NCBI RefSeq assembly: GCF_002252565.1
Contig: NZ_NPML01000007.1
Span: 186,001-250,000, forward strand
Length of the DNA stretch: 64,000 nt
DNA from: Petroclostridium xylanilyticum
Lineage (GTDB): Bacteria; Bacillota; Clostridia; SK-Y3
Direction: 5' to 3'
Positions 1 to 64,000 of this stretch are shown here, in pieces (position 1 is the first letter of the stretch; every line of letters begins with the position of its first letter). The position numbers were made by a program, and so were the translations under genes. A model generated the notes under the pieces. The model was not told where the DNA came from, did no database searches, and saw only the letters and a list, made by a program, of their open reading frames with translations.

Positions 1-360
1 CTTTCCCATGTCCTTCATACTGGAAGCACCAACTTCTTGGATTGTTATCTTCACTATTTCATCCAGTTGCTCTTCAGACAGCTGCTCAGGCAGGTAGCCC
101 ATCAAAACTTCGATTTCTTTATTTAAATTATCTATTAAATCCTGTCGGCCACTCTTTTCATATTCAGGGAGTACATCTTTTCGTTTCTTAACTTCTTTAG
201 AAATTACTTCAATAACTCCTTCATCGTCGAGAGTTACCTTATTATCTTTTTCAACCTGAAGGATTGCTGCTCTTGCCATCTGAACAGTATTCTTTCTGAT
301 CAAGTCCTTATCCTTCATAGCAGCCTTCATATCTTCCAATAATCTGTCTTTGAGGGACAC
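1..360 (-). CDS. GatB/YqeY domain protein (3' end outside window)
   Basis: The visible 120 residues are a mostly helical, charged protein starting MSLKDRLLEDMKAAMKDKD and containing GYLPEQLSEEQL. Both are typical of the stand-alone GatB/YqeY family (about 147 residues), which resembles the tRNA-binding tail of the amidotransferase subunit GatB. The C-terminus lies beyond base 1. The start is a GTG at 360, chosen because an AGGAGG Shine-Dalgarno sits ten bases upstream. The gene lies 44 bases downstream of rpsU on the same strand, the usual rpsU-yqeY pairing in Bacillota, so the two are probably co-transcribed. The molecular function of the stand-alone family is not settled. Confidence 0.9.
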   Translation of the reverse strand, partial: MSLKDRLLEDMKAAMKDKDLIRKNTVQMARAAILQVEKDNKVTLDDEGVIEVISKEVKKRKDVLPEYEKSGRQDLIDNLNKEIEVLMGYLPEQLSEEQLDEIVKITIQEVGASSMKDMGK

Positions 361-404
361 TTTTACCACCCCTCCTTTTTCCTAGAGTCAAACGTGCGTC
401 TTTT

Positions 405-581
405 TTACTTAAACTTTCTCTTTCTTGCGGCTTCGGATTTCTTTTTACGTTTTACACTTGGCTTTTCATAGTGTTCTCTCTTTCTGATTTCAGATAAAAC
501 ACCAGCTTTAGCACATTGACGTTTAAATCGGCGAAGTGCACTGTCTAATGACTCATTATCTTTTACTCTAATCTCTGACAT
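405..581 (-). CDS. rpsU: 30S ribosomal protein S21
   Basis: This 58-residue, very basic protein begins [20 protein letters not shown] and ends in a Lys/Arg-rich tail ([15 protein letters not shown]). Length and sequence are those of ribosomal protein S21, a small-subunit protein near the anti-Shine-Dalgarno region. A strong GGAGGGAGGG ribosome-binding site precedes the ATG. It is followed by the GatB/YqeY-like gene after 44 bases, and a sigma-A type promoter is visible about 100 bases upstream. Confidence 0.97.
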
Positions 582-681
582 TATATTTCCCTCCCTCCGC
601 TACTATCAATTGTGCGCGGTATAAGCTGTAAAACTTGCTTTGTAAATTAATGGGAACAAAACAAAACTACAACACAAAATA

Positions 682-711
682 ATTATACATTAAACTCTTA
701 AACCATGTCAA
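682..711 (-). promoter_or_regulatory. Sigma-A type promoter for rpsU-yqeY
   Basis: On the minus strand a perfect TTGACA (706-711) and a perfect TATAAT (682-687) are separated by 18 bases. Transcription would start near 675 and read into rpsU with a leader of roughly 95 bases. The assignment rests on consensus match and position only. Confidence 0.75.
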
Positions 712-759
712 TATGCATAATTCCCATAATTTTAACAAAATAATTATTAACTAATATTA

Positions 760-1242
<483 letters not shown>

Positions 1243-1250
1243 TTATATCT

Positions 1251-3890
1251 TCATTTAATTTGCTGCTCAATCAAACCTATGACCTTGTTCAGTGCCTCAT
1301 CAATCTTAGAAACATCCTTCCCACCGGCCTGTGCCATATCAGGTCTTCCGCCGCCACCGCCGCCGGCAGTCTTGGCCACTTCTTTTATGATATTGCCGGC
1401 ATGAATTCCTTTAGCAACTACATCTTTTGTCGCCATGACCACAAAATTTACCTTGCCTTCATTTCCTGTGGCAAGAGCTACTACCCCGGAACCCAGTTTA
1501 TTCCGCAGAGTATCCCCCATATTTCTCAAACCGTCCATATCCAATTCGTCCATTCTTGCAGTGACAACCTTGATACCTTTAACATGCACAGCCTTTGAAA
1601 GAATATCGTCTGCTGAGCTACGGACAAGTTTATTTCTTAAATTTTCAACTTCTTTCTGGCTGGTTTTTAATTCATTTACCAATGCTTCTGCTTTTTTAAC
1701 TATATCAGAAGAACTGCTTTTGAGAATAACCGCCACTTCTTCTAAGGCTTTCTCTTTGTTTGCAAAATAATCTAAGGCTTCCAGTCCTGTAACTGCTTCA
1801 ATTCTTCTAACCCCTGCAGCTACTCCTCCTTCACTTATAATCTTAAATGCCCCAACTTGGCTGGTGGATGTTAAATGCGACCCTCCACATAATTCAAGGC
1901 TGTAGTCGCCCATTTTTACAAGTCTTACAATACTGCCGTATTTTTCTCCAAACAGTGCAGTTGCTCCCATTTTTTTAGCTTCTTCAATCGGCATTTCTTT
2001 AGCTTCAATTGGAAGGCTGTCCAGTACTACCCTGTTTACTTCCCTCTCCACTTTATCTATTTCTTCTTTAGTCATGGCGGAATAATGGGAAAAGTCAAAT
2101 CTCAACCTGTCAGGTGCAACCTGTGAACCGGACTGTGCAACATGGTCTCCCAATACATTTCTTAGGGCTTTTTGTAATAGGTGGGTTGCAGTATGATTTC
2201 TGGATATCGCTTTTCTTCTCTCTAAATCAATCACTGCTTTAACTTCATCATTTTTGGATACCTCACCGGATTCTATTTCACAAATATGAAGGAATCTTCC
2301 CTCACCCTGTTTTTTACAATCCAGCACCCTGATTTTTACATTATTGCTTTCAAGTACCCCGGTATCGCCAACCTGACCGCCGCTTTCACCATAAAACGGT
2401 GTTTGGTCCAGGAGAATTGTAACCTGTTCTCCTTTGGAAGCCTTATCAACTTCTGTATTACCTTTGATAATAGCTAAAACGCGGGATATGGACGCAAACT
2501 GGAAGTACCCGGTAAACTGCGTACTGATATTTCTATCCATTTTTGAAAATACATCGTTGCCCCAAGCTGCAGAATCAGCTTCCTGGCGGGCAGCTCTCGC
2601 TCTTTCCCTTTGTTCATTCATTTCATGATTAAAACCTTCTTCATCTATTCCCATACCCTGTTCAGCCAGGATTTCTCTCGTCAAGTCAATGGGAAAACCA
2701 TAAGTATCGTATAATCTGAATGCTTTATCTCCGCTAAGTATCTTCTGGTTAGCTTCTTTTAATTCAGCGATATATTGGTTCAATATATTTAAACCCTGGT
2801 CTATGGTTTCATCAAATCTTTCTTCTTCAACTTTAATTACTTTTTTAATATATTCTCTTTTCTCCTCCAGTTCAGGGTAAGCCTCTTTTGATTCATTTAT
2901 TACTGTTTCGGCAACCTCATAAAGGAACGGCTTTTCAATTCCTAACAATTTACCATGGCGGGCTGCCCTTCTTAACAGCCTTCTTAATACATACCCTCTT
3001 CCTTCATTAGATGGAAGTATTCCATCCGAAACCATAAAAGTAGTGCTTCGGATATGGTCGGTAATTACTCTTAAAGAAATATCCTTTTTGGGGTCTTCTT
3101 TGTATTTTACCCCAGCAACTTTACTTACGTGCTCCATTATGTTTTTAACAGTGTCTACCTCAAATAGGGAATTAACCCCCTGCATGATGGCAGCCAGTCT
3201 TTCCAATCCCATTCCCGTATCAATGTTTGGATTGGGCAAACGGTTATAATTTCCCTGCTCATCCTTATCAAACTGCGTAAATACAAGGTTCCAGAATTCT
3301 ACAAACCTGTCACAATCACAGCCTACCGCACAATTTGGGTCACCGCAGCCAGCCTCTTCACCCCTGTCAAAGTATATTTCTGAGCATGGCCCGCAGGGAC
3401 CTGTGCCATGTTCCCAGAAATTGTCCTCCTTACCCATTCTTACAATTCTATCAGGGGCAACGCCAACTTCTTTGGTCCATATTTCAAAAGCTTCGTCATC
3501 TTCTTTATAGATGCTGACCCATAACCTGTCAACGGGTAATTTTAAGTCCTGGGTTACAAATTCCCACGCCCAGGCAGTAGCTTCCCTCTTAAAATAATCT
3601 CCGAAAGAAAAATTGCCCAGCATTTCAAAAAATGTACCATGTCGTGCCGTCTTACCCACACGTTCAATATCAGGAGTCCGGATACACTTCTGACAGGTAG
3701 TTATTCTTTTTCTGGGCGGTACTTCTTTCCCGGTAAAATAAGGCTTTAAAGGAGTCATACCTGCGTTAATTAACAAAATACTCGGGTCATTTTGAGGTAC
3801 CAGCGGAAAGCTTGGCAATCTCAAGTGACCTTTACTCTCAAAAAAGCTTAAGTATCTTTCTCTGATTTCATTTAAACCTAACTTTTGCAT
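1251..3890 (-). CDS. alaS: Alanyl-tRNA synthetase
   Basis: Full-length 879-residue AlaRS, charging tRNA-Ala in the cytoplasm. It has the class II catalytic core at the N-terminus ([22 protein letters not shown], then [19 protein letters not shown]), the editing domain with zinc-site HTATH near residue 566 and CGGSH near 665, and the C-terminal DHHA1/C-Ala region ending with a glycine run ([15 protein letters not shown]). All hallmark motifs are intact. The ATG is preceded by GAAAGGA. Expression is evidently controlled by the T-box leader directly upstream. The divergent-looking gap to the AI-2E permease gene is filled with that leader and a repeat. Confidence 0.99.
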
Positions 3891-3975
3891 ATTATCTTCC
3901 TTTCATGTATTAGTCCATAGTTCACAGTTAACAGATAAAAAAATTGGGAAATCAATTCCCCACTATCCAAAACAA

Positions 3976-4241
3976 AAACTCTCGTCCTAATTAAGTATAA
4001 ATCTTAGGGACGAGAGTCATTCACGCGGTACCACCCTAGTTGATGAAGAACAGATACGTTCCTCAACCACTCTGCAGTCTTAACGCAACCAACGCCGATG
4101 GATACTTATCTACCTTCACCATCAGAACTCGGGAGCTGCTTCTATCAACTTATGCAAAGAGTCTTTCAGCCGGGGACTCTCTCTCTGGATACACTATATT
4201 GATATACTATTCTCCGTCATTGTACTTTCAATATTATTCTA
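3976..4241 (-). promoter_or_regulatory. T-box riboswitch leader of alaS
   Basis: On the minus strand the leader carries the conserved T-box sequence AGGGTGGTACCGCG (4022-4037). A strong terminator hairpin follows at 3978-4016 with stem arms ACTCTCGTCC/GGACGAGAGT and a T-rich tail. Uncharged tRNA-Ala would stabilise the antiterminator and allow alaS transcription (family knowledge). In the Stem I region the sequence GAAGCAGCTCCC (4131-4142) offers two alanine codons, GCA (4137-4139) and GCT (4134-4136), as the specifier. I cannot decide between them without folding. Placement next to alaS fits either. Confidence 0.95.
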
Positions 4242-4247
4242 TGTGAA

Positions 4248-4276
4248 ATTATATATAAATGCTAAAATTCTGTCAA
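4248..4276 (-). promoter_or_regulatory. Sigma-A type promoter of the alaS T-box leader
   Basis: A perfect TTGACA (4271-4276) and perfect TATAAT (4248-4253) are spaced by exactly 17 bases on the minus strand. Transcription should begin near 4241, at the 5' edge of the T-box leader. Confidence 0.85.
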
Positions 4277-4327
4277 TAACAACTTTTTCATACTAACTGC
4301 CACGCCGGGCGCACCCGGCACAAATAA

Positions 4328-4466
4328 TGATGAAAATATGCTTGATTGCTCAGGGCTGCGACATGGGGACGGTTCCTCAGTCGCATGAAAAGCGCATTCG
4401 ACAGATGAACCGTCCCCATGTCGCAGCCCTTCTTCCTGCTAAACCGGACTTTTTCTGTGGTTTCGG
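4328..4466. repeat. Dispersed hairpin repeat, family A
   Basis: A perfect 23-base inverted repeat (arms 4353-4375 and 4407-4429) contains the words GCGACATGGGGACGGTTC and its complement around a 31-base loop. The element is highly similar to the inverted copy at 5734-5945, including the loop and flanks. Open frames on both strands here are artefacts of this palindrome. Short GGGGACGGTTC words like these are common near REP-type sequences in Bacillota, which is recollection. No transposase is in the window. Confidence 0.85.
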
Positions 4467-4505
4467 TTTTACTCCCCACTCCCCACTGTTCACTCTCCAC
4501 TATTT

Positions 4506-5549
4506 TCATACTATACTTTGAATAATCCTATGACCAAGTACCTTTAAAATACCTGCAATAGGGACTGCCAACAGCATGCCTATTAATCCAAAGAACTTCC
4601 CTCCTGCTAAAACCGCAATAATAATTACAACAGGATGCAGTCCCACCTTGTTTCCTATAATTTTAGGCGATAAAACAGCTCCTTCCAGCTGTTGAACCAA
4701 AAAGTACAGTAGTAAAACCCATATAATTTTGACAGGGTTATCAATAAATGCAACGATTACTGCCGGAACAACTCCTAAAAACGGGCCGAAATAGGGGATA
4801 ACATCCAGCAGCCCAGCGATGATGCCTAATATTAAGGAATATTTTATCCCCAGTATCCATAGACCAGCAGCTGTTAAAAGACTCATAATCATGGCTACAA
4901 ACAATTGTCCCCTTATAAATCCTGATAGAACAACATCAATATCCCTCACCAGGACAAAAATCCATTCGCGTCCTTTTCTTGGGACAAAAGAAACAAGTAC
5001 TTTTTTAAATTTTTCTATATCTTTCATCATGTAAAACGCTATCACAACAGCCAGGATAATATCGAAAAAAAGAGAAAAGGCTCCTGTAATTACTCCAACC
5101 ATGGTTTGTAAAGTATTCATTAATGATTGCTGTATATTGTATATATTTTGATCCAATAATTCTTTAATTCTAATAGGTAGTTCGCTATGTCTATACCTTA
5201 TTACAAACTCATAAAACAATATATTATATCTTTCAAGATAAACCGGGATTGTCTGGGTTAATTCTCTTATACTCCTGATCAATTCAGGAACTAAAAAACC
5301 CAACGCAACTCCGACAGCTGCAATTACAAAAAAATAGATTATGATAATACCTAAGCTCCTGGGGATTTTTTTATCTTCAAGAATATTTACCAGAGGATTG
5401 ATTAGATATGTTAATAACAACGCGATAAAAACCGGACTTAATATCTCCAACAATGGCTTCCGAATAGAGTATATAAAATAAATTAATAGGAAAATTAATA
5501 TAATAATTATAGCATACAAGATATATTTCTTAAGTGCTATCTGATACAT
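4506..5549 (-). CDS. AI-2E family transporter (PerM/YdiK type)
   Basis: A 347-residue polytopic membrane protein. It has hydrophobic N-terminal helices (YILYAIIIILIFLLIYFIYS and the following segment), a soluble middle part, and a C-terminal helical hairpin region with GLLDVIPYFGPFLGVVPAVI. That last motif is characteristic of the AI-2E transporter/UPF0118 family. Members have been linked to autoinducer-2 or ion export, but the substrate here cannot be read. The start ATG follows GGGAGATATCGGG. It lies upstream of alaS, as often in Clostridia, but is separated by a promoter and T-box. The stop codon (TGA) is embedded in short GTGGGGAG-type repeat words. Confidence 0.92.
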   Translation of the reverse strand: MYQIALKKYILYAIIIILIFLLIYFIYSIRKPLLEILSPVFIALLLTYLINPLVNILEDKKIPRSLGIIIIYFFVIAAVGVALGFLVPELIRSIRELTQTIPVYLERYNILFYEFVIRYRHSELPIRIKELLDQNIYNIQQSLMNTLQTMVGVITGAFSLFFDIILAVVIAFYMMKDIEKFKKVLVSFVPRKGREWIFVLVRDIDVVLSGFIRGQLFVAMIMSLLTAAGLWILGIKYSLILGIIAGLLDVIPYFGPFLGVVPAVIVAFIDNPVKIIWVLLLYFLVQQLEGAVLSPKIIGNKVGLHPVVIIIAVLAGGKFFGLIGMLLAVPIAGILKVLGHRIIQSIV

Positions 5550-5637
5550 CCCGATATCTCCCGCTTTACTTTATAGCAATGTTCTTATTTTTCCTTAACC
5601 TCCATGACCTTCTTCAAAAAACCATAAATGACAATAA

Positions 5638-5676
5638 AAATTGTTCGTAGTTCGTGGTTCATAGTTGTTATATAGA
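5638..5676. repeat. Short-word repeat tract (GTTCGTAGTTCGTGG type)
   Basis: The tract reads GTTCGTAGTTCGTGGTTCAT with an eight-base quasi-period. It belongs to the same class of tracts as those at 6728, 11770, 20416, 30998, 40319 and 61039. No gene is visible between 5550 and 5981; this tract and the next hairpin element account for most of the gap. Confidence 0.6.
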
Positions 5677-5733
5677 ACGCACTAAATATATTACATATAC
5701 GGTCAGGAACGCGACATGAAGATAGTTCAAAAT

Positions 5734-5945
5734 CACTGAAAAAGTGCCTCAACAGTCAGTGGCAACACACGGGGACCTGTCCGAAACCACTGAAAAAGTT
5801 CGGTTCAGCAGGAAGAAGGGCTGCGACTTGGGGACGGTTCATCTGTCGAATGCGCTTTTCATGCGACTGAGGAACCGTCCCCATGTCGAAGCCCTGAGCA
5901 ATCAAGCACTTTTTCAGCAGTTTCGGACAGGTCCTCTGTCTTGTA
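5734..5945. repeat. Complete nested-hairpin repeat, family A
   Basis: Two nested inverted repeats are visible. The outer arms are 5773-5799 and 5908-5934 (27 bases, two mismatches), and the inner arms are 5818-5840 and 5872-5894 (23 bases, two mismatches). The inner part is the inverse orientation of the copy at 4328-4466. The outer arms carry GACCTGTCCGAAAC. The whole could fold into one long hairpin of about 160 bases. It encodes nothing credible. It resembles a non-autonomous miniature element, but no target duplication was identified. Confidence 0.85.
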
Positions 5946-5981
5946 AAAACCACACAAGACAGGAGGTTCAGTCCCTGGTTG

Positions 5982-6158
5982 TTAACCTCTCATATCAATA
6001 ATATCTTCAATAATATCTCCAACTGTCCTCATAAAGTTATTAGTTTTTCTTCGCATTATCTTTTTATCTCTTCTATCCATAGGATTTACCATCATACTGA
6101 GAGTAGCACCAATGATTGTTCCGGTAATTAGCCCTCTGGTAAAATTATTTCTTCTCAT
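5982..6158 (-). CDS. Small membrane-anchored protein (YtxH-like)
   Basis: A 58-residue protein, MRRNNFTRGLITGTIIGATL followed by SMMVNPMDRRDKK and a basic/amphipathic tail. The Gly/Thr/Ile-rich stretch at residues 9-24 followed by a charged tail resembles YtxH-type small proteins. Its ATG overlaps the last 14 bases of the PRC-barrel gene, with AAAGGAAG upstream, so the two are likely translationally coupled. Function unknown. The start is well supported; the family assignment is tentative. Confidence 0.75.
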   Translation of the reverse strand: MRRNNFTRGLITGTIIGATLSMMVNPMDRRDKKIMRRKTNNFMRTVGDIIEDIIDMRG

Positions 6159-6702
6159 TTTTACTACTTCCTTTCAATAAATATTTTTTTATTCCTTTAC
6201 CGTTAGTTTTAAGCTGATGTACTTTTTCACTTTCTACAATTACTATTCCCTTTTCTAATTGTATTGATTCAGTAGCGGGAATAAATTTTCTTCCTTCAAT
6301 CAGGTCCTGCACAATACCGTCGGATATTTCAATTTCTTCCAGCATTCCAATTTCAAAATCAAAGGAAGCATCTTGAACCGTGCCAAGATTAACTCCACTA
6401 TCAGTATAGACCTGCAAATCCACTATTTCATCTCGGTATTTTTTCATATTTGGTAATTGAGGAAGTTGATCTAAAGATATCACACATTTCTCATCCTTCA
6501 CTAAGATGGCACTCCTGCCAGCTTTTACTATATCTTCTACTTTTATCGCTTTTGTATTTGACATAATTTTTTTATTGTTAATAATAAGGGCTAAGATTTT
6601 TTTTGTAGTGGAAATGAATATTATGTCTTTTACCACACCTATTCTATTGCCTGTAGATATGCTTATCACCGGCAGGCCGATGATCTCACTAAATTTTAGC
6701 AT
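6145..6702 (-). CDS. PRC-barrel domain protein
   Basis: A 185-residue soluble protein with two tandem PRC-barrel-like units. The first covers about residues 1-80 (KFSEIIGLPVISISTGNRIG, VVKDIIF) and the second about 85-150 (YRDEIVDLQVYTDSGVNLG). PRC barrels are small beta-barrels found in RimM, photosynthetic H-subunits and sporulation proteins such as YlmC, and usually mediate binding. The ATG at 6702 is preferred because GGAG lies eight bases upstream; a GTG three codons earlier lacks such spacing. The downstream small membrane protein gene overlaps it, suggesting a membrane-associated pair. The exact role is unknown. Confidence 0.85.
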   Translation of the reverse strand: MLKFSEIIGLPVISISTGNRIGVVKDIIFISTTKKILALIINNKKIMSNTKAIKVEDIVKAGRSAILVKDEKCVISLDQLPQLPNMKKYRDEIVDLQVYTDSGVNLGTVQDASFDFEIGMLEEIEISDGIVQDLIEGRKFIPATESIQLEKGIVIVESEKVHQLKTNGKGIKKYLLKGSSKNEKK

Positions 6703-6727
6703 AATACCCACTCCATAAATCCCTTAA

Positions 6728-6782
6728 GTTCATGGCTCATAGAATGAAGGTTTTTACCACGAACTAAGAACTATAAACCATT
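6728..6782. repeat. Short-word inverted repeat tract
   Basis: GTTCATGGCTCATAG at the left and ACGAACTAAGAACTATAAAC at the right form an imperfect inverted pair around a T-rich centre. It belongs to the same class of GTTC-based tracts found elsewhere in the window. It lies just upstream of the PRC-barrel gene. Confidence 0.5.
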
Positions 6783-6852
6783 TTCATTCTAACTAATTCT
6801 ACAATATATTATCTCACTAAATTTTAAAAAAATTCGCAAGCAATTTATATGC

Positions 6853-6881
6853 TTGACTATATCGGAAATCTATTATATACT
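6853..6881 (+). promoter_or_regulatory. Candidate promoter for the DUF1015 gene
   Basis: TTGACT (6853-6858) and TATACT (6876-6881) lie 17 bases apart on the plus strand, 320 bases before the DUF1015 start. No closer promoter was recognised. The 180-base palindromic repeat at 6975-7154 lies between this promoter and the gene. Assignment is by consensus only. Confidence 0.45.
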
Positions 6882-6974
6882 TTGCATTGAAAAATTTAAT
6901 TTTATTTTATTAATGTAGTAAAGTATGAAATCGCAGCAATAAAGTAATTAATAATATTAACTTAATTTAACTCA

Positions 6975-7154
6975 TTGTGCTAGCTTAAATATGGTGGAAA
7001 GAACGTTGCGAAAAGGCTGTAGAGCCTGTTAACGAAGTGGAGGAAAAGTCGCATCACCCGTTTGAGCGATAGCAAGTTTGATGCGACCCGGAATGAGTTT
7101 ACAGGCTCTAAGCTTTGTAGCTTTGTTCTTGGAATCATATTTAAGCTAGCACAA
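6975..7154. repeat. Palindromic repeat element, family C (composite)
   Basis: The ends are near-perfect inverted repeats, TTGTGCTAGCTTAAATATG (6975-6993) and its complement ending at 7154. Inside lies the family core GGAAAGAACGTTGCGAAAAG followed by GTAGAGCCTGTTAA, and a second inner hairpin with GTCGCATCA/TGATGCGAC. The core recurs at 28960-29023, 45943-46003 and as a fragment at 40430. The size and palindromic ends suggest a miniature mobile element. A short frame across it on the minus strand is not credible as a gene. Confidence 0.8.
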
Positions 7155-7200
7155 CACGTTAGTTTAGCTGTGGTAAAGAAATTAATTGTGGGGTGACAAA

Positions 7201-8523
7201 ATGGCACATATTATTCCTTTTAAAGGGCTGCGTTATAATAATGAAATGATTAAAGATCTAAGTTTGGTTACTACTCCTCCTTATGATGTTATTTCTCCTT
7301 CTGCCCAGGAAAACTATTATAACATGCATCCCAATAACGTTATTCGACTGGAATTAGGAAAAGAATATGCCGGCGATGGCCAGGACAACAACAAGTATAC
7401 CAGGGCCGCTTCTTATCTCAATGAATGGATAGCCAGCGGAATATTGACTTTTGAAGCAAGCCCGGCTTTATATCTTTATGAACAGGTATTTACATTAAAA
7501 AATGGAGTTATAAAATCCTGCAAAGGCATTGTAGCTTTAGTTGAACTTGAAGAATTTTCAAAGGGCGTTATTCTTCCCCATGAAGAGACCCTGTCTAAAG
7601 CAAAAACTGATAGGTTCAATTTAATGTCAACTACTTACAGCAATTTTAGCCAGATATTTTCTCTTTATATGGATGCTGAGAAAAAAGTTACCGGTTTGAT
7701 AAACAGGTTATCTGAAGAACCTCCCCATATCAGCTTTAAGTCTGCTGACAATATTATTCAAAATCTCTGGATCATAACGAATGAATCTGTCATTGCTGAA
7801 ATTCAAGAGTATTTTAAGGATAAACAGCTATTTATTGCTGATGGTCATCACCGTTACGAAACAGCTCTAAACTTTAGAAACAAGTTAAGAGAAGAAAATC
7901 CTCAATACTCCAAGGATGACTTATTTAACTACGTTATGATGATGCTTGTGGAAATGGATGACCCTGGCCTGGTGGTATTTCCCACACATCGTGTCGTAAA
8001 AGACCTTGAAAAGTTTGATGAACAAGTTCTTATCGATCAGTTAAAAGAAAATTTTGATGTTGAAAGAATTGCACAAGATCACGGCACAAAAGAATTAAAT
8101 ATACTCATTGAGGAAGAATTAAACGCCAGAAGTAATGATAAGGTTTTCGGGCTTTACACAGGCAAGGATTACTATTATATACTCACTCTTAAAAATATTG
8201 ATGTAATGGCAGAAATGCTGCCTAACAAGTCTGCAGCTTATAGAAATTTAGACGTTAGTATCCTGCATACCTTGATCCTTGACAGGATTTTAGGCATTGA
8301 TGCAGAAAATATGGCAAACCAGAAAAACTTGACCTATACAAGAGATTCACTGGAAGCTGTCGAATGGGTTAGAAGCGGAGGTTTTCAATGTTCCTTCCTG
8401 CTCAATGCAACAAAAGTTCATGAAATAAAGGACGTTTCTCTGGCAAAAGAAAAAATGCCCCAGAAATCCACATATTTCTATCCAAAGGTGATAACCGGGT
8501 TAGTCATGAATAAATTTAAATAA
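7201..8523 (+). CDS. DUF1015 family protein
   Basis: A 440-residue soluble protein of the DUF1015 family, with TPPYDVIS at residues 25-32, LPHEETLSKAKTDR around 125-138 and the hallmark ADGHHRYETA at 213-222. The start ATG at 7201 follows GGGGTGA; an upstream in-frame start is rejected. The gene is convergent with serA-serC and shares their terminator hairpin. DUF1015 genes are, as I recall, often next to serA/serC in Clostridia and other anaerobes, which suggests a role in serine metabolism. The DGHHR signature recalls the ParB/sulfiredoxin-like fold that includes free-serine kinases. That is inference; the family function is not established here. Confidence 0.9.
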   Translation: MAHIIPFKGLRYNNEMIKDLSLVTTPPYDVISPSAQENYYNMHPNNVIRLELGKEYAGDGQDNNKYTRAASYLNEWIASGILTFEASPALYLYEQVFTLKNGVIKSCKGIVALVELEEFSKGVILPHEETLSKAKTDRFNLMSTTYSNFSQIFSLYMDAEKKVTGLINRLSEEPPHISFKSADNIIQNLWIITNESVIAEIQEYFKDKQLFIADGHHRYETALNFRNKLREENPQYSKDDLFNYVMMMLVEMDDPGLVVFPTHRVVKDLEKFDEQVLIDQLKENFDVERIAQDHGTKELNILIEEELNARSNDKVFGLYTGKDYYYILTLKNIDVMAEMLPNKSAAYRNLDVSILHTLILDRILGIDAENMANQKNLTYTRDSLEAVEWVRSGGFQCSFLLNATKVHEIKDVSLAKEKMPQKSTYFYPKVITGLVMNKFK

Positions 8524-8565
8524 AAAAAATTGCAGTAGCTTCTTACAGCTACTGCAATTTTTTTA
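8524..8565. terminator. Bidirectional terminator between DUF1015 gene and serA
   Basis: A 14-base-pair stem (AAATTGCAGTAGCT, 8527-8540, with its complement at 8547-8560) is flanked by A-rich and T-rich runs on both sides. It can therefore stop transcription arriving from either convergent gene. Confidence 0.9.
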
Positions 8566-8573
8566 TTATTGCT

Positions 8574-9737
8574 TTATATTATTCTCACGCTAAGGACACC
8601 TTCAATATTTTGCAACCGGCAAACAACATCTTCGGGAATATTCTCTTCGGCATCAATAATGGTATATGCCAGGTTCCCTTTGCTCCTGTTGATCATATTG
8701 AGGATATTGATTTGTTCCTTTGCCAGTATGGTAGAAATCTGCCCTACCATGTTAGGGATATTTTTATGCGCTACCGTAACCCGGAAATCTGAAGACCGGT
8801 TCAACTCACATGAAGGAAAATTAACGGAATTAGTAATATTCCCATTTTCCAAAAAGTCCCGGAGCTGATTTGCTGCCATAACAGCACAATTATCTTCCGA
8901 TTCCGGTGTTGATGCGCCCAAATGTGGAATAGCAATAACATGCTCCATGTTTAAGAGCTCTTCACTCGGGAAGTCTGTAACATATGTGTCTACAATTCCT
9001 TCCTGAATTGCCCGCTTTAAATCCTCATTATTTACCAGTTCGGCTCTTGAAAAATTCAACAATCGTACCCCTTTTTTCATAAGGGAGAATTTATCGTAAT
9101 TGATCAAGTCTTTTGTTTCCCCGGTTAAGGGAACATGAAGGGTGATATAATCAGAATTTTCCAGAAGAGACCGGAAATCCGGTGCCTTCTTTACATTTCT
9201 CGAAAGCCCCCATGCCGCATCAACAGAAATATAAGGGTCAAACCCCGTCACTTCCATTCCCAGTGAATTTGCTGCATTGGCAACCATAACACCAATAGCA
9301 CCCAGGCCAATTACTCCTAATTTTTTGCCCAATATTTCCGGTCCGGTGAAGTCAGCCTTTCCTTTTTCCACAAGCTTGGGAACATTGGCACCTTCTCCGG
9401 CCAATGATTTTGCCCATTGAATACCTTCGATAATTTTACGCGATGAAAGCAGCAAAGCTGCGACAGTTAATTCCTTTACCGCATTTGCATTGGCACCAGG
9501 TGTATTAAAAACAACAATTCCTTTTTCCGAACATTTATCAATAGGGATATTATTAACTCCTGCGCCTGCCCTCGCAATTGCTTTTAAACTTTTTGGCAGT
9601 TCCATATCATGCATGACATAGCTTCGTACCAGTATGGCATCGGGGTTGTCAATTTTATCGGATATGTTATAGCTGCCTTCTTTAAAAAGCTCCAGTCCTA
9701 AAGGAGATATTTTGTTTAACGTCTGGATATTGTACAT
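8574..9737 (-). CDS. serA: D-3-phosphoglycerate dehydrogenase
   Basis: A 387-residue enzyme oxidising 3-phosphoglycerate with NAD+ in the first step of serine synthesis. Visible are the Rossmann motif GLGAIGVMVANAA, the catalytic-region motif NFSRAELV, the His-containing PHLGASTPESEDNC, and a C-terminal ACT domain beginning HKNIPNMVGQIS. The ACT domain usually mediates serine feedback inhibition. The length fits the short bacterial type lacking the intervening domain. It follows serC by 16 bases on the same strand, forming a serC-serA operon. No serB was found in the window. Confidence 0.97.
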   Translation of the reverse strand: MYNIQTLNKISPLGLELFKEGSYNISDKIDNPDAILVRSYVMHDMELPKSLKAIARAGAGVNNIPIDKCSEKGIVVFNTPGANANAVKELTVAALLLSSRKIIEGIQWAKSLAGEGANVPKLVEKGKADFTGPEILGKKLGVIGLGAIGVMVANAANSLGMEVTGFDPYISVDAAWGLSRNVKKAPDFRSLLENSDYITLHVPLTGETKDLINYDKFSLMKKGVRLLNFSRAELVNNEDLKRAIQEGIVDTYVTDFPSEELLNMEHVIAIPHLGASTPESEDNCAVMAANQLRDFLENGNITNSVNFPSCELNRSSDFRVTVAHKNIPNMVGQISTILAKEQINILNMINRSKGNLAYTIIDAEENIPEDVVCRLQNIEGVLSVRII

Positions 9738-9753
9738 TATATAAACTCCCCTT

Positions 9754-10836
9754 TTATTTGTTTTCTACTTCAAACTGCTTCATAAATTCCACTAATTTCT
9801 GCACGCCTTCAACCGGCATCGCGTTATAAATGCTGGCACGCATTCCGCCTACCGTACGGTGTCCCTTTAAATTGACAAAACCTTTCGCAGTTGCTTCTTT
9901 GATAAATTTAGCATTCAATTCTTCTGTCGGACATATAAAAGGTATATTCATCAAAGAACGGTCTTTTTTTACAACTGTTCCTTTGAACATACTGGATTCA
10001 TCCAGGAAATCATATAAAATTTTTGCTTTTTCAATATTGATTTTTTCCATTACGGATATTCCACCCAATTCCTTCAACCATTCAAGGACAAGTTTGCATA
10101 TATAAATACTGTAGGTTGGCGGCGTATTGTACATTGAACCTTCATCCGCGTGGATTTTATAATTAAACATGGTTGGTGTAATATCCATTGCATGGCCAAT
10201 CAAGTCTTGACGGATAATGACAACGGTCAGGCCTGCAGGCCCCATGTTCTTCTGAGCACCGGCAAAAATTAATCCAAATTTTGATACATCATATTCCTGT
10301 GACAGTATATTAGAAGACATATCGGCAACCAGAGGAACATTTCCAGTGTCAGGCAAAGTCGTAAACCTGGTCCCATAAATGGTGTTATTGGTTGTAATAT
10401 AAAAATAATCGGCTTCTGGATCAAATTTACTTGGGTCTAATTCTGGAATATAATTAAAAGTTGTATCTGCTGATGATGCAACTATATTTGTTTTTCCATA
10501 GCGGCTTGCTTCCTGATAAGCCTTTTTTGCCCATAATCCCGTAATTACAAAGTCAGCTTTTTTGCTGTTTCTAAATAAATTCATGGGAATCATGGCAAAC
10601 TGGCTGGAGGCGCCTCCCTGCAAAAATAGGACTTTGTAATTGTCTGGAATTTTCATTAATTCTCGAAGCAATTTTTCTGTTTCATCTATAATTTCCTGAA
10701 AATGACTGGACCGGTGGCTCATTTCCATTACCGACATGCCTGATTTGCCGTATCCCAGCATTTCCTGTTGCGCTTTTCTTAAAACAGGCTCCGGAAGCAT
10801 TGACGGACCTGCGGAAAAATTATAAACCCTCTCCAT
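9754..10836 (-). CDS. serC: Phosphoserine aminotransferase
   Basis: A 360-residue PLP-dependent class V aminotransferase converting 3-phosphohydroxypyruvate to phosphoserine with glutamate. It starts [19 protein letters not shown], the family signature. The PLP-binding lysine lies in [12 protein letters not shown], and the ending [12 protein letters not shown] motif is intact. The start ATG follows AGGAGGGGTAGT. It is first in the serC-serA operon, behind a consensus promoter at 10896-10924. Confidence 0.98.
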
Positions 10837-10895
10837 ACTACCCCTCCTACTTGAAAATCAGTTAAAAATGAACTTTTGGGAAATATTTATAACAG

Positions 10896-10924
10896 ATTAT
10901 ATATCAAAATGTCAGCTTCGTCAA
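10896..10924 (-). promoter_or_regulatory. Sigma-A type promoter of serC-serA
   Basis: TTGACG (10919-10924) and a perfect TATAAT (10896-10901) are spaced by 17 bases on the minus strand. The leader of about 50 bases contains no recognised riboswitch. Confidence 0.8.
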
Positions 10925-10956
10925 TCTTTTCACAAGACATAACCCATAAAATATTC

Positions 10957-11325
10957 TTATCCTTCTTTTTTTGCAGGTGCTTTCCTGAAAGTTTCATATA
11001 TTCCCATGGCAAATAAAAATATTCCAAACATTTTTTTTAACATAACTGACGGGACAGATACTGCAAAATATGAACCGAGGATTGCTCCTGCCACCCCAAA
11101 TGCTACTATTATGAGCGCAAGCTTCATATCAATTCTTTTATTTTTTATATGAACAAAAAGGGCAATACTTGCTGTAGGTACAAAGTATAAAAGATTGATA
11201 CTTTGTGCAATATGTTGATCTACGTTTAATATAAAAACCAAAACAGGAATGAGGATTGTACCTCCCCCTATCCCCATCCCGCTTATGATACCTGAGGCAA
11301 GTCCGGCTAAAATCGGAATAATCAA
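10957..11325 (-). CDS. Half-size TauE/SafE family permease, second half
   Basis: A 122-residue membrane protein with about four hydrophobic helices. It begins LIIPILAGLASGIISGMGIG followed by GGTILIPVLVF, which is one repeat of the TauE/SafE (TSUP) sulfite/anion exporter fold. It starts at TTG one base after the stop codon of the upstream half, with AAGGATGG as ribosome-binding site inside that gene. Together the two proteins equal one canonical eight-helix transporter of about 250 residues. Pairs of half-size TSUP genes occur in Clostridia (recollection), so a natural heterodimer is preferred over a frameshift. Substrate unknown. Confidence 0.8.
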   Translation of the reverse strand: MIIPILAGLASGIISGMGIGGGTILIPVLVFILNVDQHIAQSINLLYFVPTASIALFVHIKNKRIDMKLALIIVAFGVAGAILGSYFAVSVPSVMLKKMFGIFLFAMGIYETFRKAPAKKEG

Positions 11326-11326
11326 G

Positions 11327-11698
11327 TTATAACACCATCCTTACTGCAGCAATAATCATAAATATGCCAAATACCTTTCTAAGAATATTTGAAGGTATTA
11401 TTTTTAATATACGAGCCCCTATATATCCTCCTATAATACCGCCGATAGATACCTGCCACGTTAGGTTCCAATCTACAAAATCGTTTTTAATGTAAGAAAA
11501 CACACTGACCAAAGTTAATGGAAGAATAATGGCTATAGCAGTAGCATGGGCTTTATGTTCTTCTACATCCAGAATAATTTCCATGGACGGTACCGCGATA
11601 GTACCTCCTCCTGACCCAAACAGGCCATTGCACAAACCGGTAACAACGCCAATTATAGAATATTTAAAGAATTTTTTAACCTTCCTCAATAATCGCAC
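11327..11698 (-). CDS. Half-size TauE/SafE family permease, first half
   Basis: A 123-residue membrane protein carrying a complete TSUP repeat, with GVVTGLCNGLFGSGGGTIAV near residues 17-36, hydrophobic helices and a GGYIGARILKIIPS motif. This corresponds to the N-terminal half of full-length TauE/SafE permeases. The partner gene starts one base after its TAA in another reading frame. Candidate roles for the family include export of sulfite, sulfoacetate or other small organic anions. Nothing nearby identifies the substrate. Confidence 0.8.
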   Translation of the reverse strand: MRLLRKVKKFFKYSIIGVVTGLCNGLFGSGGGTIAVPSMEIILDVEEHKAHATAIAIILPLTLVSVFSYIKNDFVDWNLTWQVSIGGIIGGYIGARILKIIPSNILRKVFGIFMIIAAVRMVL

Positions 11699-11769
11699 TT
11701 CCTTTACAAAAACTCTTTAATATGTTTTGAGAAAATGCCATTTAATATTCCTTTATTTTATAGTTATAT

Positions 11770-11860
11770 AGTTCACGGTTCACGGTTCACAGTTAACAGC
11801 TCTCAGTTCACAGTAATAAACGATTTAATAGCTTTTACTGTGAACCGTGAACCGTGAACT
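11770..11860. repeat. GTTCACGG-word palindromic repeat, family B
   Basis: The left arm contains GTTCACGGTTCACGGTTCAC and the right arm its complement. The centre AAACGATTTAATAGCTTTTA is shared, in the opposite orientation, with the element at 40319-40422. The conserved centre shows that the two copies are a true family rather than chance tracts. It sits between tcdA and the TauE genes, a gap of 208 bases with no other content recognised. Confidence 0.85.
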
Positions 11861-11906
11861 TATTTACTTTATCTTCCATGTAAAATCATTATCAGTAAAT
11901 ATATAG

Positions 11907-12656
11907 TTAAAATTGAATTAAATCCTTGACCACTTCCCCGGCTATTATTAACCCTGCCACCGATGGAACCCACGCAACGCTTCCTGGTATTTGCCTGCGC
12001 ACGGTACATGTACGGTCTTTATTGCTGCAAATGCACTCTGTTTTACACGTATTCTCTAATTCCAATGGTGTCAGCGGTTCCTCTTTTGAATAAACCACTT
12101 TTAGCGATTCTATACCCCTCTTCCGCAATTCCCTTCTCATTACTTTAGCCAGAGGGTCAATGGTTGTTTTATATATATCCGATACTTCAAATTTTGTAGG
12201 ATCCAGCTTATTTCCTGCTCCCATACTGCTTATTACCGGAATGCCCAGCTCTTTTGCCCTGACAATCAGATCTATCTTTGCTGATACAGTGTCTATAGCA
12301 TCAATTATATAATTTGAATCGCTATGGATAAGCTGCTGGGCTGTTTTGGCAGTGTAGAACTCCTGGTATATTGTAACTTCTGCTTTTGGATTGATTTCCA
12401 ATATCCTGTCTTTCATTAATGCAACTTTAGGTTTTCCTACAGTTTTTCGTGTTGCATGTAGTTGACGGTTTATATTGGTAAGACATACTGTATCATCGTC
12501 TACCAGCACAAATTTACCTACCCCGGACCTCGCCAAACCTTCAACAGCGAAAGTACCTACACCGCCTATACCAAATATTGAGACTTTAGATTGATTCAGC
12601 TTTTTTAGCGCCTCAGTGCCTAGTAACAATTCAGTTCTTGAAAAAGAATGCAACAT
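11907..12656 (-). CDS. tcdA: tRNA threonylcarbamoyladenosine dehydratase
   Basis: A 249-residue ThiF/E1-like enzyme (TcdA/CsdL/YrvM) that uses ATP to cyclise t6A37 to ct6A in ANN-decoding tRNAs. It opens with the family signature FSRTELLLGTEALKKL. The nucleotide-binding motif is GIGGVGTFAVEGLARSGVG at about residues 34-52, and a Cys-rich stretch near 208-220 contains CKTECICSNKD. It lies just downstream of the 6S RNA gene, an arrangement resembling yrvM and 6S-1 in Bacillus subtilis (recollection). Confidence 0.93.
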   Translation of the reverse strand: MLHSFSRTELLLGTEALKKLNQSKVSIFGIGGVGTFAVEGLARSGVGKFVLVDDDTVCLTNINRQLHATRKTVGKPKVALMKDRILEINPKAEVTIYQEFYTAKTAQQLIHSDSNYIIDAIDTVSAKIDLIVRAKELGIPVISSMGAGNKLDPTKFEVSDIYKTTIDPLAKVMRRELRKRGIESLKVVYSKEEPLTPLELENTCKTECICSNKDRTCTVRRQIPGSVAWVPSVAGLIIAGEVVKDLIQF

Positions 12657-12726
12657 ACTTTAGCCTCCATAAATAATAAATTAGTGTTCACAGCTTTTGC
12701 GCAAAATATTTTCTTGGTAAACTAAA

Positions 12727-12754
12727 AAGTTGCCAAATATATATTTGGCAACTT
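12727..12754 (-). terminator. Intrinsic terminator of the 6S RNA gene
   Basis: A perfect hairpin of AAGTTGCCAAAT paired with its complement around a TATA loop is followed on the minus strand by TTTTTAGTTT. It lies between the 6S RNA and tcdA and closes the RNA transcription unit. Confidence 0.9.
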
Positions 12755-12960
12755 AACTTTCACACTTATATAAACCCCACCGCGCCGTGCTATAGGCGCA
12801 TTTTAAACCCGCTCTCGCAGGTGGGTGCCCTCCTGACTGCTTTATATTTCCCCTGGCCATAATGGGGGGCCTATATGCCACATTCAGAGCACGGGCTCCC
12901 ATATCATTTGTGTTGGTTCAAAATCGCACCTTAATCACGCACACAGCAGGGTACGCTTCA
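12755..12960 (-). ncRNA. ssrS: 6S RNA
   Basis: About 205 bases of minus-strand sequence fold by eye into one long rod. ACCCTGCTGTGTGC near the 5' end pairs with GCACGGCGCGGTGGGGT near the 3' end. GGTGCGATTTTGAACC pairs with GGTTTAAAATGCGCC, and GGGAGCCC pairs with GGGCACCC. A small hairpin ACCTGC-GAGA-GCGGGT sits on the 3' side of the central bubble, with an apical CCCC-rich loop. This promoter-mimicking shape and length are those of 6S RNA, which binds sigma-A RNA polymerase in stationary phase. A consensus promoter and a terminator bracket it exactly. Ends are estimates. Confidence 0.85.
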
Positions 12961-12967
12961 TGGTTTT

Positions 12968-12996
12968 ATAATAGCATAAAAAATTTAGGTTTTCAA
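12968..12996 (-). promoter_or_regulatory. Promoter of the 6S RNA gene
   Basis: TTGAAA (12991-12996) and TATTAT (12968-12973) are spaced by exactly 17 bases. The predicted start is about 12960-12961, matching the 5' end of the folded RNA. Confidence 0.85.
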
Positions 12997-13021
12997 GTAC
13001 CAAAGTTTAGCTTACCTGTCG

Positions 13022-14005
13022 TTATGCAGATGTTTCAGCTTTCTGGTTTATCAACACACCCCATTTTCCGCACTTATCTCCCCACCGGGCTACCGGCTGA
13101 CCATCGGACATAATTTCTACCACTTCACACATATTGGAACAATCGTGACATTCAAAGCTTCTTGCCTTATACTCTCTATCCACCAGATCAAAACCATAAA
13201 AACTGGTAGTCCCTGTCCTTCGTATTTCTTCTTTTGCCAGGATGGCTGCTCCAACTGCACCCATTACATCAAAGTGCTCCGGAATAATAATCTTTTTACC
13301 CAGTTCCCTTTCAAAAGCTGCAACAATACCTATATTTGCAGCTACACCACCTTGAAATAAAATAGGGTCCAAAATTTCCTTCCCTTTTCCCAGGTTGTTT
13401 AAATAGTTCCTTACCAAAGCTTCACATAACCCGTTAATAATATCTTCTATATTTTGCCCCGTCTGCTGTTTATGAATCATATCCGATTCTGCAAAAACTG
13501 CACACCTTCCTGCAATTCTTACAGGAGTTGTGGACTTTAATGCATACTTTCCAAATTCCTGAATCGGAATATTCAACCGCGAAGCCTGACGGTCAAGAAA
13601 TGAACCTGTTCCGGCTGCACATACGGTATTCATGGCAAAATCATATACGATTCCATCTCTTATAATAATGATTTTTGAATCCTGCCCTCCGATTTCCAGT
13701 ATTGTCCGCACTTCCGGACAATAGTCCAGTGCAGCTACAGCATGGGCGGTTATTTCATTCTTTATAATATCAGCTCCTACTATTACTGCTGCAAGCTGTC
13801 TGCCACTTCCTGTCGTACCTACTCCTGCAATTCTAAACTCTTCTTTCACGCTCTGCTTTAGTGCCGTTAATCCATCTTTCAATGCCTTAATTGGCTGTCC
13901 CTGTGTTCTTATATATAATTTTCTATAAACTCTTGACTGTTCATCTAACAGTACCAAATTAGTACTTACGGAGCCTACATCAATTCCCAGATAAAACGTA
14001 TTCAT
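13022..14005 (-). CDS. BadF/HgdC-type ATPase, CoA-dehydratase activator-like
   Basis: A 327-residue ASKHA-fold ATPase. It starts MNTFYLGIDVGSVSTNLVLL (phosphate-binding loop) and has CAAGTGSFLDRQASR and GRCAVFAESD. Their two cysteines match those holding the inter-subunit [4Fe-4S] cluster of HgdC homodimers, which drive ATP-dependent low-potential electron transfer to 2-hydroxyacyl-CoA dehydratases (family knowledge). Unusually, an additional Cys-rich tail follows (FECHDCSNMCEV and GDKCGKWG at the end), possibly a second metal site. Its start overlaps the preceding gene by 26 bases, so it is the last of a coupled three-gene operon. The real electron acceptor is unknown. Confidence 0.88.
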   Translation of the reverse strand: MNTFYLGIDVGSVSTNLVLLDEQSRVYRKLYIRTQGQPIKALKDGLTALKQSVKEEFRIAGVGTTGSGRQLAAVIVGADIIKNEITAHAVAALDYCPEVRTILEIGGQDSKIIIIRDGIVYDFAMNTVCAAGTGSFLDRQASRLNIPIQEFGKYALKSTTPVRIAGRCAVFAESDMIHKQQTGQNIEDIINGLCEALVRNYLNNLGKGKEILDPILFQGGVAANIGIVAAFERELGKKIIIPEHFDVMGAVGAAILAKEEIRRTGTTSFYGFDLVDREYKARSFECHDCSNMCEVVEIMSDGQPVARWGDKCGKWGVLINQKAETSA

Positions 14006-15095
14006 TATTTCTCAATTTTCTCTCCTTTCTTCTGGCAAGCATATCAACAAATGCTTCAATCCTGGTCTTATAACCTGCTTCTCCGGTTAATTCATCAATA
14101 ATCAGCGTTAGTATAGGTATATCTAAATCATTGCTCACTGCAGGCAAAATACTTTCAGCAACAATTTCCGGCATACAGGTAAAAGGATATAGCTGTATCA
14201 CTCCATCATATCCCTGCCGGGCATATAATACACTATTCCCAATCGTATCCTGGGCATGTCCGCCTATCATTGTACTCAAATATGGCTGTGCAGCTTCTTC
14301 GTAAGGCCTGTGTTTTCTAAGGTGCAATGCCTGCTTGATCATATGTTCTACAATCCAGTGGCTTACATTTAGTGAGCGGTCTACTTCAATGCCCATACTG
14401 CCCAGCAGCTGCTCAATTTTAAAATTTGTAAAAGGTTCAATAACAGTATAAATCTCTCCCACAATACCAATCTTTAATGGAGCTATTGACGGATCTGTCT
14501 CAATTGCTTCCAGCTCTTTCCTGGTTTCATTGATTAACCTGATAATGTTTTCGGGTCCCTTCACTTTAGAAACCTGGTGCTGAAATTTTCTCATAATCCA
14601 GTCGGTCTTCCCTTTTACTTTCTCACGAGGCCTTACCTGAAAAGACAATTTATCCAACTGATCTAATTCAATGGATACTTTTGTAGCTTTTTTGATGGCT
14701 ATAAGTGCCTTCCACAGACTTTGCCTTCCAATGAGCTTCCTCACTCTTCTTAAAAACTCTTGAATATCACCGTTAGGTAATTCCAATACAAACAAATCCA
14801 CATTATAACCTAAATCTTTCAGGATTTCTCTTTGGACTTCGGCATAATATCCGAATCGGCACGGACCGCATCCTCCTGCCATTACAATGGTATCTGCCCC
14901 TTTTTCTATGCTCTCGATAAAATTTCCGATATTTATTTTCAAAGGTAAACATGCCAACTCGGGGGCATATTTTGTACCCAGTTCGAGTGTACGCTTACTG
15001 CATACAGGGGGGGTAATAAAATCTATGTCCAGGTATTCAAAAAGTGCTTTTACTACAATACATGTATTACCCATGTGCGGAAATGTTACCTTCAT
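13980..15095 (-). CDS. 2-hydroxyacyl-CoA dehydratase (HgdB)-like protein
   Basis: A 371-residue protein beginning MKVTFPHMGNTCIVVKALFE, with cysteines in TPPVCSKRTLELG, APELACLPLKIN and AGGCGPCRFGYYAE. It ends with the ELTGEAGYKTRIEAFVDML motif shared with the next gene upstream. It belongs to the activase-related, HgdB-like proteins of Clostridia (CoA protein activase annotations). The conserved cysteines suggest an iron-sulfur cluster reduced by the neighbouring ATPase. Its start overlaps the upstream gene by 29 bases with GGAGG before the ATG. No dedicated substrate gene, CoA transferase or acyl-CoA enzyme is nearby. Confidence 0.82.
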   Translation of the reverse strand: MKVTFPHMGNTCIVVKALFEYLDIDFITPPVCSKRTLELGTKYAPELACLPLKINIGNFIESIEKGADTIVMAGGCGPCRFGYYAEVQREILKDLGYNVDLFVLELPNGDIQEFLRRVRKLIGRQSLWKALIAIKKATKVSIELDQLDKLSFQVRPREKVKGKTDWIMRKFQHQVSKVKGPENIIRLINETRKELEAIETDPSIAPLKIGIVGEIYTVIEPFTNFKIEQLLGSMGIEVDRSLNVSHWIVEHMIKQALHLRKHRPYEEAAQPYLSTMIGGHAQDTIGNSVLYARQGYDGVIQLYPFTCMPEIVAESILPAVSNDLDIPILTLIIDELTGEAGYKTRIEAFVDMLARRKERKLRNNEYVLSGN

Positions 15096-16053
15096 TTCTT
15101 TTCCTCCATCTAATCATATCAATAAATGCCTCGAGACGCGTATTAACACCCGCTTCTCCAGAATGTTCATCTAATGTTAGCAGAAAAAATGGTATATTTT
15201 TTTTCCGCCTTATCTTTCTTTCACACAAATCGGATACGAAAGCATCTATCCCGCATCCAAAAGACATCATATAAATGATTCCATCTATACGGTCCATGTC
15301 CAATAAATGTAATGCAGACCCCAGCAGCCGTTTGCCAAAACTCCAAAACATTTTTTTTGGCAGCAAATCAGCCTTATATTGTATAATGTCATCATCCAAA
15401 AGTTCAGGAGTAATAACTCTTATACCTTGTTGATGTAATTTTGATAGAATATCCATACTGATATACTGGTCATATATATTATAGACATGTCCTATCAAAG
15501 CAATACATAAATCTCCTTCAGTATTGTCCGATACTTTTTTATTTTCAAGTATTTCAACGGGATATCTTCCCTGTCTTATTTTTTTCATAAACTCAGCTTG
15601 TTGTTTTAATGCTTTATCATAAGCTGTTTTAATCGCATATGTATCACTGGAAAATAATTTCCCAATTTCATTGAATGTATGATATAAATTTGATTTCGGA
15701 CTCCTTAAATTTATCTCAGTGTCAATAACAGGTGGTAGTCCTCTTATGGAGAATTTTACCATCTCCGGGAGACCACAAAATTTGGGACATATATATTCAC
15801 CTTGTGCTACACTTTTTAATCTTGGTACGAACAGGTAATCCACCTTATCCTTTAAATTTAATATATGTCCGTGAAATAACTTGACCGGCAAACATGCTTC
15901 GTCGACACAATGTTTTACACCGTCATTTAATATTGCTTTAGTAGTCTTTTCAGACAGGATTATTTCAACCTTTAATTCTTCAAAAAAGGTCTTCCACATA
16001 GGAAAGTATTCATAATACAACAATGCCCTGGGTATTCCAACTTTGACTGCCAT
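15067..16053 (-). CDS. DUF2229 / acyl-CoA dehydratase activase-related protein
   Basis: A 328-residue protein starting MAVKVGIPRALLYYEYFPMW, the usual opening of the DUF2229 family. Conserved cysteines lie in HCVDEACLPVKLFHGHI, YICPKFCGLPEM and SFGCGIDAFVSD. It ends EHSGEAGVNTRLEAFIDMI, paralogous to the end of the following gene. In some bacteria this domain is fused with BadF-type ATPases into very large proteins. Here the parts are separate and translationally coupled. The start follows GAGGTGAAAAG. It probably forms one iron-sulfur complex with the next two gene products, a role inferred from fusion and operon structure. Confidence 0.82.
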   Translation of the reverse strand: MAVKVGIPRALLYYEYFPMWKTFFEELKVEIILSEKTTKAILNDGVKHCVDEACLPVKLFHGHILNLKDKVDYLFVPRLKSVAQGEYICPKFCGLPEMVKFSIRGLPPVIDTEINLRSPKSNLYHTFNEIGKLFSSDTYAIKTAYDKALKQQAEFMKKIRQGRYPVEILENKKVSDNTEGDLCIALIGHVYNIYDQYISMDILSKLHQQGIRVITPELLDDDIIQYKADLLPKKMFWSFGKRLLGSALHLLDMDRIDGIIYMMSFGCGIDAFVSDLCERKIRRKKNIPFFLLTLDEHSGEAGVNTRLEAFIDMIRWRKRNEGNISAHG

Positions 16054-16134
16054 CTTTTCACCTCATACATTTTTTGTCCTCATGTATTATTGCTATTTAC
16101 TCAAATTTTTATAACAAAAATTTTTAAAACATAA

Positions 16135-16170
16135 AAAAATACACCTAACATTTACCGTTAGGTGTATTTT
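16135..16170 (-). terminator. Terminator after the DUF1292 gene
   Basis: The stem AAAATACACCTAAC and its complement form a 14-base-pair hairpin with a seven-base loop and T-rich ends. It lies 12 bases beyond the DUF1292 stop, separating the ireB-ruvX operon from the HgdB-like operon. Confidence 0.9.
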
Positions 16171-16181
16171 TATGGAGCAAA

Positions 16182-16487
16182 TTATTCTTCCTCGTCCTCG
16201 TAATCTTCATCATCCACAAAATCAAATTCATCTTCCATTCGTAATTTGAATTCTTCAAAAACCTCATTGAGTTCATCTTCATCTTCAACCGCTATTAATG
16301 AATCCTCACCATTTTCATCTTCCGCCACTTTCAAAATGACAACCTCATCTTCTTCCCCTTCTTCTTCCAGGGGAAGCAATACTACATACTTGCTGTCATT
16401 CATCTCAATCGTATCAAGATGCTCAAACTCCACTTCCTCACCGTTCTCATCAACTAATACAACAATGTCTTCTCTTTCTTCTGTCAT
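16182..16487 (-). CDS. DUF1292 acidic protein (YrzB-like)
   Basis: A 101-residue, very acidic protein starting MTEEREDIVVLVDENGEEVE and ending in an Asp/Glu run (DYEDEEE). DUF1292 proteins almost always lie next to ruvX/yqgF and ireB in Bacillota, as here. The biochemical role is unknown. The start was set by GAGGTGAATGGT before the ATG; 16 upstream in-frame residues were discarded. Confidence 0.9.
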   Translation of the reverse strand: MTEEREDIVVLVDENGEEVEFEHLDTIEMNDSKYVVLLPLEEEGEEDEVVILKVAEDENGEDSLIAVEDEDELNEVFEEFKLRMEDEFDFVDDEDYEDEEE

Positions 16488-16600
16488 ACCATTCACCTCA
16501 TTATTAGATTCCAATTTATTGTATAATATTAGCAAACTGCTGTCAATTGTTCTGTAATATTTTATTCTTAATAAATACTTTTATTCAAGTTATTCGTTAA

Positions 16601-17023
16601 TCAATCTCTATTTAATTTCAAACTATCCAGATACCCCTGTAAAATATACCCTGCTGCCACAGTATCTACTACCTGCTTTCGTTTTTTACCCCTGACATTC
16701 GTTTCATTGAGCATTCTATGGGCTGCTACCGTTGTCAGCCTTTCATCCCATAGAACAATTTCTATATCGGTCTTTTGCCTGAGATTTTCAACGAACTTAT
16801 GGGTTAATTCACCCCTGGGTCCAATGGTTCCGTTCATATTTTTCGGAAAACCTACAACAATTTTTTCTACGTTATATAGTTTTATTAATTCCAGCAGGCG
16901 TTCAAAAACCTTTTCCTGCTTTTTTTCAGTTATGGTCTCCAATCCCTGTGCCGTCCAGCCCATAGGGTCACTGACCGCTATCCCGACTCTGCTGTCTCCA
17001 TAATCTATTCCCATAATCCGCAT
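16601..17023 (-). CDS. ruvX: RuvX/YqgF RNase H-like putative Holliday junction resolvase
   Basis: A 140-residue RNase H-fold protein with MRIMGIDYGDSRVGIAVSDP (catalytic Asp in GIDYG), VVGFPKNMNGT and VLWDERLTTVAAHRML. All are standard for YqgF/RuvX, which takes part in 16S rRNA 5' maturation or junction resolution. The ATG at 17023 has AGGTGA upstream; eight earlier in-frame residues were rejected. It lies between the aldo/keto reductase gene and the DUF1292 gene in the ireB operon. Confidence 0.95.
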   Translation of the reverse strand: MRIMGIDYGDSRVGIAVSDPMGWTAQGLETITEKKQEKVFERLLELIKLYNVEKIVVGFPKNMNGTIGPRGELTHKFVENLRQKTDIEIVLWDERLTTVAAHRMLNETNVRGKKRKQVVDTVAAGYILQGYLDSLKLNRD

Positions 17024-17064
17024 CTCATTCACCTGCCCTTTTAACATTGGTAAAATATCGATAA

Positions 17065-18012
17065 CTACACGATCTTAATTGCAAAATTTTTGCAGCGGCT
17101 TCCACAATAGCCGCATAGCACACATTTTTCCGGTTTTACCTGAAGCCTGTTGTTTTGGATATAAATTGCCTGATGGGCGCATGCAGACAGGCATTGGCCG
17201 CAGCCTTCACACCATTCTTCCACATGTAAATATCTTTTTTTACTTTTTAATCTTTCCAGAACTTCCCGATCAACTTTCCTGCCTTCAAAGTAGCTTATAT
17301 TCGCGATTACTTCTTCTATTGACTGCATTCCTAAAGCAATGGAATGGATATAAGGAATAGATAATACATAGTCCAAACACCTTTCTACATGTTGAATTAA
17401 ATTCCCGCCTCCAAGGGGCTTCATTGCATATATTCCTATTCCTTTATCATAAGCTTTCCTGATAGCTGCAAGCATATCTTCAATGGAACCATCCACAATA
17501 CCAATGCCTTTATAGTTGACAATAGGATGTATAACGTCTATGACATTCATCCCGCATGCTGCTTCCACTGCTGCAACATGATGGGTTGAAATACCTACAG
17601 CTTTTATAATACCTCTTGCTTTACAGTCGAAAAAATACTCTAAAGCCTCCCAATGTCCCTTGAGTGTTAATTCACTTTCCTGCTCATGCAGCATAAAAAT
17701 GTCAATAACATCTCTCTCCAACTCTCTTCTTGCTTTTTCCACACTTCGCATCGCTCCATCCCTATCATAGGCATAGGTTTTTGAAGCTATAATCACATCT
17801 TTTTTGGCTTTTTTTACCGCCACTGCTATATACGGATACGTTCTATACAGTTCTGCAGTATCAATAAAATTAATTCCCCGGTTAAACGCTTCTGATATCA
17901 CTTCTGCGCCTTGTTCAACAGGCAGGTTTGCCTGCAGAGGTCCAACGGTAAGTCCTCCAAAACACAATCTCGAGACCTTAAGCCCTGTCTTCCCTAATTC
18001 TCTGTATTCCAC
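17065..18012 (-). CDS. Aldo/keto reductase with C-terminal 2x[4Fe-4S] ferredoxin domain
   Basis: A 315-residue protein. An AKR barrel starts [20 protein letters not shown], with tetrad residues visible in FIDTAELYRTYP (Asp, Tyr), IASKTY (Lys) and MLHEQE (His). It is followed by two cysteine motifs, CEGCGQCLSACAHQAIY and CVLCGYCGSRCKNFAI, which should bind two [4Fe-4S] clusters. Such fusions are common in anaerobes and may couple carbonyl reduction to ferredoxin. The substrate is unknown. The start is GTG at 18012, overlapping the upstream membrane-protein gene by 35 bases and preceded by a GGGGG purine run. Confidence 0.92.
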   Translation of the reverse strand: MEYRELGKTGLKVSRLCFGGLTVGPLQANLPVEQGAEVISEAFNRGINFIDTAELYRTYPYIAVAVKKAKKDVIIASKTYAYDRDGAMRSVEKARRELERDVIDIFMLHEQESELTLKGHWEALEYFFDCKARGIIKAVGISTHHVAAVEAACGMNVIDVIHPIVNYKGIGIVDGSIEDMLAAIRKAYDKGIGIYAMKPLGGGNLIQHVERCLDYVLSIPYIHSIALGMQSIEEVIANISYFEGRKVDREVLERLKSKKRYLHVEEWCEGCGQCLSACAHQAIYIQNNRLQVKPEKCVLCGYCGSRCKNFAIKIV

Positions 18013-20131
18013 CTTCTTCTTCCCCCAGTAAAAAATATAGCAAACTAAATATCAAAAAAATATTGCTTGTTGCTGCCACGACAACCCCGGAGTCATTTAC
18101 CAACATTCCTGTTATACTTGCAACAAGTATAGAATACCATGCTATTGAAAAACTTTTATATTTATTAAACAACCTATGCAGCGCACCACGCGGCTTTAAA
18201 AACAGAACTGCCATGACAATTACCGATACCAGTAATACCTCGCTCCATATTGTCCATCTCAACAACTTTAAATTCATCTCTAATTTACGGCGTATAATAT
18301 CAAGCACAGTGCCTATCCCCCCGGAACGGAATTCCAATATCGCTTTAGCCAGGTGTGATTTGTGCTGCGCAAAATAGATATCGTATGCCGCAAAAGCACT
18401 GACTATCAAGGTCATGACAATAAAAAGGCTTATGATTTTTTTTACGGTTATCTTTTTATCATATATATTTAAAATGGCAAAACCAAAGGCAATGGAAGCC
18501 GTAATAGTGCCTCCGACGTTGGCACCAAACATGGATAGTCCTATGACAGGAGTTATCAGCACAAAGACAGCTACGGCAACCCATTTAGGAAACACTTTCT
18601 TATAAACCAGCGGTATAACTCCTATCAGGGTTGTTGCAATAAATACTCCCATATATTCGTTACCCAGCCCGTAATATCTTGCTCCAATTACGGCATCATA
18701 ACCCAAAAGTGACGTCCTATTTAAAGGTCCTTTAAATACCAGATCCGCTAAAATTAAAATCAGTGTGCACCAGGATATATAAATAATGTTTGTCTCTACA
18801 TTTTCAGAAATTATATGTATAGTATAAGCAAGTATTCCGTTTATTCCTATTAGCAATAAGGAAAAGAGAAATAGATTATATACCCTTAGCAAAGGCATTA
18901 AAAATAAAGTCAGCGGACAGGTAAGGGTAAAAAGTATAAGGGTACGCAGGACAATTCCAAATTTTTTGCTGGTTTTATTTTTTAATAAAATGAAAATAAG
19001 CGTTAAAATTAAAAGTACAATCTGAAAGCTAACGTAAGTTTTCAATATAATGGCCCTGTTTTTTGCATTAAAAGCCGTCAGGTAATATAAGCTGAGTGCT
19101 TTTGTGAGATGATTGGCTGTCGTTTTAACTTTTACAGCTTCACCTACTGCCTGGTCTAAAGTTCCTCCAAAAAATGCAGCAATAGTAGGCGCAATATCTA
19201 TGTTCCCTATGATACCTGCTCTTCGCGTTGTATCAGATATAAGCAGTCCTTTGCTTATGTCTTTTCCATATAGAACCACAGGTGAAAGCTTTCTCCCAAA
19301 CCTTGCATCACCCGAGCTATAATGGGGTGAAAGTAAAATTAATAATGTATTGTCCCTATCTACCGCAGCTGCAAGCTTCCCCAGAAAAACATCAATATCT
19401 TTGAGTATCTTATTTTTATCCGCATAAAGTGCCATACCGTTGTTATGATAGTATTCCAGTCTTGACGTATCACCGGTATCAACTACGATGAAGTCATTGA
19501 CAGAATATTTTTTCCTAAAAACTTCGTAGAGCAATTGATAATCAGTCGCATACCCTGGCAATTCGTTACCAGGCAGCATTATATTTTCTCCTATCTCGCC
19601 ATCATCAATCATTCCACGGCTATCCATAGCAATCAATGCGGCAGGAGAGTATTGTATATCATTGTTATCCTGATTTCCTATCAGTGCCGTCTTTAACCCT
19701 TTTTGATGAAAAAAATCTCCCAAAGAGCCAACGCTGACATTGTAGGTATTACTGTCATTGGATGCTATAATGTCATCGATATTTTTAACATATAGGAAAG
19801 TACCTTTACGTTCAACCAAGCAATGGTTTGGAACAGCATCAGCCCGGGTACCCCACCCCAATGTGGCAAACGCCCTTATGCTATCTGTTTTACTGCCCCC
19901 CCGGGTATTCATCAATCCAACTGCACCATGCTCCATTAACTTTTTAACATTTTGCATACTGATAAACTCTTCGAGGTTTGTAAAATTAATAGTTACAATA
20001 ACAGCTTTTCTATGCTCATGCTGACTGGCATACGCAGTAGAAAAGCTGCAAAAAACAACTATGATTGCCAATAGAATATTATGCCTGCTTTTCTTTAAGA
20101 TAGCACCGAACCAATTCCTCCAACAGTTCAT
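17978..20131 (-). CDS. Membrane protein with alkaline-phosphatase-like ectodomain
   Basis: A 717-residue protein. An N-terminal signal/anchor ([18 protein letters not shown], about 19-36) precedes a soluble domain of roughly 320 residues, then about ten membrane helices from residue 365 on. The ectodomain has features of the alkaline phosphatase/sulfatase superfamily: [45 protein letters not shown] and [14 protein letters not shown]. The first metal-binding Asp expected near the N-terminus is not evident (VIVTINFTN), so it may be altered or inactive. Its start overlaps ireB by 53 bases with only a weak ribosome-binding site. A role in envelope modification is inference. Confidence 0.7.
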
Positions 20132-20336
20132 CTCTTTCTAACCTTCTTATCATACTTCGTGCATTGTTGTGACTCGTTATGTAAGTAGGGTCTCCTGAAA
20201 GAATATAACCCACAATCTGGTTGATTGGGTTGTAACCTTTCTCATTAAGAGCTTCATATACATTTTGAAGTATCTGTCTTACCTCATTTTCTTTTTCGTT
20301 TTCCACCTTGAATTTTACTGTCTCATTCATGCTCAT
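20079..20336 (-). CDS. ireB: IreB family regulatory phosphoprotein (DUF965)
   Basis: An 85-residue protein with [20 protein letters not shown] and [20 protein letters not shown], the strongly conserved core of DUF965/IreB. In Enterococcus, IreB is phosphorylated on N-terminal threonines by the PASTA kinase IreK and affects cell-wall stress responses. A threonine is present here at position 6 (NETVKF). The start follows AAGGTGAGTAGGT. The next gene overlaps its end. It heads the operon with ruvX and DUF1292 and is separated from alaS, with which it is commonly linked. Confidence 0.95.
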
Positions 20337-20415
20337 ACCTACTCACCTTCCTTATTGTATTTATATTATTAGAATAATATACACCAATTATTTATGCAAT
20401 ATAAAAAAATAAATT

Positions 20416-20464
20416 AGTTCACGGTTCACAGAAATCATTATATATTTACCCGTGAACCGTGAAC
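20416..20464. repeat. Short GTTCACGG palindrome, family B-like
   Basis: GTTCACGGTTCAC (20417-20429) and its complement (20452-20464) enclose an AT-rich 22-base loop. It lies between pheT and ireB, ending 13 bases from the pheT stop. It has the arms of family B but not the conserved centre. Confidence 0.7.
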
Positions 20465-20477
20465 AATTAACAATTTT

Positions 20478-22865
20478 TTATTCTCTTAACTGTGCATCCA
20501 AATTAGTTTTTAAACCGTTAATAATCTTATTAAATACTTTATTGATATCTTCATCGGTGAGTGTCCTGTCGCTGGCCCTAAAGGTAATGGAGTAGGCTAC
20601 ACTTTTCATTCCTTCCGGAATTTGCTTTCCTTTATAGACATCAAATAGTTTCACATCTTCAAGAAGCTTGCCTGAGCACTGCTTGATAATATCTTCTATT
20701 TGTTTTACCATAATTTCATCCTTCACCAGCATGGCAATATCCCTTGTTACGGCAGGATATTTTGGCAGAGGCTTGTATTGTGCTACCATGTTTGCATTTT
20801 CCAAAAGAGTGTTAAAATCTAACATTGCCACATAGGAACGAACAGCAAGTTCATAATTTTCCAGCACATCAGGATGGACCTCACCCATAATTCCTAATTC
20901 TTTTTGGTTGATGTAAACCTTTGCCGTTCTGCCTGGATGGAAAGATGGATTGTTTTTTTCAGGAATAATTTCATATTCCTGAATACCTAAAATATATAAT
21001 AATTCTTCTACAACTCCTTTAAGCAGATAAAAATCACTTTCCCCATACATTCCCAGTGTGACAACCAGTTTTTCTTCAGGCAGTTCCTGCACCGGCAAAG
21101 CTTTAGGTATATAAATGCTTCCTAATTCAAATAACTTCACCTGTTCCACCCTATGGTTATAGTTTCTTGCCATGACTTCAAGCATTCCGGATAAAGTAGT
21201 CGTTCTCATGATACTGTTTTCTTCTCCCAGAGGGTTGGAAATAGTAACCACCTTTCTCAATTCGCTGTCTTGTGGTATATTCAAATAATCGAATATTTTA
21301 GGACTGGTGAAGGAATAGGTAATAATCTCGGAAAGTCCTTGGGCAATTAAACAATTTTTAATTTTATCCTCAAGCAGCTGCTTGCGGTTCTTTCTTCCCT
21401 GCGTCGTTTTTCCGGACAAAAGTGTAGATTCTATTTTATCATAGCCATATATTCTTGCTATTTCCTCAGCAAGGTCCGCTTCTGATTCCACGTCGGACCT
21501 AAATGTCGGAACAGTGACAAGCATTTTTTCTTCATCTACTTCAAATTCAAGCTTTCGAAGAATATCTACCATATATTCTTTGCTGATATTTGTTCCTAAG
21601 AAAGCATTAATCTTATCAGGACGCAATTTTAGTTGTACAGGTGTTACACTGCTGTTGTTTACGTCTATGATTCCGTTCACAACTTCCCCTGCGCCCAGTT
21701 CAGTGATAAGCTGGCACGCCCTATCAAGTGCTCTTACAACATTGTTTACGTCTAATCCTTTTTCAAACCGCGCGGATGCCTCTGTTCTCATACCCAGCTT
21801 TTTGGCCGTCAGTCTTATAGAACTTCCCAGGAAATTAGCAGATTCAAATAAGATGGTTTTCGTATCTTGCGTAACTTCAGAGTTTGCGCCACCCATTACC
21901 CCTGCTACAGCAACCGGCTTTTCTGCATCTGCAATGACCAACATGCTGCTATCAAGTTTTCGTTCCTGTCCGTCAAGGGTTTGTATGATTTCCTCATCCT
22001 CTGCCCTTCGGACAACAATCTTGTTTCCACTAAGGTTTTTCAAATCAAAAGCATGCATTGGCTGGCCGAATTCGAGCATTACATAGTTTGTGATATCTAC
22101 AATATTATTAATAGATCTTACACCGCATGCCCTCAGCCTGTCACGCATCCACTTGGGTGAAGGTTCTATTTTTACATTTTTTATCACCCTGGCCGCATAC
22201 CGCGGACACAAATCAGGGGCCAAAACCTCTATCGAAGCATAAGCACTTACATCTTCTCCTGCTTCTTTTACCTTTACCAGCGGCCTTTTAAACACTTTAT
22301 CAAGTGTAACTGCGGTTTCCCTCGCCAAACCAATTACACTTAGACAATCGGGACGGTTTGATGTAATTTCAAACTCAATGACATTCTCATTTAATCCTAA
22401 TACCTCTTTTATATCTTTACCTAACGCATATTCACCATCTAAAATTAAAATTCCATGATCAGGAGCGTTTGGATAATCTTCTTTGGTTAAACCCAACTCT
22501 TCAATAGAACACATCATTCCATTGGATTCCACGCCCCTTAATTTACCCTTCTTGATTGTAACACCTCCAGGCAGCTTTGCTCCATGTCTGGCAACAGGAA
22601 TACAGGCCCCGGCATAAATGTTAGTTGCTCCTGTCACAATCTGCACAACTTCATCACCTAAATCTACCTGGGATACTTGCAGTTTATCCGCATCAGGATG
22701 TTTTTCTACCGTTAATATTTTTCCTACAACTACATTTTGAATATCTTCTCCGGTTTTTTCTATCCCCTCCACCTTGGACCCGGACATGGTCATTGCTGAA
22801 GCGTATTCTTCAGGTGTTACTTCTATATCAACATAATCTTTCAGCCAACTCATGGGAATTTTCAT
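20478..22865 (-). CDS. pheT: Phenylalanyl-tRNA synthetase beta chain
   Basis: A 795-residue beta subunit of the alpha2-beta2 PheRS. It begins MKIPMSWLKDYVDIEVTPEE and carries an EMAP/tRNA-binding domain (VVGKILTVEKHPDADKLQV), B3/B4 editing domains (EITSNRPDCLSVIGLARE), B5 and the C-terminal anticodon-binding ferredoxin-like domain (YKPLPKYPAVTRDIAMLVKD). Length is normal. It follows pheS by 21 bases and is under the same T-box leader. Confidence 0.98.
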   Translation of the reverse strand: MKIPMSWLKDYVDIEVTPEEYASAMTMSGSKVEGIEKTGEDIQNVVVGKILTVEKHPDADKLQVSQVDLGDEVVQIVTGATNIYAGACIPVARHGAKLPGGVTIKKGKLRGVESNGMMCSIEELGLTKEDYPNAPDHGILILDGEYALGKDIKEVLGLNENVIEFEITSNRPDCLSVIGLARETAVTLDKVFKRPLVKVKEAGEDVSAYASIEVLAPDLCPRYAARVIKNVKIEPSPKWMRDRLRACGVRSINNIVDITNYVMLEFGQPMHAFDLKNLSGNKIVVRRAEDEEIIQTLDGQERKLDSSMLVIADAEKPVAVAGVMGGANSEVTQDTKTILFESANFLGSSIRLTAKKLGMRTEASARFEKGLDVNNVVRALDRACQLITELGAGEVVNGIIDVNNSSVTPVQLKLRPDKINAFLGTNISKEYMVDILRKLEFEVDEEKMLVTVPTFRSDVESEADLAEEIARIYGYDKIESTLLSGKTTQGRKNRKQLLEDKIKNCLIAQGLSEIITYSFTSPKIFDYLNIPQDSELRKVVTISNPLGEENSIMRTTTLSGMLEVMARNYNHRVEQVKLFELGSIYIPKALPVQELPEEKLVVTLGMYGESDFYLLKGVVEELLYILGIQEYEIIPEKNNPSFHPGRTAKVYINQKELGIMGEVHPDVLENYELAVRSYVAMLDFNTLLENANMVAQYKPLPKYPAVTRDIAMLVKDEIMVKQIEDIIKQCSGKLLEDVKLFDVYKGKQIPEGMKSVAYSITFRASDRTLTDEDINKVFNKIINGLKTNLDAQLRE

Positions 22866-22886
22866 AAAATATAACTCCTTTCTAAA

Positions 22887-23906
22887 TCAAAATTGTTTTA
22901 AGAACCTCATATCATTCTCAAAGAACAATCTTAAATCATCAATATCAAATCTCCTCATAACGATTCTTTCCAGACCCATGCCAAAAGCAAAACCGCTATA
23001 TTCTTCCGGGTCAATGCCGCAAATTTTTAACACCTTGGGGTGCACCATTCCTGAACCAAGGATTTCAATCCAGCCTTCCCCCTTACATACTCTGCATCCT
23101 GAACCACCACATACAAAACAGGATACATCCATCTCGGCACTAGGCTCAGTAAATGGAAAATGGTGCGGCCTGAACCGTACTTTTGCATCTTCTCCATACA
23201 ACCTCTTTGCAAATACTTCCAGTGTCCCTTTTAAATCTCCCATTGTAACATTTTTATCTACCACCAAACCCTCAATCTGATGGAATACAGGAGAGTGAGT
23301 TGCATCCACGGCATCAGAGCGGTAAACTCTCCCGGGTGAAATAACCCGGATAGGAGGTTTCTTGTTTTCCATTGTCCTAATTTGGACTGGAGAAGTTTGC
23401 GTTCTTAAAACGATATTTTCATTAATGTAAAAAGTATCCTGTGTATCTCTTGCCGGATGGTTTTTTGGAATATTTAAGGCTTCAAAATTATAGTAATCCA
23501 GTTCTACTTCAGGACCTTCAGCAATTTCGAAACCCATCCCTATAAAAATATCTTTTATTTCATCCAATACAATACTAAGAGGATGTTTTTTACCTAAACT
23601 TCTCCTTTTCCCAGGCATGGTTACATCTATCACTTCCTGTTGAAGCTTCTCCTGCTTCTCTTTCTTTACCAATACCTGTTTTACATTATCGATTTTTTCT
23701 TCCAAATAACCTCTAATTTCATTTGCCAGTTGACCAATGACCGGTCTTTCTTCTGCAGATAAGGCACCCATACCCCTAAGTACCGAGGTTAGCTCACCTT
23801 TTTTTCCCAGATACTTTATTCTTACGTTTTCTAATTCCTGTATTGACGAAATATTCTCCAGTTCTTTTTCAGCATTAAACCTGATACTGTTAAGCTGCTC
23901 TTTCAT
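22887..23906 (-). CDS. pheS: Phenylalanyl-tRNA synthetase alpha chain
   Basis: A 339-residue catalytic subunit. An N-terminal coiled coil ([20 protein letters not shown]) precedes the class II core with [31 protein letters not shown] and the C-terminal [18 protein letters not shown] (motif 3). The start at 23906 is chosen because AAAGGAG lies eleven bases upstream; a start seven codons earlier has no such site. First gene of pheST. Confidence 0.98.
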
Positions 23907-23955
23907 TGTATCAAATACTCCTTTCATAATATATACAAAATATACAAAAAAATAA

Positions 23956-24228
23956 ATGCCTTTGTCCCCGTAATAGGGACGAAGGCATATTTTTCCGCGG
24001 TACCACCCTGCTTCTTGCGTGCACTAAAAAAAGTGCCAACAAGCGCTCATTGTCATGTAACGGTTCCCACCGGTATTACTTACTACACGGTTAACTTTTC
24101 AGTAATACAGTTCCAGAGCGAACTTCAGTTAAACTTTTCCAAAAAGTGTTTTCAGCCGGTGACACTTTCTCTCTGATGGCCAGTTTTAACCTACTCTTCT
24201 CCTTCATTACTTTTCAACTTTTAATTTG
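23956..24228 (-). promoter_or_regulatory. T-box riboswitch leader of pheST
   Basis: The T-box core AGGGTGGTACCGCGG (23996-24010) is followed by a terminator hairpin at 23956-23988 with arms ATGCCTTTGTCCC and GGGACGAAGGCAT. In Stem I, GAAGTTCGC places a TTC phenylalanine codon (24120-24122) in the specifier position, which matches the regulated genes. The Stem I apical motifs AGAGAGAAAGTG and CCGGCTGAAA are also present. Antitermination by uncharged tRNA-Phe is expected. Confidence 0.96.
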
Positions 24229-24234
24229 TGCAGT

Positions 24235-24263
24235 ATTATAACACACTCAATTCAACATATCAA
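24235..24263 (-). promoter_or_regulatory. Promoter of the pheST T-box leader
   Basis: TTGATA (24258-24263) and perfect TATAAT (24235-24240) are spaced by 17 bases, so transcription would start near 24228 at the 5' end of the leader. Confidence 0.8.
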
Positions 24264-24275
24264 GGGGCATTAAGA

Positions 24276-26393
24276 TTATTTTGACACACTTTCATTTAAC
24301 GCCCTTATTGTTGCAACATATAATGCGTCTGCCGCTTTTTGCAGGAAGGAATCAGTTTTTAATTTCTGTCTATCCGACTCATTGGTGAGAAAAGCTACTT
24401 CGGCAATAACTGCAGGCATTTTGGTCTTATTCAAGACTACAAGTTTAGGTCTTTCTCTTAATCCCCTGTCTGTAGTGCCCAGATGTTTTACCATCTCTTC
24501 CTGGACAATTTGAGCTAACCTGCGTCCGGTAATACCGTAAGCAGAATAATAGTCAGAAGATGACGGATAATACAATGTCATTGTGCCATCATAATCGGGA
24601 TCTTGTATTGCATTATTATGTACACTTATAAATAGTGTTGCATCCAGCCTGTTTGCAAGCTCCGCCCTTTCAGCCAATTCAACGAAAGCATCATCTTTTC
24701 TGGTAATGTATACTTTTACGCCGGCATTCTTAAGCATCTTATATAACCTTAGAGATATATCCAAATTGGCATCTTTCTCTTTAATCTCATCTTTATAGAC
24801 AGCTCCAGGGTCTTTCCCTCCATGTCCTGGGTCTATTACTACCACCTTATTCTTGGCTCCGGGATTTAGCTCCAAATTAGCAGGTATATTTGAAGAATCC
24901 GGGACATTGCTTTTATCTTCTACAACATCAATAATTGTTTTTCCACCGGTTGTCTGGGCATTCACTAAATATTTATATGGCTTCTTTGCATAAAAAACGA
25001 TATCGGTAGTTGCGGTTTGAGTATTCTTAGTAATATCTATATAATCAAAATACACATCATTAATATGTATCCTTCCAGTCCCTAAATCCAACCAGGAATA
25101 AGGAACGGAAATAGTATGTTTATTGCTGTAGGGGTCACTCTTTTCAGTATAATCAGAGATCGTATTACTGCCGTAAATAATAAGTTGAGGTTTATCCATA
25201 TTACTATAGTAAACATTTTTATAGGATGGAGTCGTAATTTCCAACTTCAATCCGTTTGTTGTCTCTTTAACTTCAAATTGTGGCTGCCCTTCTACATCCA
25301 CCACGATTCTAACAGTATTGGGATCATATTGTGCATATCTAACTGACTTTACAATATTTCCATTAGCCTTAATAACTTTTTCAGCAGCATCTAATTTAGC
25401 TAATGGAATATCTAAAACTATTCTATCCGGATTACTGTATCGGGACATACTAGGTTTTTGTAAATAGTCCATGCTGATGTCGACTGTATTTATGCTGCCG
25501 GATTGAGTAAATTTCACATTCGTAACATTAGCAATCGCGTTATTAAAATCAATATAAAGCTGCTTTTTGTCCCGGGATAATTCTATTTTATAGCTTGTCC
25601 ACATTTTTAAGTCCACAACAACACGGGTAACATTCGGATTGATCTCATACTGTGCAGACCTTATTTTAGAAATATTATTATAATTAATTTCAAATTCTTT
25701 TTTTTCAACATCTAAAACAGCATTTTTTACGTCTATAACAAGTCTCGGATGATCCTCCAGCTCAAAAGTTGAGTATTGGTCAATGGCTGAATCAGAACTA
25801 ACTATTATCCTTGATTTATTATCTTTGGTTGTATATTCAATTTTATTGATCTTCACATCTGCAGCCTTTTCGTTTTTTTCCGGAGGACTATCAGGGTTAA
25901 AAACTACATCAGACGGTGTGTAGTCTATTGTAATCAACCGTTGGGCAGCTTTCCAATCTACTTTCATACCAAGCATTTCTGCCACAAAACGGGTTGGGAT
26001 CATGGTCCTTGAGTTAATAATTTTAGATGGGATTTCCATCTCATATTTTTTATCATTTACAATAGCAATCTTATCATTAATAGTAAGCAATATGTTGGTA
26101 TTGTTCATAGAAACTGCTACCTGGGATTTAGCTTCGTCCCATGATACTTTTGCGCCAAGCTTTTCAAATACTGCCCTGGCAGGTACTACGGAACGGTCAT
26201 CGAATATGATTGGCGGCATATCCGTTTGCAGCATTTCACCATTTACCTGAAGATAGGTAGGCGGAATATTATAATCATGCCACTGTCCATCGTAATAATA
26301 TTTAGTTGCGCTTGATGTGTTCACTTGTGCGTATACCGGGATGTTGATTAGTAAAAGCATAAAACATACGAACAAAACAATTAGCCTTTTCAT
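24276..26393 (-). CDS. Secreted N-acetylmuramoyl-L-alanine amidase with AMIN domains
   Basis: A 705-residue exported enzyme. A signal peptide (KRLIVLFVCFMLLLINIPVYA) is followed by a copper-amine-oxidase-N type domain at about 35-150 (FDDRSVVPARAVFEKLGAKV, MIPTRFVAEMLGMKV), two or more AMIN repeats at about 190-400, and a C-terminal Amidase_3 catalytic domain from about 515. That domain has the zinc ligand motif IDPGHGGKDPGA, then SVHNNAI and AEVAFLTN. It would cleave the amide bond linking peptide to muramic acid. The start at 26393 follows AGGTGCAATATA; the 29 in-frame residues before it are rejected. It is transcribed alone. The AMIN domains suggest wall-localised targeting. Confidence 0.95.
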   Translation of the reverse strand: MKRLIVLFVCFMLLLINIPVYAQVNTSSATKYYYDGQWHDYNIPPTYLQVNGEMLQTDMPPIIFDDRSVVPARAVFEKLGAKVSWDEAKSQVAVSMNNTNILLTINDKIAIVNDKKYEMEIPSKIINSRTMIPTRFVAEMLGMKVDWKAAQRLITIDYTPSDVVFNPDSPPEKNEKAADVKINKIEYTTKDNKSRIIVSSDSAIDQYSTFELEDHPRLVIDVKNAVLDVEKKEFEINYNNISKIRSAQYEINPNVTRVVVDLKMWTSYKIELSRDKKQLYIDFNNAIANVTNVKFTQSGSINTVDISMDYLQKPSMSRYSNPDRIVLDIPLAKLDAAEKVIKANGNIVKSVRYAQYDPNTVRIVVDVEGQPQFEVKETTNGLKLEITTPSYKNVYYSNMDKPQLIIYGSNTISDYTEKSDPYSNKHTISVPYSWLDLGTGRIHINDVYFDYIDITKNTQTATTDIVFYAKKPYKYLVNAQTTGGKTIIDVVEDKSNVPDSSNIPANLELNPGAKNKVVVIDPGHGGKDPGAVYKDEIKEKDANLDISLRLYKMLKNAGVKVYITRKDDAFVELAERAELANRLDATLFISVHNNAIQDPDYDGTMTLYYPSSSDYYSAYGITGRRLAQIVQEEMVKHLGTTDRGLRERPKLVVLNKTKMPAVIAEVAFLTNESDRQKLKTDSFLQKAADALYVATIRALNESVSK

Positions 26394-26520
26394 TATATTG
26401 CACCTCACAAAAAATTTGCCATTAAATACAATTCGACACAAAACCTTTTTTTCCTTCAAAAAACCAGCCGAAAAGGCCAATTGTAAAATAATTGTAAAAC
26501 TTTTGTAACAAAATGGCTAA

Positions 26521-26559
26521 AAAGAGTCTACACCTGGTAAAACAAGTGTAGACTCTTTT
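26521..26559 (-). terminator. Terminator after the 108-residue protein gene
   Basis: A 13-base-pair hairpin (AAAGAGTCTACAC with its complement) is followed by a T run on both strands. It lies immediately beyond the stop at 26560 and separates this unit from the amidase gene. Confidence 0.9.
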
Positions 26560-26886
26560 TTAATGGGTTTTGTTTATATCATACTTATTACCTTCTATAT
26601 CTTCAAAATAATTGCCATAGTGTCTGCTATAGGATGTATGCTCATTTTCAAGATAATGAAGATTTGCTGCTATTCGTACGACATGAGCATTTTTATCATG
26701 CTGGATTTGAATATCTGACGGCTTGCCGTCATCATTTCTATTTTCCAGGTAATATGTCAAAAATTCAGAAGCTATTTCATTAGTATATTGATCATATATT
26801 GCTTCGTATTCCTTTTCCGGAATTTCCAGCATAATTCTGTGAAGACCATCATTGACACTTCTTGTTTCCACAACGCTATTTAACAT
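26560..26886 (-). CDS. Hypothetical protein, 108 residues
   Basis: I do not recognise this soluble, acidic protein. It starts MLNSVVETRSVNDGLHRIML and contains EYEAIYDQYTNEIASEFLTY and HVVRIAANLHYLENEHTSYS. No signal peptide, membrane helix or metal motif is visible. It has a GGAG-containing ribosome-binding site, its own terminator and codon use like its neighbours, so it is a credible gene. It lies between the DUF2905 gene and the amidase gene. Function unknown. Confidence 0.8.
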   Translation of the reverse strand: MLNSVVETRSVNDGLHRIMLEIPEKEYEAIYDQYTNEIASEFLTYYLENRNDDGKPSDIQIQHDKNAHVVRIAANLHYLENEHTSYSRHYGNYFEDIEGNKYDINKTH

Positions 26887-26945
26887 AATAAAATCAACTC
26901 CTTTAAAATTATTTTGTCAAAAAAGGAGTTAAATTATTTTTACAT

Positions 26946-27173
26946 CTAAAAAAATCTTTTTATGATATTTAGAACAATTGTTAAAATTACACTTAAAAGA
27001 ATAGACGTAACAATTGGGAAATAGAATGCAAAATTTCCTTTTCTTATTGCAATATCTCCCGGCAATCTGCCTATTCCTATCTTACTGCCAAATATAAAAA
27101 TAATTCCAACCGCAATCATAATAACTCCGAAGGTTATAAGCATTTTACCAATAGATGAAGAAATATCAAACAT
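26946..27173 (-). CDS. DUF2905 family small membrane protein
   Basis: A 75-residue protein with two hydrophobic helices (MLITFGVIMIAVGIIFIFGS and FPIVTSILLSVILTIVLNII) joined by KIGIGRLPGDIAIRKGNF. The PGDI motif is diagnostic of DUF2905. These proteins commonly follow ruvB in Clostridia, as here (40-base gap). Function unknown. Confidence 0.92.
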   Translation of the reverse strand: MFDISSSIGKMLITFGVIMIAVGIIFIFGSKIGIGRLPGDIAIRKGNFAFYFPIVTSILLSVILTIVLNIIKRFF

Positions 27174-27213
27174 TGTTGATCCCTCCTATCGATTTAATTT
27201 CTAGACCTCAGCC

Positions 27214-28218
27214 TCATTCCTGATATTCAATTCCAAAATGCTCATACGCCAGCTTGGTTACTGTCCTTCCCCGGGGCGTTCGATTGATAAACCCTAACTG
27301 CAAAAGATAAGGCTCATATACATCTTCAATAGTAGTACTTTCTTCCCCGATGGAAGCAGCAAGAGTTTCCAGTCCCACAGGACCGCCGCCAAATTTTTTT
27401 ATAATTGCAAGTATCATTCTCCTATCTACCATATCCAGGCCAATATTATCTATCTCAAGTGCGTTCAAAGCAAAATCAGCTACTTCTTTTGTGATCCTGC
27501 CATTTGCCTTAACTTGAGCAAAGTCTCTTACCCGTTTTAGAAGACGGTTGGCTATTCTGGGAGTTCCCCGGGAGCGCTTTGCAATTTCTTCTGCTCCTGC
27601 AGCATCAATTTCTATTCCCAATATACTGGCTGAGCGCACGACAATATTCTTTAATTCTTGTGGACTGTATAACTCTAATCTGCTTATTACCCCAAACCTA
27701 TCCCTTAACGGCGAGGTTAACAAACCTGCCCTGGTAGTAGCACCTATCAAAGTAAACTTTGGCAAATCCAGCCGGATGGAGCGTGCACTAGGGCCTTTTC
27801 CAATGATAATATCCAAAGCATAGTCTTCCATTGCGGGATAAAGTATTTCTTCAACACTTCTATTTAACCGGTGAATCTCGTCAATAAATAAAATGTCATG
27901 GTGGCCCAAATTTGTAAGGATGGCAGCAAGGTCTCCAGCCTTTTCAATGGCAGGTCCGGACGTTATACGGATGCTTACCCCCATTTCATTTGCGATGATA
28001 TTTGCAAGAGTAGTTTTCCCTAATCCGGGCGGACCATACAGCAAAACGTGATCCAAAGCCTCTTTTCTTCGTTTTGCAGCTTCTATAAATACCATAAGGT
28101 TTTCTTTTACCTTGCCCTGTCCTATATATTCGTCCAGTGTCTTAGGTCTGAGACTGGTTTCAATATCAAAATCTTCTTCAACCAGCTGCGTAGTAATAAT
28201 ACGATTATCAATATCCAT
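27214..28218 (-). CDS. ruvB: Holliday junction branch-migration helicase RuvB
   Basis: A 334-residue AAA+ ATPase. It starts with [20 protein letters not shown] and has Walker [10 protein letters not shown] at about 62-70, Walker [11 protein letters not shown], sensor 1 [10 protein letters not shown] and the C-terminal winged-helix end ([19 protein letters not shown]). It drives branch migration with RuvA. It lies downstream of ruvC and ruvA in the same orientation. Confidence 0.99.
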
Positions 28219-28281
28219 AATTACCCCCTGTTTTAATTAACATACTAGCCGTCACACACTCCCCACTATTTTCATATTATG

Positions 28282-28878
28282 TCACTTTAGTGAGTTTTTC
28301 AATGCTTGTTTAACAATCTCTTCCACTTCCAACCCTTCACCTTTCACCGATTGGACTGCCCGGGTAGCTTCTGCAAAGGAATATCCCAGGACAACCAGTG
28401 CATGGACCGCTTCAGATGAATAATTAGGCTGCCCTGTAAAGGTTTCTTCTTCTCCTTTTAAACTTATTAAGTCCTCTGACTTGATTTTATCCTTAAGTTC
28501 CAATATTATTCGCTGAGCAAGTTTATTTCCAATTCCGGGAGCCCTAGTAATGGTTTTAACATCTGAACCAACCACTGCTAAAGCAAATTTGGACGGGGAT
28601 GTAGTAGATAAAATTGCAAGGGCTGCTTTTGGACCAACACCAGAAACAGAGATCAACAGCTCAAACATAGATAATTCTTCTTCATCTACAAAGCCATACA
28701 GGTCCATTGCATCTTCTTTTATGTATAAATAAGTATACACCTTGACTTGCTGATGTAATGGAGGCAATCTTTCTATAGTAGAAGCTGAAGTATGAACCTT
28801 ATATCCTACCCCATTCACATCAACAATAATATGGTTATCTTTGACATACTCTATATTTCCTCTTAAGTATGCAAACAA
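28282..28878 (-). CDS. ruvA: Holliday junction DNA-binding protein RuvA
   Basis: A 198-residue protein with the OB fold at the N-terminus (FAYLRGNIEYVKDNHIIVDV), two helix-hairpin-helix motifs (LISVSGVGPKAALAIL, APGIGNKLAQRIILELK) and a small C-terminal domain that contacts RuvB. The likely start is TTG at 28878, giving the usual MFAYLRG opening, with AAAGG twelve bases upstream. A TTG four codons earlier touches the ribosome-binding site and is unlikely. Confidence 0.96.
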   Translation of the reverse strand: MFAYLRGNIEYVKDNHIIVDVNGVGYKVHTSASTIERLPPLHQQVKVYTYLYIKEDAMDLYGFVDEEELSMFELLISVSGVGPKAALAILSTTSPSKFALAVVGSDVKTITRAPGIGNKLAQRIILELKDKIKSEDLISLKGEEETFTGQPNYSSEAVHALVVLGYSFAEATRAVQSVKGEGLEVEEIVKQALKNSLK

Positions 28879-28959
28879 AATAATACACAACCTTTCAAAA
28901 ATAGTTGATGGTTTTTAGTTTCCAATCTTAAAATTCCTCAATGTGTGCATATTTTTTAG

Positions 28960-29023
28960 TTGATGAATATTATTTAACAGGCTCTAAGGCTTTTCACAAC
29001 GTCCTTTCCATAATATTCATCAA
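28960..29023. repeat. Palindromic repeat, family C, within the ruvCAB cluster
   Basis: A 64-base element has perfect 14-base inverted ends, TTGATGAATATTAT (28960-28973) and its complement (29010-29023). They surround the family C core GGAAAGGACGTTGTGAAAAG. It starts five bases after the ruvC stop and lies between ruvC and ruvA. Confidence 0.8.
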
Positions 29024-29028
29024 TTAAA

Positions 29029-29529
29029 TTAAATGTACCCATGCCTCAACCTGTTATTCATATTGGCCGAATGGGCGTGACAAACTGCTACAGCCAAGGC
29101 ATCGGCAACATCATCAGGCTTGGGAACTGCAGTTAGCGATAATATTACTTTCACCATCTGCTGTACCTGCGCCTTTTCTGCCCTCCCATAACCCACTACT
29201 GACTGCTTCACCTGCAGTGGAGTATATTCATAAATATTCAATCCTTTGTTGGCTGCTGCAAGAATTGCCACACCTCTGCCATGTCCAACAGTAAGAGCTG
29301 TTTTTACATTTTTATTAAAAAACAATTCCTCCACAGTAACCACATCAGGATGGTAAGTATCAATTAAACCTTCAGTCTCCCGGTATATCACTTTAAGTCT
29401 TTCGGGTAAGCTCATGGACGGAGCAGTAGTAACAGCTCCGTAATCTATGACAGTAAACTTGTTTCCTTCATATTTTATTATACCATAGCCGACAATTGCA
29501 ATACCCGGGTCAATTCCCAATATTACCAT
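29029..29529 (-). CDS. ruvC: Crossover junction endodeoxyribonuclease RuvC
   Basis: A 166-residue RNase H-fold resolvase. Acidic catalytic residues lie in [20 protein letters not shown] and the C-terminal [17 protein letters not shown]. Length and motifs are standard. It cuts Holliday junctions processed by RuvAB. It heads the ruvC-ruvA-ruvB series, with a 150-base gap before ruvA occupied by a repeat. Confidence 0.98.
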
Positions 29530-29700
29530 GTTCCTTGCCTCTCATCTATAAGTAATTTTATTTATATTTATACTTTTTTATGCATAATATTTCATTCCGT
29601 ATTCATCGTTACAACCTTCCATTAATTGTAAATTCTTAATTCCAAACTCCCAACTGTCCTCTCTCCTTTATTTTTATATTAATATCTTTTCATTTTACTA

Positions 29701-29729
29701 TTGAATATTTATACATCATCATATATAAT
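29701..29729 (+). promoter_or_regulatory. Promoter of argG with overlapping ArgR-like operator
   Basis: TTGAAT (29701-29706) and perfect TATAAT (29724-29729) are spaced by 17 bases. The sequence TGAATATTTATACA (29702-29715) matches the palindromic arginine-box pattern TGAAT-N4-ATTCA with one mismatch and overlaps the -35 element. This suggests repression by an ArgR/AhrC regulator, which is not in the window. The promoter call is firmer than the operator. Confidence 0.65.
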
Positions 29730-29782
29730 ATACACAGAACTTTTCCAAAGCATATTTTATCATAACAAGGAGGATTTTGCAT

Positions 29783-30994
29783 ATGAGTAGTAAAGAAAAA
29801 GTAGTATTAGCCTATTCGGGCGGTTTAGATACTTCCATTATTATACCATGGTTGAAAGAAAATTACGACTATGAAGTAATTGCCATGGCTGCAGACGTAG
29901 GACAAGGAGAAGAACTGGCTCCTTTAAGGGAAAAAGCAATCAAGACCGGTGCAAGTAAAATTTATATAGAAGATCTTAAGGAAGAATTTGTTACCGACTT
30001 TATATTTCCTACACTAAAAGCCGGTGCCGTATATGAAGGCAAATATTTATTAGGTACCTCCTTTGCAAGGCCCTGTATTGCAAAAAGGCTTGTGGAAATA
30101 GCCAAAAAAGAAGGTGCTGTTGCCATATGCCATGGAGCAACCGGAAAAGGTAATGACCAGGTTAGGTTTGAGCTTACAGTGAAAGCATTGGCACCTCATC
30201 TGAAGATCATAGCTCCGTGGAGAATATGGGATATTAAGTCCAGGGAAGACGCCATTGACTACGCCCAGGCAAGAAATATACCCATTCCTGTTACCAAGAA
30301 AGACAATTACAGCATGGATAGGAATTTGTGGCATCTCAGCCATGAAGGTTCTGACCTTGAAGACCCGTGGAATGAACCACAGTACGATAAATTGCTTAAA
30401 TTGATGACAACCCCTGAAAAAGCTCCAGAACAACCAACTTATGTGGAAATTTATTTTGAACAGGGGATTCCTAAAAAAATTAACGGCAAAGAATATGGCC
30501 CCGTTGAGTTGATCCAGGAATTGAATAAAATAGGAGGAGAAAATGGCATAGGTATTGCGGATATTGTGGAAAACAGGCTTGTTGGAATGAAATCCCGCGG
30601 TGTATATGAAACACCGGGAGGAACAATCCTTTACACCGCACATAGGGAACTGGAATACCTGACATTAGACAGACAAACCCTTCATTACAAGGAAATGATT
30701 GCAATCAAATTTGCAGAGCTGGTTTATGATGGAAACTGGTATACGCCTTTGAGAGAAGCTTTATCAGCATTTGTGGACAGCACTCAAAGAACAGTGACAG
30801 GCACTGTAAGACTCAAACTTTATAAGGGTAACTGTATGCCTGCAGGAGCAAAGTCTGAATTCTCTCTGTATAATGAAGCAATTGCAACTTTCGGCAGAGA
30901 TGAAGTTTATAACCAAAAGGATGCTGAAGGCTTTATTAACTTGTTCGGTTTACCGTTAAAAGTTAGAGCTATGATGATGGAAAAAAATAAATAA
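29783..30994 (+). CDS. argG: Argininosuccinate synthase
   Basis: A 403-residue cytoplasmic enzyme joining citrulline and aspartate with ATP. The N-terminal PP-loop is [18 protein letters not shown] at about 8-25, followed by [14 protein letters not shown] and [20 protein letters not shown]. All are diagnostic. The ATG at 29783 is nine bases behind AAGGAGG. It is first in an argG-argH operon. Confidence 0.99.
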
Positions 30995-30997
30995 TTC

Positions 30998-31058
30998 GCA
31001 GTTAGAGGTTCGTGGCTGGTAGAAATATTTTGTTATAACTACAGGCCACGAACTATTA
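30998..31058. repeat. Hairpin-forming short-word repeat between argG and argH
   Basis: AGTTAGAGGTTCGTGGCTGG on the left and CAGGCCACGAACT on the right form an imperfect hairpin around an AT-rich loop. It has the GTTCGTGG words of the tract at 5638. It could act as an intercistronic hairpin; it lacks a T run. Confidence 0.6.
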
Positions 31059-31080
31059 TTGATAAAGGATGTGATAATGT

Positions 31081-32469
31081 ATGAAGCTGTGGGGTGGCAG
31101 ATTTCAAAAAGCCACAGATCATATGGTGGATGATTTCAACTCATCTATAAGGTTTGACCAACGGATGTACCGCCAGGACATTTTGGGCAGCATTGCCCAT
31201 GCAAATATGCTTGGAGAATGTGGAATCATCTCTAAAGAAGATTCCCAACTTATCCAGAAAACTCTCCATGAAATATTGGCAGATATTGAAGCAGGCAAAA
31301 TTGAATTTGAAATTGATGCAGAAGATATTCATATGAATATAGAAAAAATTCTTATTTCGAGAATTGGCGATGTAGGAAAAAAACTACACACAGGCAGAAG
31401 CCGCAATGACCAAGTAGCGCTTGATATACGGATGTATCTGAAGGATGAAGTTGTCCAATTGTGTTCAATACTTATTGAATTGGAACAGGTACTTATATCA
31501 TTAAGTCAAAACCATCTGGAAACCATTATGCCCGGCTATACACATCTGCAAAAAGCTCAACCCATAACCTTTGCCCATCATTTAATGGCTTATTTCCAGA
31601 TGTTTAAACGGGATATTGAGAGGTTAATGGATTGTTATAAAAGAATAAATGTAATGCCCTTGGGCTCGGGTGCTTTAGCAGGCACAACCTATAACCTCAA
31701 CCGCCACCTGGTTGCCAGGCAGCTGGGCTTTGATGAAATTACCCAAAATAGCCTTGACGGGGTAAGCGATAGAGACTTTGCCATAGAATTGGCCTCCTGC
31801 CTCTCTATTGTTATGATGCATTTGAGCCGTTTCTGTGAAGAGTTGATTTTATGGTCTACCCATGAGTTTTCTTTTATTGAAATGGATGATGCCTATAGTA
31901 CCGGAAGCAGCATCATGCCGCAGAAAAAAAATCCGGACGTTGCAGAACTAATCAGAGGAAAGACAGGAAGGGTTTATGGAGACCTCATGGCGCTATTAAC
32001 AGTCATGAAATCTTTGCCTCTTGCTTATAATAAGGACATGCAGGAAGATAAAGAAGCAATTTTTGACGCCATTGATACCGTAAAGCTTTGTCTGCCTGTA
32101 TTTATTAAAATGATTGAGACAATGAAACCCAATAAGGCCAACATGTATAAAGGCGCACAGGGTGGTTTTACCAATGCCACTGATGTAGCCGATTACCTGG
32201 TCAAAAAAGGACTGCCTTTCAGGGAAGCTCATGAAGTAGTTGGAAAAATGGTATTGTACTGCATTCGTAATAATAAAAATCTGGATGATTTATCATTAGA
32301 TGAATACAAAAACTGCTCCCCGCTCTTCGAGGAAGACATATACCAGGCTATTAGTCTTAAACATTGCGTTGAAGATAGATCTCTGCCCGGCGGCCCGGCC
32401 AAAAAAGCCGTTTTGGATTCTATCGAACATGGAAAGCAATTTATTTCGAAAATGAAAGAAATATTCTAA
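31081..32469 (+). CDS. argH: Argininosuccinate lyase
   Basis: A 462-residue member of the fumarase/aspartase superfamily, releasing arginine and fumarate. It starts [20 protein letters not shown]. The superfamily signature [19 protein letters not shown] is at about residues 280-298, with [17 protein letters not shown] earlier. It is 86 bases downstream of argG and completes the last two steps of arginine synthesis. Confidence 0.99.
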
Positions 32470-32518
32470 TACTTTTATTTACTTTTATTCTATTGCAAAT
32501 AGTTGCTAACTGCATTTG

Positions 32519-32547
32519 TTTACTGGGTGACCAAACAGTGGTATAAT
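32519..32547 (+). promoter_or_regulatory. Candidate promoter of the Usp-like gene
   Basis: TTTACT (32519-32524) and perfect TATAAT (32542-32547) lie 17 bases apart, about 75 bases before the gene. This implies that the gene can be transcribed separately from argGH. Confidence 0.65.
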
Positions 32548-32619
32548 ATACTCGTTAAAGCTGTTAAGCTTATTATAAAAAAATAGATAAAATTATATAT
32601 GTGTAAAGGCGGTTTAAAT

Positions 32620-33003
32620 GTGAAAAAGGTTCCCAGAATTATGGTGTGCGTAACACGACAAAAAACTTGTGAACGATTGATAAAAATTGGGAAAAAAACT
32701 GCTCTTGAGGTTGGTGCAGACGTTTTTGTCGTCCATGTAGCCAAAGAAGGTTCAAACTTTTTAGATAACCCTCATGAGGGTGAAGCCTTGGAATATTTGT
32801 TTCAGATTTCCAAGAATGCAGGTGCAGATATGACTGTTCTGCGTTCCAATAATGTAGTAAATACCCTGGCAGAGTTTGCAAATAAGAATATGATTTCTAC
32901 AATTATTTTAGGAGAATCACCCTATTCCCACAACAATACTAATATTATACGACAGTTGGAACATCTTTTACCCACCGTTGAAATCAGAATAGTCTCTGCA
33001 TAA
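32620..33003 (+). CDS. Universal stress protein-like (UspA fold) protein
   Basis: A 127-residue protein with the UspA-like alternating beta/alpha pattern: VPRIMVCVTRQKTCERLIKI, then GADVFVVHVAKEG, ADMTVLRSNN and MISTIILGES. It resembles the Usp domain of KdpD more than ATP-binding UspA, since the G-x2-G-x9-G-S/T loop is not evident. The start is GTG at 32620 behind AAAGGCGG. It is followed by a strong terminator. Role unknown beyond family membership. Confidence 0.75.
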   Translation: MKKVPRIMVCVTRQKTCERLIKIGKKTALEVGADVFVVHVAKEGSNFLDNPHEGEALEYLFQISKNAGADMTVLRSNNVVNTLAEFANKNMISTIILGESPYSHNNTNIIRQLEHLLPTVEIRIVSA

Positions 33004-33025
33004 AGTAATTTGGTTTAATACATTA

Positions 33026-33057
33026 AAAAGCCTTCATGAGAATGAAGGTTTTTTTGT
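33026..33057 (+). terminator. Terminator of the Usp-like gene
   Basis: CCTTCAT and ATGAAGG pair around GAGA, extended by A-T pairs, and are followed by a seven-T run on the plus strand. Confidence 0.9.
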
Positions 33058-33165
33058 CTTTTTACAAACTTTTTACATAAAATATAAAATTCTATAACAT
33101 AGAAATTTTATTATAATTTATAAATAAAGGTAATGATTATTTATGCTCAGGGAGGTATAGAAGTT

Positions 33166-33348
33166 ATGAGTCTATTTTATGATAATTTTTTTACAAACTA
33201 TCCGATACATATAAAAAATTTTAGCAGTAATAACGATTTACTAAACATTGATTTGGACAAATTAAAAATTTTAATCTATGAAAATTCAAAAAAGATTGAT
33301 GAAGAGCTGAAAAAATTAAATGAACTCTCCAAACAAATAAGACTATAA
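33166..33348 (+). CDS. Hypothetical small protein, 60 residues
   Basis: It begins MSLFYDNFFTNYPIHIKNFS and ends with a charged coiled-coil-like helix (NSKKIDEELKKLNELSKQIR). The ATG is ten bases behind GGGAGG, and a terminator hairpin overlaps its stop, so it is a credible small gene with its own boundaries. I do not recognise a family. The helix is reminiscent of Spo0E-type phosphatases, but the SQELD-like signature is absent. Function unknown. Confidence 0.7.
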   Translation: MSLFYDNFFTNYPIHIKNFSSNNDLLNIDLDKLKILIYENSKKIDEELKKLNELSKQIRL

Positions 33349-33380
33349 AAAGTTTTACTACTTACAAACTTTTTATAGTC
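33341..33380. terminator. Hairpin terminator overlapping the 60-residue gene stop
   Basis: The stem GACTATAAAAAGTTT (33341-33355) pairs perfectly with 33366-33380 around a ten-base loop. It includes the stop codon and is followed by TTATTATA. The T run is interrupted, so efficiency is uncertain. It may also serve the convergent Uma2-like gene. Confidence 0.7.
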
Positions 33381-33416
33381 TTATTATAAAACTGCCACAT
33401 GCAGCTTCGTATTCAG

Positions 33417-33992
33417 TCAAATCGAACCAAATACAGGAGCTAAATCAATGATAAGGTCAGGAAAAATAGATACCTTGACTTTATTTTCTTCGGTATAAGC
33501 CTCCGGCCTGCCATACCTTTTATTGTCCTGAAGAATAAAGACATTTACAAAATTGCCTTCAGGTTCAACTATCCAATATTCCTTTACTCCTGCATTTTCA
33601 TATCTATTAAATTTCAATACCCGGTCTCTCCGTGCAGTTGACGGTGAAGATATTTCGATAATGAGAGATGGTACACCATAATATCCGGTACCTTTTAATC
33701 CTTTTTTATCACAAACAACAAGAATATCAGGCTGAAAGACATTGGTGGTATGTTCATCTTTCTCGTTTCCACAAGGGATTCTCAAATCGAAAGGTGCAGC
33801 AAATACTTGACAGGGTTTATCTTTGAGATAGTTGCTAAACTGTGTCAACAACTCTCTTGATAACGCCTGATGCTGCCAGGTCGGGGAAGCTTGCATATAG
33901 GGCACCCCGTCAATAATCTCCCATCTTTCTTCTTCCGGCCAGGTTAAATAATCAGCATAAGTGTATTTTTTGTTTTCTTGAGGCAATGGCAC
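33417..33992 (-). CDS. Uma2 family (DUF820) PD-(D/E)XK nuclease-like protein
   Basis: A 191-residue protein starting MPLPQENKKYTYADYLTWPE. It has RWEIIDGVPYMQASPTWQHQ and the core FQPDILVVCDKKG then SLIIEISSPSTARRDRVLKF and EYWIVEPEGNFVNVF. These are conserved in Uma2/DUF820 proteins, with PD and E-I-S as the predicted nuclease residues. The start is GTG at 33992, with AGGAG seven bases upstream. Such genes are abundant in cyanobacteria and some Clostridia, often mobile. Biological role unknown. Confidence 0.88.
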   Translation of the reverse strand: MPLPQENKKYTYADYLTWPEEERWEIIDGVPYMQASPTWQHQALSRELLTQFSNYLKDKPCQVFAAPFDLRIPCGNEKDEHTTNVFQPDILVVCDKKGLKGTGYYGVPSLIIEISSPSTARRDRVLKFNRYENAGVKEYWIVEPEGNFVNVFILQDNKRYGRPEAYTEENKVKVSIFPDLIIDLAPVFGSI

Positions 33993-34091
33993 AAAACCAC
34001 TCCTTTCATTTAACAATAAAATTGTATTTATTTGTGCTGGTTTTATGTCTGCTTTCAAACTATATTTTTCATTTGGGTAAAAATGATACTT

Positions 34092-35336
34092 TCACCGAAC
34101 CTGCCCGCTTCCAAATATAATATATTTAATTGTGGTCAATTCCTTTAATCCCATTGGTCCCCGGGCGTGCAGCTTCTGGGTACTGATTCCTATTTCTGAG
34201 CCAAAACCGAATTCAAAACCGTCGGTGAACCGGGTAGATGCATTTACATATACCGCTGCAGCATCAACTTCCTGCAGGAATTGCTGTGATTTATTATAGT
34301 TAGTAGTAACAATAGCCTCGGAATGCCTGGTCCCATATTTATTGATATGTTCAATAGCGTGGTCAATATCATCCACTACCTTTACTGCAATGATGTAGTC
34401 AAGATATTCTTTATACCAATCTTCTTCAGTAGCCGGAACAACATCCGGAAATATTTTTTGGACCTCTTCACATCCTCTGATTTCTACATTCAATTTCCTC
34501 AGGCTGCTTAAAACTTTTGGCAGGAATTCCTGTGCTATTTTTCTGCTGACAAGAAGAGTTTCTGCGGCATTGCACACTCCCGGGCGGCTGGTCTTTGCAT
34601 TGATGACGATCTTTTCAGCCATTTCCTGGTCACATTCGTCATCCACATACACATGGCAGTTGCCGACACCGGTCTCAATAACGGGAACGGTAGAATTATT
34701 TACCACTGTCTGAATAAGCCCTGCCCCTCCGCGCGGAATAAGTACATCGATGTATTTATTCAGCTTCATCATTTCTACAGCAGTTTCCCTGCGGGTATCT
34801 TCAATAAGCTGTATGCTTCCTTCCGGTAAACCTGCTTTTATTATAGCTTCATTCATGATTTCAACGATTGTCCTATTGGAGTGGATTGCTTCACTGCCGC
34901 CACGCAGTATAACTGCATTTCCTGCCTTTAAGCACAGGGCTGCGGCATCAACTGTTACATTGGGCCGGGCTTCATATATGATTCCTATAACCCCAAGGGG
35001 GACTCTCTTCTGTCCGATAGTAAGATTGTTTGGACGTTTCCACATGGAGATTACTTCACCTATGGGGTCCGGCAGGCTCTTAATCTGCAAAACACCTTCT
35101 GCCATTGATAAAATCCTTTTATTATTTAAAGTTAATCTATCCAGCAGGGCTCCTGAAATCCCTTTTTCTTTTGCATTTGTTAAATCCTTGTTGTTGGCTT
35201 CAAGGATTTTATCTTCATTTTTTATTAACTCATCAGCAATTGCCTGTAATGCATTGTCTTTAATGATGGTTGAAATGTTTGATAATTGATAAGATGCTTT
35301 TTTAGCTTTTTCACCTTTTAAAATCAATTCGCTCAT
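34092..35336 (-). CDS. proA: Gamma-glutamyl phosphate reductase
   Basis: A 414-residue aldehyde-dehydrogenase-fold enzyme reducing gamma-glutamyl phosphate in proline synthesis. The catalytic cysteine lies in SRPGVCNAAETLL near residue 254, with VPLGVIGIIYEARPNVTVDA and the end LHARGPMGLKELTTIKYII. It is 14 bases downstream of proB on the same strand. Confidence 0.98.
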   Translation of the reverse strand: MSELILKGEKAKKASYQLSNISTIIKDNALQAIADELIKNEDKILEANNKDLTNAKEKGISGALLDRLTLNNKRILSMAEGVLQIKSLPDPIGEVISMWKRPNNLTIGQKRVPLGVIGIIYEARPNVTVDAAALCLKAGNAVILRGGSEAIHSNRTIVEIMNEAIIKAGLPEGSIQLIEDTRRETAVEMMKLNKYIDVLIPRGGAGLIQTVVNNSTVPVIETGVGNCHVYVDDECDQEMAEKIVINAKTSRPGVCNAAETLLVSRKIAQEFLPKVLSSLRKLNVEIRGCEEVQKIFPDVVPATEEDWYKEYLDYIIAVKVVDDIDHAIEHINKYGTRHSEAIVTTNYNKSQQFLQEVDAAAVYVNASTRFTDGFEFGFGSEIGISTQKLHARGPMGLKELTTIKYIIFGSGQVR

Positions 35337-35350
35337 TTTGTGAAACCCCC

Positions 35351-36184
35351 TTATACAATCTCTTTTAACTGCCGCACAATATGCTGGCCTTCTTTCAAAA
35401 ATAAAGTACCTACCTGTTTACCTTCAAAAATCTCATATAATATTCTAGGATCTTCTCCGTTGGCAATAATCATATTAACTCCGGCTTTGCATGCAATTTC
35501 AGCTGCAGAAATTTTGGTAGCCATGCCTCCGGTCCCTCTGTTACTTCCGGCACCACCCGCCAATTTCTTAATTTCCTCGGTAATTTCTTCTACAACAGGA
35601 ATAATTTTTGCACTTGAATCAATTCTGGGGTCTGCATTGTATAAGCCGTCTATATCAGAAAGAATCACTAAAAGGTCAGCATTTACCAGCGCACCCACCA
35701 CTGCCGATAAAGTATCATTATCCCCAAATTCAATTTCTTCAACTGCAACCGTATCATTTTCATTCACTATAGGAATAATTCCTAATTCCAACAAAGTGTT
35801 AAAAGTGTTTATGGCATTTCTTTTACGGTGTGCTTCTTCTACAACATCTTTTGTTAACAGAACTTGTGCTACAATATGACCATATTCAGAAAACAGTTTA
35901 TCATAAAGATGCATAAGCTCACATTGTCCTACAGCGGCAACAGCTTGCTTTTCCTGGGTTGTTTTTGGCCTTTGCCGGAGTCCAAGCTTTCCAACACCCA
36001 CACCAATTGCACCGGAGGTGACAAGTATGATCTGCCTGCCCTCATTTTTCAAGTCTGACAATACCCTTACAAGGCATTCAATTCTTTTTAAATTTAATTT
36101 TCCTGTATCATACGTTAAAGTGGATGTACCCACTTTTACAATTATTCGTTGAGAAGTCTGAATTTCTTTTAATATCTGGTCCAT
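35351..36184 (-). CDS. proB: Glutamate 5-kinase (short form without PUA domain)
   Basis: A 277-residue amino-acid-kinase-fold enzyme with RIIVKVGTSTLTYDTGKLNL, ILVTSGAIGVGVGKLGL, PIVNENDTVAVEEIEFGDND and GGAGSNRGTGGMATKISAAE. It ends after the kinase domain (HIVRQLKEIV) and lacks the roughly 100-residue C-terminal PUA domain of many ProB proteins; this short form is known. First gene of proBA. Confidence 0.97.
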   Translation of the reverse strand: MDQILKEIQTSQRIIVKVGTSTLTYDTGKLNLKRIECLVRVLSDLKNEGRQIILVTSGAIGVGVGKLGLRQRPKTTQEKQAVAAVGQCELMHLYDKLFSEYGHIVAQVLLTKDVVEEAHRKRNAINTFNTLLELGIIPIVNENDTVAVEEIEFGDNDTLSAVVGALVNADLLVILSDIDGLYNADPRIDSSAKIIPVVEEITEEIKKLAGGAGSNRGTGGMATKISAAEIACKAGVNMIIANGEDPRILYEIFEGKQVGTLFLKEGQHIVRQLKEIV

Positions 36185-36318
36185 TTTTATCCTTCTTTCA
36201 TGTTATTAATAATTATATTTTACCAACAATATTATTTATTTCAAGTAAAAATTTCTATAAGGGATATATTTTTTAGTTAATGAATATTATTGTAATCACT
36301 AATCTACAAGGCTAACTC

Positions 36319-36477
36319 ATTATCCCTTAAAATGCAAAATGCGACAAGCGAGAACCGTCCCCTGTCGCACTATTATCCCTTAAAATGCAAAATGCGACAA
36401 GCGAGAACCGTCCCCTGTCGCACTATTATCCCTTAAAATGCAAAATGCGACAAGCGAGAACCGTCCCCTGTCGCACT
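36319..36477. repeat. Three perfect tandem copies of a 53-base hairpin repeat
   Basis: Each unit contains TGCGACA and its complement TGTCGCA as arms, around AGCGAGAACCGTCCCC, plus a CCCTTAAAATGCAAAA spacer. The three units are identical. The ACCGTCCCC word links it to family A. The last unit overlaps the TAG stop codon of the penicillin-binding protein gene by two bases. Identical units imply recent expansion. Confidence 0.92.
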
Positions 36478-38134
36478 ACTTATAATTCAACTTTAAAATT
36501 TCTTCTGCAATTTCTTTAAAAATTGGTGCTGCGGCCTTTCCCCCCTGCCTTCCGTTTTCTACAAATACTACCATTGCATACTTGGGCTTGGTAATAGGAA
36601 AATATCCTGTGAACCAGGCATGGACTTTTGTTTGTCCGTCTTCTGTTTTCCACCCTGTTTCGGCACTGCCGGTTTTTCCTGCTGCACCTCCGTATTCTTC
36701 AATCCTGGCATTTGTTCCTGTTCCTGAAGCTGTTACTTCTTCCATCATCTTCTGAATCTTTTTGGCAATGTCAGCGCTGATAACTGGTGTATCATCTTCA
36801 CGTCGTAACTGTTTTACTACATTTCCATCATCTGTTACAATCGCATCTACAATATTTAATTTCTTTCTTATCCCATTATTCGCTATAGTTGTTACCATAT
36901 CCGCCACCTGGATGGGCGTTACAAGTATTTCTCCCTGTCCTATAGAGATATTGGCAATCTCTCTAGGAGAAACATACTTCTTATCTGGAACATTTCCTGA
37001 CTGCTGCTCCAGTCCGTCAAAAAGATGTATAGGGCTTCCAAATCCAAATCTCTTTGCCATATCTATAATGGATTTATACCCTAACTTTAATCCTGTGTCT
37101 ATAAATAGAGGATTGCAGGAATAGGCAAACCCCTTTATAAAATTAATTTCACCATGACCATCTTCTTTATAGCACTTAAATTCTTTTCCATCCACATCGA
37201 TACGTCCAGTGCATGTAAAAGGCGTCTCCATCTCAATAGTCTGCTGTTCCAGGGCAGCTGCAGCAACAACAATTTTAAATATAGAACCTGCATCATATGC
37301 GGAAAATGCTTTATTAACCAGCTCACTTTCCTGGCTCTCTATATACTGCTTAATATCATCCTGCAAATAATTAGGCCTGCTGGCTAACGCCAGAATATCA
37401 CCCGTTTGTACGTCGGTCACAACAACGGCGCCGCTTTTCATTTGTGAGTCCGCTACTTTCTCCACTATGCTTTGTATATGATAATCCAAAGTAAGACGCA
37501 CTCCGGTATTGTCGTTACTGCCAAAACAATTTACAACCCTGTAGCCCAGGCCGGGTATGGAACGTTTGAAAGCATCTCCAACCATCCCTATGCTCTGAGA
37601 TTTTTGAGTGGCGAGGTATTGATTGAATGCCTTTTCAATTCCGGAATATCCCGACTGGTCAACGTCATTTATATATCCTATAACATGTCTTGCCAATGAA
37701 GAATTGCCATATCTCTTGCTTAAGCTTATAATTTTAACTCCGGGATAATTTAATTTTTCAGTAATCTCTTCCTCAGAATAATTATCTATGATAAAAGTTA
37801 CGGGTTTTTTTTCACCTAATATCTCTTTTATTTGTTGTGTACTATATCCCGTATATTTTGACAGGTCCTGGGATACCTGGACAAAATCTTTAAAAAGGTT
37901 GGGAATAACGACCACATAATATTTATCTTCCCTATCGGTGAAAGGTATCATATTTCTATCATAAATATTACCCCTGGCAACTTTCAATGTCGTATCGATA
38001 GCTCTTTGCCGGGCTGCTTGTTGGGTTAAAAAATCTTTCTGTATTACCTGGAAATATAAAAGTCTCACAAACATGCATAAGAATAATATTGTAAAAAAAA
38101 CTGTGATAAACCTTAATCTGTTGTGATAAATCAA
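36476..38134 (-). CDS. Penicillin-binding protein, class B transpeptidase
   Basis: A 552-residue membrane-anchored D,D-transpeptidase. One N-terminal helix (FITVFFTILFLCMFVRLLYF) precedes a dimerisation domain (ARGNIYDRNMIPFTDRED) and a transpeptidase domain with all three active-site motifs: SIFK (about residue 284), SCN (in FAYSCNPLFID) and KTGS (about 484). It would cross-link peptidoglycan and is a beta-lactam target. It resembles the PBP2/FtsI/SpoVD group but has no PASTA domain, so the specific division or spore role is not assigned. Its TAG stop is partly made of repeat DNA. Confidence 0.95.
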   Translation of the reverse strand: MIYHNRLRFITVFFTILFLCMFVRLLYFQVIQKDFLTQQAARQRAIDTTLKVARGNIYDRNMIPFTDREDKYYVVVIPNLFKDFVQVSQDLSKYTGYSTQQIKEILGEKKPVTFIIDNYSEEEITEKLNYPGVKIISLSKRYGNSSLARHVIGYINDVDQSGYSGIEKAFNQYLATQKSQSIGMVGDAFKRSIPGLGYRVVNCFGSNDNTGVRLTLDYHIQSIVEKVADSQMKSGAVVVTDVQTGDILALASRPNYLQDDIKQYIESQESELVNKAFSAYDAGSIFKIVVAAAALEQQTIEMETPFTCTGRIDVDGKEFKCYKEDGHGEINFIKGFAYSCNPLFIDTGLKLGYKSIIDMAKRFGFGSPIHLFDGLEQQSGNVPDKKYVSPREIANISIGQGEILVTPIQVADMVTTIANNGIRKKLNIVDAIVTDDGNVVKQLRREDDTPVISADIAKKIQKMMEEVTASGTGTNARIEEYGGAAGKTGSAETGWKTEDGQTKVHAWFTGYFPITKPKYAMVVFVENGRQGGKAAAPIFKEIAEEILKLNYK

Positions 38135-38204
38135 AAGTGCACCTCCAAGTCAGGAAAATAGTTCATACTACATTTTTCCCAGACATAGGGTGCACTATAC
38201 AATA

Positions 38205-39455
38205 CTACCGGCCACTTAGATCTTTTTCTTCGCCCTTCTTACGCAGCATGGAATAGGGTACAACAGGAACTTTCATTGGTATTTTCAAAACCATCTGAGG
38301 ATGGGGGGCAACATTGATTGCCTGGCCTTCCTCATTTCTCATTTCTTCTATAATCTGCGTGAAGAAAAAAGGCTTATCCGGCTGCACAACTTCAACCTCA
38401 TCTCCAACAAAAAACCTGTTTTTTTGTTCAATGATTGCAATCCCAGTAACCGGATCATACTCCTTTACCAGTCCTACAATATCATATTCTCTTATATAGG
38501 AACTGGTATGATAAATTTGCTCCTTTCCAGAGGGTTTCCCAAAATAAAACCCTGTTGTGTACTCTCTATGGCTGACTTTCTTTAATTCATCAAGTAATGC
38601 CGGATCAAATACATATTTTCCCGGATTATCCATATATGCATCTATTGCCTGCCTATAGGCTTTTACTACAGTTGCTACATAGTAAGCACTCTTTACACGA
38701 CCTTCTATTTTCAAACTTGATATCCCACTCTTCAACAGTTCAGGAATATGTCCAATCATACACAGGTCTTTAGAGTTATAAATAAACGTGCCCCTTTCAT
38801 TTTCAACAACCGGCATGTATTCTCCCGGTCTTTTTTCCTCCATCAAATAATATTTCCACCGGCATGGGTGTGCGCAAGCACCACGGTTTGCATCCCTGTT
38901 TGCCATATAGTTGCTTAACAGGCAGCGTCCGGAATAGGATATACACATGGCGCCATGCACAAAACATTCCAATTCAACATCAGCAGGAACTTTTTCTCTT
39001 ATCTCCTTGATTTCCTGTAACGAAAGTTCCCTCGCAAGAATGATTCTTTTTGCCCCAAGCTTGTGCCAAAATTCCGCACTCTTCCAGTTGGTATTATTTG
39101 CTTGAGTACTAATGTGAATCTCAAGGTCTGGCGCTACTTCTTTTGCTATTGCAAATACGCCAAGATCTGAGACAATCAGTGCATCAACACCTATTTCCGA
39201 TACCTCCCGTATATATTCCGGAAGCCCTTGCAAATCTTCATTGTGAGGAATAATATTGGCTGTAACATATACTTTTTTTCCCCTGCTATGGGCAAATTCA
39301 ACGCCCTCTTTCATTTCCTCCGTATTAAAGTTATCCGCTGCTGCCCTTAGCCCAAATTCTTCTCCTCCAAGATAAACTGCATCGGCACCGTAGATAACTG
39401 CCATCTTTAATTTTTCTAAATTGCCTGCTGGGGCCAATAACTCAGGTTTTTTCAT
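38205..39455 (-). CDS. Peptidase U32 family protein (TrhP/YrrO-like)
   Basis: A 416-residue protein starting MKKPELLAPAGNLEKLKMAV. It has ISYSGRCLLSNYMANRDANR, GACAHPCRWKYYLMEE and IEGRVKSAYYVATVVKAYRQ, diagnostic of the U32 family with its conserved cysteines. In B. subtilis the related YrrN/YrrO (TrhP) are needed for 5-hydroxyuridine at tRNA position 34, and the adjacent TrmR methylates it. The TrmR-like gene here lies directly upstream, supporting that role over proteolysis. Only one U32 gene is present rather than the Bacillus pair. Confidence 0.9.
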   Translation of the reverse strand: MKKPELLAPAGNLEKLKMAVIYGADAVYLGGEEFGLRAAADNFNTEEMKEGVEFAHSRGKKVYVTANIIPHNEDLQGLPEYIREVSEIGVDALIVSDLGVFAIAKEVAPDLEIHISTQANNTNWKSAEFWHKLGAKRIILARELSLQEIKEIREKVPADVELECFVHGAMCISYSGRCLLSNYMANRDANRGACAHPCRWKYYLMEEKRPGEYMPVVENERGTFIYNSKDLCMIGHIPELLKSGISSLKIEGRVKSAYYVATVVKAYRQAIDAYMDNPGKYVFDPALLDELKKVSHREYTTGFYFGKPSGKEQIYHTSSYIREYDIVGLVKEYDPVTGIAIIEQKNRFFVGDEVEVVQPDKPFFFTQIIEEMRNEEGQAINVAPHPQMVLKIPMKVPVVPYSMLRKKGEEKDLSGR

Positions 39456-39494
39456 AACATCACCTCGATGTTTCCTCTTTTTTATTATATAAAC

Positions 39495-39597
39495 ATAGTG
39501 GTCAGTGGAGAGTGGATAGTGTAGAGTAAAACCACTATACAGGCTATTTTCATTGTTATTAAAAATTCTCCCAGCTTTTCACTCCCCACACCCCACT
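39495..39597. repeat. AGTGG-word inverted repeat overlapping the trmR-like gene
   Basis: AGTGGTCAGTGGAGAGTGG on the left and CACTCCCCACACCCCAC on the right are imperfect complements, around an AT-rich centre. The right arm (39581-39597) lies inside the last codons of the trmR-like gene. Similar GTGGGGAGTG words occur at about 4480-4505, 28250-28275 and 50745-50775. Confidence 0.6.
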
Positions 39598-40241
39598 TTA
39601 TAAGATATTGCCACTCCATCTCCTATAGGAATAATTGTACTTTCTAATTGCGGATGATTACAAATAGTCGTAAGATAGTTTCTTAATCTTTTTACGATGG
39701 TTTTTTTTCTCCTTACCACCAGTTTGTCTGTAGCAATCATACCCTTATAGAGTACATTATCAGACACAAGTACGCCACTTGATTTTAACAGTCTCATACA
39801 ATGGGGTAAAAATTCTAGGTATTGCCCTTTGGCTGCATCAATGAAAATATAATCGTATTGTCCTGCCAGCCCGGGGAGTATTTGTTCTGCATCTCCTTCC
39901 AAAACAGTTATAGTATTCTCCAAATCAGCTTTTTTAATATTTTCCCGGGCAACTTTTATCATTTTTTCATACCGTTCAATTGTTACTATTTTGCCGCCCG
40001 GTTTTAATGCCTTTGAGAGAAGGATGGCAGAGTATCCTATTGCCGTACCAATTTCAAGAATATTAACCGGATTTATTATCTTTGCTATCACAAAGATTAA
40101 TCTTGCAACTTCAGGATGGACAATAGGCACATGATTCTCATGGGCATATTCTTCCATCTCTTTAAGTATCCCCTGATTTTGCGGGATGGTTTCCCGTATA
40201 TATCGTGTAATATAATCGTAATTTATATTGTCTTCTATCAT
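39579..40241 (-). CDS. trmR: O-methyltransferase, probable tRNA (mo5U34) TrmR
   Basis: A 220-residue SAM-dependent class I methyltransferase of the YrrM/COMT-like family. It has ILEIGTAIGYSAILLSKALK at about 63-82, VTIERYEKMIKVARENIKKA and YDYIFIDAAKGQYLEFLPH. In B. subtilis YrrM/TrmR forms 5-methoxyuridine at tRNA position 34. The U32 gene downstream supports this. The C-terminal residues VGCGE and the TGA stop fall within AGTGG-type repeat DNA, which seems to have replaced the original end. Confidence 0.82.
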   Translation of the reverse strand: MIEDNINYDYITRYIRETIPQNQGILKEMEEYAHENHVPIVHPEVARLIFVIAKIINPVNILEIGTAIGYSAILLSKALKPGGKIVTIERYEKMIKVARENIKKADLENTITVLEGDAEQILPGLAGQYDYIFIDAAKGQYLEFLPHCMRLLKSSGVLVSDNVLYKGMIATDKLVVRRKKTIVKRLRNYLTTICNHPQLESTIIPIGDGVAISYKVGCGE

Positions 40242-40318
40242 TAAACCGCTCCTATTTTAATATGCTATACTATATATTTACTGCTAATGATTTTACATGA
40301 CAGATAAAAGGTTAATAA

Positions 40319-40422
40319 GTTCACGGTTCACGGTTCACGGTTCACAGTTCACGGTAAAAGCTATTAAATCGTTTACTACTGTGGCCTGAGAACTGTTAAC
40401 TGAGAACTGTTAACTGTGAACT
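40319..40422. repeat. GTTCACGG palindromic repeat, family B, second copy
   Basis: The left arm has three tandem GTTCACGG-like words; the right arm has AACTGTTAACTGAGAACTGT and similar words. The centre TAAAAGCTATTAAATCGTTTA matches the copy at 11770-11860 in reverse. It fills most of the 209-base gap between mltG and the trmR-like gene, which has no other content recognised. Confidence 0.85.
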
Positions 40423-40429
40423 ATATAGT

Positions 40430-40453
40430 TTAAATATGATGGAAAGAACGTTA
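40430..40453. repeat. Fragment of family C abutting the mltG stop
   Basis: TTAAATATGATGGAAAGAAC then GTTA matches the left part of the element at 6975-7154 and stops exactly at the mltG TAA codon. Confidence 0.6.
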
Positions 40454-41551
40454 TTTTACCCTTTTCATCGCTTTTAAATGCTCGTTGTAAGTTTTTGAGT
40501 AAATATGGCTTCCATCACTATTTGCTACAAAAAACATATAGTCAACATCTGCCGGATACAATGCAGCACGTATGGACTCCCTGCCGGGGGAAGCAATTGG
40601 TCCCGGCGGCAACCCGGGATTGATATAGGTATTATATGGTGACGGTATTTTTGTATCTTCTACCGATAGTATTTCTTTTCGTTCCCCTAAAATATACTGG
40701 ACTGTTGCACAAGATTGAAGGAATGGATAGTCCTTACTTTTTAAACGGTTATGAAAAACTGCGGATACGAGAGGTCTTTCCTTATCCAATTTTGCTTCTC
40801 TTTCTATCATTGAAGCCAGTATCACCACCTGGTCCACTGTCATCCCCAGCTCTTTTGCTCTTTCATAATACTGCTGTTTAAATTCTTTTTCGAACTGTTC
40901 AAGCATTTTTCTTATTATATCTTCTTCAGTGGCATCAGCATATACCTCATAAGTATCGGGAAAAAGATACCCTTCCAATCTATTTTTTCTTTCAGGCAAA
41001 TCTTTTAAGAAAGGATAGTCAAATTCGCCATTTTCCGCTAATTGTATAAATTTTTCCTTATCGATCAACTTCTCGTTAGCTAGCTTTTCTACAATTTGCT
41101 TAAACTCATAACCTTCCGGAATGGTAAACTTTTTAGTTTCTTTTTTTGCCACATTTTTTTGCAGCTCTGACATAATAGCCTCATAGTCCATTGATGTGTT
41201 CAAACGATGAATCCCCTGCTGATACTTACCATCATAACGTTTTACTCTAGATACCACTCTAAAAAGGATTGGATATTTAATTAGACCCTTCTCTTTTAAA
41301 ATCATTGCAATATCCTGAGTAGTAGCACCTTTAGGAATTTCTACCTCTACTGTCCTGTTTTCCACATCTCTCTTTTGGTTAAAGCTATCAGGGTCTTTAA
41401 CATACTGGTAGCCTATTTTGAAGGCATACTTCCCTGCAATTACACATGAAACGATAATAATGCACATTAAGGTGAATTTGATGAAAAAGCTGAAAAACTT
41501 GTTTACATTTCCGGTCTTCCTTGTTGGTTCAGGAGATAAGTCCATCACCAC
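40451..41551 (-). CDS. mltG: Endolytic transglycosylase MltG
   Basis: A 366-residue membrane-anchored YceG-family enzyme that cuts nascent glycan strands. A cytoplasmic N-terminus is followed by one helix (FFIKFTLMCIIIVSCVIAG), a LysM-like region (VEIPKGATTQDIAMILKEKG) and the catalytic domain. That domain has ILASMIEREAKLDKERPLVS (catalytic Glu near 248), AVFHNRLKS and PSPYNTYINPGLPPGPI. The start ATG follows AGGAGGTGTGGTG, located inside the end of typA, six bases away. It is linked with the trmR-like and U32 genes as in B. subtilis yrrL-yrrM-yrrO. Confidence 0.96.
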   Translation of the reverse strand: MVMDLSPEPTRKTGNVNKFFSFFIKFTLMCIIIVSCVIAGKYAFKIGYQYVKDPDSFNQKRDVENRTVEVEIPKGATTQDIAMILKEKGLIKYPILFRVVSRVKRYDGKYQQGIHRLNTSMDYEAIMSELQKNVAKKETKKFTIPEGYEFKQIVEKLANEKLIDKEKFIQLAENGEFDYPFLKDLPERKNRLEGYLFPDTYEVYADATEEDIIRKMLEQFEKEFKQQYYERAKELGMTVDQVVILASMIEREAKLDKERPLVSAVFHNRLKSKDYPFLQSCATVQYILGERKEILSVEDTKIPSPYNTYINPGLPPGPIASPGRESIRAALYPADVDYMFFVANSDGSHIYSKTYNEHLKAMKRVK

Positions 41552-41557
41552 ACCTCC

Positions 41558-43369
41558 TTATCTTTTGCTTTTAGCTCTCATTTCATGGTTGAGAATTTTT
41601 TTCCTCAGTCTGATATTCTTAGGAGTAACTTCAACCAATTCATCATCAGCAATAAACTCCAATGACTGTTCCAAACTTAAAACTGTCGCCGGCGTTAACC
41701 TGAGTGCCTCTTCAGAACCGGCCGCTCTCATATTGGTAACGTGCTTTTTCTTGCATACATTGACCGTAATATCCTCCAGACGGGAATTTTCCCCTACTAC
41801 CATCCCCTCATATACTTTAGTACCGGGGGTAATAAATAATGTCCCTCTTTCTTGAGCATTATATAATCCATAGGTGGTAGCTTCTCCTGTTTCAAAAGCA
41901 ATGAGTGAACCCCGCTGTCTTCCCTGTATATCACCCTTATAGGGTTCATAGCCATAAAAAATATGATTCATTATCCCATTACCTTTTGTATCCGTCATAA
42001 ACTCAGACCTGTAACCAATTAATCCTCTTGCAGGAATTTTAAATTCCAATCGCATATACCCCGAATTAGCGGATGTCATATTAATCATCTCAGCTTTTCT
42101 CATCCCTATTTTTTCCATAACTACTCCCATATATTCTTCGGGCACATCTATGATTAACAATTCAATTGGCTCATGAATTTCACCATTGACTTCCTTATTG
42201 ATTACTACCGGCTTTGATACTTGGAATTCATAACCCTGCCTTCTCATCGTTTCAATCAAAATTGAGAGATGAAGTTCACCTCTCCCCGAAACCTTAAAAG
42301 AATCCGCAGAATCGGTTTCTTCTACTTTCAAGCTCACATTGGTTTCAGTCTCTTTAAACAACCTTTCCCTTAAATGTCTTGATGTTACAAAAATTCCTTC
42401 TTTGCCTGCAAAGGGACTATTGTTGACACTAAATGTCATAGATATGGTTGGCTCATCAATTTGAACAAATGGCAGGGGTTCCGGATGACCTGCATCACAA
42501 ATGGTCTCTCCAATATTAATGTCACTAATCCCCGATACAGCAATAATATCCCCCAGTTTTGCACTTTCTACTTCTACTCTTTTTAACCCTTCAAACTGGT
42601 ACAACCTGGTTATTTTCACATTGACATTGCTTCCATCTTTTTTGCATAATACAGCTTGTTGGCCATATTGTGCACTTCCCCGTTCTACTCTTCCTACCGC
42701 TATCCTGCCGATATATTCATCATATTCAATATTGGAAACAAGTATCTGCAGAGGCTGTTCCATTTCACCTTTAGGAGCTGGAACATGGTTAACAATCATT
42801 TCAAATAGAGGCAGCAGGTTTTCCCCTTTTGCCTCCGGTTCCACCACAGCATAGCCATCACGGGCAGATGCATACACCACCGGAAATTCCAACTGATCTT
42901 CATCCGCACCCAATTCAATGAAAAGCTCAAGTATTTCATCCACTACTTCGTAAGGTCTTGCCCCGGGACGGTCGATCTTGTTTACTACTACAATTGGCTT
43001 AAGGTTGAGGCTTAACGCCTTTCTAAGAACAAATCTGGTTTGCGGCATGCATCCTTCAAAGGCATCTACCAATAAGAGTACTCCGTCCACCATTTTAAGG
43101 ACACGTTCTACTTCGCCTCCAAAGTCAGCGTGCCCCGGAGTGTCTACAATGTTGATTTTTATTCCTTTATACATCACCGAAGTGTTTTTGGAAAGTATGG
43201 TAATTCCCCTTTCCCTTTCCAAATCATTGGAGTCCATAACTCTTTCCTGTACCTGTTCATTTGCCCTGAAAATACCGCTTTGCTTTAATAATCCATCCAC
43301 TAAAGTAGTTTTTCCATGGTCAACATGTGCAATAATGGCTATATTTCTTACATCTTCTCTTATTTGCAT
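41558..43369 (-). CDS. typA: Ribosome-associated GTPase TypA/BipA
   Basis: A 603-residue translational GTPase with G1 AHVDHGKTTLVDGLLKQSG, switch I RERGITILSKN, G3 DTPGHADFGGEV and G4 VVNKIDRPGARPYEV. The C-terminal domain is unique to BipA (MRLEFKIPARGLIGYRSEFM). It assists 50S subunit assembly at low temperature or stress. It has its own consensus promoter and is followed closely by mltG. Confidence 0.98.
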   Translation of the reverse strand: MQIREDVRNIAIIAHVDHGKTTLVDGLLKQSGIFRANEQVQERVMDSNDLERERGITILSKNTSVMYKGIKINIVDTPGHADFGGEVERVLKMVDGVLLLVDAFEGCMPQTRFVLRKALSLNLKPIVVVNKIDRPGARPYEVVDEILELFIELGADEDQLEFPVVYASARDGYAVVEPEAKGENLLPLFEMIVNHVPAPKGEMEQPLQILVSNIEYDEYIGRIAVGRVERGSAQYGQQAVLCKKDGSNVNVKITRLYQFEGLKRVEVESAKLGDIIAVSGISDINIGETICDAGHPEPLPFVQIDEPTISMTFSVNNSPFAGKEGIFVTSRHLRERLFKETETNVSLKVEETDSADSFKVSGRGELHLSILIETMRRQGYEFQVSKPVVINKEVNGEIHEPIELLIIDVPEEYMGVVMEKIGMRKAEMINMTSANSGYMRLEFKIPARGLIGYRSEFMTDTKGNGIMNHIFYGYEPYKGDIQGRQRGSLIAFETGEATTYGLYNAQERGTLFITPGTKVYEGMVVGENSRLEDITVNVCKKKHVTNMRAAGSEEALRLTPATVLSLEQSLEFIADDELVEVTPKNIRLRKKILNHEMRAKSKR

Positions 43370-43414
43370 TGATTACTTTTCACCCTTAAATGATTAGTAT
43401 ATATTAACTCTTCC

Positions 43415-43443
43415 ATTTTAGCCTAACCAAAAGAAAGTGTCAA
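43415..43443 (-). promoter_or_regulatory. Sigma-A type promoter of typA-mltG
   Basis: A perfect TTGACA (43438-43443) and TAAAAT (43415-43420) are spaced by 17 bases on the minus strand, about 45 bases before the typA ATG. Confidence 0.8.
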
Positions 43444-43445
43444 TT

Positions 43446-43472
43446 AAAATAAAAAGCCCTTGCTTAGAGGGC
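43446..43472 (-). terminator. Terminator after degU
   Basis: GCCCT and AGGGC pair around a seven-base loop and are followed by TTTTTATTTT. It starts two bases past the degU stop and ends just before the typA -35 element. Confidence 0.8.
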
Positions 43473-43473
43473 A

Positions 43474-44127
43474 TCAATCTTTCTTTATATTATGTTTAAA
43501 CGCGTAAATTGCAGCCTGCGTCCTATCGGACACATTTAACTTTTTAAATATGTTGGATACATGATTTTTAACTGTCTTTTCACTAATATATAGTTTTGCC
43601 GCAATTTCTTTATTCAACATTCCTTCTGCAATAAGTTCCAAAACTTCAATTTCTCTTTGTGTAAGCAGATTTTGATTTTTATTACTGTGCTCCTCGGATA
43701 CACCTTTGGTAAATTCTTTAATAAGTTCAGTAGTCATTGTAGGTTGAATATAGGATTGACCTTTATATACACTTTGAATCGCTTTGATTAAGACATCCGA
43801 ATCAGCATCTTTCAACACGTATCCGGCAGCTCCAAGCTGAACTGTTTTTACAAGATACTCACGGTCAGCATGAATAGTCAACATAATAATTTTAGAGGAG
43901 CATCCTTTCTCTTTTAATTGGGCTATCGCCTGAATGCCGTTCACCTTGGGCATATTGATATCCATTAATATTACGTCAGGCTGAACCTCCATTGCTAAAT
44001 TTACTGCTTCTTCTCCATTAGACGCTTGAGCTACTACTTCCATATCTTCTTCCAATTCAACAATCTGCTTTAACCCCTGTCTTACCATGGAGTGGTCATC
44101 AGCTATTAGTATTCTTATTTTTCTCAT
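43474..44127 (-). CDS. NarL/LuxR-family response regulator, DegU-like
   Basis: A 217-residue two-component regulator. The receiver domain has IADDHSMVRQGLKQIVELEE, phospho-acceptor Asp in VILMDINMPKVNG (about 54) and the conserved Lys in GYVLKDADSD. The C-terminal LuxR-type HTH has LTQREIEVLELIAEGMLNKE then KTVKNHVSNIFKKLNV. It overlaps the end of the sensor kinase gene by 29 bases, so it is its cognate partner. It resembles DegU, but target genes are unknown. Confidence 0.93.
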   Translation of the reverse strand: MRKIRILIADDHSMVRQGLKQIVELEEDMEVVAQASNGEEAVNLAMEVQPDVILMDINMPKVNGIQAIAQLKEKGCSSKIIMLTIHADREYLVKTVQLGAAGYVLKDADSDVLIKAIQSVYKGQSYIQPTMTTELIKEFTKGVSEEHSNKNQNLLTQREIEVLELIAEGMLNKEIAAKLYISEKTVKNHVSNIFKKLNVSDRTQAAIYAFKHNIKKD

Positions 44128-45295
44128 CTTGAACCCCCTCTTTTGATTTTAGCGGTATTTCTATGTTCAACTTTGTGCCTTTGCCAATCTCTGATTGAAT
44201 TTCAAAAGTCCCATTTAACAACTCTACTCTCTCTTTCATGCTGTAAAGCCCAAATCCTCCACTTTGGTCGCAGCTTTTTTTAGCAACTTCATCTAAATTA
44301 AAACCTTTACCATCATCAAATATATGTAAAGACAAAATACTTTCAGTAAAAGATATATTAACGGTTACACTTTGTGCCTGAGCGTGCTTTTTAACATTAT
44401 TTAAAGCTTCTTGTATAATCCTGAAAGTAGTGAGAGAAATAACCGGACTAATATCCTCACAATTACCATTCGTTCTAAACCTGGTCTCAATATTCGTTTC
44501 CGCCTGATAATTCGACACATATCTTTGGATGGTGGGTATCAGCCCTAAATCATCAAGGGACATGGGTCTTAAGTCATAAATGATTCTCCGCACATCCTGC
44601 AGGCAGCCCCTTACCACCATTTTCAGTTCTCTTAATTCATTTTTTGCTTTTTGTACATCTACATCTATTAATTTTTCACATATTTCTGCCTTAAGGACTA
44701 CATTAGACATAGATTGGGCAGGTCCGTCATGAATATCCCGGGCAACCCTCTGACGTTCTTCTTCCTGGGCCCTTATAATTTTAATTCCCAGATTTTGCTT
44801 TTGCTGAATATTTTTTAATTGAAAGCTCAAATCTAATAAATCACCCGAAAGATATTCCATTACAGTCCCTATCTGAGTGATAAGGTCCTCTGCTCTTTCA
44901 ACGGTTTTGTAAGCTTCCCGAAGCCGTATTTCAAGCTCATTGCGCCGTACAATGATATTTTGTTCCTGCTCCTTCTTGATTGCTAAATCAATTCTTAAAC
45001 TATCTGCCTTTTCATAGGCTTCTTTTAATTTCGCATCCGAACGATTCGCGAAGTTTTTGCTCAGCAGCATTAAATTTCTGCGACTTTCTTTTAATTCTTT
45101 TTCCAATTTTTCAACAGCCTTAATAATCTGCTTTGCCTGCTCTTTTAACTCTGCCAGATCCTGTTCCAGCCGCTTACATTCCTTACGTGCCCCTTCTGCA
45201 ATATCATATATTTGATTTTTACTGGCATTAATCGCCTCTATTGTTTTTTTAATAATTTTATCCAGCTTGGTAATATCAAGCTTATTATTCCCCAC
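44099..45295 (-). CDS. Sensor histidine kinase, DegS-like (cytoplasmic)
   Basis: A 398-residue kinase without membrane helices. An N-terminal coiled coil spans about 1-175 (many Lys/Glu heptads such as RLEQDLAELKEQAKQIIKAV). It is followed by a HisKA_3 dimerisation helix, EEERQRVARDIHDGPAQSMS, with phospho-His near 186, and a HATPase with LNNVKKHAQAQSV and GGFGLYSMKERVELLNG. This domain layout matches DegS, a soluble sensor. The start is GTG at 45295 behind AGGAGAAAATTT. It is coupled to the response regulator gene. Confidence 0.92.
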   Translation of the reverse strand: MGNNKLDITKLDKIIKKTIEAINASKNQIYDIAEGARKECKRLEQDLAELKEQAKQIIKAVEKLEKELKESRRNLMLLSKNFANRSDAKLKEAYEKADSLRIDLAIKKEQEQNIIVRRNELEIRLREAYKTVERAEDLITQIGTVMEYLSGDLLDLSFQLKNIQQKQNLGIKIIRAQEEERQRVARDIHDGPAQSMSNVVLKAEICEKLIDVDVQKAKNELRELKMVVRGCLQDVRRIIYDLRPMSLDDLGLIPTIQRYVSNYQAETNIETRFRTNGNCEDISPVISLTTFRIIQEALNNVKKHAQAQSVTVNISFTESILSLHIFDDGKGFNLDEVAKKSCDQSGGFGLYSMKERVELLNGTFEIQSEIGKGTKLNIEIPLKSKEGVQDEKNKNTNS

Positions 45296-45390
45296 AAATT
45301 TTCTCCTCTCAAAAAATATCAAAATCTTCAATTTTATTCTTCGTGTACGGTACTCATTTGAAATAACGCAGATGTGTGCCGTACTCGAAA

Positions 45391-45558
45391 TTATTTAAGC
45401 GGTAGATTTTGATGAAACTTTATGCGACATTCATTCTGTCTGCAAGCAGACAGGTTTTCTGTTGCAGTCATTGTAACAAATAATGCTTTTTCAGCTTCTA
45501 TAATAATATTTTTGCAATTACTATATTCTATATAAGTTTTTAAAGCACCTCTGGTGAT
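45391..45558 (-). other. Open reading frame without a start codon, possible gene remnant
   Basis: On the minus strand a 55-codon frame runs from just after a TAA to a TAA at 45391. It encodes a protein-like sequence containing ALKTYIEYSNCKNIIIEAEK and later LSACRQNECRIKFHQNLPL. No ATG, GTG or TTG occurs in frame before an internal ATG near the middle. AGAGGTG sits near its beginning. It could be a decayed gene or chance. The rest of the 351-base gap (45296-45646) holds only two GTACGGTACTC-like direct repeats and the copZ terminator. Confidence 0.25.
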
Positions 45559-45590
45559 TTATGGCAAATCTAATACAGAACAACAAAAAT

Positions 45591-45615
45591 AGACTATATA
45601 ATCTATTATATAGTC
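45591..45615 (-). terminator. Terminator after the CopZ-like gene
   Basis: AGACTATATAA and its complement form a hairpin followed on the minus strand by TATTTTTGTT. It lies 31 bases past the CopZ-like stop codon. Confidence 0.75.
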
Positions 45616-45646
45616 TATCTAGCTATGTTTACAAGATTAAATTCAA

Positions 45647-45853
45647 TTATTTTAACCCATATCCCATTTCAGTGATTGTATCTTTTATTTTTTGTTCTTG
45701 AACGACAGAAGAATCATAATCTACTTTCACCTGTTTACTGTCAAAGTCAATTTTTACATTCTGCACTCCCTTTATTGCTCCAACTGAACTTCTGATGATA
45801 TCCACGCAATTGCTGCAGTTCATACCCTCCACATTGAAAACTGCTGAATTCAC
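45647..45853 (-). CDS. Heavy-metal-associated domain protein, CopZ-like
   Basis: A 68-residue ferredoxin-like fold protein with the metal-binding motif GMNCSNC at residues 10-16 and VQNVKIDFDSKQVKVDYDSS. This matches CopZ/HMA metallochaperones that carry Cu(I). No copper ATPase or CsoR gene is adjacent, so metal specificity is by family only. It is a single-gene unit with its own terminator. Confidence 0.9.
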   Translation of the reverse strand: MNSAVFNVEGMNCSNCVDIIRSSVGAIKGVQNVKIDFDSKQVKVDYDSSVVQEQKIKDTITEMGYGLK

Positions 45854-45942
45854 TTAAACCTCTCCTTGTATTCTTAATGTACACCATAACCCGAATTTAA
45901 AGGTCACAAATACCTGCATTCTTCGTAAGTGCATATTTTTTA

Positions 45943-46003
45943 TTTGAAGAATATTATGGAAAGAACGTTGCGAAAAGGCTTAGAGCCATACATCCATTCT
46001 TCG
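45943..46003. repeat. Palindromic repeat, family C
   Basis: Short inverted ends GAAGAAT/ATTCTTC surround the family C core TATGGAAAGAACGTTGCGAA followed by AAGGCTTAGAGCC. Upstream, 45902-45915 shares TCACAAATACCT with 1151-1162, next to a family A remnant. Confidence 0.7.
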
Positions 46004-46065
46004 CTAATATATTTTGAAAAATAAAAGGTTTTTATTCATTTTGATGAAGATTTTCACTGCGCAGA

Positions 46066-47040
46066 TCACCAAATTTTAATAGACAATTGCGGATTGCCTT
46101 GCAATATTTCAACGATAGTAAAAATTTGAAGAATCATATAAATAACCATTGTTATCATAATAGGCATATTAATAAAAGCAGCTCTTAAATCCTGTTTCAT
46201 ATTGGAAATTGAAGGTTTTACCTCCAAAAAAGTTGTCTTATTAAGCACTATAATTGCCAGGACAAATAATATGATTGATAATACGAAAGCTCCCAGTATA
46301 AAAAAATCACTCTGCAAAAAAGGAAATTGTTCAGGAAAATTTTCCTCTAAATAAGCTAATAACATAGCAAAAGCATTGTTAGTAAAGTGGGCTATCATTC
46401 CTGCAAAAAGAGAACCTGTTCGGATTACCAGGTATCCAAAAATCACCCCAAAGAAAATGGGGCCCAATAAATTTTTGATATCACCGTGCATAAAACCAAA
46501 CAATAAAGCAGAAATGATTAAACCTGCTCTAGTACCCCTGATTTCATAGGCTCTCATGATAATTCCTCTTACCATAACTTCCTCACTGACAGCAGGAGCA
46601 AGTGCAACAACCAGCAGGCTAATGATTAATTCGCTAAAAGTATGTGGTATAGGTATCGGAGGCGGTGGTATTTCACCAAGCAGGCTCAAGAGATACAAGA
46701 CAGGTAAATTTAACATTTGAGCAATAAATTGTCCCGATAATCCTATAATGAAAGCCAGTATGATGTGAAGAAGGCTCAAAGGTTTTAACCGTATAACTTT
46801 TGGAATGTCCACTTCTTTAAATTTCAGGTATAATAATGCCGGCAAAAAAACTGCAAAGATCTGGGTAAAGATTAGTAAGTAGTTCATTAAATCATTTTCT
46901 TGAGGTTCATTTTGACTAATAAGAAAGTAAAGTAAGCCAATAGGTATACTTATTGCAAAAGCTATGACAAATTGCAAAATTAATGTAGTTAGGAACAGCC
47001 AGTTTGCTCCTCTTACCGTAACTCTACCCTTAGTGTTCAT
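46066..47040 (-). CDS. CPBP family intramembrane glutamic endopeptidase
   Basis: A 324-residue polytopic protein with about eight helices. The CPBP/CAAX protease motifs are present: SEEVMVRGIIMRAYE (E-E-x3-R, near 152), LFGFMHGD (F-x3-H) and MIAHFTNNAF (H-x3-N). It begins MNTKGRVTVRGANWLFLTTL. Family members process prenylated or bacteriocin-like substrates or act in signalling. The target is unknown here. Its start overlaps the cyclo-ligase gene by 11 bases. Confidence 0.92.
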   Translation of the reverse strand: MNTKGRVTVRGANWLFLTTLILQFVIAFAISIPIGLLYFLISQNEPQENDLMNYLLIFTQIFAVFLPALLYLKFKEVDIPKVIRLKPLSLLHIILAFIIGLSGQFIAQMLNLPVLYLLSLLGEIPPPPIPIPHTFSELIISLLVVALAPAVSEEVMVRGIIMRAYEIRGTRAGLIISALLFGFMHGDIKNLLGPIFFGVIFGYLVIRTGSLFAGMIAHFTNNAFAMLLAYLEENFPEQFPFLQSDFFILGAFVLSIILFVLAIIVLNKTTFLEVKPSISNMKQDLRAAFINMPIMITMVIYMILQIFTIVEILQGNPQLSIKIW

Positions 47041-47605
47041 GACGAATAATCCTTTCTTCTGTAATAATGAAATCTACTTTTCTATCAAAACTTTCAACAG
47101 GTATATTACCGACTATCTGGAATTCAAAGGCCAGGCCTATGGTTATTGTCTTTTGTGGCAAGCGCTGCAGCAGCCTGTCATAATAACCGCCGCCATATCC
47201 TATTCGATAACCACTAGTATCAAAGGCCAGACCGGGGACCAGTACCAGATCGAGCAAATTGCAGCTTACTACCCGAACATATTCCTTTTTAGGTTCTAAA
47301 ATACCGTAGCTGCTTTGACATAACTCATTATCAAAATCTTTTAATTCTGATAAAATAAGTATTTTGGATGACATATCGGTAATAGGGACTATTATCCTTT
47401 TATTATCCTTCAAAGCATGCTTTATAAAACTTCGTGTAATTACTTCATTTCTAAAATCTATGTAGCTCATAATGGTATTGGACTGCCTGTACCATGCAGT
47501 GTCCATTAGTTTTTGAATGATATTTTTGCTCTTTTTCTCTACTTCTTCATATTGTAAGTTTTTTCTCATCTTAAGGTATTTATTCCGTAATTCCTTTTTA
47601 TTCAA
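47030..47605 (-). CDS. 5-formyltetrahydrofolate cyclo-ligase
   Basis: A 191-residue enzyme converting 5-formyl-THF to 5,10-methenyl-THF with ATP. It starts MNKKELRNKYLKMRKNLQYE and has VPGLAFDTSGYRIGYGGGYY followed by DRLLQ, the MTHFS signature. In proteobacteria this gene often follows 6S RNA; here the 6S RNA is elsewhere. It overlaps the CPBP protease gene downstream. Confidence 0.96.
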   Translation of the reverse strand: MNKKELRNKYLKMRKNLQYEEVEKKSKNIIQKLMDTAWYRQSNTIMSYIDFRNEVITRSFIKHALKDNKRIIVPITDMSSKILILSELKDFDNELCQSSYGILEPKKEYVRVVSCNLLDLVLVPGLAFDTSGYRIGYGGGYYDRLLQRLPQKTITIGLAFEFQIVGNIPVESFDRKVDFIITEERIIRHEH

Positions 47606-47651
47606 GTGATCCCTCCTGTATGGGTGTATATTTTTAGTTTATGACTTCTGA

Positions 47652-48332
47652 TTACAATAAGTTATTTACCTCTTTAATTGGTGCCAGTATGTATTCTGAA
47701 AACAAATACAAACAGGTAAATATTAGTATTTCCAATAGTAATGAAATAAATAATTGATTAATCTTTGCAGTCTTAAATACCTGCACAGTGATTGAGTAAC
47801 AAATTCTATAATAAATAAACAACATGGTAAAAATAATGATAGATGAAATAAGCCACCAATTTTTGATCAACCCGTAATATATGGTCATACACACCAGAAC
47901 AAGCAGTAATGCAAGTATAATTAATTCTTTAAAAGTTCCAAGCGCCGGATTCTTATTGCAATTGAAAATCTTAAAATTAGCAATAGGCATAAGAAAAAAT
48001 GGAATTGCCATTCCAAATAGTCCTCCAGAAATAAGCCTAACCATATTATTGGTGGTCCGGATTTGCAAATAGGAAGTTATCCCATCCCATCCCATAAAAA
48101 CTATAAATGCACACAATATGATAGTTAAACTTAATCTTGGTGGTTTATCACAGTCCCATCTTTTACTAAGATACAAAAAAACAAGGCTTAGAAACATCCC
48201 TAAATAAATACCGGTATCTCTTGCACACACAGGTAAGTATTTTCCATCTACAACAAGAGTCCTTGAAGTAATCTGGTGGCAAATGAGAGCCCCCAATCTA
48301 TAATATATTTTTTCTAACAGTAAAATATCCAT
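47652..48332 (-). CDS. DUF2085 family membrane protein
   Basis: A 226-residue membrane protein with about six helices. The N-terminal GALICHQITSRTLVVDGKYL and PVCARDTGIYLGMFLSLVFL show the Cys-His and CARDTG residues typical of DUF2085. FMGWDGITSYLQIRTTNNMV is also conserved. The function of the family is unknown; the Cys/His pattern suggests metal or heme contact, which is inference. It lies three bases downstream of the zinc-ribbon protein gene. Confidence 0.9.
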   Translation of the reverse strand: MDILLLEKIYYRLGALICHQITSRTLVVDGKYLPVCARDTGIYLGMFLSLVFLYLSKRWDCDKPPRLSLTIILCAFIVFMGWDGITSYLQIRTTNNMVRLISGGLFGMAIPFFLMPIANFKIFNCNKNPALGTFKELIILALLLVLVCMTIYYGLIKNWWLISSIIIFTMLFIYYRICYSITVQVFKTAKINQLFISLLLEILIFTCLYLFSEYILAPIKEVNNLL

Positions 48333-48335
48333 ATA

Positions 48336-48749
48336 TTATTGAATCTGCTTAAATTGTTCAAATAATTCCGGCATATTGTTAGAAATGAAATATAAAGAAA
48401 AAACAAAATAAGCAACACAACATAAGCAGGTAACCAAAGTTATAATAAGTGTACCCGTAAGCAATGCTTTCCCATAGGATTTCTTATCCGCATCTCCTTC
48501 AGCATTCATGTATATAATTGCCAATATAATGCCAAAAAGCTGCCCGACAAGAGGAATAGTAGATATCATTGCAAAAAGTACTTTAAGGCCGTTGCTTAGT
48601 GAATTCTTCTGAGATTGTGAAGGAATATTGCCAGAATTAATTAATTCTACTTCCTGGATATCGTTCCGGGGCTCTACATTACTTCCACAAAACGGACATT
48701 TCGAGGTACTGCTGTCTATGTGTTCCCCACAATAAGGGCATTGCCGCAT
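48336..48749 (-). CDS. Zinc-ribbon membrane protein
   Basis: A 137-residue protein with an N-terminal zinc ribbon (MRQCPYCGEHIDSSTSKCPF, then CGS) and two membrane helices (VLFAMISTIPLVGQLFGIIL and LIITLVTCLCCVAYFVFSLY). The second ATG at 48749 is preferred, with GGAG eight to nine bases upstream. It is probably co-transcribed with the DUF2085 gene. No specific function can be assigned. Confidence 0.82.
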   Translation of the reverse strand: MRQCPYCGEHIDSSTSKCPFCGSNVEPRNDIQEVELINSGNIPSQSQKNSLSNGLKVLFAMISTIPLVGQLFGIILAIIYMNAEGDADKKSYGKALLTGTLIITLVTCLCCVAYFVFSLYFISNNMPELFEQFKQIQ

Positions 48750-48840
48750 AAAAATCATCTCCTTTTTTCTATAATGTCTAATTATTCTATATTACCATTA
48801 AAAATCCTTTTTTATAATAGCAAAATCTTTAAAAAAATAA

Positions 48841-48869
48841 AAAAGTGCACATGAGAAATGTACACTTTT
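48841..48869 (-). terminator. Terminator after the ASKHA protein gene
   Basis: AAAAGTGCACAT and ATGTACACTTTT pair with one mismatch, followed by a T-rich tail on the minus strand. The stem overlaps the stop codon at 48868-48870. Confidence 0.85.
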
Positions 48870-50715
48870 AAAAATACATACAATTTACATATTCATCTTG
48901 AAATTCTGGAGTGGTTGACAGTTCAACATATGTTGCCAATCTTTTTATCTCATTACTATAAAAATAATATTGCTCGGATAATAAAGCCATGACTGCTCCC
49001 ATTCCGGCTGCATTACCAAGTACAGTGATTTTATTTTCAAGCTCCCCTGGTAATAATCCAATACGCACTGCGCTTTTTTTATCAATGTAACTACCAAAGC
49101 CACCGGCAAGATAGATATTACTTATATCTTCAACCTTTTTCCCCATTGTTTTAATCAATGTATTAATGCCCGCAGCAATTGCAGCTTTTGCCAACTGGAC
49201 CTCTCTAATATCTTTCTGGGTAATAACGATGGGCTCCCCATTTTTTGTTTCGGTGTCCTGCGCTATTACAAAGGCAGGCATCCCGTCCAGTTCTATGACA
49301 TTTTTAATCAACGCTCTGCCCAATTCTGATTCTACTTCATCCTCATCTACAATTCTTCCAGTTTCATCTACAATTCCCGTCTCAATTAACATTGACACTA
49401 TGTCAACAATCCCGGAACCGCAAATTCCAAGAGGATTGCCATTTGAAATTGTGGTATATTTTATCTGATTATTTTCCAATTTAACCGTATTGATTGCTCC
49501 TGCAATGCCACCTACGCCGTTCCTGATATGCGCACCTTCAAAGGCAGGCCCTGCAGCTGTTGAACAACAGGTGATATGTTCTTTATTGCCCAAAACAATC
49601 TCCCCGTTTGTCCCTATATCTATTAGTAAACTTAGTTCATCCTTTTCCATCATTCCACTGGCTGAAATTGCAGCAACAATATCAGCACCTACATACCCTG
49701 AAATGCAGCAAAGTAAATAAACCAGGCATGTATCATTAATTTTCAATCCCAACTCTTTTGCATGGTAAACCATATTTTGAGTAAAAGCAGGTGTAAAAGG
49801 CGAAGCTGCAATATTTTTGGGCGGCACCCCGCTAAACAGATGCATCATAGTGGTATTTCCAACAAGTACAATGCTGTATATATGTTCAACATCAATTTTA
49901 TTTTTATTGGCTATTCCCTGTATCATACAATTTATTTGGGAAACAATCTTTTCCTGAAGCTGCCTTAACCCATCAACCTGTTGAAGGGTATGGCTAATTC
50001 TTGAAATTACATCTCCCCCGAAAGATTTCTGGGAGTTAAGCTCAGATATTACATCCACCTGCTTTCCTGAATTTAAATCTACCAGATACGTAACTACTGT
50101 TGTAGTCCCTATGTCTACGGCAACTCCGTAACATAAGTGAGATGTGTCCCCGCCTTCAACTGAAATAATCTCTTTATCATTATACACAACTGTAACCGTA
50201 CAGTTATGGTCCCGGATTAAATCCGGCAGTTTTTGAAGTATTTTTAAAGGGATTTGGCGGCATTCTAGGTCTAATGCATCCAGTAGTCTCTGCAGGTCAT
50301 CTCTTTGATCCTGTATAGCAGGCTTATCCAATACAACAACCTTTTTTCTTATCGCCGGAGAAACTGAGACTGTACGGTCAATCCCTCCAGACATGATTTG
50401 AGCACTATCACGATTATCCTCCAAAATTATTTCAACATCACCTAATATTTGTACTGTACATGCAAGTCTATATCCTTCATTTTTTTCTTTTTGAGTGATA
50501 AGCTTAAGCTCTTCCTGAGCAGGCAGTGAGACATTTTCTCCTATTACTTTCACCTTACACTTTCCACATAGACAATTTCCCCCACAGGGAGCATCAATAT
50601 AAATATTATTTTTATTCAAAACGTCCATGAGGATGCTGCCTTGATCACATTGAAGTTCTTTTTGCGCTTCACCATATAATAGATTTATTCTGCACTTATT
50701 CCCTTTCAACATCAT
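48868..50715 (-). CDS. ASKHA domain protein with [2Fe-2S] ferredoxin, RACo/RamA-like
   Basis: A 615-residue protein. The N-terminal [2Fe-2S] ferredoxin domain has APCGGNCLCGKCKVKV at about 41-56 and LACTVQI near 80. It is followed by the DUF4445/ASKHA region with AVDIGTTTVVTYLVDLNSGK, IVLVGNTTMMHLFSGVPPKN and LLIDIGTNGEIVLGNKE. This layout matches reductive activators of corrinoid proteins (RACo), which return Co(II) to Co(I) in methyl-transfer systems. An extra Cys lies in the cluster loop. No corrinoid protein or methyltransferase is in the window, but cobT is directly upstream. Confidence 0.9.
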   Translation of the reverse strand: MMLKGNKCRINLLYGEAQKELQCDQGSILMDVLNKNNIYIDAPCGGNCLCGKCKVKVIGENVSLPAQEELKLITQKEKNEGYRLACTVQILGDVEIILEDNRDSAQIMSGGIDRTVSVSPAIRKKVVVLDKPAIQDQRDDLQRLLDALDLECRQIPLKILQKLPDLIRDHNCTVTVVYNDKEIISVEGGDTSHLCYGVAVDIGTTTVVTYLVDLNSGKQVDVISELNSQKSFGGDVISRISHTLQQVDGLRQLQEKIVSQINCMIQGIANKNKIDVEHIYSIVLVGNTTMMHLFSGVPPKNIAASPFTPAFTQNMVYHAKELGLKINDTCLVYLLCCISGYVGADIVAAISASGMMEKDELSLLIDIGTNGEIVLGNKEHITCCSTAAGPAFEGAHIRNGVGGIAGAINTVKLENNQIKYTTISNGNPLGICGSGIVDIVSMLIETGIVDETGRIVDEDEVESELGRALIKNVIELDGMPAFVIAQDTETKNGEPIVITQKDIREVQLAKAAIAAGINTLIKTMGKKVEDISNIYLAGGFGSYIDKKSAVRIGLLPGELENKITVLGNAAGMGAVMALLSEQYYFYSNEIKRLATYVELSTTPEFQDEYVNCMYF

Positions 50716-50773
50716 TTGCCCCTTTCAACATTAATACCAAAAAGACCAGGGGTTCACCCACAACCCACTATTC

Positions 50774-51835
50774 CTATTCTAACGGCTCATATTGCTCTAT
50801 ATTTGCATCTTGAAAAGTACCCATCTGATTGTATGCTGCAACTGCTGCATCAATGATATGAAAGGCCAGTGCTGCTCCTGTTCCTTCTCCAAGTCTCATT
50901 TTAAGGTTTAACATTGGCTCCATTTCCAGTAAACTCATCAAGACTTCTGTGCCTGGTTCTGCAGACCCATGGGATGGAATAATATATTCTTTTACCAGAG
51001 GATGTATCTTGCATGCAATTAATGCTGCTGAGCCTGAAATGAACCCGTCGATTAAAATCGGAATCCTGTTATACGCAGCCCCTATAAAACACCCTGCTAG
51101 TCCCGCAATATCAAGCCCCCCAACTTTGGATAAAACATCAATCGGGTCTTTTTTATCCGGTTGGTTCACTTCTATAGCTTTTTTCACTATGGCAATCTTA
51201 TTATGATAGGCTTCCTTGGTTAGACCTGCTCCCTTACCCACTACTTTATCAACGGGACAGTCGGCATACGTTGCAACAATTGCACTCGCTGTGGTGGTAT
51301 TACCTATTCCCATTTCTCCTGTTCCTAAAAGATTAACTCCTTTTTTCTTTAAAGCAGAAACAATATCGATACCTGTTTCGATAGCTTTTATTGCTTCACT
51401 TTTTGACATGGCAGGGCCTTTTGCAATATTTCCGGTACCCCACCTTATTTTTCGATTCAACACTTGCTGGCACTCAATTTCAGCATCTACACCAATATCC
51501 ACTATCGTTATATCGCTATTTGCATGTCTTGCAAATATATTTATTCCTGTAATGCCTCTGGTAAAATTTCGCGTAACTTCAGCAGTAACACTTTTAGGGC
51601 AGGAACTGACTCCCTCCTCAACAACACCATTATCAGCACACATAATAATAACATTCTTCTTGTCTACTTTAGGAAATACTTCCCCGCTGATACCCGCCAA
51701 TTGCATAACAATGTCTTCTAATCGCCCGAGACTTCCTATCGGTTTTGTTAAACTATCCAGTCTTTTTTTAACTTGACCCATAATATCTATGTATAAAGGC
51801 GTAATCACTGCGGCTATTTCTTCTAATGCAACCAT
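50774..51835 (-). CDS. cobT: Nicotinate-nucleotide--dimethylbenzimidazole phosphoribosyltransferase
   Basis: A 353-residue enzyme making alpha-ribazole phosphate for the lower loop of cobamides. It has RLDSLTKPIGSLGRLEDIVM, MCADNGVVEEGVSSCPKSVT, GEMGIGNTTTASAIVATY and RLGEGTGAALAFHIIDAAVA, with the catalytic Glu in GEGTGAA. All are canonical. The ATG follows GGGGG and a seven-T spacer. No cobalamin riboswitch was recognised upstream. It is followed after 58 bases by the RACo-like gene, linking cofactor synthesis and activation. Confidence 0.97.
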   Translation of the reverse strand: MVALEEIAAVITPLYIDIMGQVKKRLDSLTKPIGSLGRLEDIVMQLAGISGEVFPKVDKKNVIIMCADNGVVEEGVSSCPKSVTAEVTRNFTRGITGINIFARHANSDITIVDIGVDAEIECQQVLNRKIRWGTGNIAKGPAMSKSEAIKAIETGIDIVSALKKKGVNLLGTGEMGIGNTTTASAIVATYADCPVDKVVGKGAGLTKEAYHNKIAIVKKAIEVNQPDKKDPIDVLSKVGGLDIAGLAGCFIGAAYNRIPILIDGFISGSAALIACKIHPLVKEYIIPSHGSAEPGTEVLMSLLEMEPMLNLKMRLGEGTGAALAFHIIDAAVAAYNQMGTFQDANIEQYEPLE

Positions 51836-51927
51836 AAAAAAACCCCCTAAGTATTACTTTGAATATATCATATAATACCTAGAAGGCTATCTGCAATATA
51901 CAATCTTTATATATTTTGTACTATCTT

Positions 51928-52308
51928 TTACTCTTCACCAGCTGCTTCCTCACTGATCTTATGACCACACCTGGAGCAGAAAGATGCATCGCTCTCGTTT
52001 TCTTTTTCACATACCGGACAGACCTTGACATTTTTAAGCTGCGCAATTTTTTGTCTCATGCTGTTGATTTCATCTGCAATCTCATCAATCTCTAAGCATA
52101 TCGTTGAGATTTCTTCTGAAAAAATTTCTCCCGATTTATAGGCATCATACATGATTTTTCCTATATCTTTTAGTAATTTATCAATCCGGGATTGGGCATC
52201 TCCTATCGAAATACTAAGTTTGGTGACCTCTACAATCTCATTTGACTTTTTTATTGCACTTTTAGCTGTCTCAGTCATTTTGTTTCTAATCTCATTAAGT
52301 ATTGTCAT
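51928..52308 (-). CDS. Coiled-coil zinc-ribbon protein
   Basis: A 126-residue soluble protein. Its first 90 residues are helical and coiled-coil-like (SISIGDAQSRIDKLLKDIGK), and it ends with a zinc ribbon, VCPVCEKENESDASFCSRCG. Similar small proteins are widespread in Clostridia without known function. It lies 14 bases after the L25 gene on the same strand with AAAGGGG before its ATG. Confidence 0.85.
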   Translation of the reverse strand: MTILNEIRNKMTETAKSAIKKSNEIVEVTKLSISIGDAQSRIDKLLKDIGKIMYDAYKSGEIFSEEISTICLEIDEIADEINSMRQKIAQLKNVKVCPVCEKENESDASFCSRCGHKISEEAAGEE

Positions 52309-52322
52309 TATGTCATTCCCCT

Positions 52323-52928
52323 TTACTCTTCTTTTTCTTCAGCTTTATTTGCAACTACGCTGTTTCCGGGTTCTACAAAATTATTAGCTGCAGTCAGCGT
52401 TGCAATTACTTCCGTCGGCTTAGTCAGTATCGAGAGTTCTTCGGCAATTTCAATGTCCAGAACTTTAAAACTCTGTCCGACAGCAAGCCTGCTTAAATCT
52501 ATGTTAATAAACTTGGGTACTCTATCCGCAGCACATTCTACTTCGATTTCCTGTCTTTGCCGCTGTAAAATTCCACCGCTGCGCTCAACTTCAGCCATTC
52601 CGATAAATTTGATAGGAATATGGGCGCGTACTCTTGTGTCATCTCTTACCGGCTTAAAATCCACATGCATTACCTGCCTGCTCACCGGATGATGCTGCAC
52701 TTCAACAATCATAGACTTTATTGTATCTCCACCAAGCTGAATATTTACCAGAGCATTTTCTCCATAATGGGCTAAAACTGAGTCTAAATCTTTTTTGTCA
52801 ATTCCTATCAGTTTATTTAAATCAGAATCATACACTACCCCGGGAATTTGTCCAATATTTCTTGAACGACGGGCACTATTTTTACCTACCCCAATTCTAT
52901 AGTTGGCATTTAAAACTGGTATTTCCAT
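52323..52928 (-). CDS. rplY: 50S ribosomal protein L25/general stress protein Ctc
   Basis: A 201-residue CTC-type L25. The N-terminal 5S rRNA-binding domain is visible in NSARRSRNIGQIPGVVYDSD and VQHHPVSRQVMHVDFKPVRD, and the C-terminal beta domain has HIPIKFIGMAEVERSGGILQ and an acidic tail. It binds 5S rRNA; Ctc homologues are stress-induced. The start ATG follows GAGGAGG. Confidence 0.97.
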   Translation of the reverse strand: MEIPVLNANYRIGVGKNSARRSRNIGQIPGVVYDSDLNKLIGIDKKDLDSVLAHYGENALVNIQLGGDTIKSMIVEVQHHPVSRQVMHVDFKPVRDDTRVRAHIPIKFIGMAEVERSGGILQRQRQEIEVECAADRVPKFINIDLSRLAVGQSFKVLDIEIAEELSILTKPTEVIATLTAANNFVEPGNSVVANKAEEKEE

Positions 52929-53041
52929 ATGTATTCCTCCTCATATCATATATCTATTTGAGGAGTATTCCCATACTATAAAATTTTAAACACCAAAAAT
53001 GCTGTCTTTGACATATACTTCTATATACTCTTTTATTATGC

Positions 53042-53338
53042 TTAGAAAATTCCTGCATTTTCAGTGCTTTTTAAAATTTTTGCCGTTAACTTATTTCTGT
53101 TATATTTTGTAACTTCCACTATATCTTCATCACCTACCTGTACCCATAAAGATATATTATAATCGCTGTAATTATCCATAACCGAATCTATTACATCAAG
53201 AGCTTTAACAACATTTCTGTAAACATATATCCATTCTATTACATTTTCATCTACAGCAGATTCCTTTTCAAAATATTTACTTAAAAATCTTTTGATCTCC
53301 CCCTCTTTTTTAGACATTAAATTCACTGTAATCAACAT
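53042..53338 (-). CDS. Hypothetical protein, 98 residues
   Basis: I do not recognise the family. It starts MLITVNLMSKKEGEIKRFLS and has EWIYVYRNVVKALDVIDSVM and NISLWVQVGDEDIVEVTKYN, an alternating alpha/beta pattern typical of a small soluble protein. AGGAG precedes the ATG. It is divergent from the lipoprotein gene at 53509; the 170-base AT-rich gap between them should hold promoters for both. Function unknown. Confidence 0.8.
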   Translation of the reverse strand: MLITVNLMSKKEGEIKRFLSKYFEKESAVDENVIEWIYVYRNVVKALDVIDSVMDNYSDYNISLWVQVGDEDIVEVTKYNRNKLTAKILKSTENAGIF

Positions 53339-53508
53339 AAAAAACTCCTCTCAACGAATTAAAAAACACAAAACTACAAATATAAATATTCAACAAAATA
53401 ATGAAAAATCCTTTATGTAATTTTTTCTTTTTATTAAATCCTCAGATATTATATGAAAGTAGTATTTATTATATTTTTAGTGGTTAGACTAAATTTGAGG
53501 TGATTTAT

Positions 53509-54360
53509 GTGAAAAAAAATCGTATAATAACTTATATTATATTAGTATTTACCCTCTCCATGGTTACAGCTGCTTTTTCCGGATGTTCTAAAAAGGCTGC
53601 TAAACCCGCGCCCAAAAGTACAAGTGAATCAGAAAAAAAAGCCCCGGATACCCTTAAAGGACTGGAATCTTCAATACAAGATGTCATTAAGGAATTAGAT
53701 AAAAAAGAAGAAGAAAAATCGGAAGCAGAAATCAAGACTGAAACAAAAACCGAAGTAAAACAGGAAGAGGATAAGGATAAAGCCAAAGCTGAAACCAAGC
53801 AAGAAACAGAAAAAGAAGTCAAGAAAGAATCTCCTGAAGATAAAAAATGGAAAACAGTAACTAAAAAAGTTGAAGACATTCACAAGCAGTGGAATTCGTT
53901 TCAACCGGAAGCAGTGAAGGCTGGAGCACCTAAGAAAGTTATTGATGATTTCAGTAATTCTCTTAATATATTGACAACCTATGTGGAAGCTAAAGATATG
54001 CTAAATACCCTGTTTACTGCCAACGAACTGTATCAATTTATTCCAGAATTTATGGGACAGTATACGAATAAAACTCCACCGGATTTAAAAAGGATAGCAT
54101 ATTTTATAAGAGACGCAAAATATAATGGAATGGCAAATCAATGGGAAAAATCAAAATCCAGTATAAACAACTTAAAATCCCATTGGCCCATAGTAAAAGC
54201 ACAGGTTAAAAAGGAGCAGGAAAACCAGGCAAGTAAAATGGAGTTTTCTATATATGAGTTAGAAAAAGTAGTGGCACAGTCAAATATGAATCTTACCAAA
54301 CTCAAAAGCGATATTGCACTGGAAAACCTGAAAAAATTAGAAGAAACATTTGAAAAATAA
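53509..54360 (+). CDS. Putative lipoprotein with a charged linker
   Basis: A 283-residue protein. A lipoprotein signal peptide (IITYIILVFTLSMVTAAFSG then Cys at about 26) is followed by a Lys/Glu-rich low-complexity linker (about 40-120). A predominantly helical C-terminal domain has IHKQWNSFQPEAVKAGAPKK and YVEAKDMLNTLFTANELYQF. It would be tethered outside the membrane. The start is GTG at 53509 behind GAGGTG; three earlier in-frame codons are rejected. I do not recognise the C-terminal domain. It is a single gene, convergent with the nucleoside kinase gene. Confidence 0.85.
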   Translation: MKKNRIITYIILVFTLSMVTAAFSGCSKKAAKPAPKSTSESEKKAPDTLKGLESSIQDVIKELDKKEEEKSEAEIKTETKTEVKQEEDKDKAKAETKQETEKEVKKESPEDKKWKTVTKKVEDIHKQWNSFQPEAVKAGAPKKVIDDFSNSLNILTTYVEAKDMLNTLFTANELYQFIPEFMGQYTNKTPPDLKRIAYFIRDAKYNGMANQWEKSKSSINNLKSHWPIVKAQVKKEQENQASKMEFSIYELEKVVAQSNMNLTKLKSDIALENLKKLEETFEK

Positions 54361-54386
54361 CCAGCCGTACAGCTGGTTATTTTTTA
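54356..54386. terminator. Bidirectional terminator between the lipoprotein and kinase genes
   Basis: AATAACCAGC pairs with GCTGGTTATT around a six-base loop, with A and T runs at the ends. It lies between two convergent genes and overlaps the lipoprotein stop codon. Confidence 0.9.
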
Positions 54387-54394
54387 TTAATAAT

Positions 54395-56059
54395 TTAGTA
54401 TAAAGAACTTCCACCAATAAACTCCCTCATGATGGATGTACTGGGAATATTGTCAGTGGAGATTGTCAAGAAATAACTTAGAAAATCAATCAATCTCCTG
54501 GCTTCTGAATACTGCTCATGAGTATTGTCAATCCCTTCCAGTAGTGGTAATGCAAAACTCTTCAATACAGCAAGTTCGTAAACCAGTGCAGAGTTAAACA
54601 TAACGTCAGCCTGTTCCTGGAACGGAAATATATTTTTCATTTCTCCTTTCCTTACCGAACCCCACATTTCTAAAGTCCGCAAAGCCGAGTTGGAACGGAA
54701 ATTAAAGTCTCTTACCATTCTTCTAATCAGCCGGGTATCTGTAGTAGAAATAGGATTATAATCATCTAAACTTAATTGCGTCAACGCGCTGACATAAATT
54801 TTAAATTTGTTTTTTCTTGGAATAGACGATGTCAGTTTTTCATTAAGACCATGGATACCTTCAATAATAATAATCTGGTCCTGTTCCAGCTTTAACTTTC
54901 TACCTTTAGGTTCCCTGCACCCCAGATGGAAATTAAATATGGGAATCTCTACCACATTTCCATCTATTAATTGACGGAGATGTTCATTAAATAAATGAAT
55001 GTCTATAGCTTCAAGCGCTTCAAAATCAGGCTCCCCATTCTCATCCAGCGGAGTATGTTCCCTGTCCACAAAATAATCATCCAATGAAATGGTTACTGGC
55101 TTCAGACCATTGACCCTCAGATGTACAGCAAGACGGTGGGCAAAAGTCGTTTTGCCTGATGAAGACGGACCGGAAATAAGTACGATTTTAATGTTATCTG
55201 CATTTTCTTTAATCATATCCGCGATATATGCAATTTTCTTCTCATGGAGAGCTTCTGAGATATGAATTAAATCCTTTGCATTTCCGGCAGCTATAATCTC
55301 ATTTAGAGAACCTATATGGGAAACATTTAATATTTCTCCCCACCTCTTATATTCATTTAAAACCTGGAAGAGTTTTTTATTCTCTTCAAATTCGGGGATT
55401 TTATAAGGTGAATTTTTATCCGGATACCTTAGTATAAATCCAGGGGGATAGTACATCAGTTCAAAGTTTTTTATATAGCCTGTATGCGGCACTAAATGCC
55501 CGTATAAATAATTTGCCATATCGCCGCATTTGTATATGCTTATGAATTCTTTTTGGCAATGCTTAAGCAAACTTACTTTATCATAATCTCCGCTCTGGAG
55601 AAAAATCTGCCGGGCTTCCTCCAGTGGTATTGTGCACCTTTCCATAGGAATTTCACGAGATACTATTTCTCTCATTTTTCCCTCTATTTTCTGAATATCT
55701 TTTTCTATTATTGTTTGACTGCCATTTAGTTCACAGTACGTACCTCTGCTGATAGAATGTCTTATGGTAAGCTTCCTGTCGGGATATAGCTCTTTTACTG
55801 CTTTCATAAGAATAAAAAATAAACTTCTCTTATATACCCGCACTCCATCTTCCGATGATAAATCGATAAATTCAACTTTACAATCATGTTCTAACTTATA
55901 ACTCAGGTCTTTAATTTTGTTATCCACTTTACCTGCTAAAATTTCTAAACTTCTGTTATTTTTGAATGAACGGCTTAATTCCAGGAGAGCAATATCTTTT
56001 TGAAATTCTTCAACTTTTCCTTCAATGTTAACTTTAATTGCTGGATAACCTTCTTTCAT
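54395..56059 (-). CDS. Nucleoside kinase with ThrRS-like N-terminal domains
   Basis: A 554-residue fusion. Residues 1-65 resemble a TGS domain, and about 75-200 resemble the tRNA-synthetase second additional domain (LTIRHSISRGTYCEL, then CGDMANYLYGHLVPHTGYIK). From about 285 there is a uridine kinase/phosphoribulokinase domain with P-loop GPSSSGKT (297-304), SLDDYFVDREHTPLDENGEP and IIIEGIHGLNE. Such TGS-kinase fusions are known in Clostridia and Thermotogae, and the nucleoside substrate is usually annotated as uridine. The canonical editing histidines are not all visible, so the N-terminal part may be regulatory. It lies downstream of hemZ. Confidence 0.9.
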   Translation of the reverse strand: MKEGYPAIKVNIEGKVEEFQKDIALLELSRSFKNNRSLEILAGKVDNKIKDLSYKLEHDCKVEFIDLSSEDGVRVYKRSLFFILMKAVKELYPDRKLTIRHSISRGTYCELNGSQTIIEKDIQKIEGKMREIVSREIPMERCTIPLEEARQIFLQSGDYDKVSLLKHCQKEFISIYKCGDMANYLYGHLVPHTGYIKNFELMYYPPGFILRYPDKNSPYKIPEFEENKKLFQVLNEYKRWGEILNVSHIGSLNEIIAAGNAKDLIHISEALHEKKIAYIADMIKENADNIKIVLISGPSSSGKTTFAHRLAVHLRVNGLKPVTISLDDYFVDREHTPLDENGEPDFEALEAIDIHLFNEHLRQLIDGNVVEIPIFNFHLGCREPKGRKLKLEQDQIIIIEGIHGLNEKLTSSIPRKNKFKIYVSALTQLSLDDYNPISTTDTRLIRRMVRDFNFRSNSALRTLEMWGSVRKGEMKNIFPFQEQADVMFNSALVYELAVLKSFALPLLEGIDNTHEQYSEARRLIDFLSYFLTISTDNIPSTSIMREFIGGSSLY

Positions 56060-56143
56060 AACATCTCCCTTCCTTCCCTATATATTAGATATATGTTTAA
56101 TTAACATCATGTATTCCAATGTATTCCATGTTTTGCTGTTGGC

Positions 56144-57628
56144 TTATGAAAAATACTCATAAATTTTATTTTTCCGTATAAGCATTTCATCTATTCTTTT
56201 TATATATTCTTCAACATCTTTCACATTGAATATCCTTTCAATACGGTTATTCTCTAAATTTACCATTTTAGTAACTGCTCCACATCCTACCGCAATAATA
56301 CTTTGCTTCTCCTCCATAATCTGGACATTATAGATGCATTCAAAATTTGGTTTACAATATCCCACATTTTCTAAGTTACCAAGAATATTTTTCTGTCTAT
56401 ACATATAATAGGGGTATTTATTATGCTCCCTCATAAATTGCTGCGTAAACAGCAGCATATCCTGTACCGCATTTGCCTGGGTAATCGTATATTCATCTAT
56501 TTTCTCATTTAATCTGGATGCTCTTTTTATACTCATGGTATGTACTGTAACACTTTCCGGGTCGAGCTCCTGGACTTGTATTAATGTATTTTTATACATA
56601 TCAACTGTTTCATCAGGCAAACCCGCTATGACATCCATATTAATATTGCCAAAACCTAAACTTCTTGCCATTCCAAAGGATTTTACAATATCTTCCGGCA
56701 TATGGCATCTCCCAATCGTTTGAAGCGTACTTAAATTCATAGTCTGAGGATTAATGCTTAAGCGGCTTGCTCCATATTTTTTTATGATGCGTAATTTTTC
56801 TTGATCTATCGTATCCGGCCTTCCTGCCTCTACAGTGAATTCTTTTACCGATTGCAAATTTATATGAGCACAAACAGCAGATAAAAGTTTTTCTAAAAAG
56901 ACCGGCGTTAGTACAGTCGGTGTGCCCCCTCCTATATATATACTCTCTACTTGCCAGCCCATATTATTTATAATTGTCCCGGTATGCTGAATCTCCCTGA
57001 TAAGCGCTTCCATATAAGGCTCTATAAATTTTTGTGCACGCTGGACTGAATTGGAAACAAAGGAACAATATAAGCATCTTGTAGGACAAAAAGGAATTCC
57101 TATATATAACCCTATACTGTTAGGCTGGGACTGTTTTAAAATTTTAAGTTCATTGTACGCTACATCCAGGGCAAGTTTAGCTTTTTCAGTACTCACTTCA
57201 TATTGCTCAAGTAATATTTTTTCTATTTCTTTGTCGCTTCTGCCTTCCTGAATCAGGCTGTGCACAATTTTGGTCGGACGTATACCGGTTAGGGTTCCCC
57301 ACGGAACATTCACCGGACTGACTTGTTTGGCCGCCCTATAAAACGAAAGTTTTACTGCTGATTTGCACAGTTTGCTGTATTCATCCGGGCTCATGCTGCT
57401 GTCATATTTTTGTATAATATTATTTTCTTTAACATCTCCATTTAACACGATTCTCGTTGAAACTGATATTTGCCCGCCTGTATTTTTAAGTATACTGCTA
57501 ATAAAAATATCCGTTTCATTTAGTTGGTATTTGTCATAAATAAATTCAATTTTTTTATTTGTAAAAAACAGATGAATCATATTTTCTATCTCATATTCGT
57601 ATCTATGTCCTTCCAGATATACTTTCAT
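56144..57628 (-). CDS. hemZ: Coproporphyrinogen III dehydrogenase-like radical SAM protein HemZ
   Basis: A 494-residue radical SAM enzyme with the CX3CX2C motif in IGIPFCPTRCLYCSFVS at about 175-191, then YIGGGTPTVLTPVFLEKLL, FTVEAGRPDTIDQEKL and MDVIAGLPDETVDMYKN. The roughly 150-residue N-terminal extension with LTGIRPTKIVHSLI is typical of HemZ rather than HemN. Oxygen-independent oxidation in heme synthesis is the family function; whether it is the main enzyme here is unknown. It is part of the recJ-apt-relA-dtd-MBL-hemZ string. Confidence 0.93.
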   Translation of the reverse strand: MKVYLEGHRYEYEIENMIHLFFTNKKIEFIYDKYQLNETDIFISSILKNTGGQISVSTRIVLNGDVKENNIIQKYDSSMSPDEYSKLCKSAVKLSFYRAAKQVSPVNVPWGTLTGIRPTKIVHSLIQEGRSDKEIEKILLEQYEVSTEKAKLALDVAYNELKILKQSQPNSIGLYIGIPFCPTRCLYCSFVSNSVQRAQKFIEPYMEALIREIQHTGTIINNMGWQVESIYIGGGTPTVLTPVFLEKLLSAVCAHINLQSVKEFTVEAGRPDTIDQEKLRIIKKYGASRLSINPQTMNLSTLQTIGRCHMPEDIVKSFGMARSLGFGNINMDVIAGLPDETVDMYKNTLIQVQELDPESVTVHTMSIKRASRLNEKIDEYTITQANAVQDMLLFTQQFMREHNKYPYYMYRQKNILGNLENVGYCKPNFECIYNVQIMEEKQSIIAVGCGAVTKMVNLENNRIERIFNVKDVEEYIKRIDEMLIRKNKIYEYFS

Positions 57629-57724
57629 AAAGTAATTCCACCTTGTATAATACTAATTATATTATGCCACATTTTAATCTATAATAAAAGGACAGTGAAA
57701 CCTGTCCTACCTCAAAAACAAAAA

Positions 57725-58342
57725 TTAAAAAAATGGATTGAACTTTTTTTCACTTCCCATGGTTGTCTTATCTCCGTGTCCCGGATACACCTGGACATCA
57801 TCGGGCAATACAAAAAGCTTGTCCTGAATGGACTTTATAAGCTGCTGATGATTTCCACCCGGCAAGTCAGTTCTGCCAATGGAATGTTCAAATAACGTAT
57901 CACCGGAAAATAATATCTTGTCAACCAGAATGCAAATTCCCCCGGGTGTATGTCCGGGAGTATGGATGATTTGCAAACGATATTTCCCTACATTTAAAAC
58001 TTTACCATCCATAACTTTTATATCTGCAGGAACCTGGATAGAATGATAACCCAAAAGCGCGGAGAGATTTTTTTGGCTATCTAGTAAAGCTTCACTGTCC
58101 TCTTGATGGATTACAACCTGTGCACCACTTTTTTCTTTTAAATACTTAATTGCAGATATATGGTCTACATGGCCGTGAGTTGCGATAATATATATTACTT
58201 TATAACCATTTTGAACAATGACATCATATATTCTTTGGCCTTCATCCCCCGGGTCAATTACTGCTACCTCATTCGTATTTTCATCTCCGAAAATATAGCA
58301 ATTTGCTTTCAATTGTCCAACAGGTAAAACTTTTAGTATCAT
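57725..58342 (-). CDS. MBL-fold metallo-hydrolase (glyoxalase II-like)
   Basis: A 205-residue protein with the metal motif TATHGHVDH-like sequence IATHGHVDHISAIKYLKE, plus HTPGHTPGGICILVDKILFS, GDTLFEHSIGRTDLPGG and YPGHGDKTTMGSE. All dinuclear-metal ligands are present. Such YcbL/YqgX-like hydrolases are often next to relA-dtd-hemZ in Clostridia. The thioester substrate is unknown. The ATG at 58342 is six bases behind GAGGTG; an upstream GTG start is rejected. Confidence 0.93.
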   Translation of the reverse strand: MILKVLPVGQLKANCYIFGDENTNEVAVIDPGDEGQRIYDVIVQNGYKVIYIIATHGHVDHISAIKYLKEKSGAQVVIHQEDSEALLDSQKNLSALLGYHSIQVPADIKVMDGKVLNVGKYRLQIIHTPGHTPGGICILVDKILFSGDTLFEHSIGRTDLPGGNHQQLIKSIQDKLFVLPDDVQVYPGHGDKTTMGSEKKFNPFF

Positions 58343-58352
58343 TATTTTCACC

Positions 58353-58805
58353 TCAAAATTGTTTCTCGCTGTCGATTAACAGTGTTACCGGACCGTCATT
58401 ACAGATATTGACAAGCATGTGTGCCCCAAATACTCCTGTCTGTACTTTTTTAACCCCGGCTTCCCTGCACTTTGATATAAATTGCTCATAAAGCTTATTT
58501 GCCAGTTCAGGAGGGGCAGCACCGGCAAAACTGGGCCTGCGTCCTTTCCGGCAATCCCCATAAAGGGTAAATTGAGACACTACAAGTAATTCTCCTTCTA
58601 CGTCAAGAAGTGATAAATTCATTTTACCCTCACTATCTTCAAAAATTCTCAAATTTAAGATTTTTTCCACCATATAATCAAGGTCTTTGGAAGTGTCGTT
58701 AGGTCCTACTCCCAACAACACCATTAAGCCTTTGTTAATTTCACCAGTAACATTTCCTTCAACAGTTACCTTTGAACTTGCTACCCTTTGTACAACCGCC
58801 CGCAA
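58353..58805 (-). CDS. dtd: D-aminoacyl-tRNA deacylase
   Basis: A 150-residue enzyme that removes D-amino acids from mischarged tRNA. It begins [20 protein letters not shown]. The hallmark motifs are [20 protein letters not shown] (SQxT) and [11 protein letters not shown] (NxGPVT). The start is TTG at 58805, with GGAGGTG five bases upstream; this gives the standard family N-terminus and excludes 23 upstream in-frame residues. It lies between relA and the MBL hydrolase gene. Confidence 0.97.
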
Positions 58806-58839
58806 TGCGACACCTCCTGTTACAGTATTCTCAATTCCT

Positions 58840-61017
58840 TTATTGTCTGCTTCTGTTAACCTCAAACACACCATCTATCTTGCGAAGTTTTTTAATGATC
58901 TTATCTAATTGTTCTGTATCTGTTATTTCGAGAGTAAGATTAATAACAGCAATTTTTTCTTTTGATGTTCTTGCATTCATAGCCTTTAGAGGTATTTTAG
59001 AATCGGCTACACTATTTGTAACTTCAACCAGTAATCCGCTGCGGTCATTAGCCAGCACCTGAATATCAGACAAATATGCAGCACTTTGAGAGGTTTCCCA
59101 TGCAACTTCGATGAGGCGATTCCTCTCATCATCGCTGTAACTTACATTTGAACAGTCTTTTGTGTGAATGGATACCCCTCTTCCCCGGGTAATATAACCT
59201 ATGATTTCATCTCCCGGGACCGGGTTGCAACACCTGGACAGCCTTACAAGACAATTTTCTATTCCTTTTACAATAATGCCGTTATTGTTTTGTTTCCTTC
59301 TTTTATTAATATTAGAAGGTACATCTGTCTCTTCCGGCACCACTTCAGGCGTTTCAGGCTTTATAGTCTTTTTATATTCATCCCGGAGTCTTGTTACAAC
59401 CTTTGAAGCTGAAATACCACCGTATCCTATATTTGCATATAAATCATCCAGGCTGTTAAAACTATATTTTTTTAAAACTATTTCTACCCATTCATTTTTA
59501 AATAACTGATTGTGCGTTAACCCAATCTTTTTTAATTCTTTTTCAATTAATTCTTTTCCCCGTGCGATATTTTCTTCCCGTTTATCCTTTTTAAACCATT
59601 GGTTAATCTTATTTCGTGCCTGGGAAGTCTTTGCGATTTTTAACCAATCCCTGCTGGGACCATGTACGGTAGCCGCAGTCAGTATTTCTACGATGTCACC
59701 GTTTTTGAGGACATATTCAATAGGCACAATTTTTCCATTCACCTTTGCGCCCATCATCCGGTTTCCTACAGCGCTATGGATTGCATAGGCAAAATCAATA
59801 GGCGTGGACCCCGCCGGCAAATTAATGACATCCCCTTTAGGCGTAAACACAAATACTTCATCAGCAAACAAATCAATCTTTAATGTCTGCATGAATTCTT
59901 CTGCATCGGTTAAATCTCTTTGTATCTCAAGAAGCTGTCGTACCCATGCCAATTTTGAATCGAGGTCAGAAGTTCCCGTTTTCCCTTCCTTGTATTTCCA
60001 ATGCGCAGCTATACCATATTCGGCAATCCTGTGCATATCCCACGTACGTATTTGAATTTCAAAAGGCTTTCCTGCCGGACCAATCACCGTTGAATGAAGG
60101 GATTGGTACATATTAGGCTTCGGCATGGCTATATAATCTTTAAAGCGTCCCGGTATGGGTTTATATAATTCATGGACCATTCCCAGTACGCCATAACAGT
60201 CCTTCACGCTATTTACGATTACCCTTACAGCAAACAAGTCATATATCTCTTCTATGCTTTTACCTTGCGCAAACATTTTTCGATAGATACTGTAAAAGTG
60301 TTTAGGTCTTCCATCTATATGCCCTTGTATTCCTATTTCCTTTAAACGCGCACTGATAGTATCTATTATTGCCTTTATATGGGCATCTCTTTCCTGCCTT
60401 TTTTGTGCAATGCTTTCTACTATTTCATAATAGGCAATAGGATCCAGGTAACGCAAAGATAGATCTTCAAGTTCCCACTTGATTTTGGTGATTCCAAGCC
60501 TGTGCGCCAGAGGTGCATAGACCTCAAGTGTTTCTTTAGCCTTCTCTCTTTGTTTATCTTCCGGCATACTTTTTAATGTCCTCATATTATGAAGCCTATC
60601 AGCCAGCTTAATGAGAATTACCCTTATATCTTTAGCCATTGCAAGGAACATTTTTCTTAAATTTTCTACTTGTTGTTCCTCTTTCGTGGTATATGGTATT
60701 TTCCCTAACTTCGTAACACCATCTACAAGTAAAGCTACCTGTTCACCGAACATATTTTTGATTTCTTCATAGCTATATGAGGTGTCCTCAATAACATCAT
60801 GAAGTATACCCGCTACCAATGACTCACAATCTAATTCCAAATCAGCCAGTATATGTGCAACTTCCAACGGGTGCATAATATACGGCTCTCCTGAAACTCT
60901 ATGCTGACCTTCATGAGCTTCTTTGGAAAACTTGTATGCCCTGCTCAGCATATCCCAATCACATTGAGGATTATATTTATTAACCTTTTCAATCAGCTTT
61001 CTATATGCTTCATCCAT
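58840..61017 (-). CDS. relA: Bifunctional (p)ppGpp synthetase/hydrolase RelA/SpoT (Rsh)
   Basis: A 725-residue Rel protein. The HD hydrolase domain has [20 protein letters not shown] and [10 protein letters not shown] (His-Asp near 72). The synthetase domain has [20 protein letters not shown]-like and [20 protein letters not shown] sequences, followed by TGS ([20 protein letters not shown]), zinc-finger/RIS ([20 protein letters not shown]) and C-terminal ACT. The intact HD motif predicts both alarmone synthesis and hydrolysis. The ATG at 61017 is six bases behind GGGG; a GTG four codons upstream is less likely. Confidence 0.97.
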
Positions 61018-61038
61018 TATTATCCCCACTTTAATAAA

Positions 61039-61148
61039 GTTCGGAGTCTGGAGCTAGGAGTTCGGCAGTTCGCAATAATGGCTTTGAAAATCACCAAAAT
61101 TTTTTACATAAAAATTTCTCCTATCTCCGGACTCCGAGCTGCGAACTA
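61039..61148. repeat. Imperfect inverted repeat of GTTCGGAGTC words
   Basis: AGTTCGGAGTCTGGAGCTAG (from 61039) and the complementary right arm (61119-61148, CTCCGGACTCCGAGCTGCG) bracket an AT-rich centre. The right arm overlaps the TAG stop codon of apt. Arms are built of short words like family B but with a different sequence. Confidence 0.75.
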
Positions 61149-61658
61149 AAACTTCACAATAGAGTGTACATCATACCCTTTTAATCTATCTCTACCTTTT
61201 AAAAACTCAAGTTCTACGAGGTATACAATATCTGTCACTATTCCCCCGAGTTGTTCAATCAGCTTAATATTCGAAAGGGTAGTTCCTCCTGTTGCCAATA
61301 AATCATCAACAATAACAACTTTCTGCCCGGGTTGAATTGCATCTTCATGCATTTCTAAAATGTCAGTGCCATACTCCAATTCGTATTCCACTTTTATTGT
61401 TTTATAAGGCAATTTTCCTTTTTTTCTGATAGGTACAAAGCCTTTATTTAAAACATAAGCTATAGGAGCGCCAAAAATAAAACCTCTGGACTCAGGTCCC
61501 ACAATAAGGTCGAATTCTTTGTCTTTAACTGTTTCAACCAAACTATCCATCGCATATTTGAAAGCATCTTTATCTTGCAATACCGTTGTTATATCAATAA
61601 AATCTATGCCTTCTTTCGGGAAATCCATAACATGCCTAAATTTCTCTTTTAAATTCAT
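61146..61658 (-). CDS. apt: Adenine phosphoribosyltransferase
   Basis: A 170-residue purine salvage enzyme making AMP from adenine and PRPP. It starts MNLKEKFRHVMDFPKEGIDF and has VGPESRGFIFGAPIAYVLNK and the PRPP-binding motif KVVIVDDLLATGGTTLSNIK. Length is normal. It lies between recJ and relA, the usual Bacillota order. Its TAG stop lies in repeat DNA. Confidence 0.98.
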   Translation of the reverse strand: MNLKEKFRHVMDFPKEGIDFIDITTVLQDKDAFKYAMDSLVETVKDKEFDLIVGPESRGFIFGAPIAYVLNKGFVPIRKKGKLPYKTIKVEYELEYGTDILEMHEDAIQPGQKVVIVDDLLATGGTTLSNIKLIEQLGGIVTDIVYLVELEFLKGRDRLKGYDVHSIVKF

Positions 61659-61680
61659 AATAATAACCCTCTCCTTACGT

Positions 61681-64000
61681 TTAAATATATTTTAAATTAT
61701 TGTTAAAGAATATTTTGTATTCTCTAAACTTGTCTCTCATTTTCCTAAGCTCTATAAGTTTCGATGAGCTTTCAATATTAACTTTTTCGCCTTTGTAATT
61801 ACATTGCAGTATAGTAATTTGATGGCCGCATAAAGTATACTTTAACAGCCCTAATTCCTCAAAAATGTTAATACAATGCATTAACTTCAGATAATTCATC
61901 GACGCATTGTAACTTATGCATATACGCCGGCTCAATAGATGTAAGCTGTCAGAATATGTATTATTTATACTCCTGGTTTTTATATATTGGTATACTATTA
62001 CAAAATCTTGTCTTTCTGGTATTATACTATCCAGAACTGTTTCACACCATTCAAATCCGCAATCACCAAACAAGGTGGTAACATTATTGTGCATTTGGCA
62101 TATCTCGCGAAAAGTTTTGAAATTAAAACACGGATCATAGATATATACATAATCATAGTTATCAAAATTACACTGATCGGTCAATGGATTAATGATGATA
62201 TCCAGTAAATTTTTTTTATTAATCACGTTAAAATGAACATTAAAATATACATCATCTAATCCAATTGCTTTAAGTTCTTTTATTACCTCCTGTATACCCG
62301 GCAATGTATTTACTATAATAAGGCAGCTGTTGTTATTATTTAAATGTATTGCTATATCTGCTATATTACCTTTAAATAGGTTAAGATTATTTACTACATC
62401 CATACCATTTTTATCGCTTTGGGCATTACCTATTATATCACTTCTAATGTACGAATCAAATGATTTATAATATTTATACTCAATTATTTTATTGTCAGGC
62501 AGCTTTATATCTTTTAAAATCAACTGTACCCTTTTAAGTCCATTGTATAAATTAATATCTAAAGAACAAGCTATGTCTACAACGTCTCCTACAATGAATT
62601 GTTCTGAATAATTTGCCATGTTAAATCCTATTGCATCAACAAAATTACCGTTCTTTTCTATCACCAATTTTAAATGTTTATTGTCCCCAACGGTTCGTAT
62701 ATCGACAATAACCCCATTACAAAAAGAAAATACCGGCCCGGCATTTCCCATTCCAAAAGGCTCTAATATTTCCAACTGATTTACAGTATCAAAAGTAAGA
62801 TCATCAGTATCTATCTCACAGTCTATATAAATTCGCGGCACCAGGTCATCGTCACTAAGTATTTCATTTGCGTAGTTATTAATATTTTCCAAAAAAGAAG
62901 GTATTTTTTCCCTCTCAATACTTAAACCCGCAGCAAGTTCATGCCCTCCAAATTTAATAAGGTAATCTTTACACTCATGTAATGCCTTAAACAGGTTAAA
63001 GCCGCTTATACTTCTACCGGAGCCTTTTCCCTCATCCCCTTCCAGGGCTATGAGTATCGAAGGTCTATAGAACCTGTCTGTTATTCTTGATGCTACTATT
63101 CCAATGACACCATGATGCCAGTCTTCACCGGATAGAACGATTACTTTCTGACGTCCTAAATCAAATTCCTGTTCTATAATTTCCAACGCTTCCTGTAAAA
63201 TGCGTGCTTCAGTCGCCTGCCTGTTTTTATTTTCCTCATTTAATTCCTGTGCAATTTCATCAGCAATAAATTCATCATCAGTTAAAAATAACTGTACCGC
63301 CCTCAGGGCACTCCCAACTCTACCTGCAGCATTAATTCGGGGGGCAATGATAAAGCCGATTGTTCCCGTACTTATTTTGTTATCTTTAACCCCGGAAACA
63401 TTTATTAATGATTTTAAACCTACATTCTTAGTAGCTGCAATTGTTTTTAGCCCCCTGCTGACAATCAGCCTGTTCTCACCAAGCAATGGCACTACATCAG
63501 CAATGGTACCCAGGCAAACAATATCACAATAATGATCCACGATTGATAAAAAATTATCTTTGCCTGCCAGCGCCTGGATAAGTTTAAAAGCAACACCTAC
63601 CCCTGCCAGTTCTTTAAAAGGATAGCTACAATCCTTTTGCTTAGGATTTAGTACAGCAGTAGCTTTTGGTATTTCCTCCTTACACTCATGGTGATCGGTT
63701 ATGATTATATCAAGACCTAGCTGAATAGCATATTCAACCTCTTCCAATGCTGTAATACCCGAATCAACAGTTACGACAAGAGATGTTCCATTTTTTCGAA
63801 TCTTTTCCAAAGCCTGCTTGTTTATACCATATCCTTCATCTATTCTATCGGGAATATAATAATCAACGCATGCACCACATTGGGACAGGTATTTTGCTAA
63901 TATTGCAGTACTTGTTACGCCGTCTACATCATAATCCCCGTAAACTGTTATTTTTTCATTTTCAGCAATTGCCTTTTTTATCCTATCAACAGCCTTCCGC
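61681..64000 (-). CDS. recJ: Single-stranded-DNA-specific exonuclease RecJ (5' end outside window)
   Basis: The frame is open to the window edge, giving about 772 visible residues of a longer protein. DHH-family metal motifs are present: VYGDYDVDGVTSTAILAKYL near the visible N-terminus, VVTVDSGI, IIITDHHECKEEIP and DVVPLLGENRLI. The DHHA1 region has VGSALRAVQLFLTDDE and GRSISGFNLFKALHECKDYL then KFGGHELAAGLSI. A 300-residue C-terminal extension follows that I cannot assign to a domain, apart from an OB-like part. It degrades 5' single-stranded ends in repair. It heads recJ-apt-relA. Confidence 0.97.
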   Translation of the reverse strand, partial: RKAVDRIKKAIAENEKITVYGDYDVDGVTSTAILAKYLSQCGACVDYYIPDRIDEGYGINKQALEKIRKNGTSLVVTVDSGITALEEVEYAIQLGLDIIITDHHECKEEIPKATAVLNPKQKDCSYPFKELAGVGVAFKLIQALAGKDNFLSIVDHYCDIVCLGTIADVVPLLGENRLIVSRGLKTIAATKNVGLKSLINVSGVKDNKISTGTIGFIIAPRINAAGRVGSALRAVQLFLTDDEFIADEIAQELNEENKNRQATEARILQEALEIIEQEFDLGRQKVIVLSGEDWHHGVIGIVASRITDRFYRPSILIALEGDEGKGSGRSISGFNLFKALHECKDYLIKFGGHELAAGLSIEREKIPSFLENINNYANEILSDDDLVPRIYIDCEIDTDDLTFDTVNQLEILEPFGMGNAGPVFSFCNGVIVDIRTVGDNKHLKLVIEKNGNFVDAIGFNMANYSEQFIVGDVVDIACSLDINLYNGLKRVQLILKDIKLPDNKIIEYKYYKSFDSYIRSDIIGNAQSDKNGMDVVNNLNLFKGNIADIAIHLNNNNSCLIIVNTLPGIQEVIKELKAIGLDDVYFNVHFNVINKKNLLDIIINPLTDQCNFDNYDYVYIYDPCFNFKTFREICQMHNNVTTLFGDCGFEWCETVLDSIIPERQDFVIVYQYIKTRSINNTYSDSLHLLSRRICISYNASMNYLKLMHCINIFEELGLLKYTLCGHQITILQCNYKGEKVNIESSSKLIELRKMRDKFREYKIFFNNNLKYI

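Follow-up and report, generated by a model that had tools for sequence, protein, structure and literature searches.

A three-gene relative of the PlsA/Ger reductases with a possible role in the forespore of anaerobic bacteria

The characterised PlsA and Ger enzymes reduce the esters of glycerolipids; the founding paper on PlsA is reportedly that of Jackson et al. (2021). The plasmalogen synthase PlsA/PlsR, from Clostridium perfringens and its relatives, is described as converting a phospholipid ester to a vinyl ether (PMC12838417, PMC9702350), and the glycerol ester reductase Ger of Thermotoga and Desulfatibacillum is described as converting an ester to an alkyl ether. In a 2026 study of the lipids of Bacillota (PMC13274423), PlsA homologues that lack the activation domain were described and their role was left unclear; the passages about these homologues connect them neither with a separate activase gene nor with sporulation.

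The window that we analysed (64,000 nucleotides of Petroclostridium xylanilyticum DNA) contains three adjoining genes, A, B, and C (Table 1). The trio shares its DUF2229/Red1, Red2, and activase domains with PlsA/PlsR, but PlsA/PlsR is one long polypeptide with two activase domains, while the trio has three genes and one activase. Ger, whose domains are described as PlsA-like, is also fused and also has two activase domains. The 2-hydroxyacyl-CoA dehydratases (HadBC/HadI and HgdAB/HgdC) and the class I benzoyl-CoA reductases have the fold of A and B and an activase from the same family as C, but A and B show little sequence likeness to them, and the trio has no adjoining acyl-CoA genes. DCCP and DCCP-R, which are from Carboxydothermus, resemble the trio in their fold and in the ATP-driven electron transfer that we predict for it. 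However, DCCP is a homodimer with double cubanes, and the reductase subunits of the trio are two different proteins, each with three invariant cysteines.

Table 1. The trio and the features upstream of it (positions in the window)
Feature	Position	Strand	Length	Description
Gene A	16053-15067	minus	328 aa	Red1-like reductase subunit; DUF2229 and HGD-D C-terminal part
Gene B	15095-13980	minus	371 aa	Paralogous reductase subunit; HGD-D, Red2-like
Gene C	14005-13022	minus	327 aa	HgdC/Act2-type ATP-dependent activase
Candidate sigmaF/sigmaG-type forespore promoter, TTATA-N18-AATAATA	16085..16114	minus		61 bases before A; looser pattern only
Terminator-like hairpin	16135..16171	minus		Between the upstream DUF1292 gene and the trio

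The initial annotation of this locus described three overlapping genes that encode two mutually paralogous proteins and an HgdC-type ATPase with a Cys-rich tail, and all of this was borne out. The reading frames overlap by 29 bases (A/B) and 26 bases (B/C). A and B are 23% identical by BLASTP (E = 2e-13), and a profile-profile comparison gave a probability of 99.9 (E = 1.8e-36). C matches PF01869 (E = 1.9e-49) and TIGR00241 (195 bits versus a cut-off of 125), and beyond the ATPase it has an extra segment with four cysteines. A and B do share a motif, as had been noted, but its exact form is D-E-x-[ST]-G-E-A-G rather than E-x-G-E-A-G, and at residues 295-302 of A and 334-341 of B it lies close to the C-terminus instead of being terminal. 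Neither A nor B matches any family in NCBIfam. Many genomes have this A-B-C order and these cysteines, so the trio is more than a chance arrangement. The genome that the window comes from carries a further trio, which has diverged, as well as a separate pair of HgdB and activase genes.

The cysteines are strictly conserved. C54, C89, and C267 of A are invariant in all 61 aligned sequences, as are C49, C79, and C307 of B in all 65. In C, the invariant cysteines are C129, C168, and C194, along with C286, C289, C293, and C312 in the tail; C129 and C168, which are present in 51 of 51 aligned sequences, are presumably cluster ligands, by analogy with HgdC/BcrAD-type activases. The initial annotation had proposed an ATP-driven reduction system and stated that a lack of conservation of the cysteines in orthologues would argue against it. 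Because they are invariant in the aligned orthologues, this objection does not apply, and an ATP-driven, cysteine-ligated reductase with its activator is supported. The structure models of A and B are confident and have an HgdA/HgdB-type fold (Z = 16.1 and 16.3 to 3o3m_D); they match 2-hydroxyacyl-CoA dehydratase, benzoyl-CoA reductase, and DCCP, which is among the best matches for both. BzdO is described as the single-[4Fe-4S] subunit, with three cysteines, and BzdN as the double-cubane subunit, with six (PMC11971306). With three invariant cysteines, each reductase subunit fits a predicted single [4Fe-4S] cluster with an open site and does not fit a double cubane. We therefore set aside a double-cubane protein, and the suggested similarity to such proteins holds for the fold only.

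By sequence, the nearest relatives of the trio are long PlsA/Ger-like proteins (Act1-Act2-Red1-Red2), a kinship that the initial annotation had missed. We compared 24 of the long proteins, and since these were selected as hits of A, only the scores and the match to C add to the case for kinship. The sequences of 20 of the 24 lack the 3' end, so Red2 was compared for the other four, and B matched it clearly in only two of these. Most of the long proteins examined also have a Cys-rich segment after Act2, like the tail of C. In this scheme, the three genes correspond to Act2, Red1, and Red2, each encoded separately, and we read them as a split version of the PlsA/Ger branch of the BCR/HAD superfamily. 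Gene A fits the description of the PlsA homologues without an activation domain (PMC13274423) and may well be one of them.

Among 291 genomes, 91 have a trio-type A (E of 6.0e-63 or better) and 69 have the main trio (E of 1.5e-105 or better); these genomes were sorted by hand, the count omits a fragment in G250, and types close to a threshold were not checked individually. SpoVAD is present in 65 of the 69 main-trio genomes, and the other four have sigG above its cut-off (hand-sorted, and uncorrected for relatedness). Conversely, 129 of 212 genomes with SpoVAD have no trio, so sporulation as such does not require it. (Other counts of the SpoVAD genomes gave 211 or, above the cut-off, 214; the 212 leave out six weak cases, and the conclusion is the same.)

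The initial annotation had reported that no acyl-CoA substrate genes were nearby, and a Pfam scan of the ten flanking genes in the window agrees. Neither a CoA-transferase nor an acyl-CoA dehydrogenase was found among these ten genes or in the 25 listed families of the scanned upstream and downstream neighbours, where acyl-CoA genes and genes for cortex or DPA synthesis do not recur either. The upstream scan covered 58 of 69 neighbours (leaving out seven copies of a Tissierellia gene, three DUF1292 genes, and one fragment), and the downstream scan covered 46 of 68 (the others were mainly repeats from lysA-, PALP-, and similar clusters). Without acyl-CoA neighbours, a fermentative 2-hydroxyacyl-CoA dehydratase was set aside, and a selenium-linked activase, as described in PMC5322559, was rejected because its gene neighbourhood differs. 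The initial annotation had named a position of orthologues beside a specific fermentation pathway as evidence against its proposal; we did find a specific association, but with sporulation genes. The trio is immediately downstream of spoVA-operon genes in 25 of 80 named loci. In Tissierellia, a conserved gene upstream of the trio has no Pfam or NCBIfam match, and we rejected spmAB as an identity for the Tissierellia neighbours, which are only "Gate"-domain proteins with weak NCBIfam hits.

The region upstream of A also points to sporulation. In the window, the hairpin after the DUF1292 gene suggests a separate transcription start for the trio. The looser form of the forespore-type (sigmaF/sigmaG) pattern precedes two further genes of the window as well. 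Across the main loci, several of which are near-identical relatives, the strict pattern is found before A in 34 of 99 cases, as compared to 6 of 1291 other genes, and it is missing in the other 65. The pattern was defined after seeing the sigma-factor scores, so a later set of loci was added: there, it precedes A in 6 of 20 loci and 0 of 88 other genes, although L202 may duplicate L109 of the first set and the genomes of L192-L194 contain no copies other than second-type or divergent ones. The forespore-type pattern ranks first among 87,721 dyads. Scores for sigF and sigG are raised upstream of A and those for sigA and sigE are not (p = 0.995 and 0.75), so control by sigmaA or sigmaE was set aside. 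None of the 24 long PlsA-like genes or the 11 second trios has the pattern. Genes at these loci that are known to be of the forespore type also seldom match it (1 of 27 in the dacF-type cluster and 2 of 7 for ytfJ). On a quick tree whose deep branches are weak, the looser pattern shows 21 changes.

Together, the promoter patterns, the gene neighbours, and the distribution suggest that the trio works inside the developing spore. Our main reading, to which we assign a probability of roughly 45%, is that the trio is a split PlsA/Ger-branch reductase that anaerobic spore-formers express in the forespore and that most likely reduces the esters of membrane phospholipids; the lipid substrate is the least certain part. 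A gene for cardiolipin synthase lies immediately upstream of the trio in three loci from one lineage, which fits this reading. A homodimer of C would accept electrons from ferredoxin or a similar donor, perhaps via its four-cysteine tail. ATP hydrolysis would then drive electrons, at very low potential, from the bridging [4Fe-4S] cluster of C to an A-B heterodimer with one open-site [4Fe-4S] cluster in each subunit. There, a ketyl-type reduction, most likely of the ester carbonyl in membrane phospholipids, would yield forespore lipids with ether or vinyl-ether bonds.

A forespore-expressed, ATP-driven reductase could instead act on something other than a lipid, for example an acid bound to CoA or ACP, an intermediate related to the cortex or to DPA, or a cofactor. 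The evidence from expression patterns, linkage, and cysteines is identical for either type of substrate, most structurally known relatives use acyl-CoA esters, and the linked spoVA genes are tied to DPA transport (PMC5629000, PMC13059800). However, the nearest proteins by sequence are PlsA/Ger-like, and the scanned neighbours include no recurring gene for acyl-CoA, cortex, or DPA synthesis. We consider a non-lipid substrate a real possibility, somewhat less likely than the main reading. It is unlikely that the trio is a general anaerobic enzyme whose spoVA neighbourhood is an old shared gene order and whose upstream pattern is an ordinary AT-rich promoter. The spoVA linkage is indeed uneven, with 14 of the 25 loci coming from Desulfotomaculaceae, Desulfallaceae, and Peptococcaceae, the trio in the window is surrounded by unrelated genes and is not beside spoVA, and many copies lack the strict pattern. 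Against this, the sigA and sigE scores are not raised, the pattern is missing before second trios and long PlsA-like genes, and it is also present in lineages without the spoVA linkage. The suggestion in the initial annotation, a double-cubane-type reductase of small molecules, seems very improbable: DCCP is indeed among the best fold matches, but each subunit has three invariant cysteines instead of six, the subunits are distinct rather than a homodimer, and it is another gene of the genome, not A or B, that matches the double_cubane family (below its cut-off).

If the trio does reduce lipids, anaerobes might have a dedicated ATP-driven, radical-type reductase that converts the ester lipids of the forespore membrane to ether or vinyl-ether forms before dormancy, and this might also be the role of the Bacillota PlsA homologues without an activation domain. 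Such remodelling would be absent from the Bacillus subtilis model. We put these ideas forward tentatively, at less than even odds. They would mean that anaerobes carry out ATP-driven iron-sulfur chemistry at low potential within the forespore, and would offer a candidate role for the extra PlsA homologues of PMC13274423, and give a testable route to part of the unusual nature of the spore's inner membrane. If the lipid reading is false, the trio would still point to a reductive step in sporulation that is yet to be described. The link to sporulation is new here, as this enzyme system was not tied to sporulation in the literature searched: no such gene was found in the main texts of papers about sporulation in C. 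perfringens, C. difficile, and C. acetobutylicum or in that of one comparative paper, and we found no expression data for the trio under Clostridium thermocellum Cthe_1329 or Cthe_0350-0355 (the latter guessed from neighbouring tags).

The three genes overlap on the minus strand at window positions 13022-16053, and A and B are paralogues. A Pfam scan of 10 flanking window genes gave other or unknown roles (ThiF family, DUF1292, RuvX, aldo/keto reductase, two TauE halves, aminotransferase, 2-hydroxyacid dehydrogenase, DUF1015, and one gene without a match), and no spore genes adjoin the trio in the window. A 6S RNA (RF00013, 98.7 bits, gathering threshold 46.4) lies closely 3' of the trio on the same strand, at 12770-12955.

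Features of the trio in the window
Feature	Position	Strand	Description
Gene A	16053-15067	minus	328 aa; DUF2229 (PF09989, E 1e-59) and C-terminal part of HGD-D
Gene B	15095-13980	minus	371 aa; HGD-D and weak DUF2229
Gene C	14005-13022	minus	327 aa; BcrAD_BadFG / TIGR00241 activase
Terminator-like hairpin	16171-16135	minus	between the upstream DUF1292 gene and the trio

To describe the distribution of the trio, we sorted its types by hand across 291 genomes of the class. Trio-type A is present in 91 of them, and the main type, which resembles the window's trio, in 69. The spore-former marker SpoVAD was found in 83 of the 91 genomes with trio-type A versus 129 of the 200 without a trio (p = 8e-7, with genomes counted regardless of relatedness). 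Among main-type genomes, 65 of 69 have SpoVAD, and the four exceptions (G033, G101, G211, and G284) all have sigG, another such marker, over the cut-off. Four further trio-type genomes lack SpoVAD (G007, G036, G268, and G278) and by score carry only divergent or second-type copies; G278 has one sigG at 412 bits (cut-off 457), and the other three have none near the cut-off. Because most genomes with SpoVAD lack the trio, it is accessory. In the control panel, PF09989 had no match in Bacillus subtilis.

In some other genomes, the trio lies next to spore genes. A contig scan with 19 A orthologues confirmed at least 551 relatives, and 80 named loci were among the matches listed. In 25 of these 80, the trio is immediately preceded by a gene of the spoVA set on the same strand and no more than 300 bp away: 19 belong to a GerA-family cluster (which we read as SpoVAF by its position), four to a SpoVAC/SpoVAEB cluster, and two to a SpoVAE1 cluster. 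These 25 listed loci include six from Desulfotomaculaceae, four each from Desulfallaceae and Peptococcaceae, and one each from Thermincolaceae, Syntrophomonadaceae, Dethiobacteraceae, Thermoanaerobacteraceae, and Halobacteroidaceae; the remainder have no family assignment. Some spoIIA, sigF, spoVA, dacF-type, or ytfJ gene is within the locus in 33 of the 80 listed, and neighbours differ in the remaining named loci. Among the same-strand upstream neighbours (58 of 69 scanned) were 19 GerA, four SpoVAC/VAEB, one SpoVAE1, and one GerAC; downstream neighbours (46 of 68 scanned) were varied. In G089, a GerAC-type germination gene (L143:5843-7156) immediately precedes a trio. Separately, a conserved gene encoding about 480 aa (cluster of L055:8439-9884; 14 loci, mostly Tissierellia) immediately precedes the trio in 13 loci, and the one member tested had no Pfam or NCBIfam matches.

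The region before gene A may also point to the forespore. TATAAAA and ATAATA blocks are invariant there in five genomes (the window's and G001-G004). Using sigma consensus strings, we scored the 150 bases before gene A at 93 loci with a gap of at least 60 bp against 722 other upstream regions: sigF (p = 1.5e-12) and sigG (p = 5.8e-6) scores were raised, while sigE (p = 0.75) and sigA (p = 0.995) scores were not. A strict forespore-type pattern (KHWTA-N15-GNNMATAHTA) precedes 34 of 99 main loci versus 6 of 1291 other genes, and a looser pattern 43 of 99 versus 15 of 1291 (counts were compared by Fisher test). The strict pattern was found before none of 11 second trios (the diverged A-B-C type), four four-gene variants and relatives, or three divergent copies. 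In 20 later loci, it precedes gene A in 6 of 20, versus 0 of 88 other genes there. A motif-free search ranked TATA-N20-TAATA first of 87,721 dyads (32/99 versus 20/1331, corrected p = 1.6e-21). The window's gene A has the looser pattern only. This looser pattern also precedes two other window genes, including the first of two adjacent half-length TauE-family genes (10957-11698, minus). Two ytfJ genes are among the background matches, and the looser pattern adds one dacF-type gene; both kinds are forespore genes in Bacillus. These are two of a ytfJ cluster in seven loci and one of a dacF-type cluster of 27, so the promoter pattern is insensitive.

Orthologues from the named loci have invariant cysteines: C54, C89, and C267 in gene A (61/61), C49, C79, and C307 in gene B (65/65), and C129, C168, and C194 plus tail residues C286, C289, C293, and C312 in gene C (51/51). 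We take C129 and C168 of gene C to be cluster ligands, by analogy to HgdC. The AlphaFold2 models are confident (pLDDT of 92.0 for A and 90.7 for B), and their best solved matches in Foldseek are 2-hydroxyisocaproyl-CoA dehydratase, double-cubane cluster protein, and benzoyl-CoA reductase. VIA Z values for A and B were 16.1 and 16.3 against 3o3m_D, 15.8 and 16.0 against 7yyl_A, and 15.8 and 15.2 against 8s02_B (rmsd about 4 over 270-308 residues); other folds begin at about 10. BzdNO is described as using six cysteines for a double cubane and three for a single [4Fe-4S] cluster (PMC11971306). Given this precedent, three invariant cysteines in each of A and B would fit one open-site cluster per subunit.

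By sequence, the closest relatives of the trio are long proteins. Among 99 genomes searched, 71 had matches, which were of three kinds: trios of the window type, trios of the second type, and long frames, most of them about 1,000-1,500 aa. Of four long proteins retrieved in full, two have the layout Act1-Act2-Red1-Red2, with a clear match of the B profile to Red2; the remaining two show no clear B-like part. Across 24 long proteins (selected as hits of A; four complete), Red1 matches the A profile at 124-177 bits and Act2 matches the C profile at 184-321 bits, the latter alignment reaching the tail region in 22. The strict pattern precedes none of the 24 long genes and the looser pattern one. 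This architecture is that of PlsA and Ger, and we infer that the long proteins are one or the other. PlsA (plasmalogen synthase, with PlsR) and Ger are described as converting glycerolipid esters to vinyl or alkyl ethers (PMC12838417, PMC8788747, PMC9702350, and PMC13274423). One of these reports also mentions PlsA homologues without an activation domain, of unclear role, in the Bacillota it screened (PMC13274423), a description that gene A fits. With two activase and two reductase domains, a long PlsA chain would be equivalent to C2 + A + B; on this view the trio would be its unfused form.

If the trio works like the rest of its superfamily, a dimer of C would drive ATP-dependent single-electron transfer to A-B, whose open-site clusters would form a ketyl-type intermediate on a carbonyl. 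We favour forespore membrane lipids as the putative substrate and rate them slightly more likely than every alternative combined, because glycerolipid esters are what the nearest relatives act on, because SpoVA proteins are placed in the spore inner membrane (PMC8943000), and because three loci of a single lineage (L052, at 8438-9937, L053, and L059; TIGR04265 in L052, 414 bits, cut-off 290) carry a cardiolipin synthase immediately upstream of the trio. We found no sporulation or spore-lipid role for this family in the literature (main texts of open-licence papers). The kind of enzyme is already known; its split form, combined with a role in the forespore, appears to be new.

The window's genome (3.86 Mb, 41 contigs) contains a second, diverged trio on contig C18 (L016:7668-10934), which may have another role, as its relatives lack the forespore-type pattern (0/11). 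It also has one HgdB/activase pair (L017). This HgdB scores 49 bits against NCBIfam double_cubane (cut-off 350) and has no match above 15 bits to A or B; the activase matches C at 81 bits. All four PF09989 matches in this genome fall within the two trios, in frames of 331-399 aa; by this search it therefore has no long PlsA-like protein. Across eight named trio genomes, the same search gave a frame of 1358-1443 aa in four, 966 aa in one, and only frames under 400 aa in three. A four-gene variant, A-B-C-B, with an extra B-like gene, occurs at L136, L141, and L142. Elsewhere on the minus strand of the window are two T-box leaders (RF00230; 23972-24216, 129.9 bits, and 4003-4229, 124.5 bits) and a predicted 717-aa protein without a Pfam match (17978-20131).
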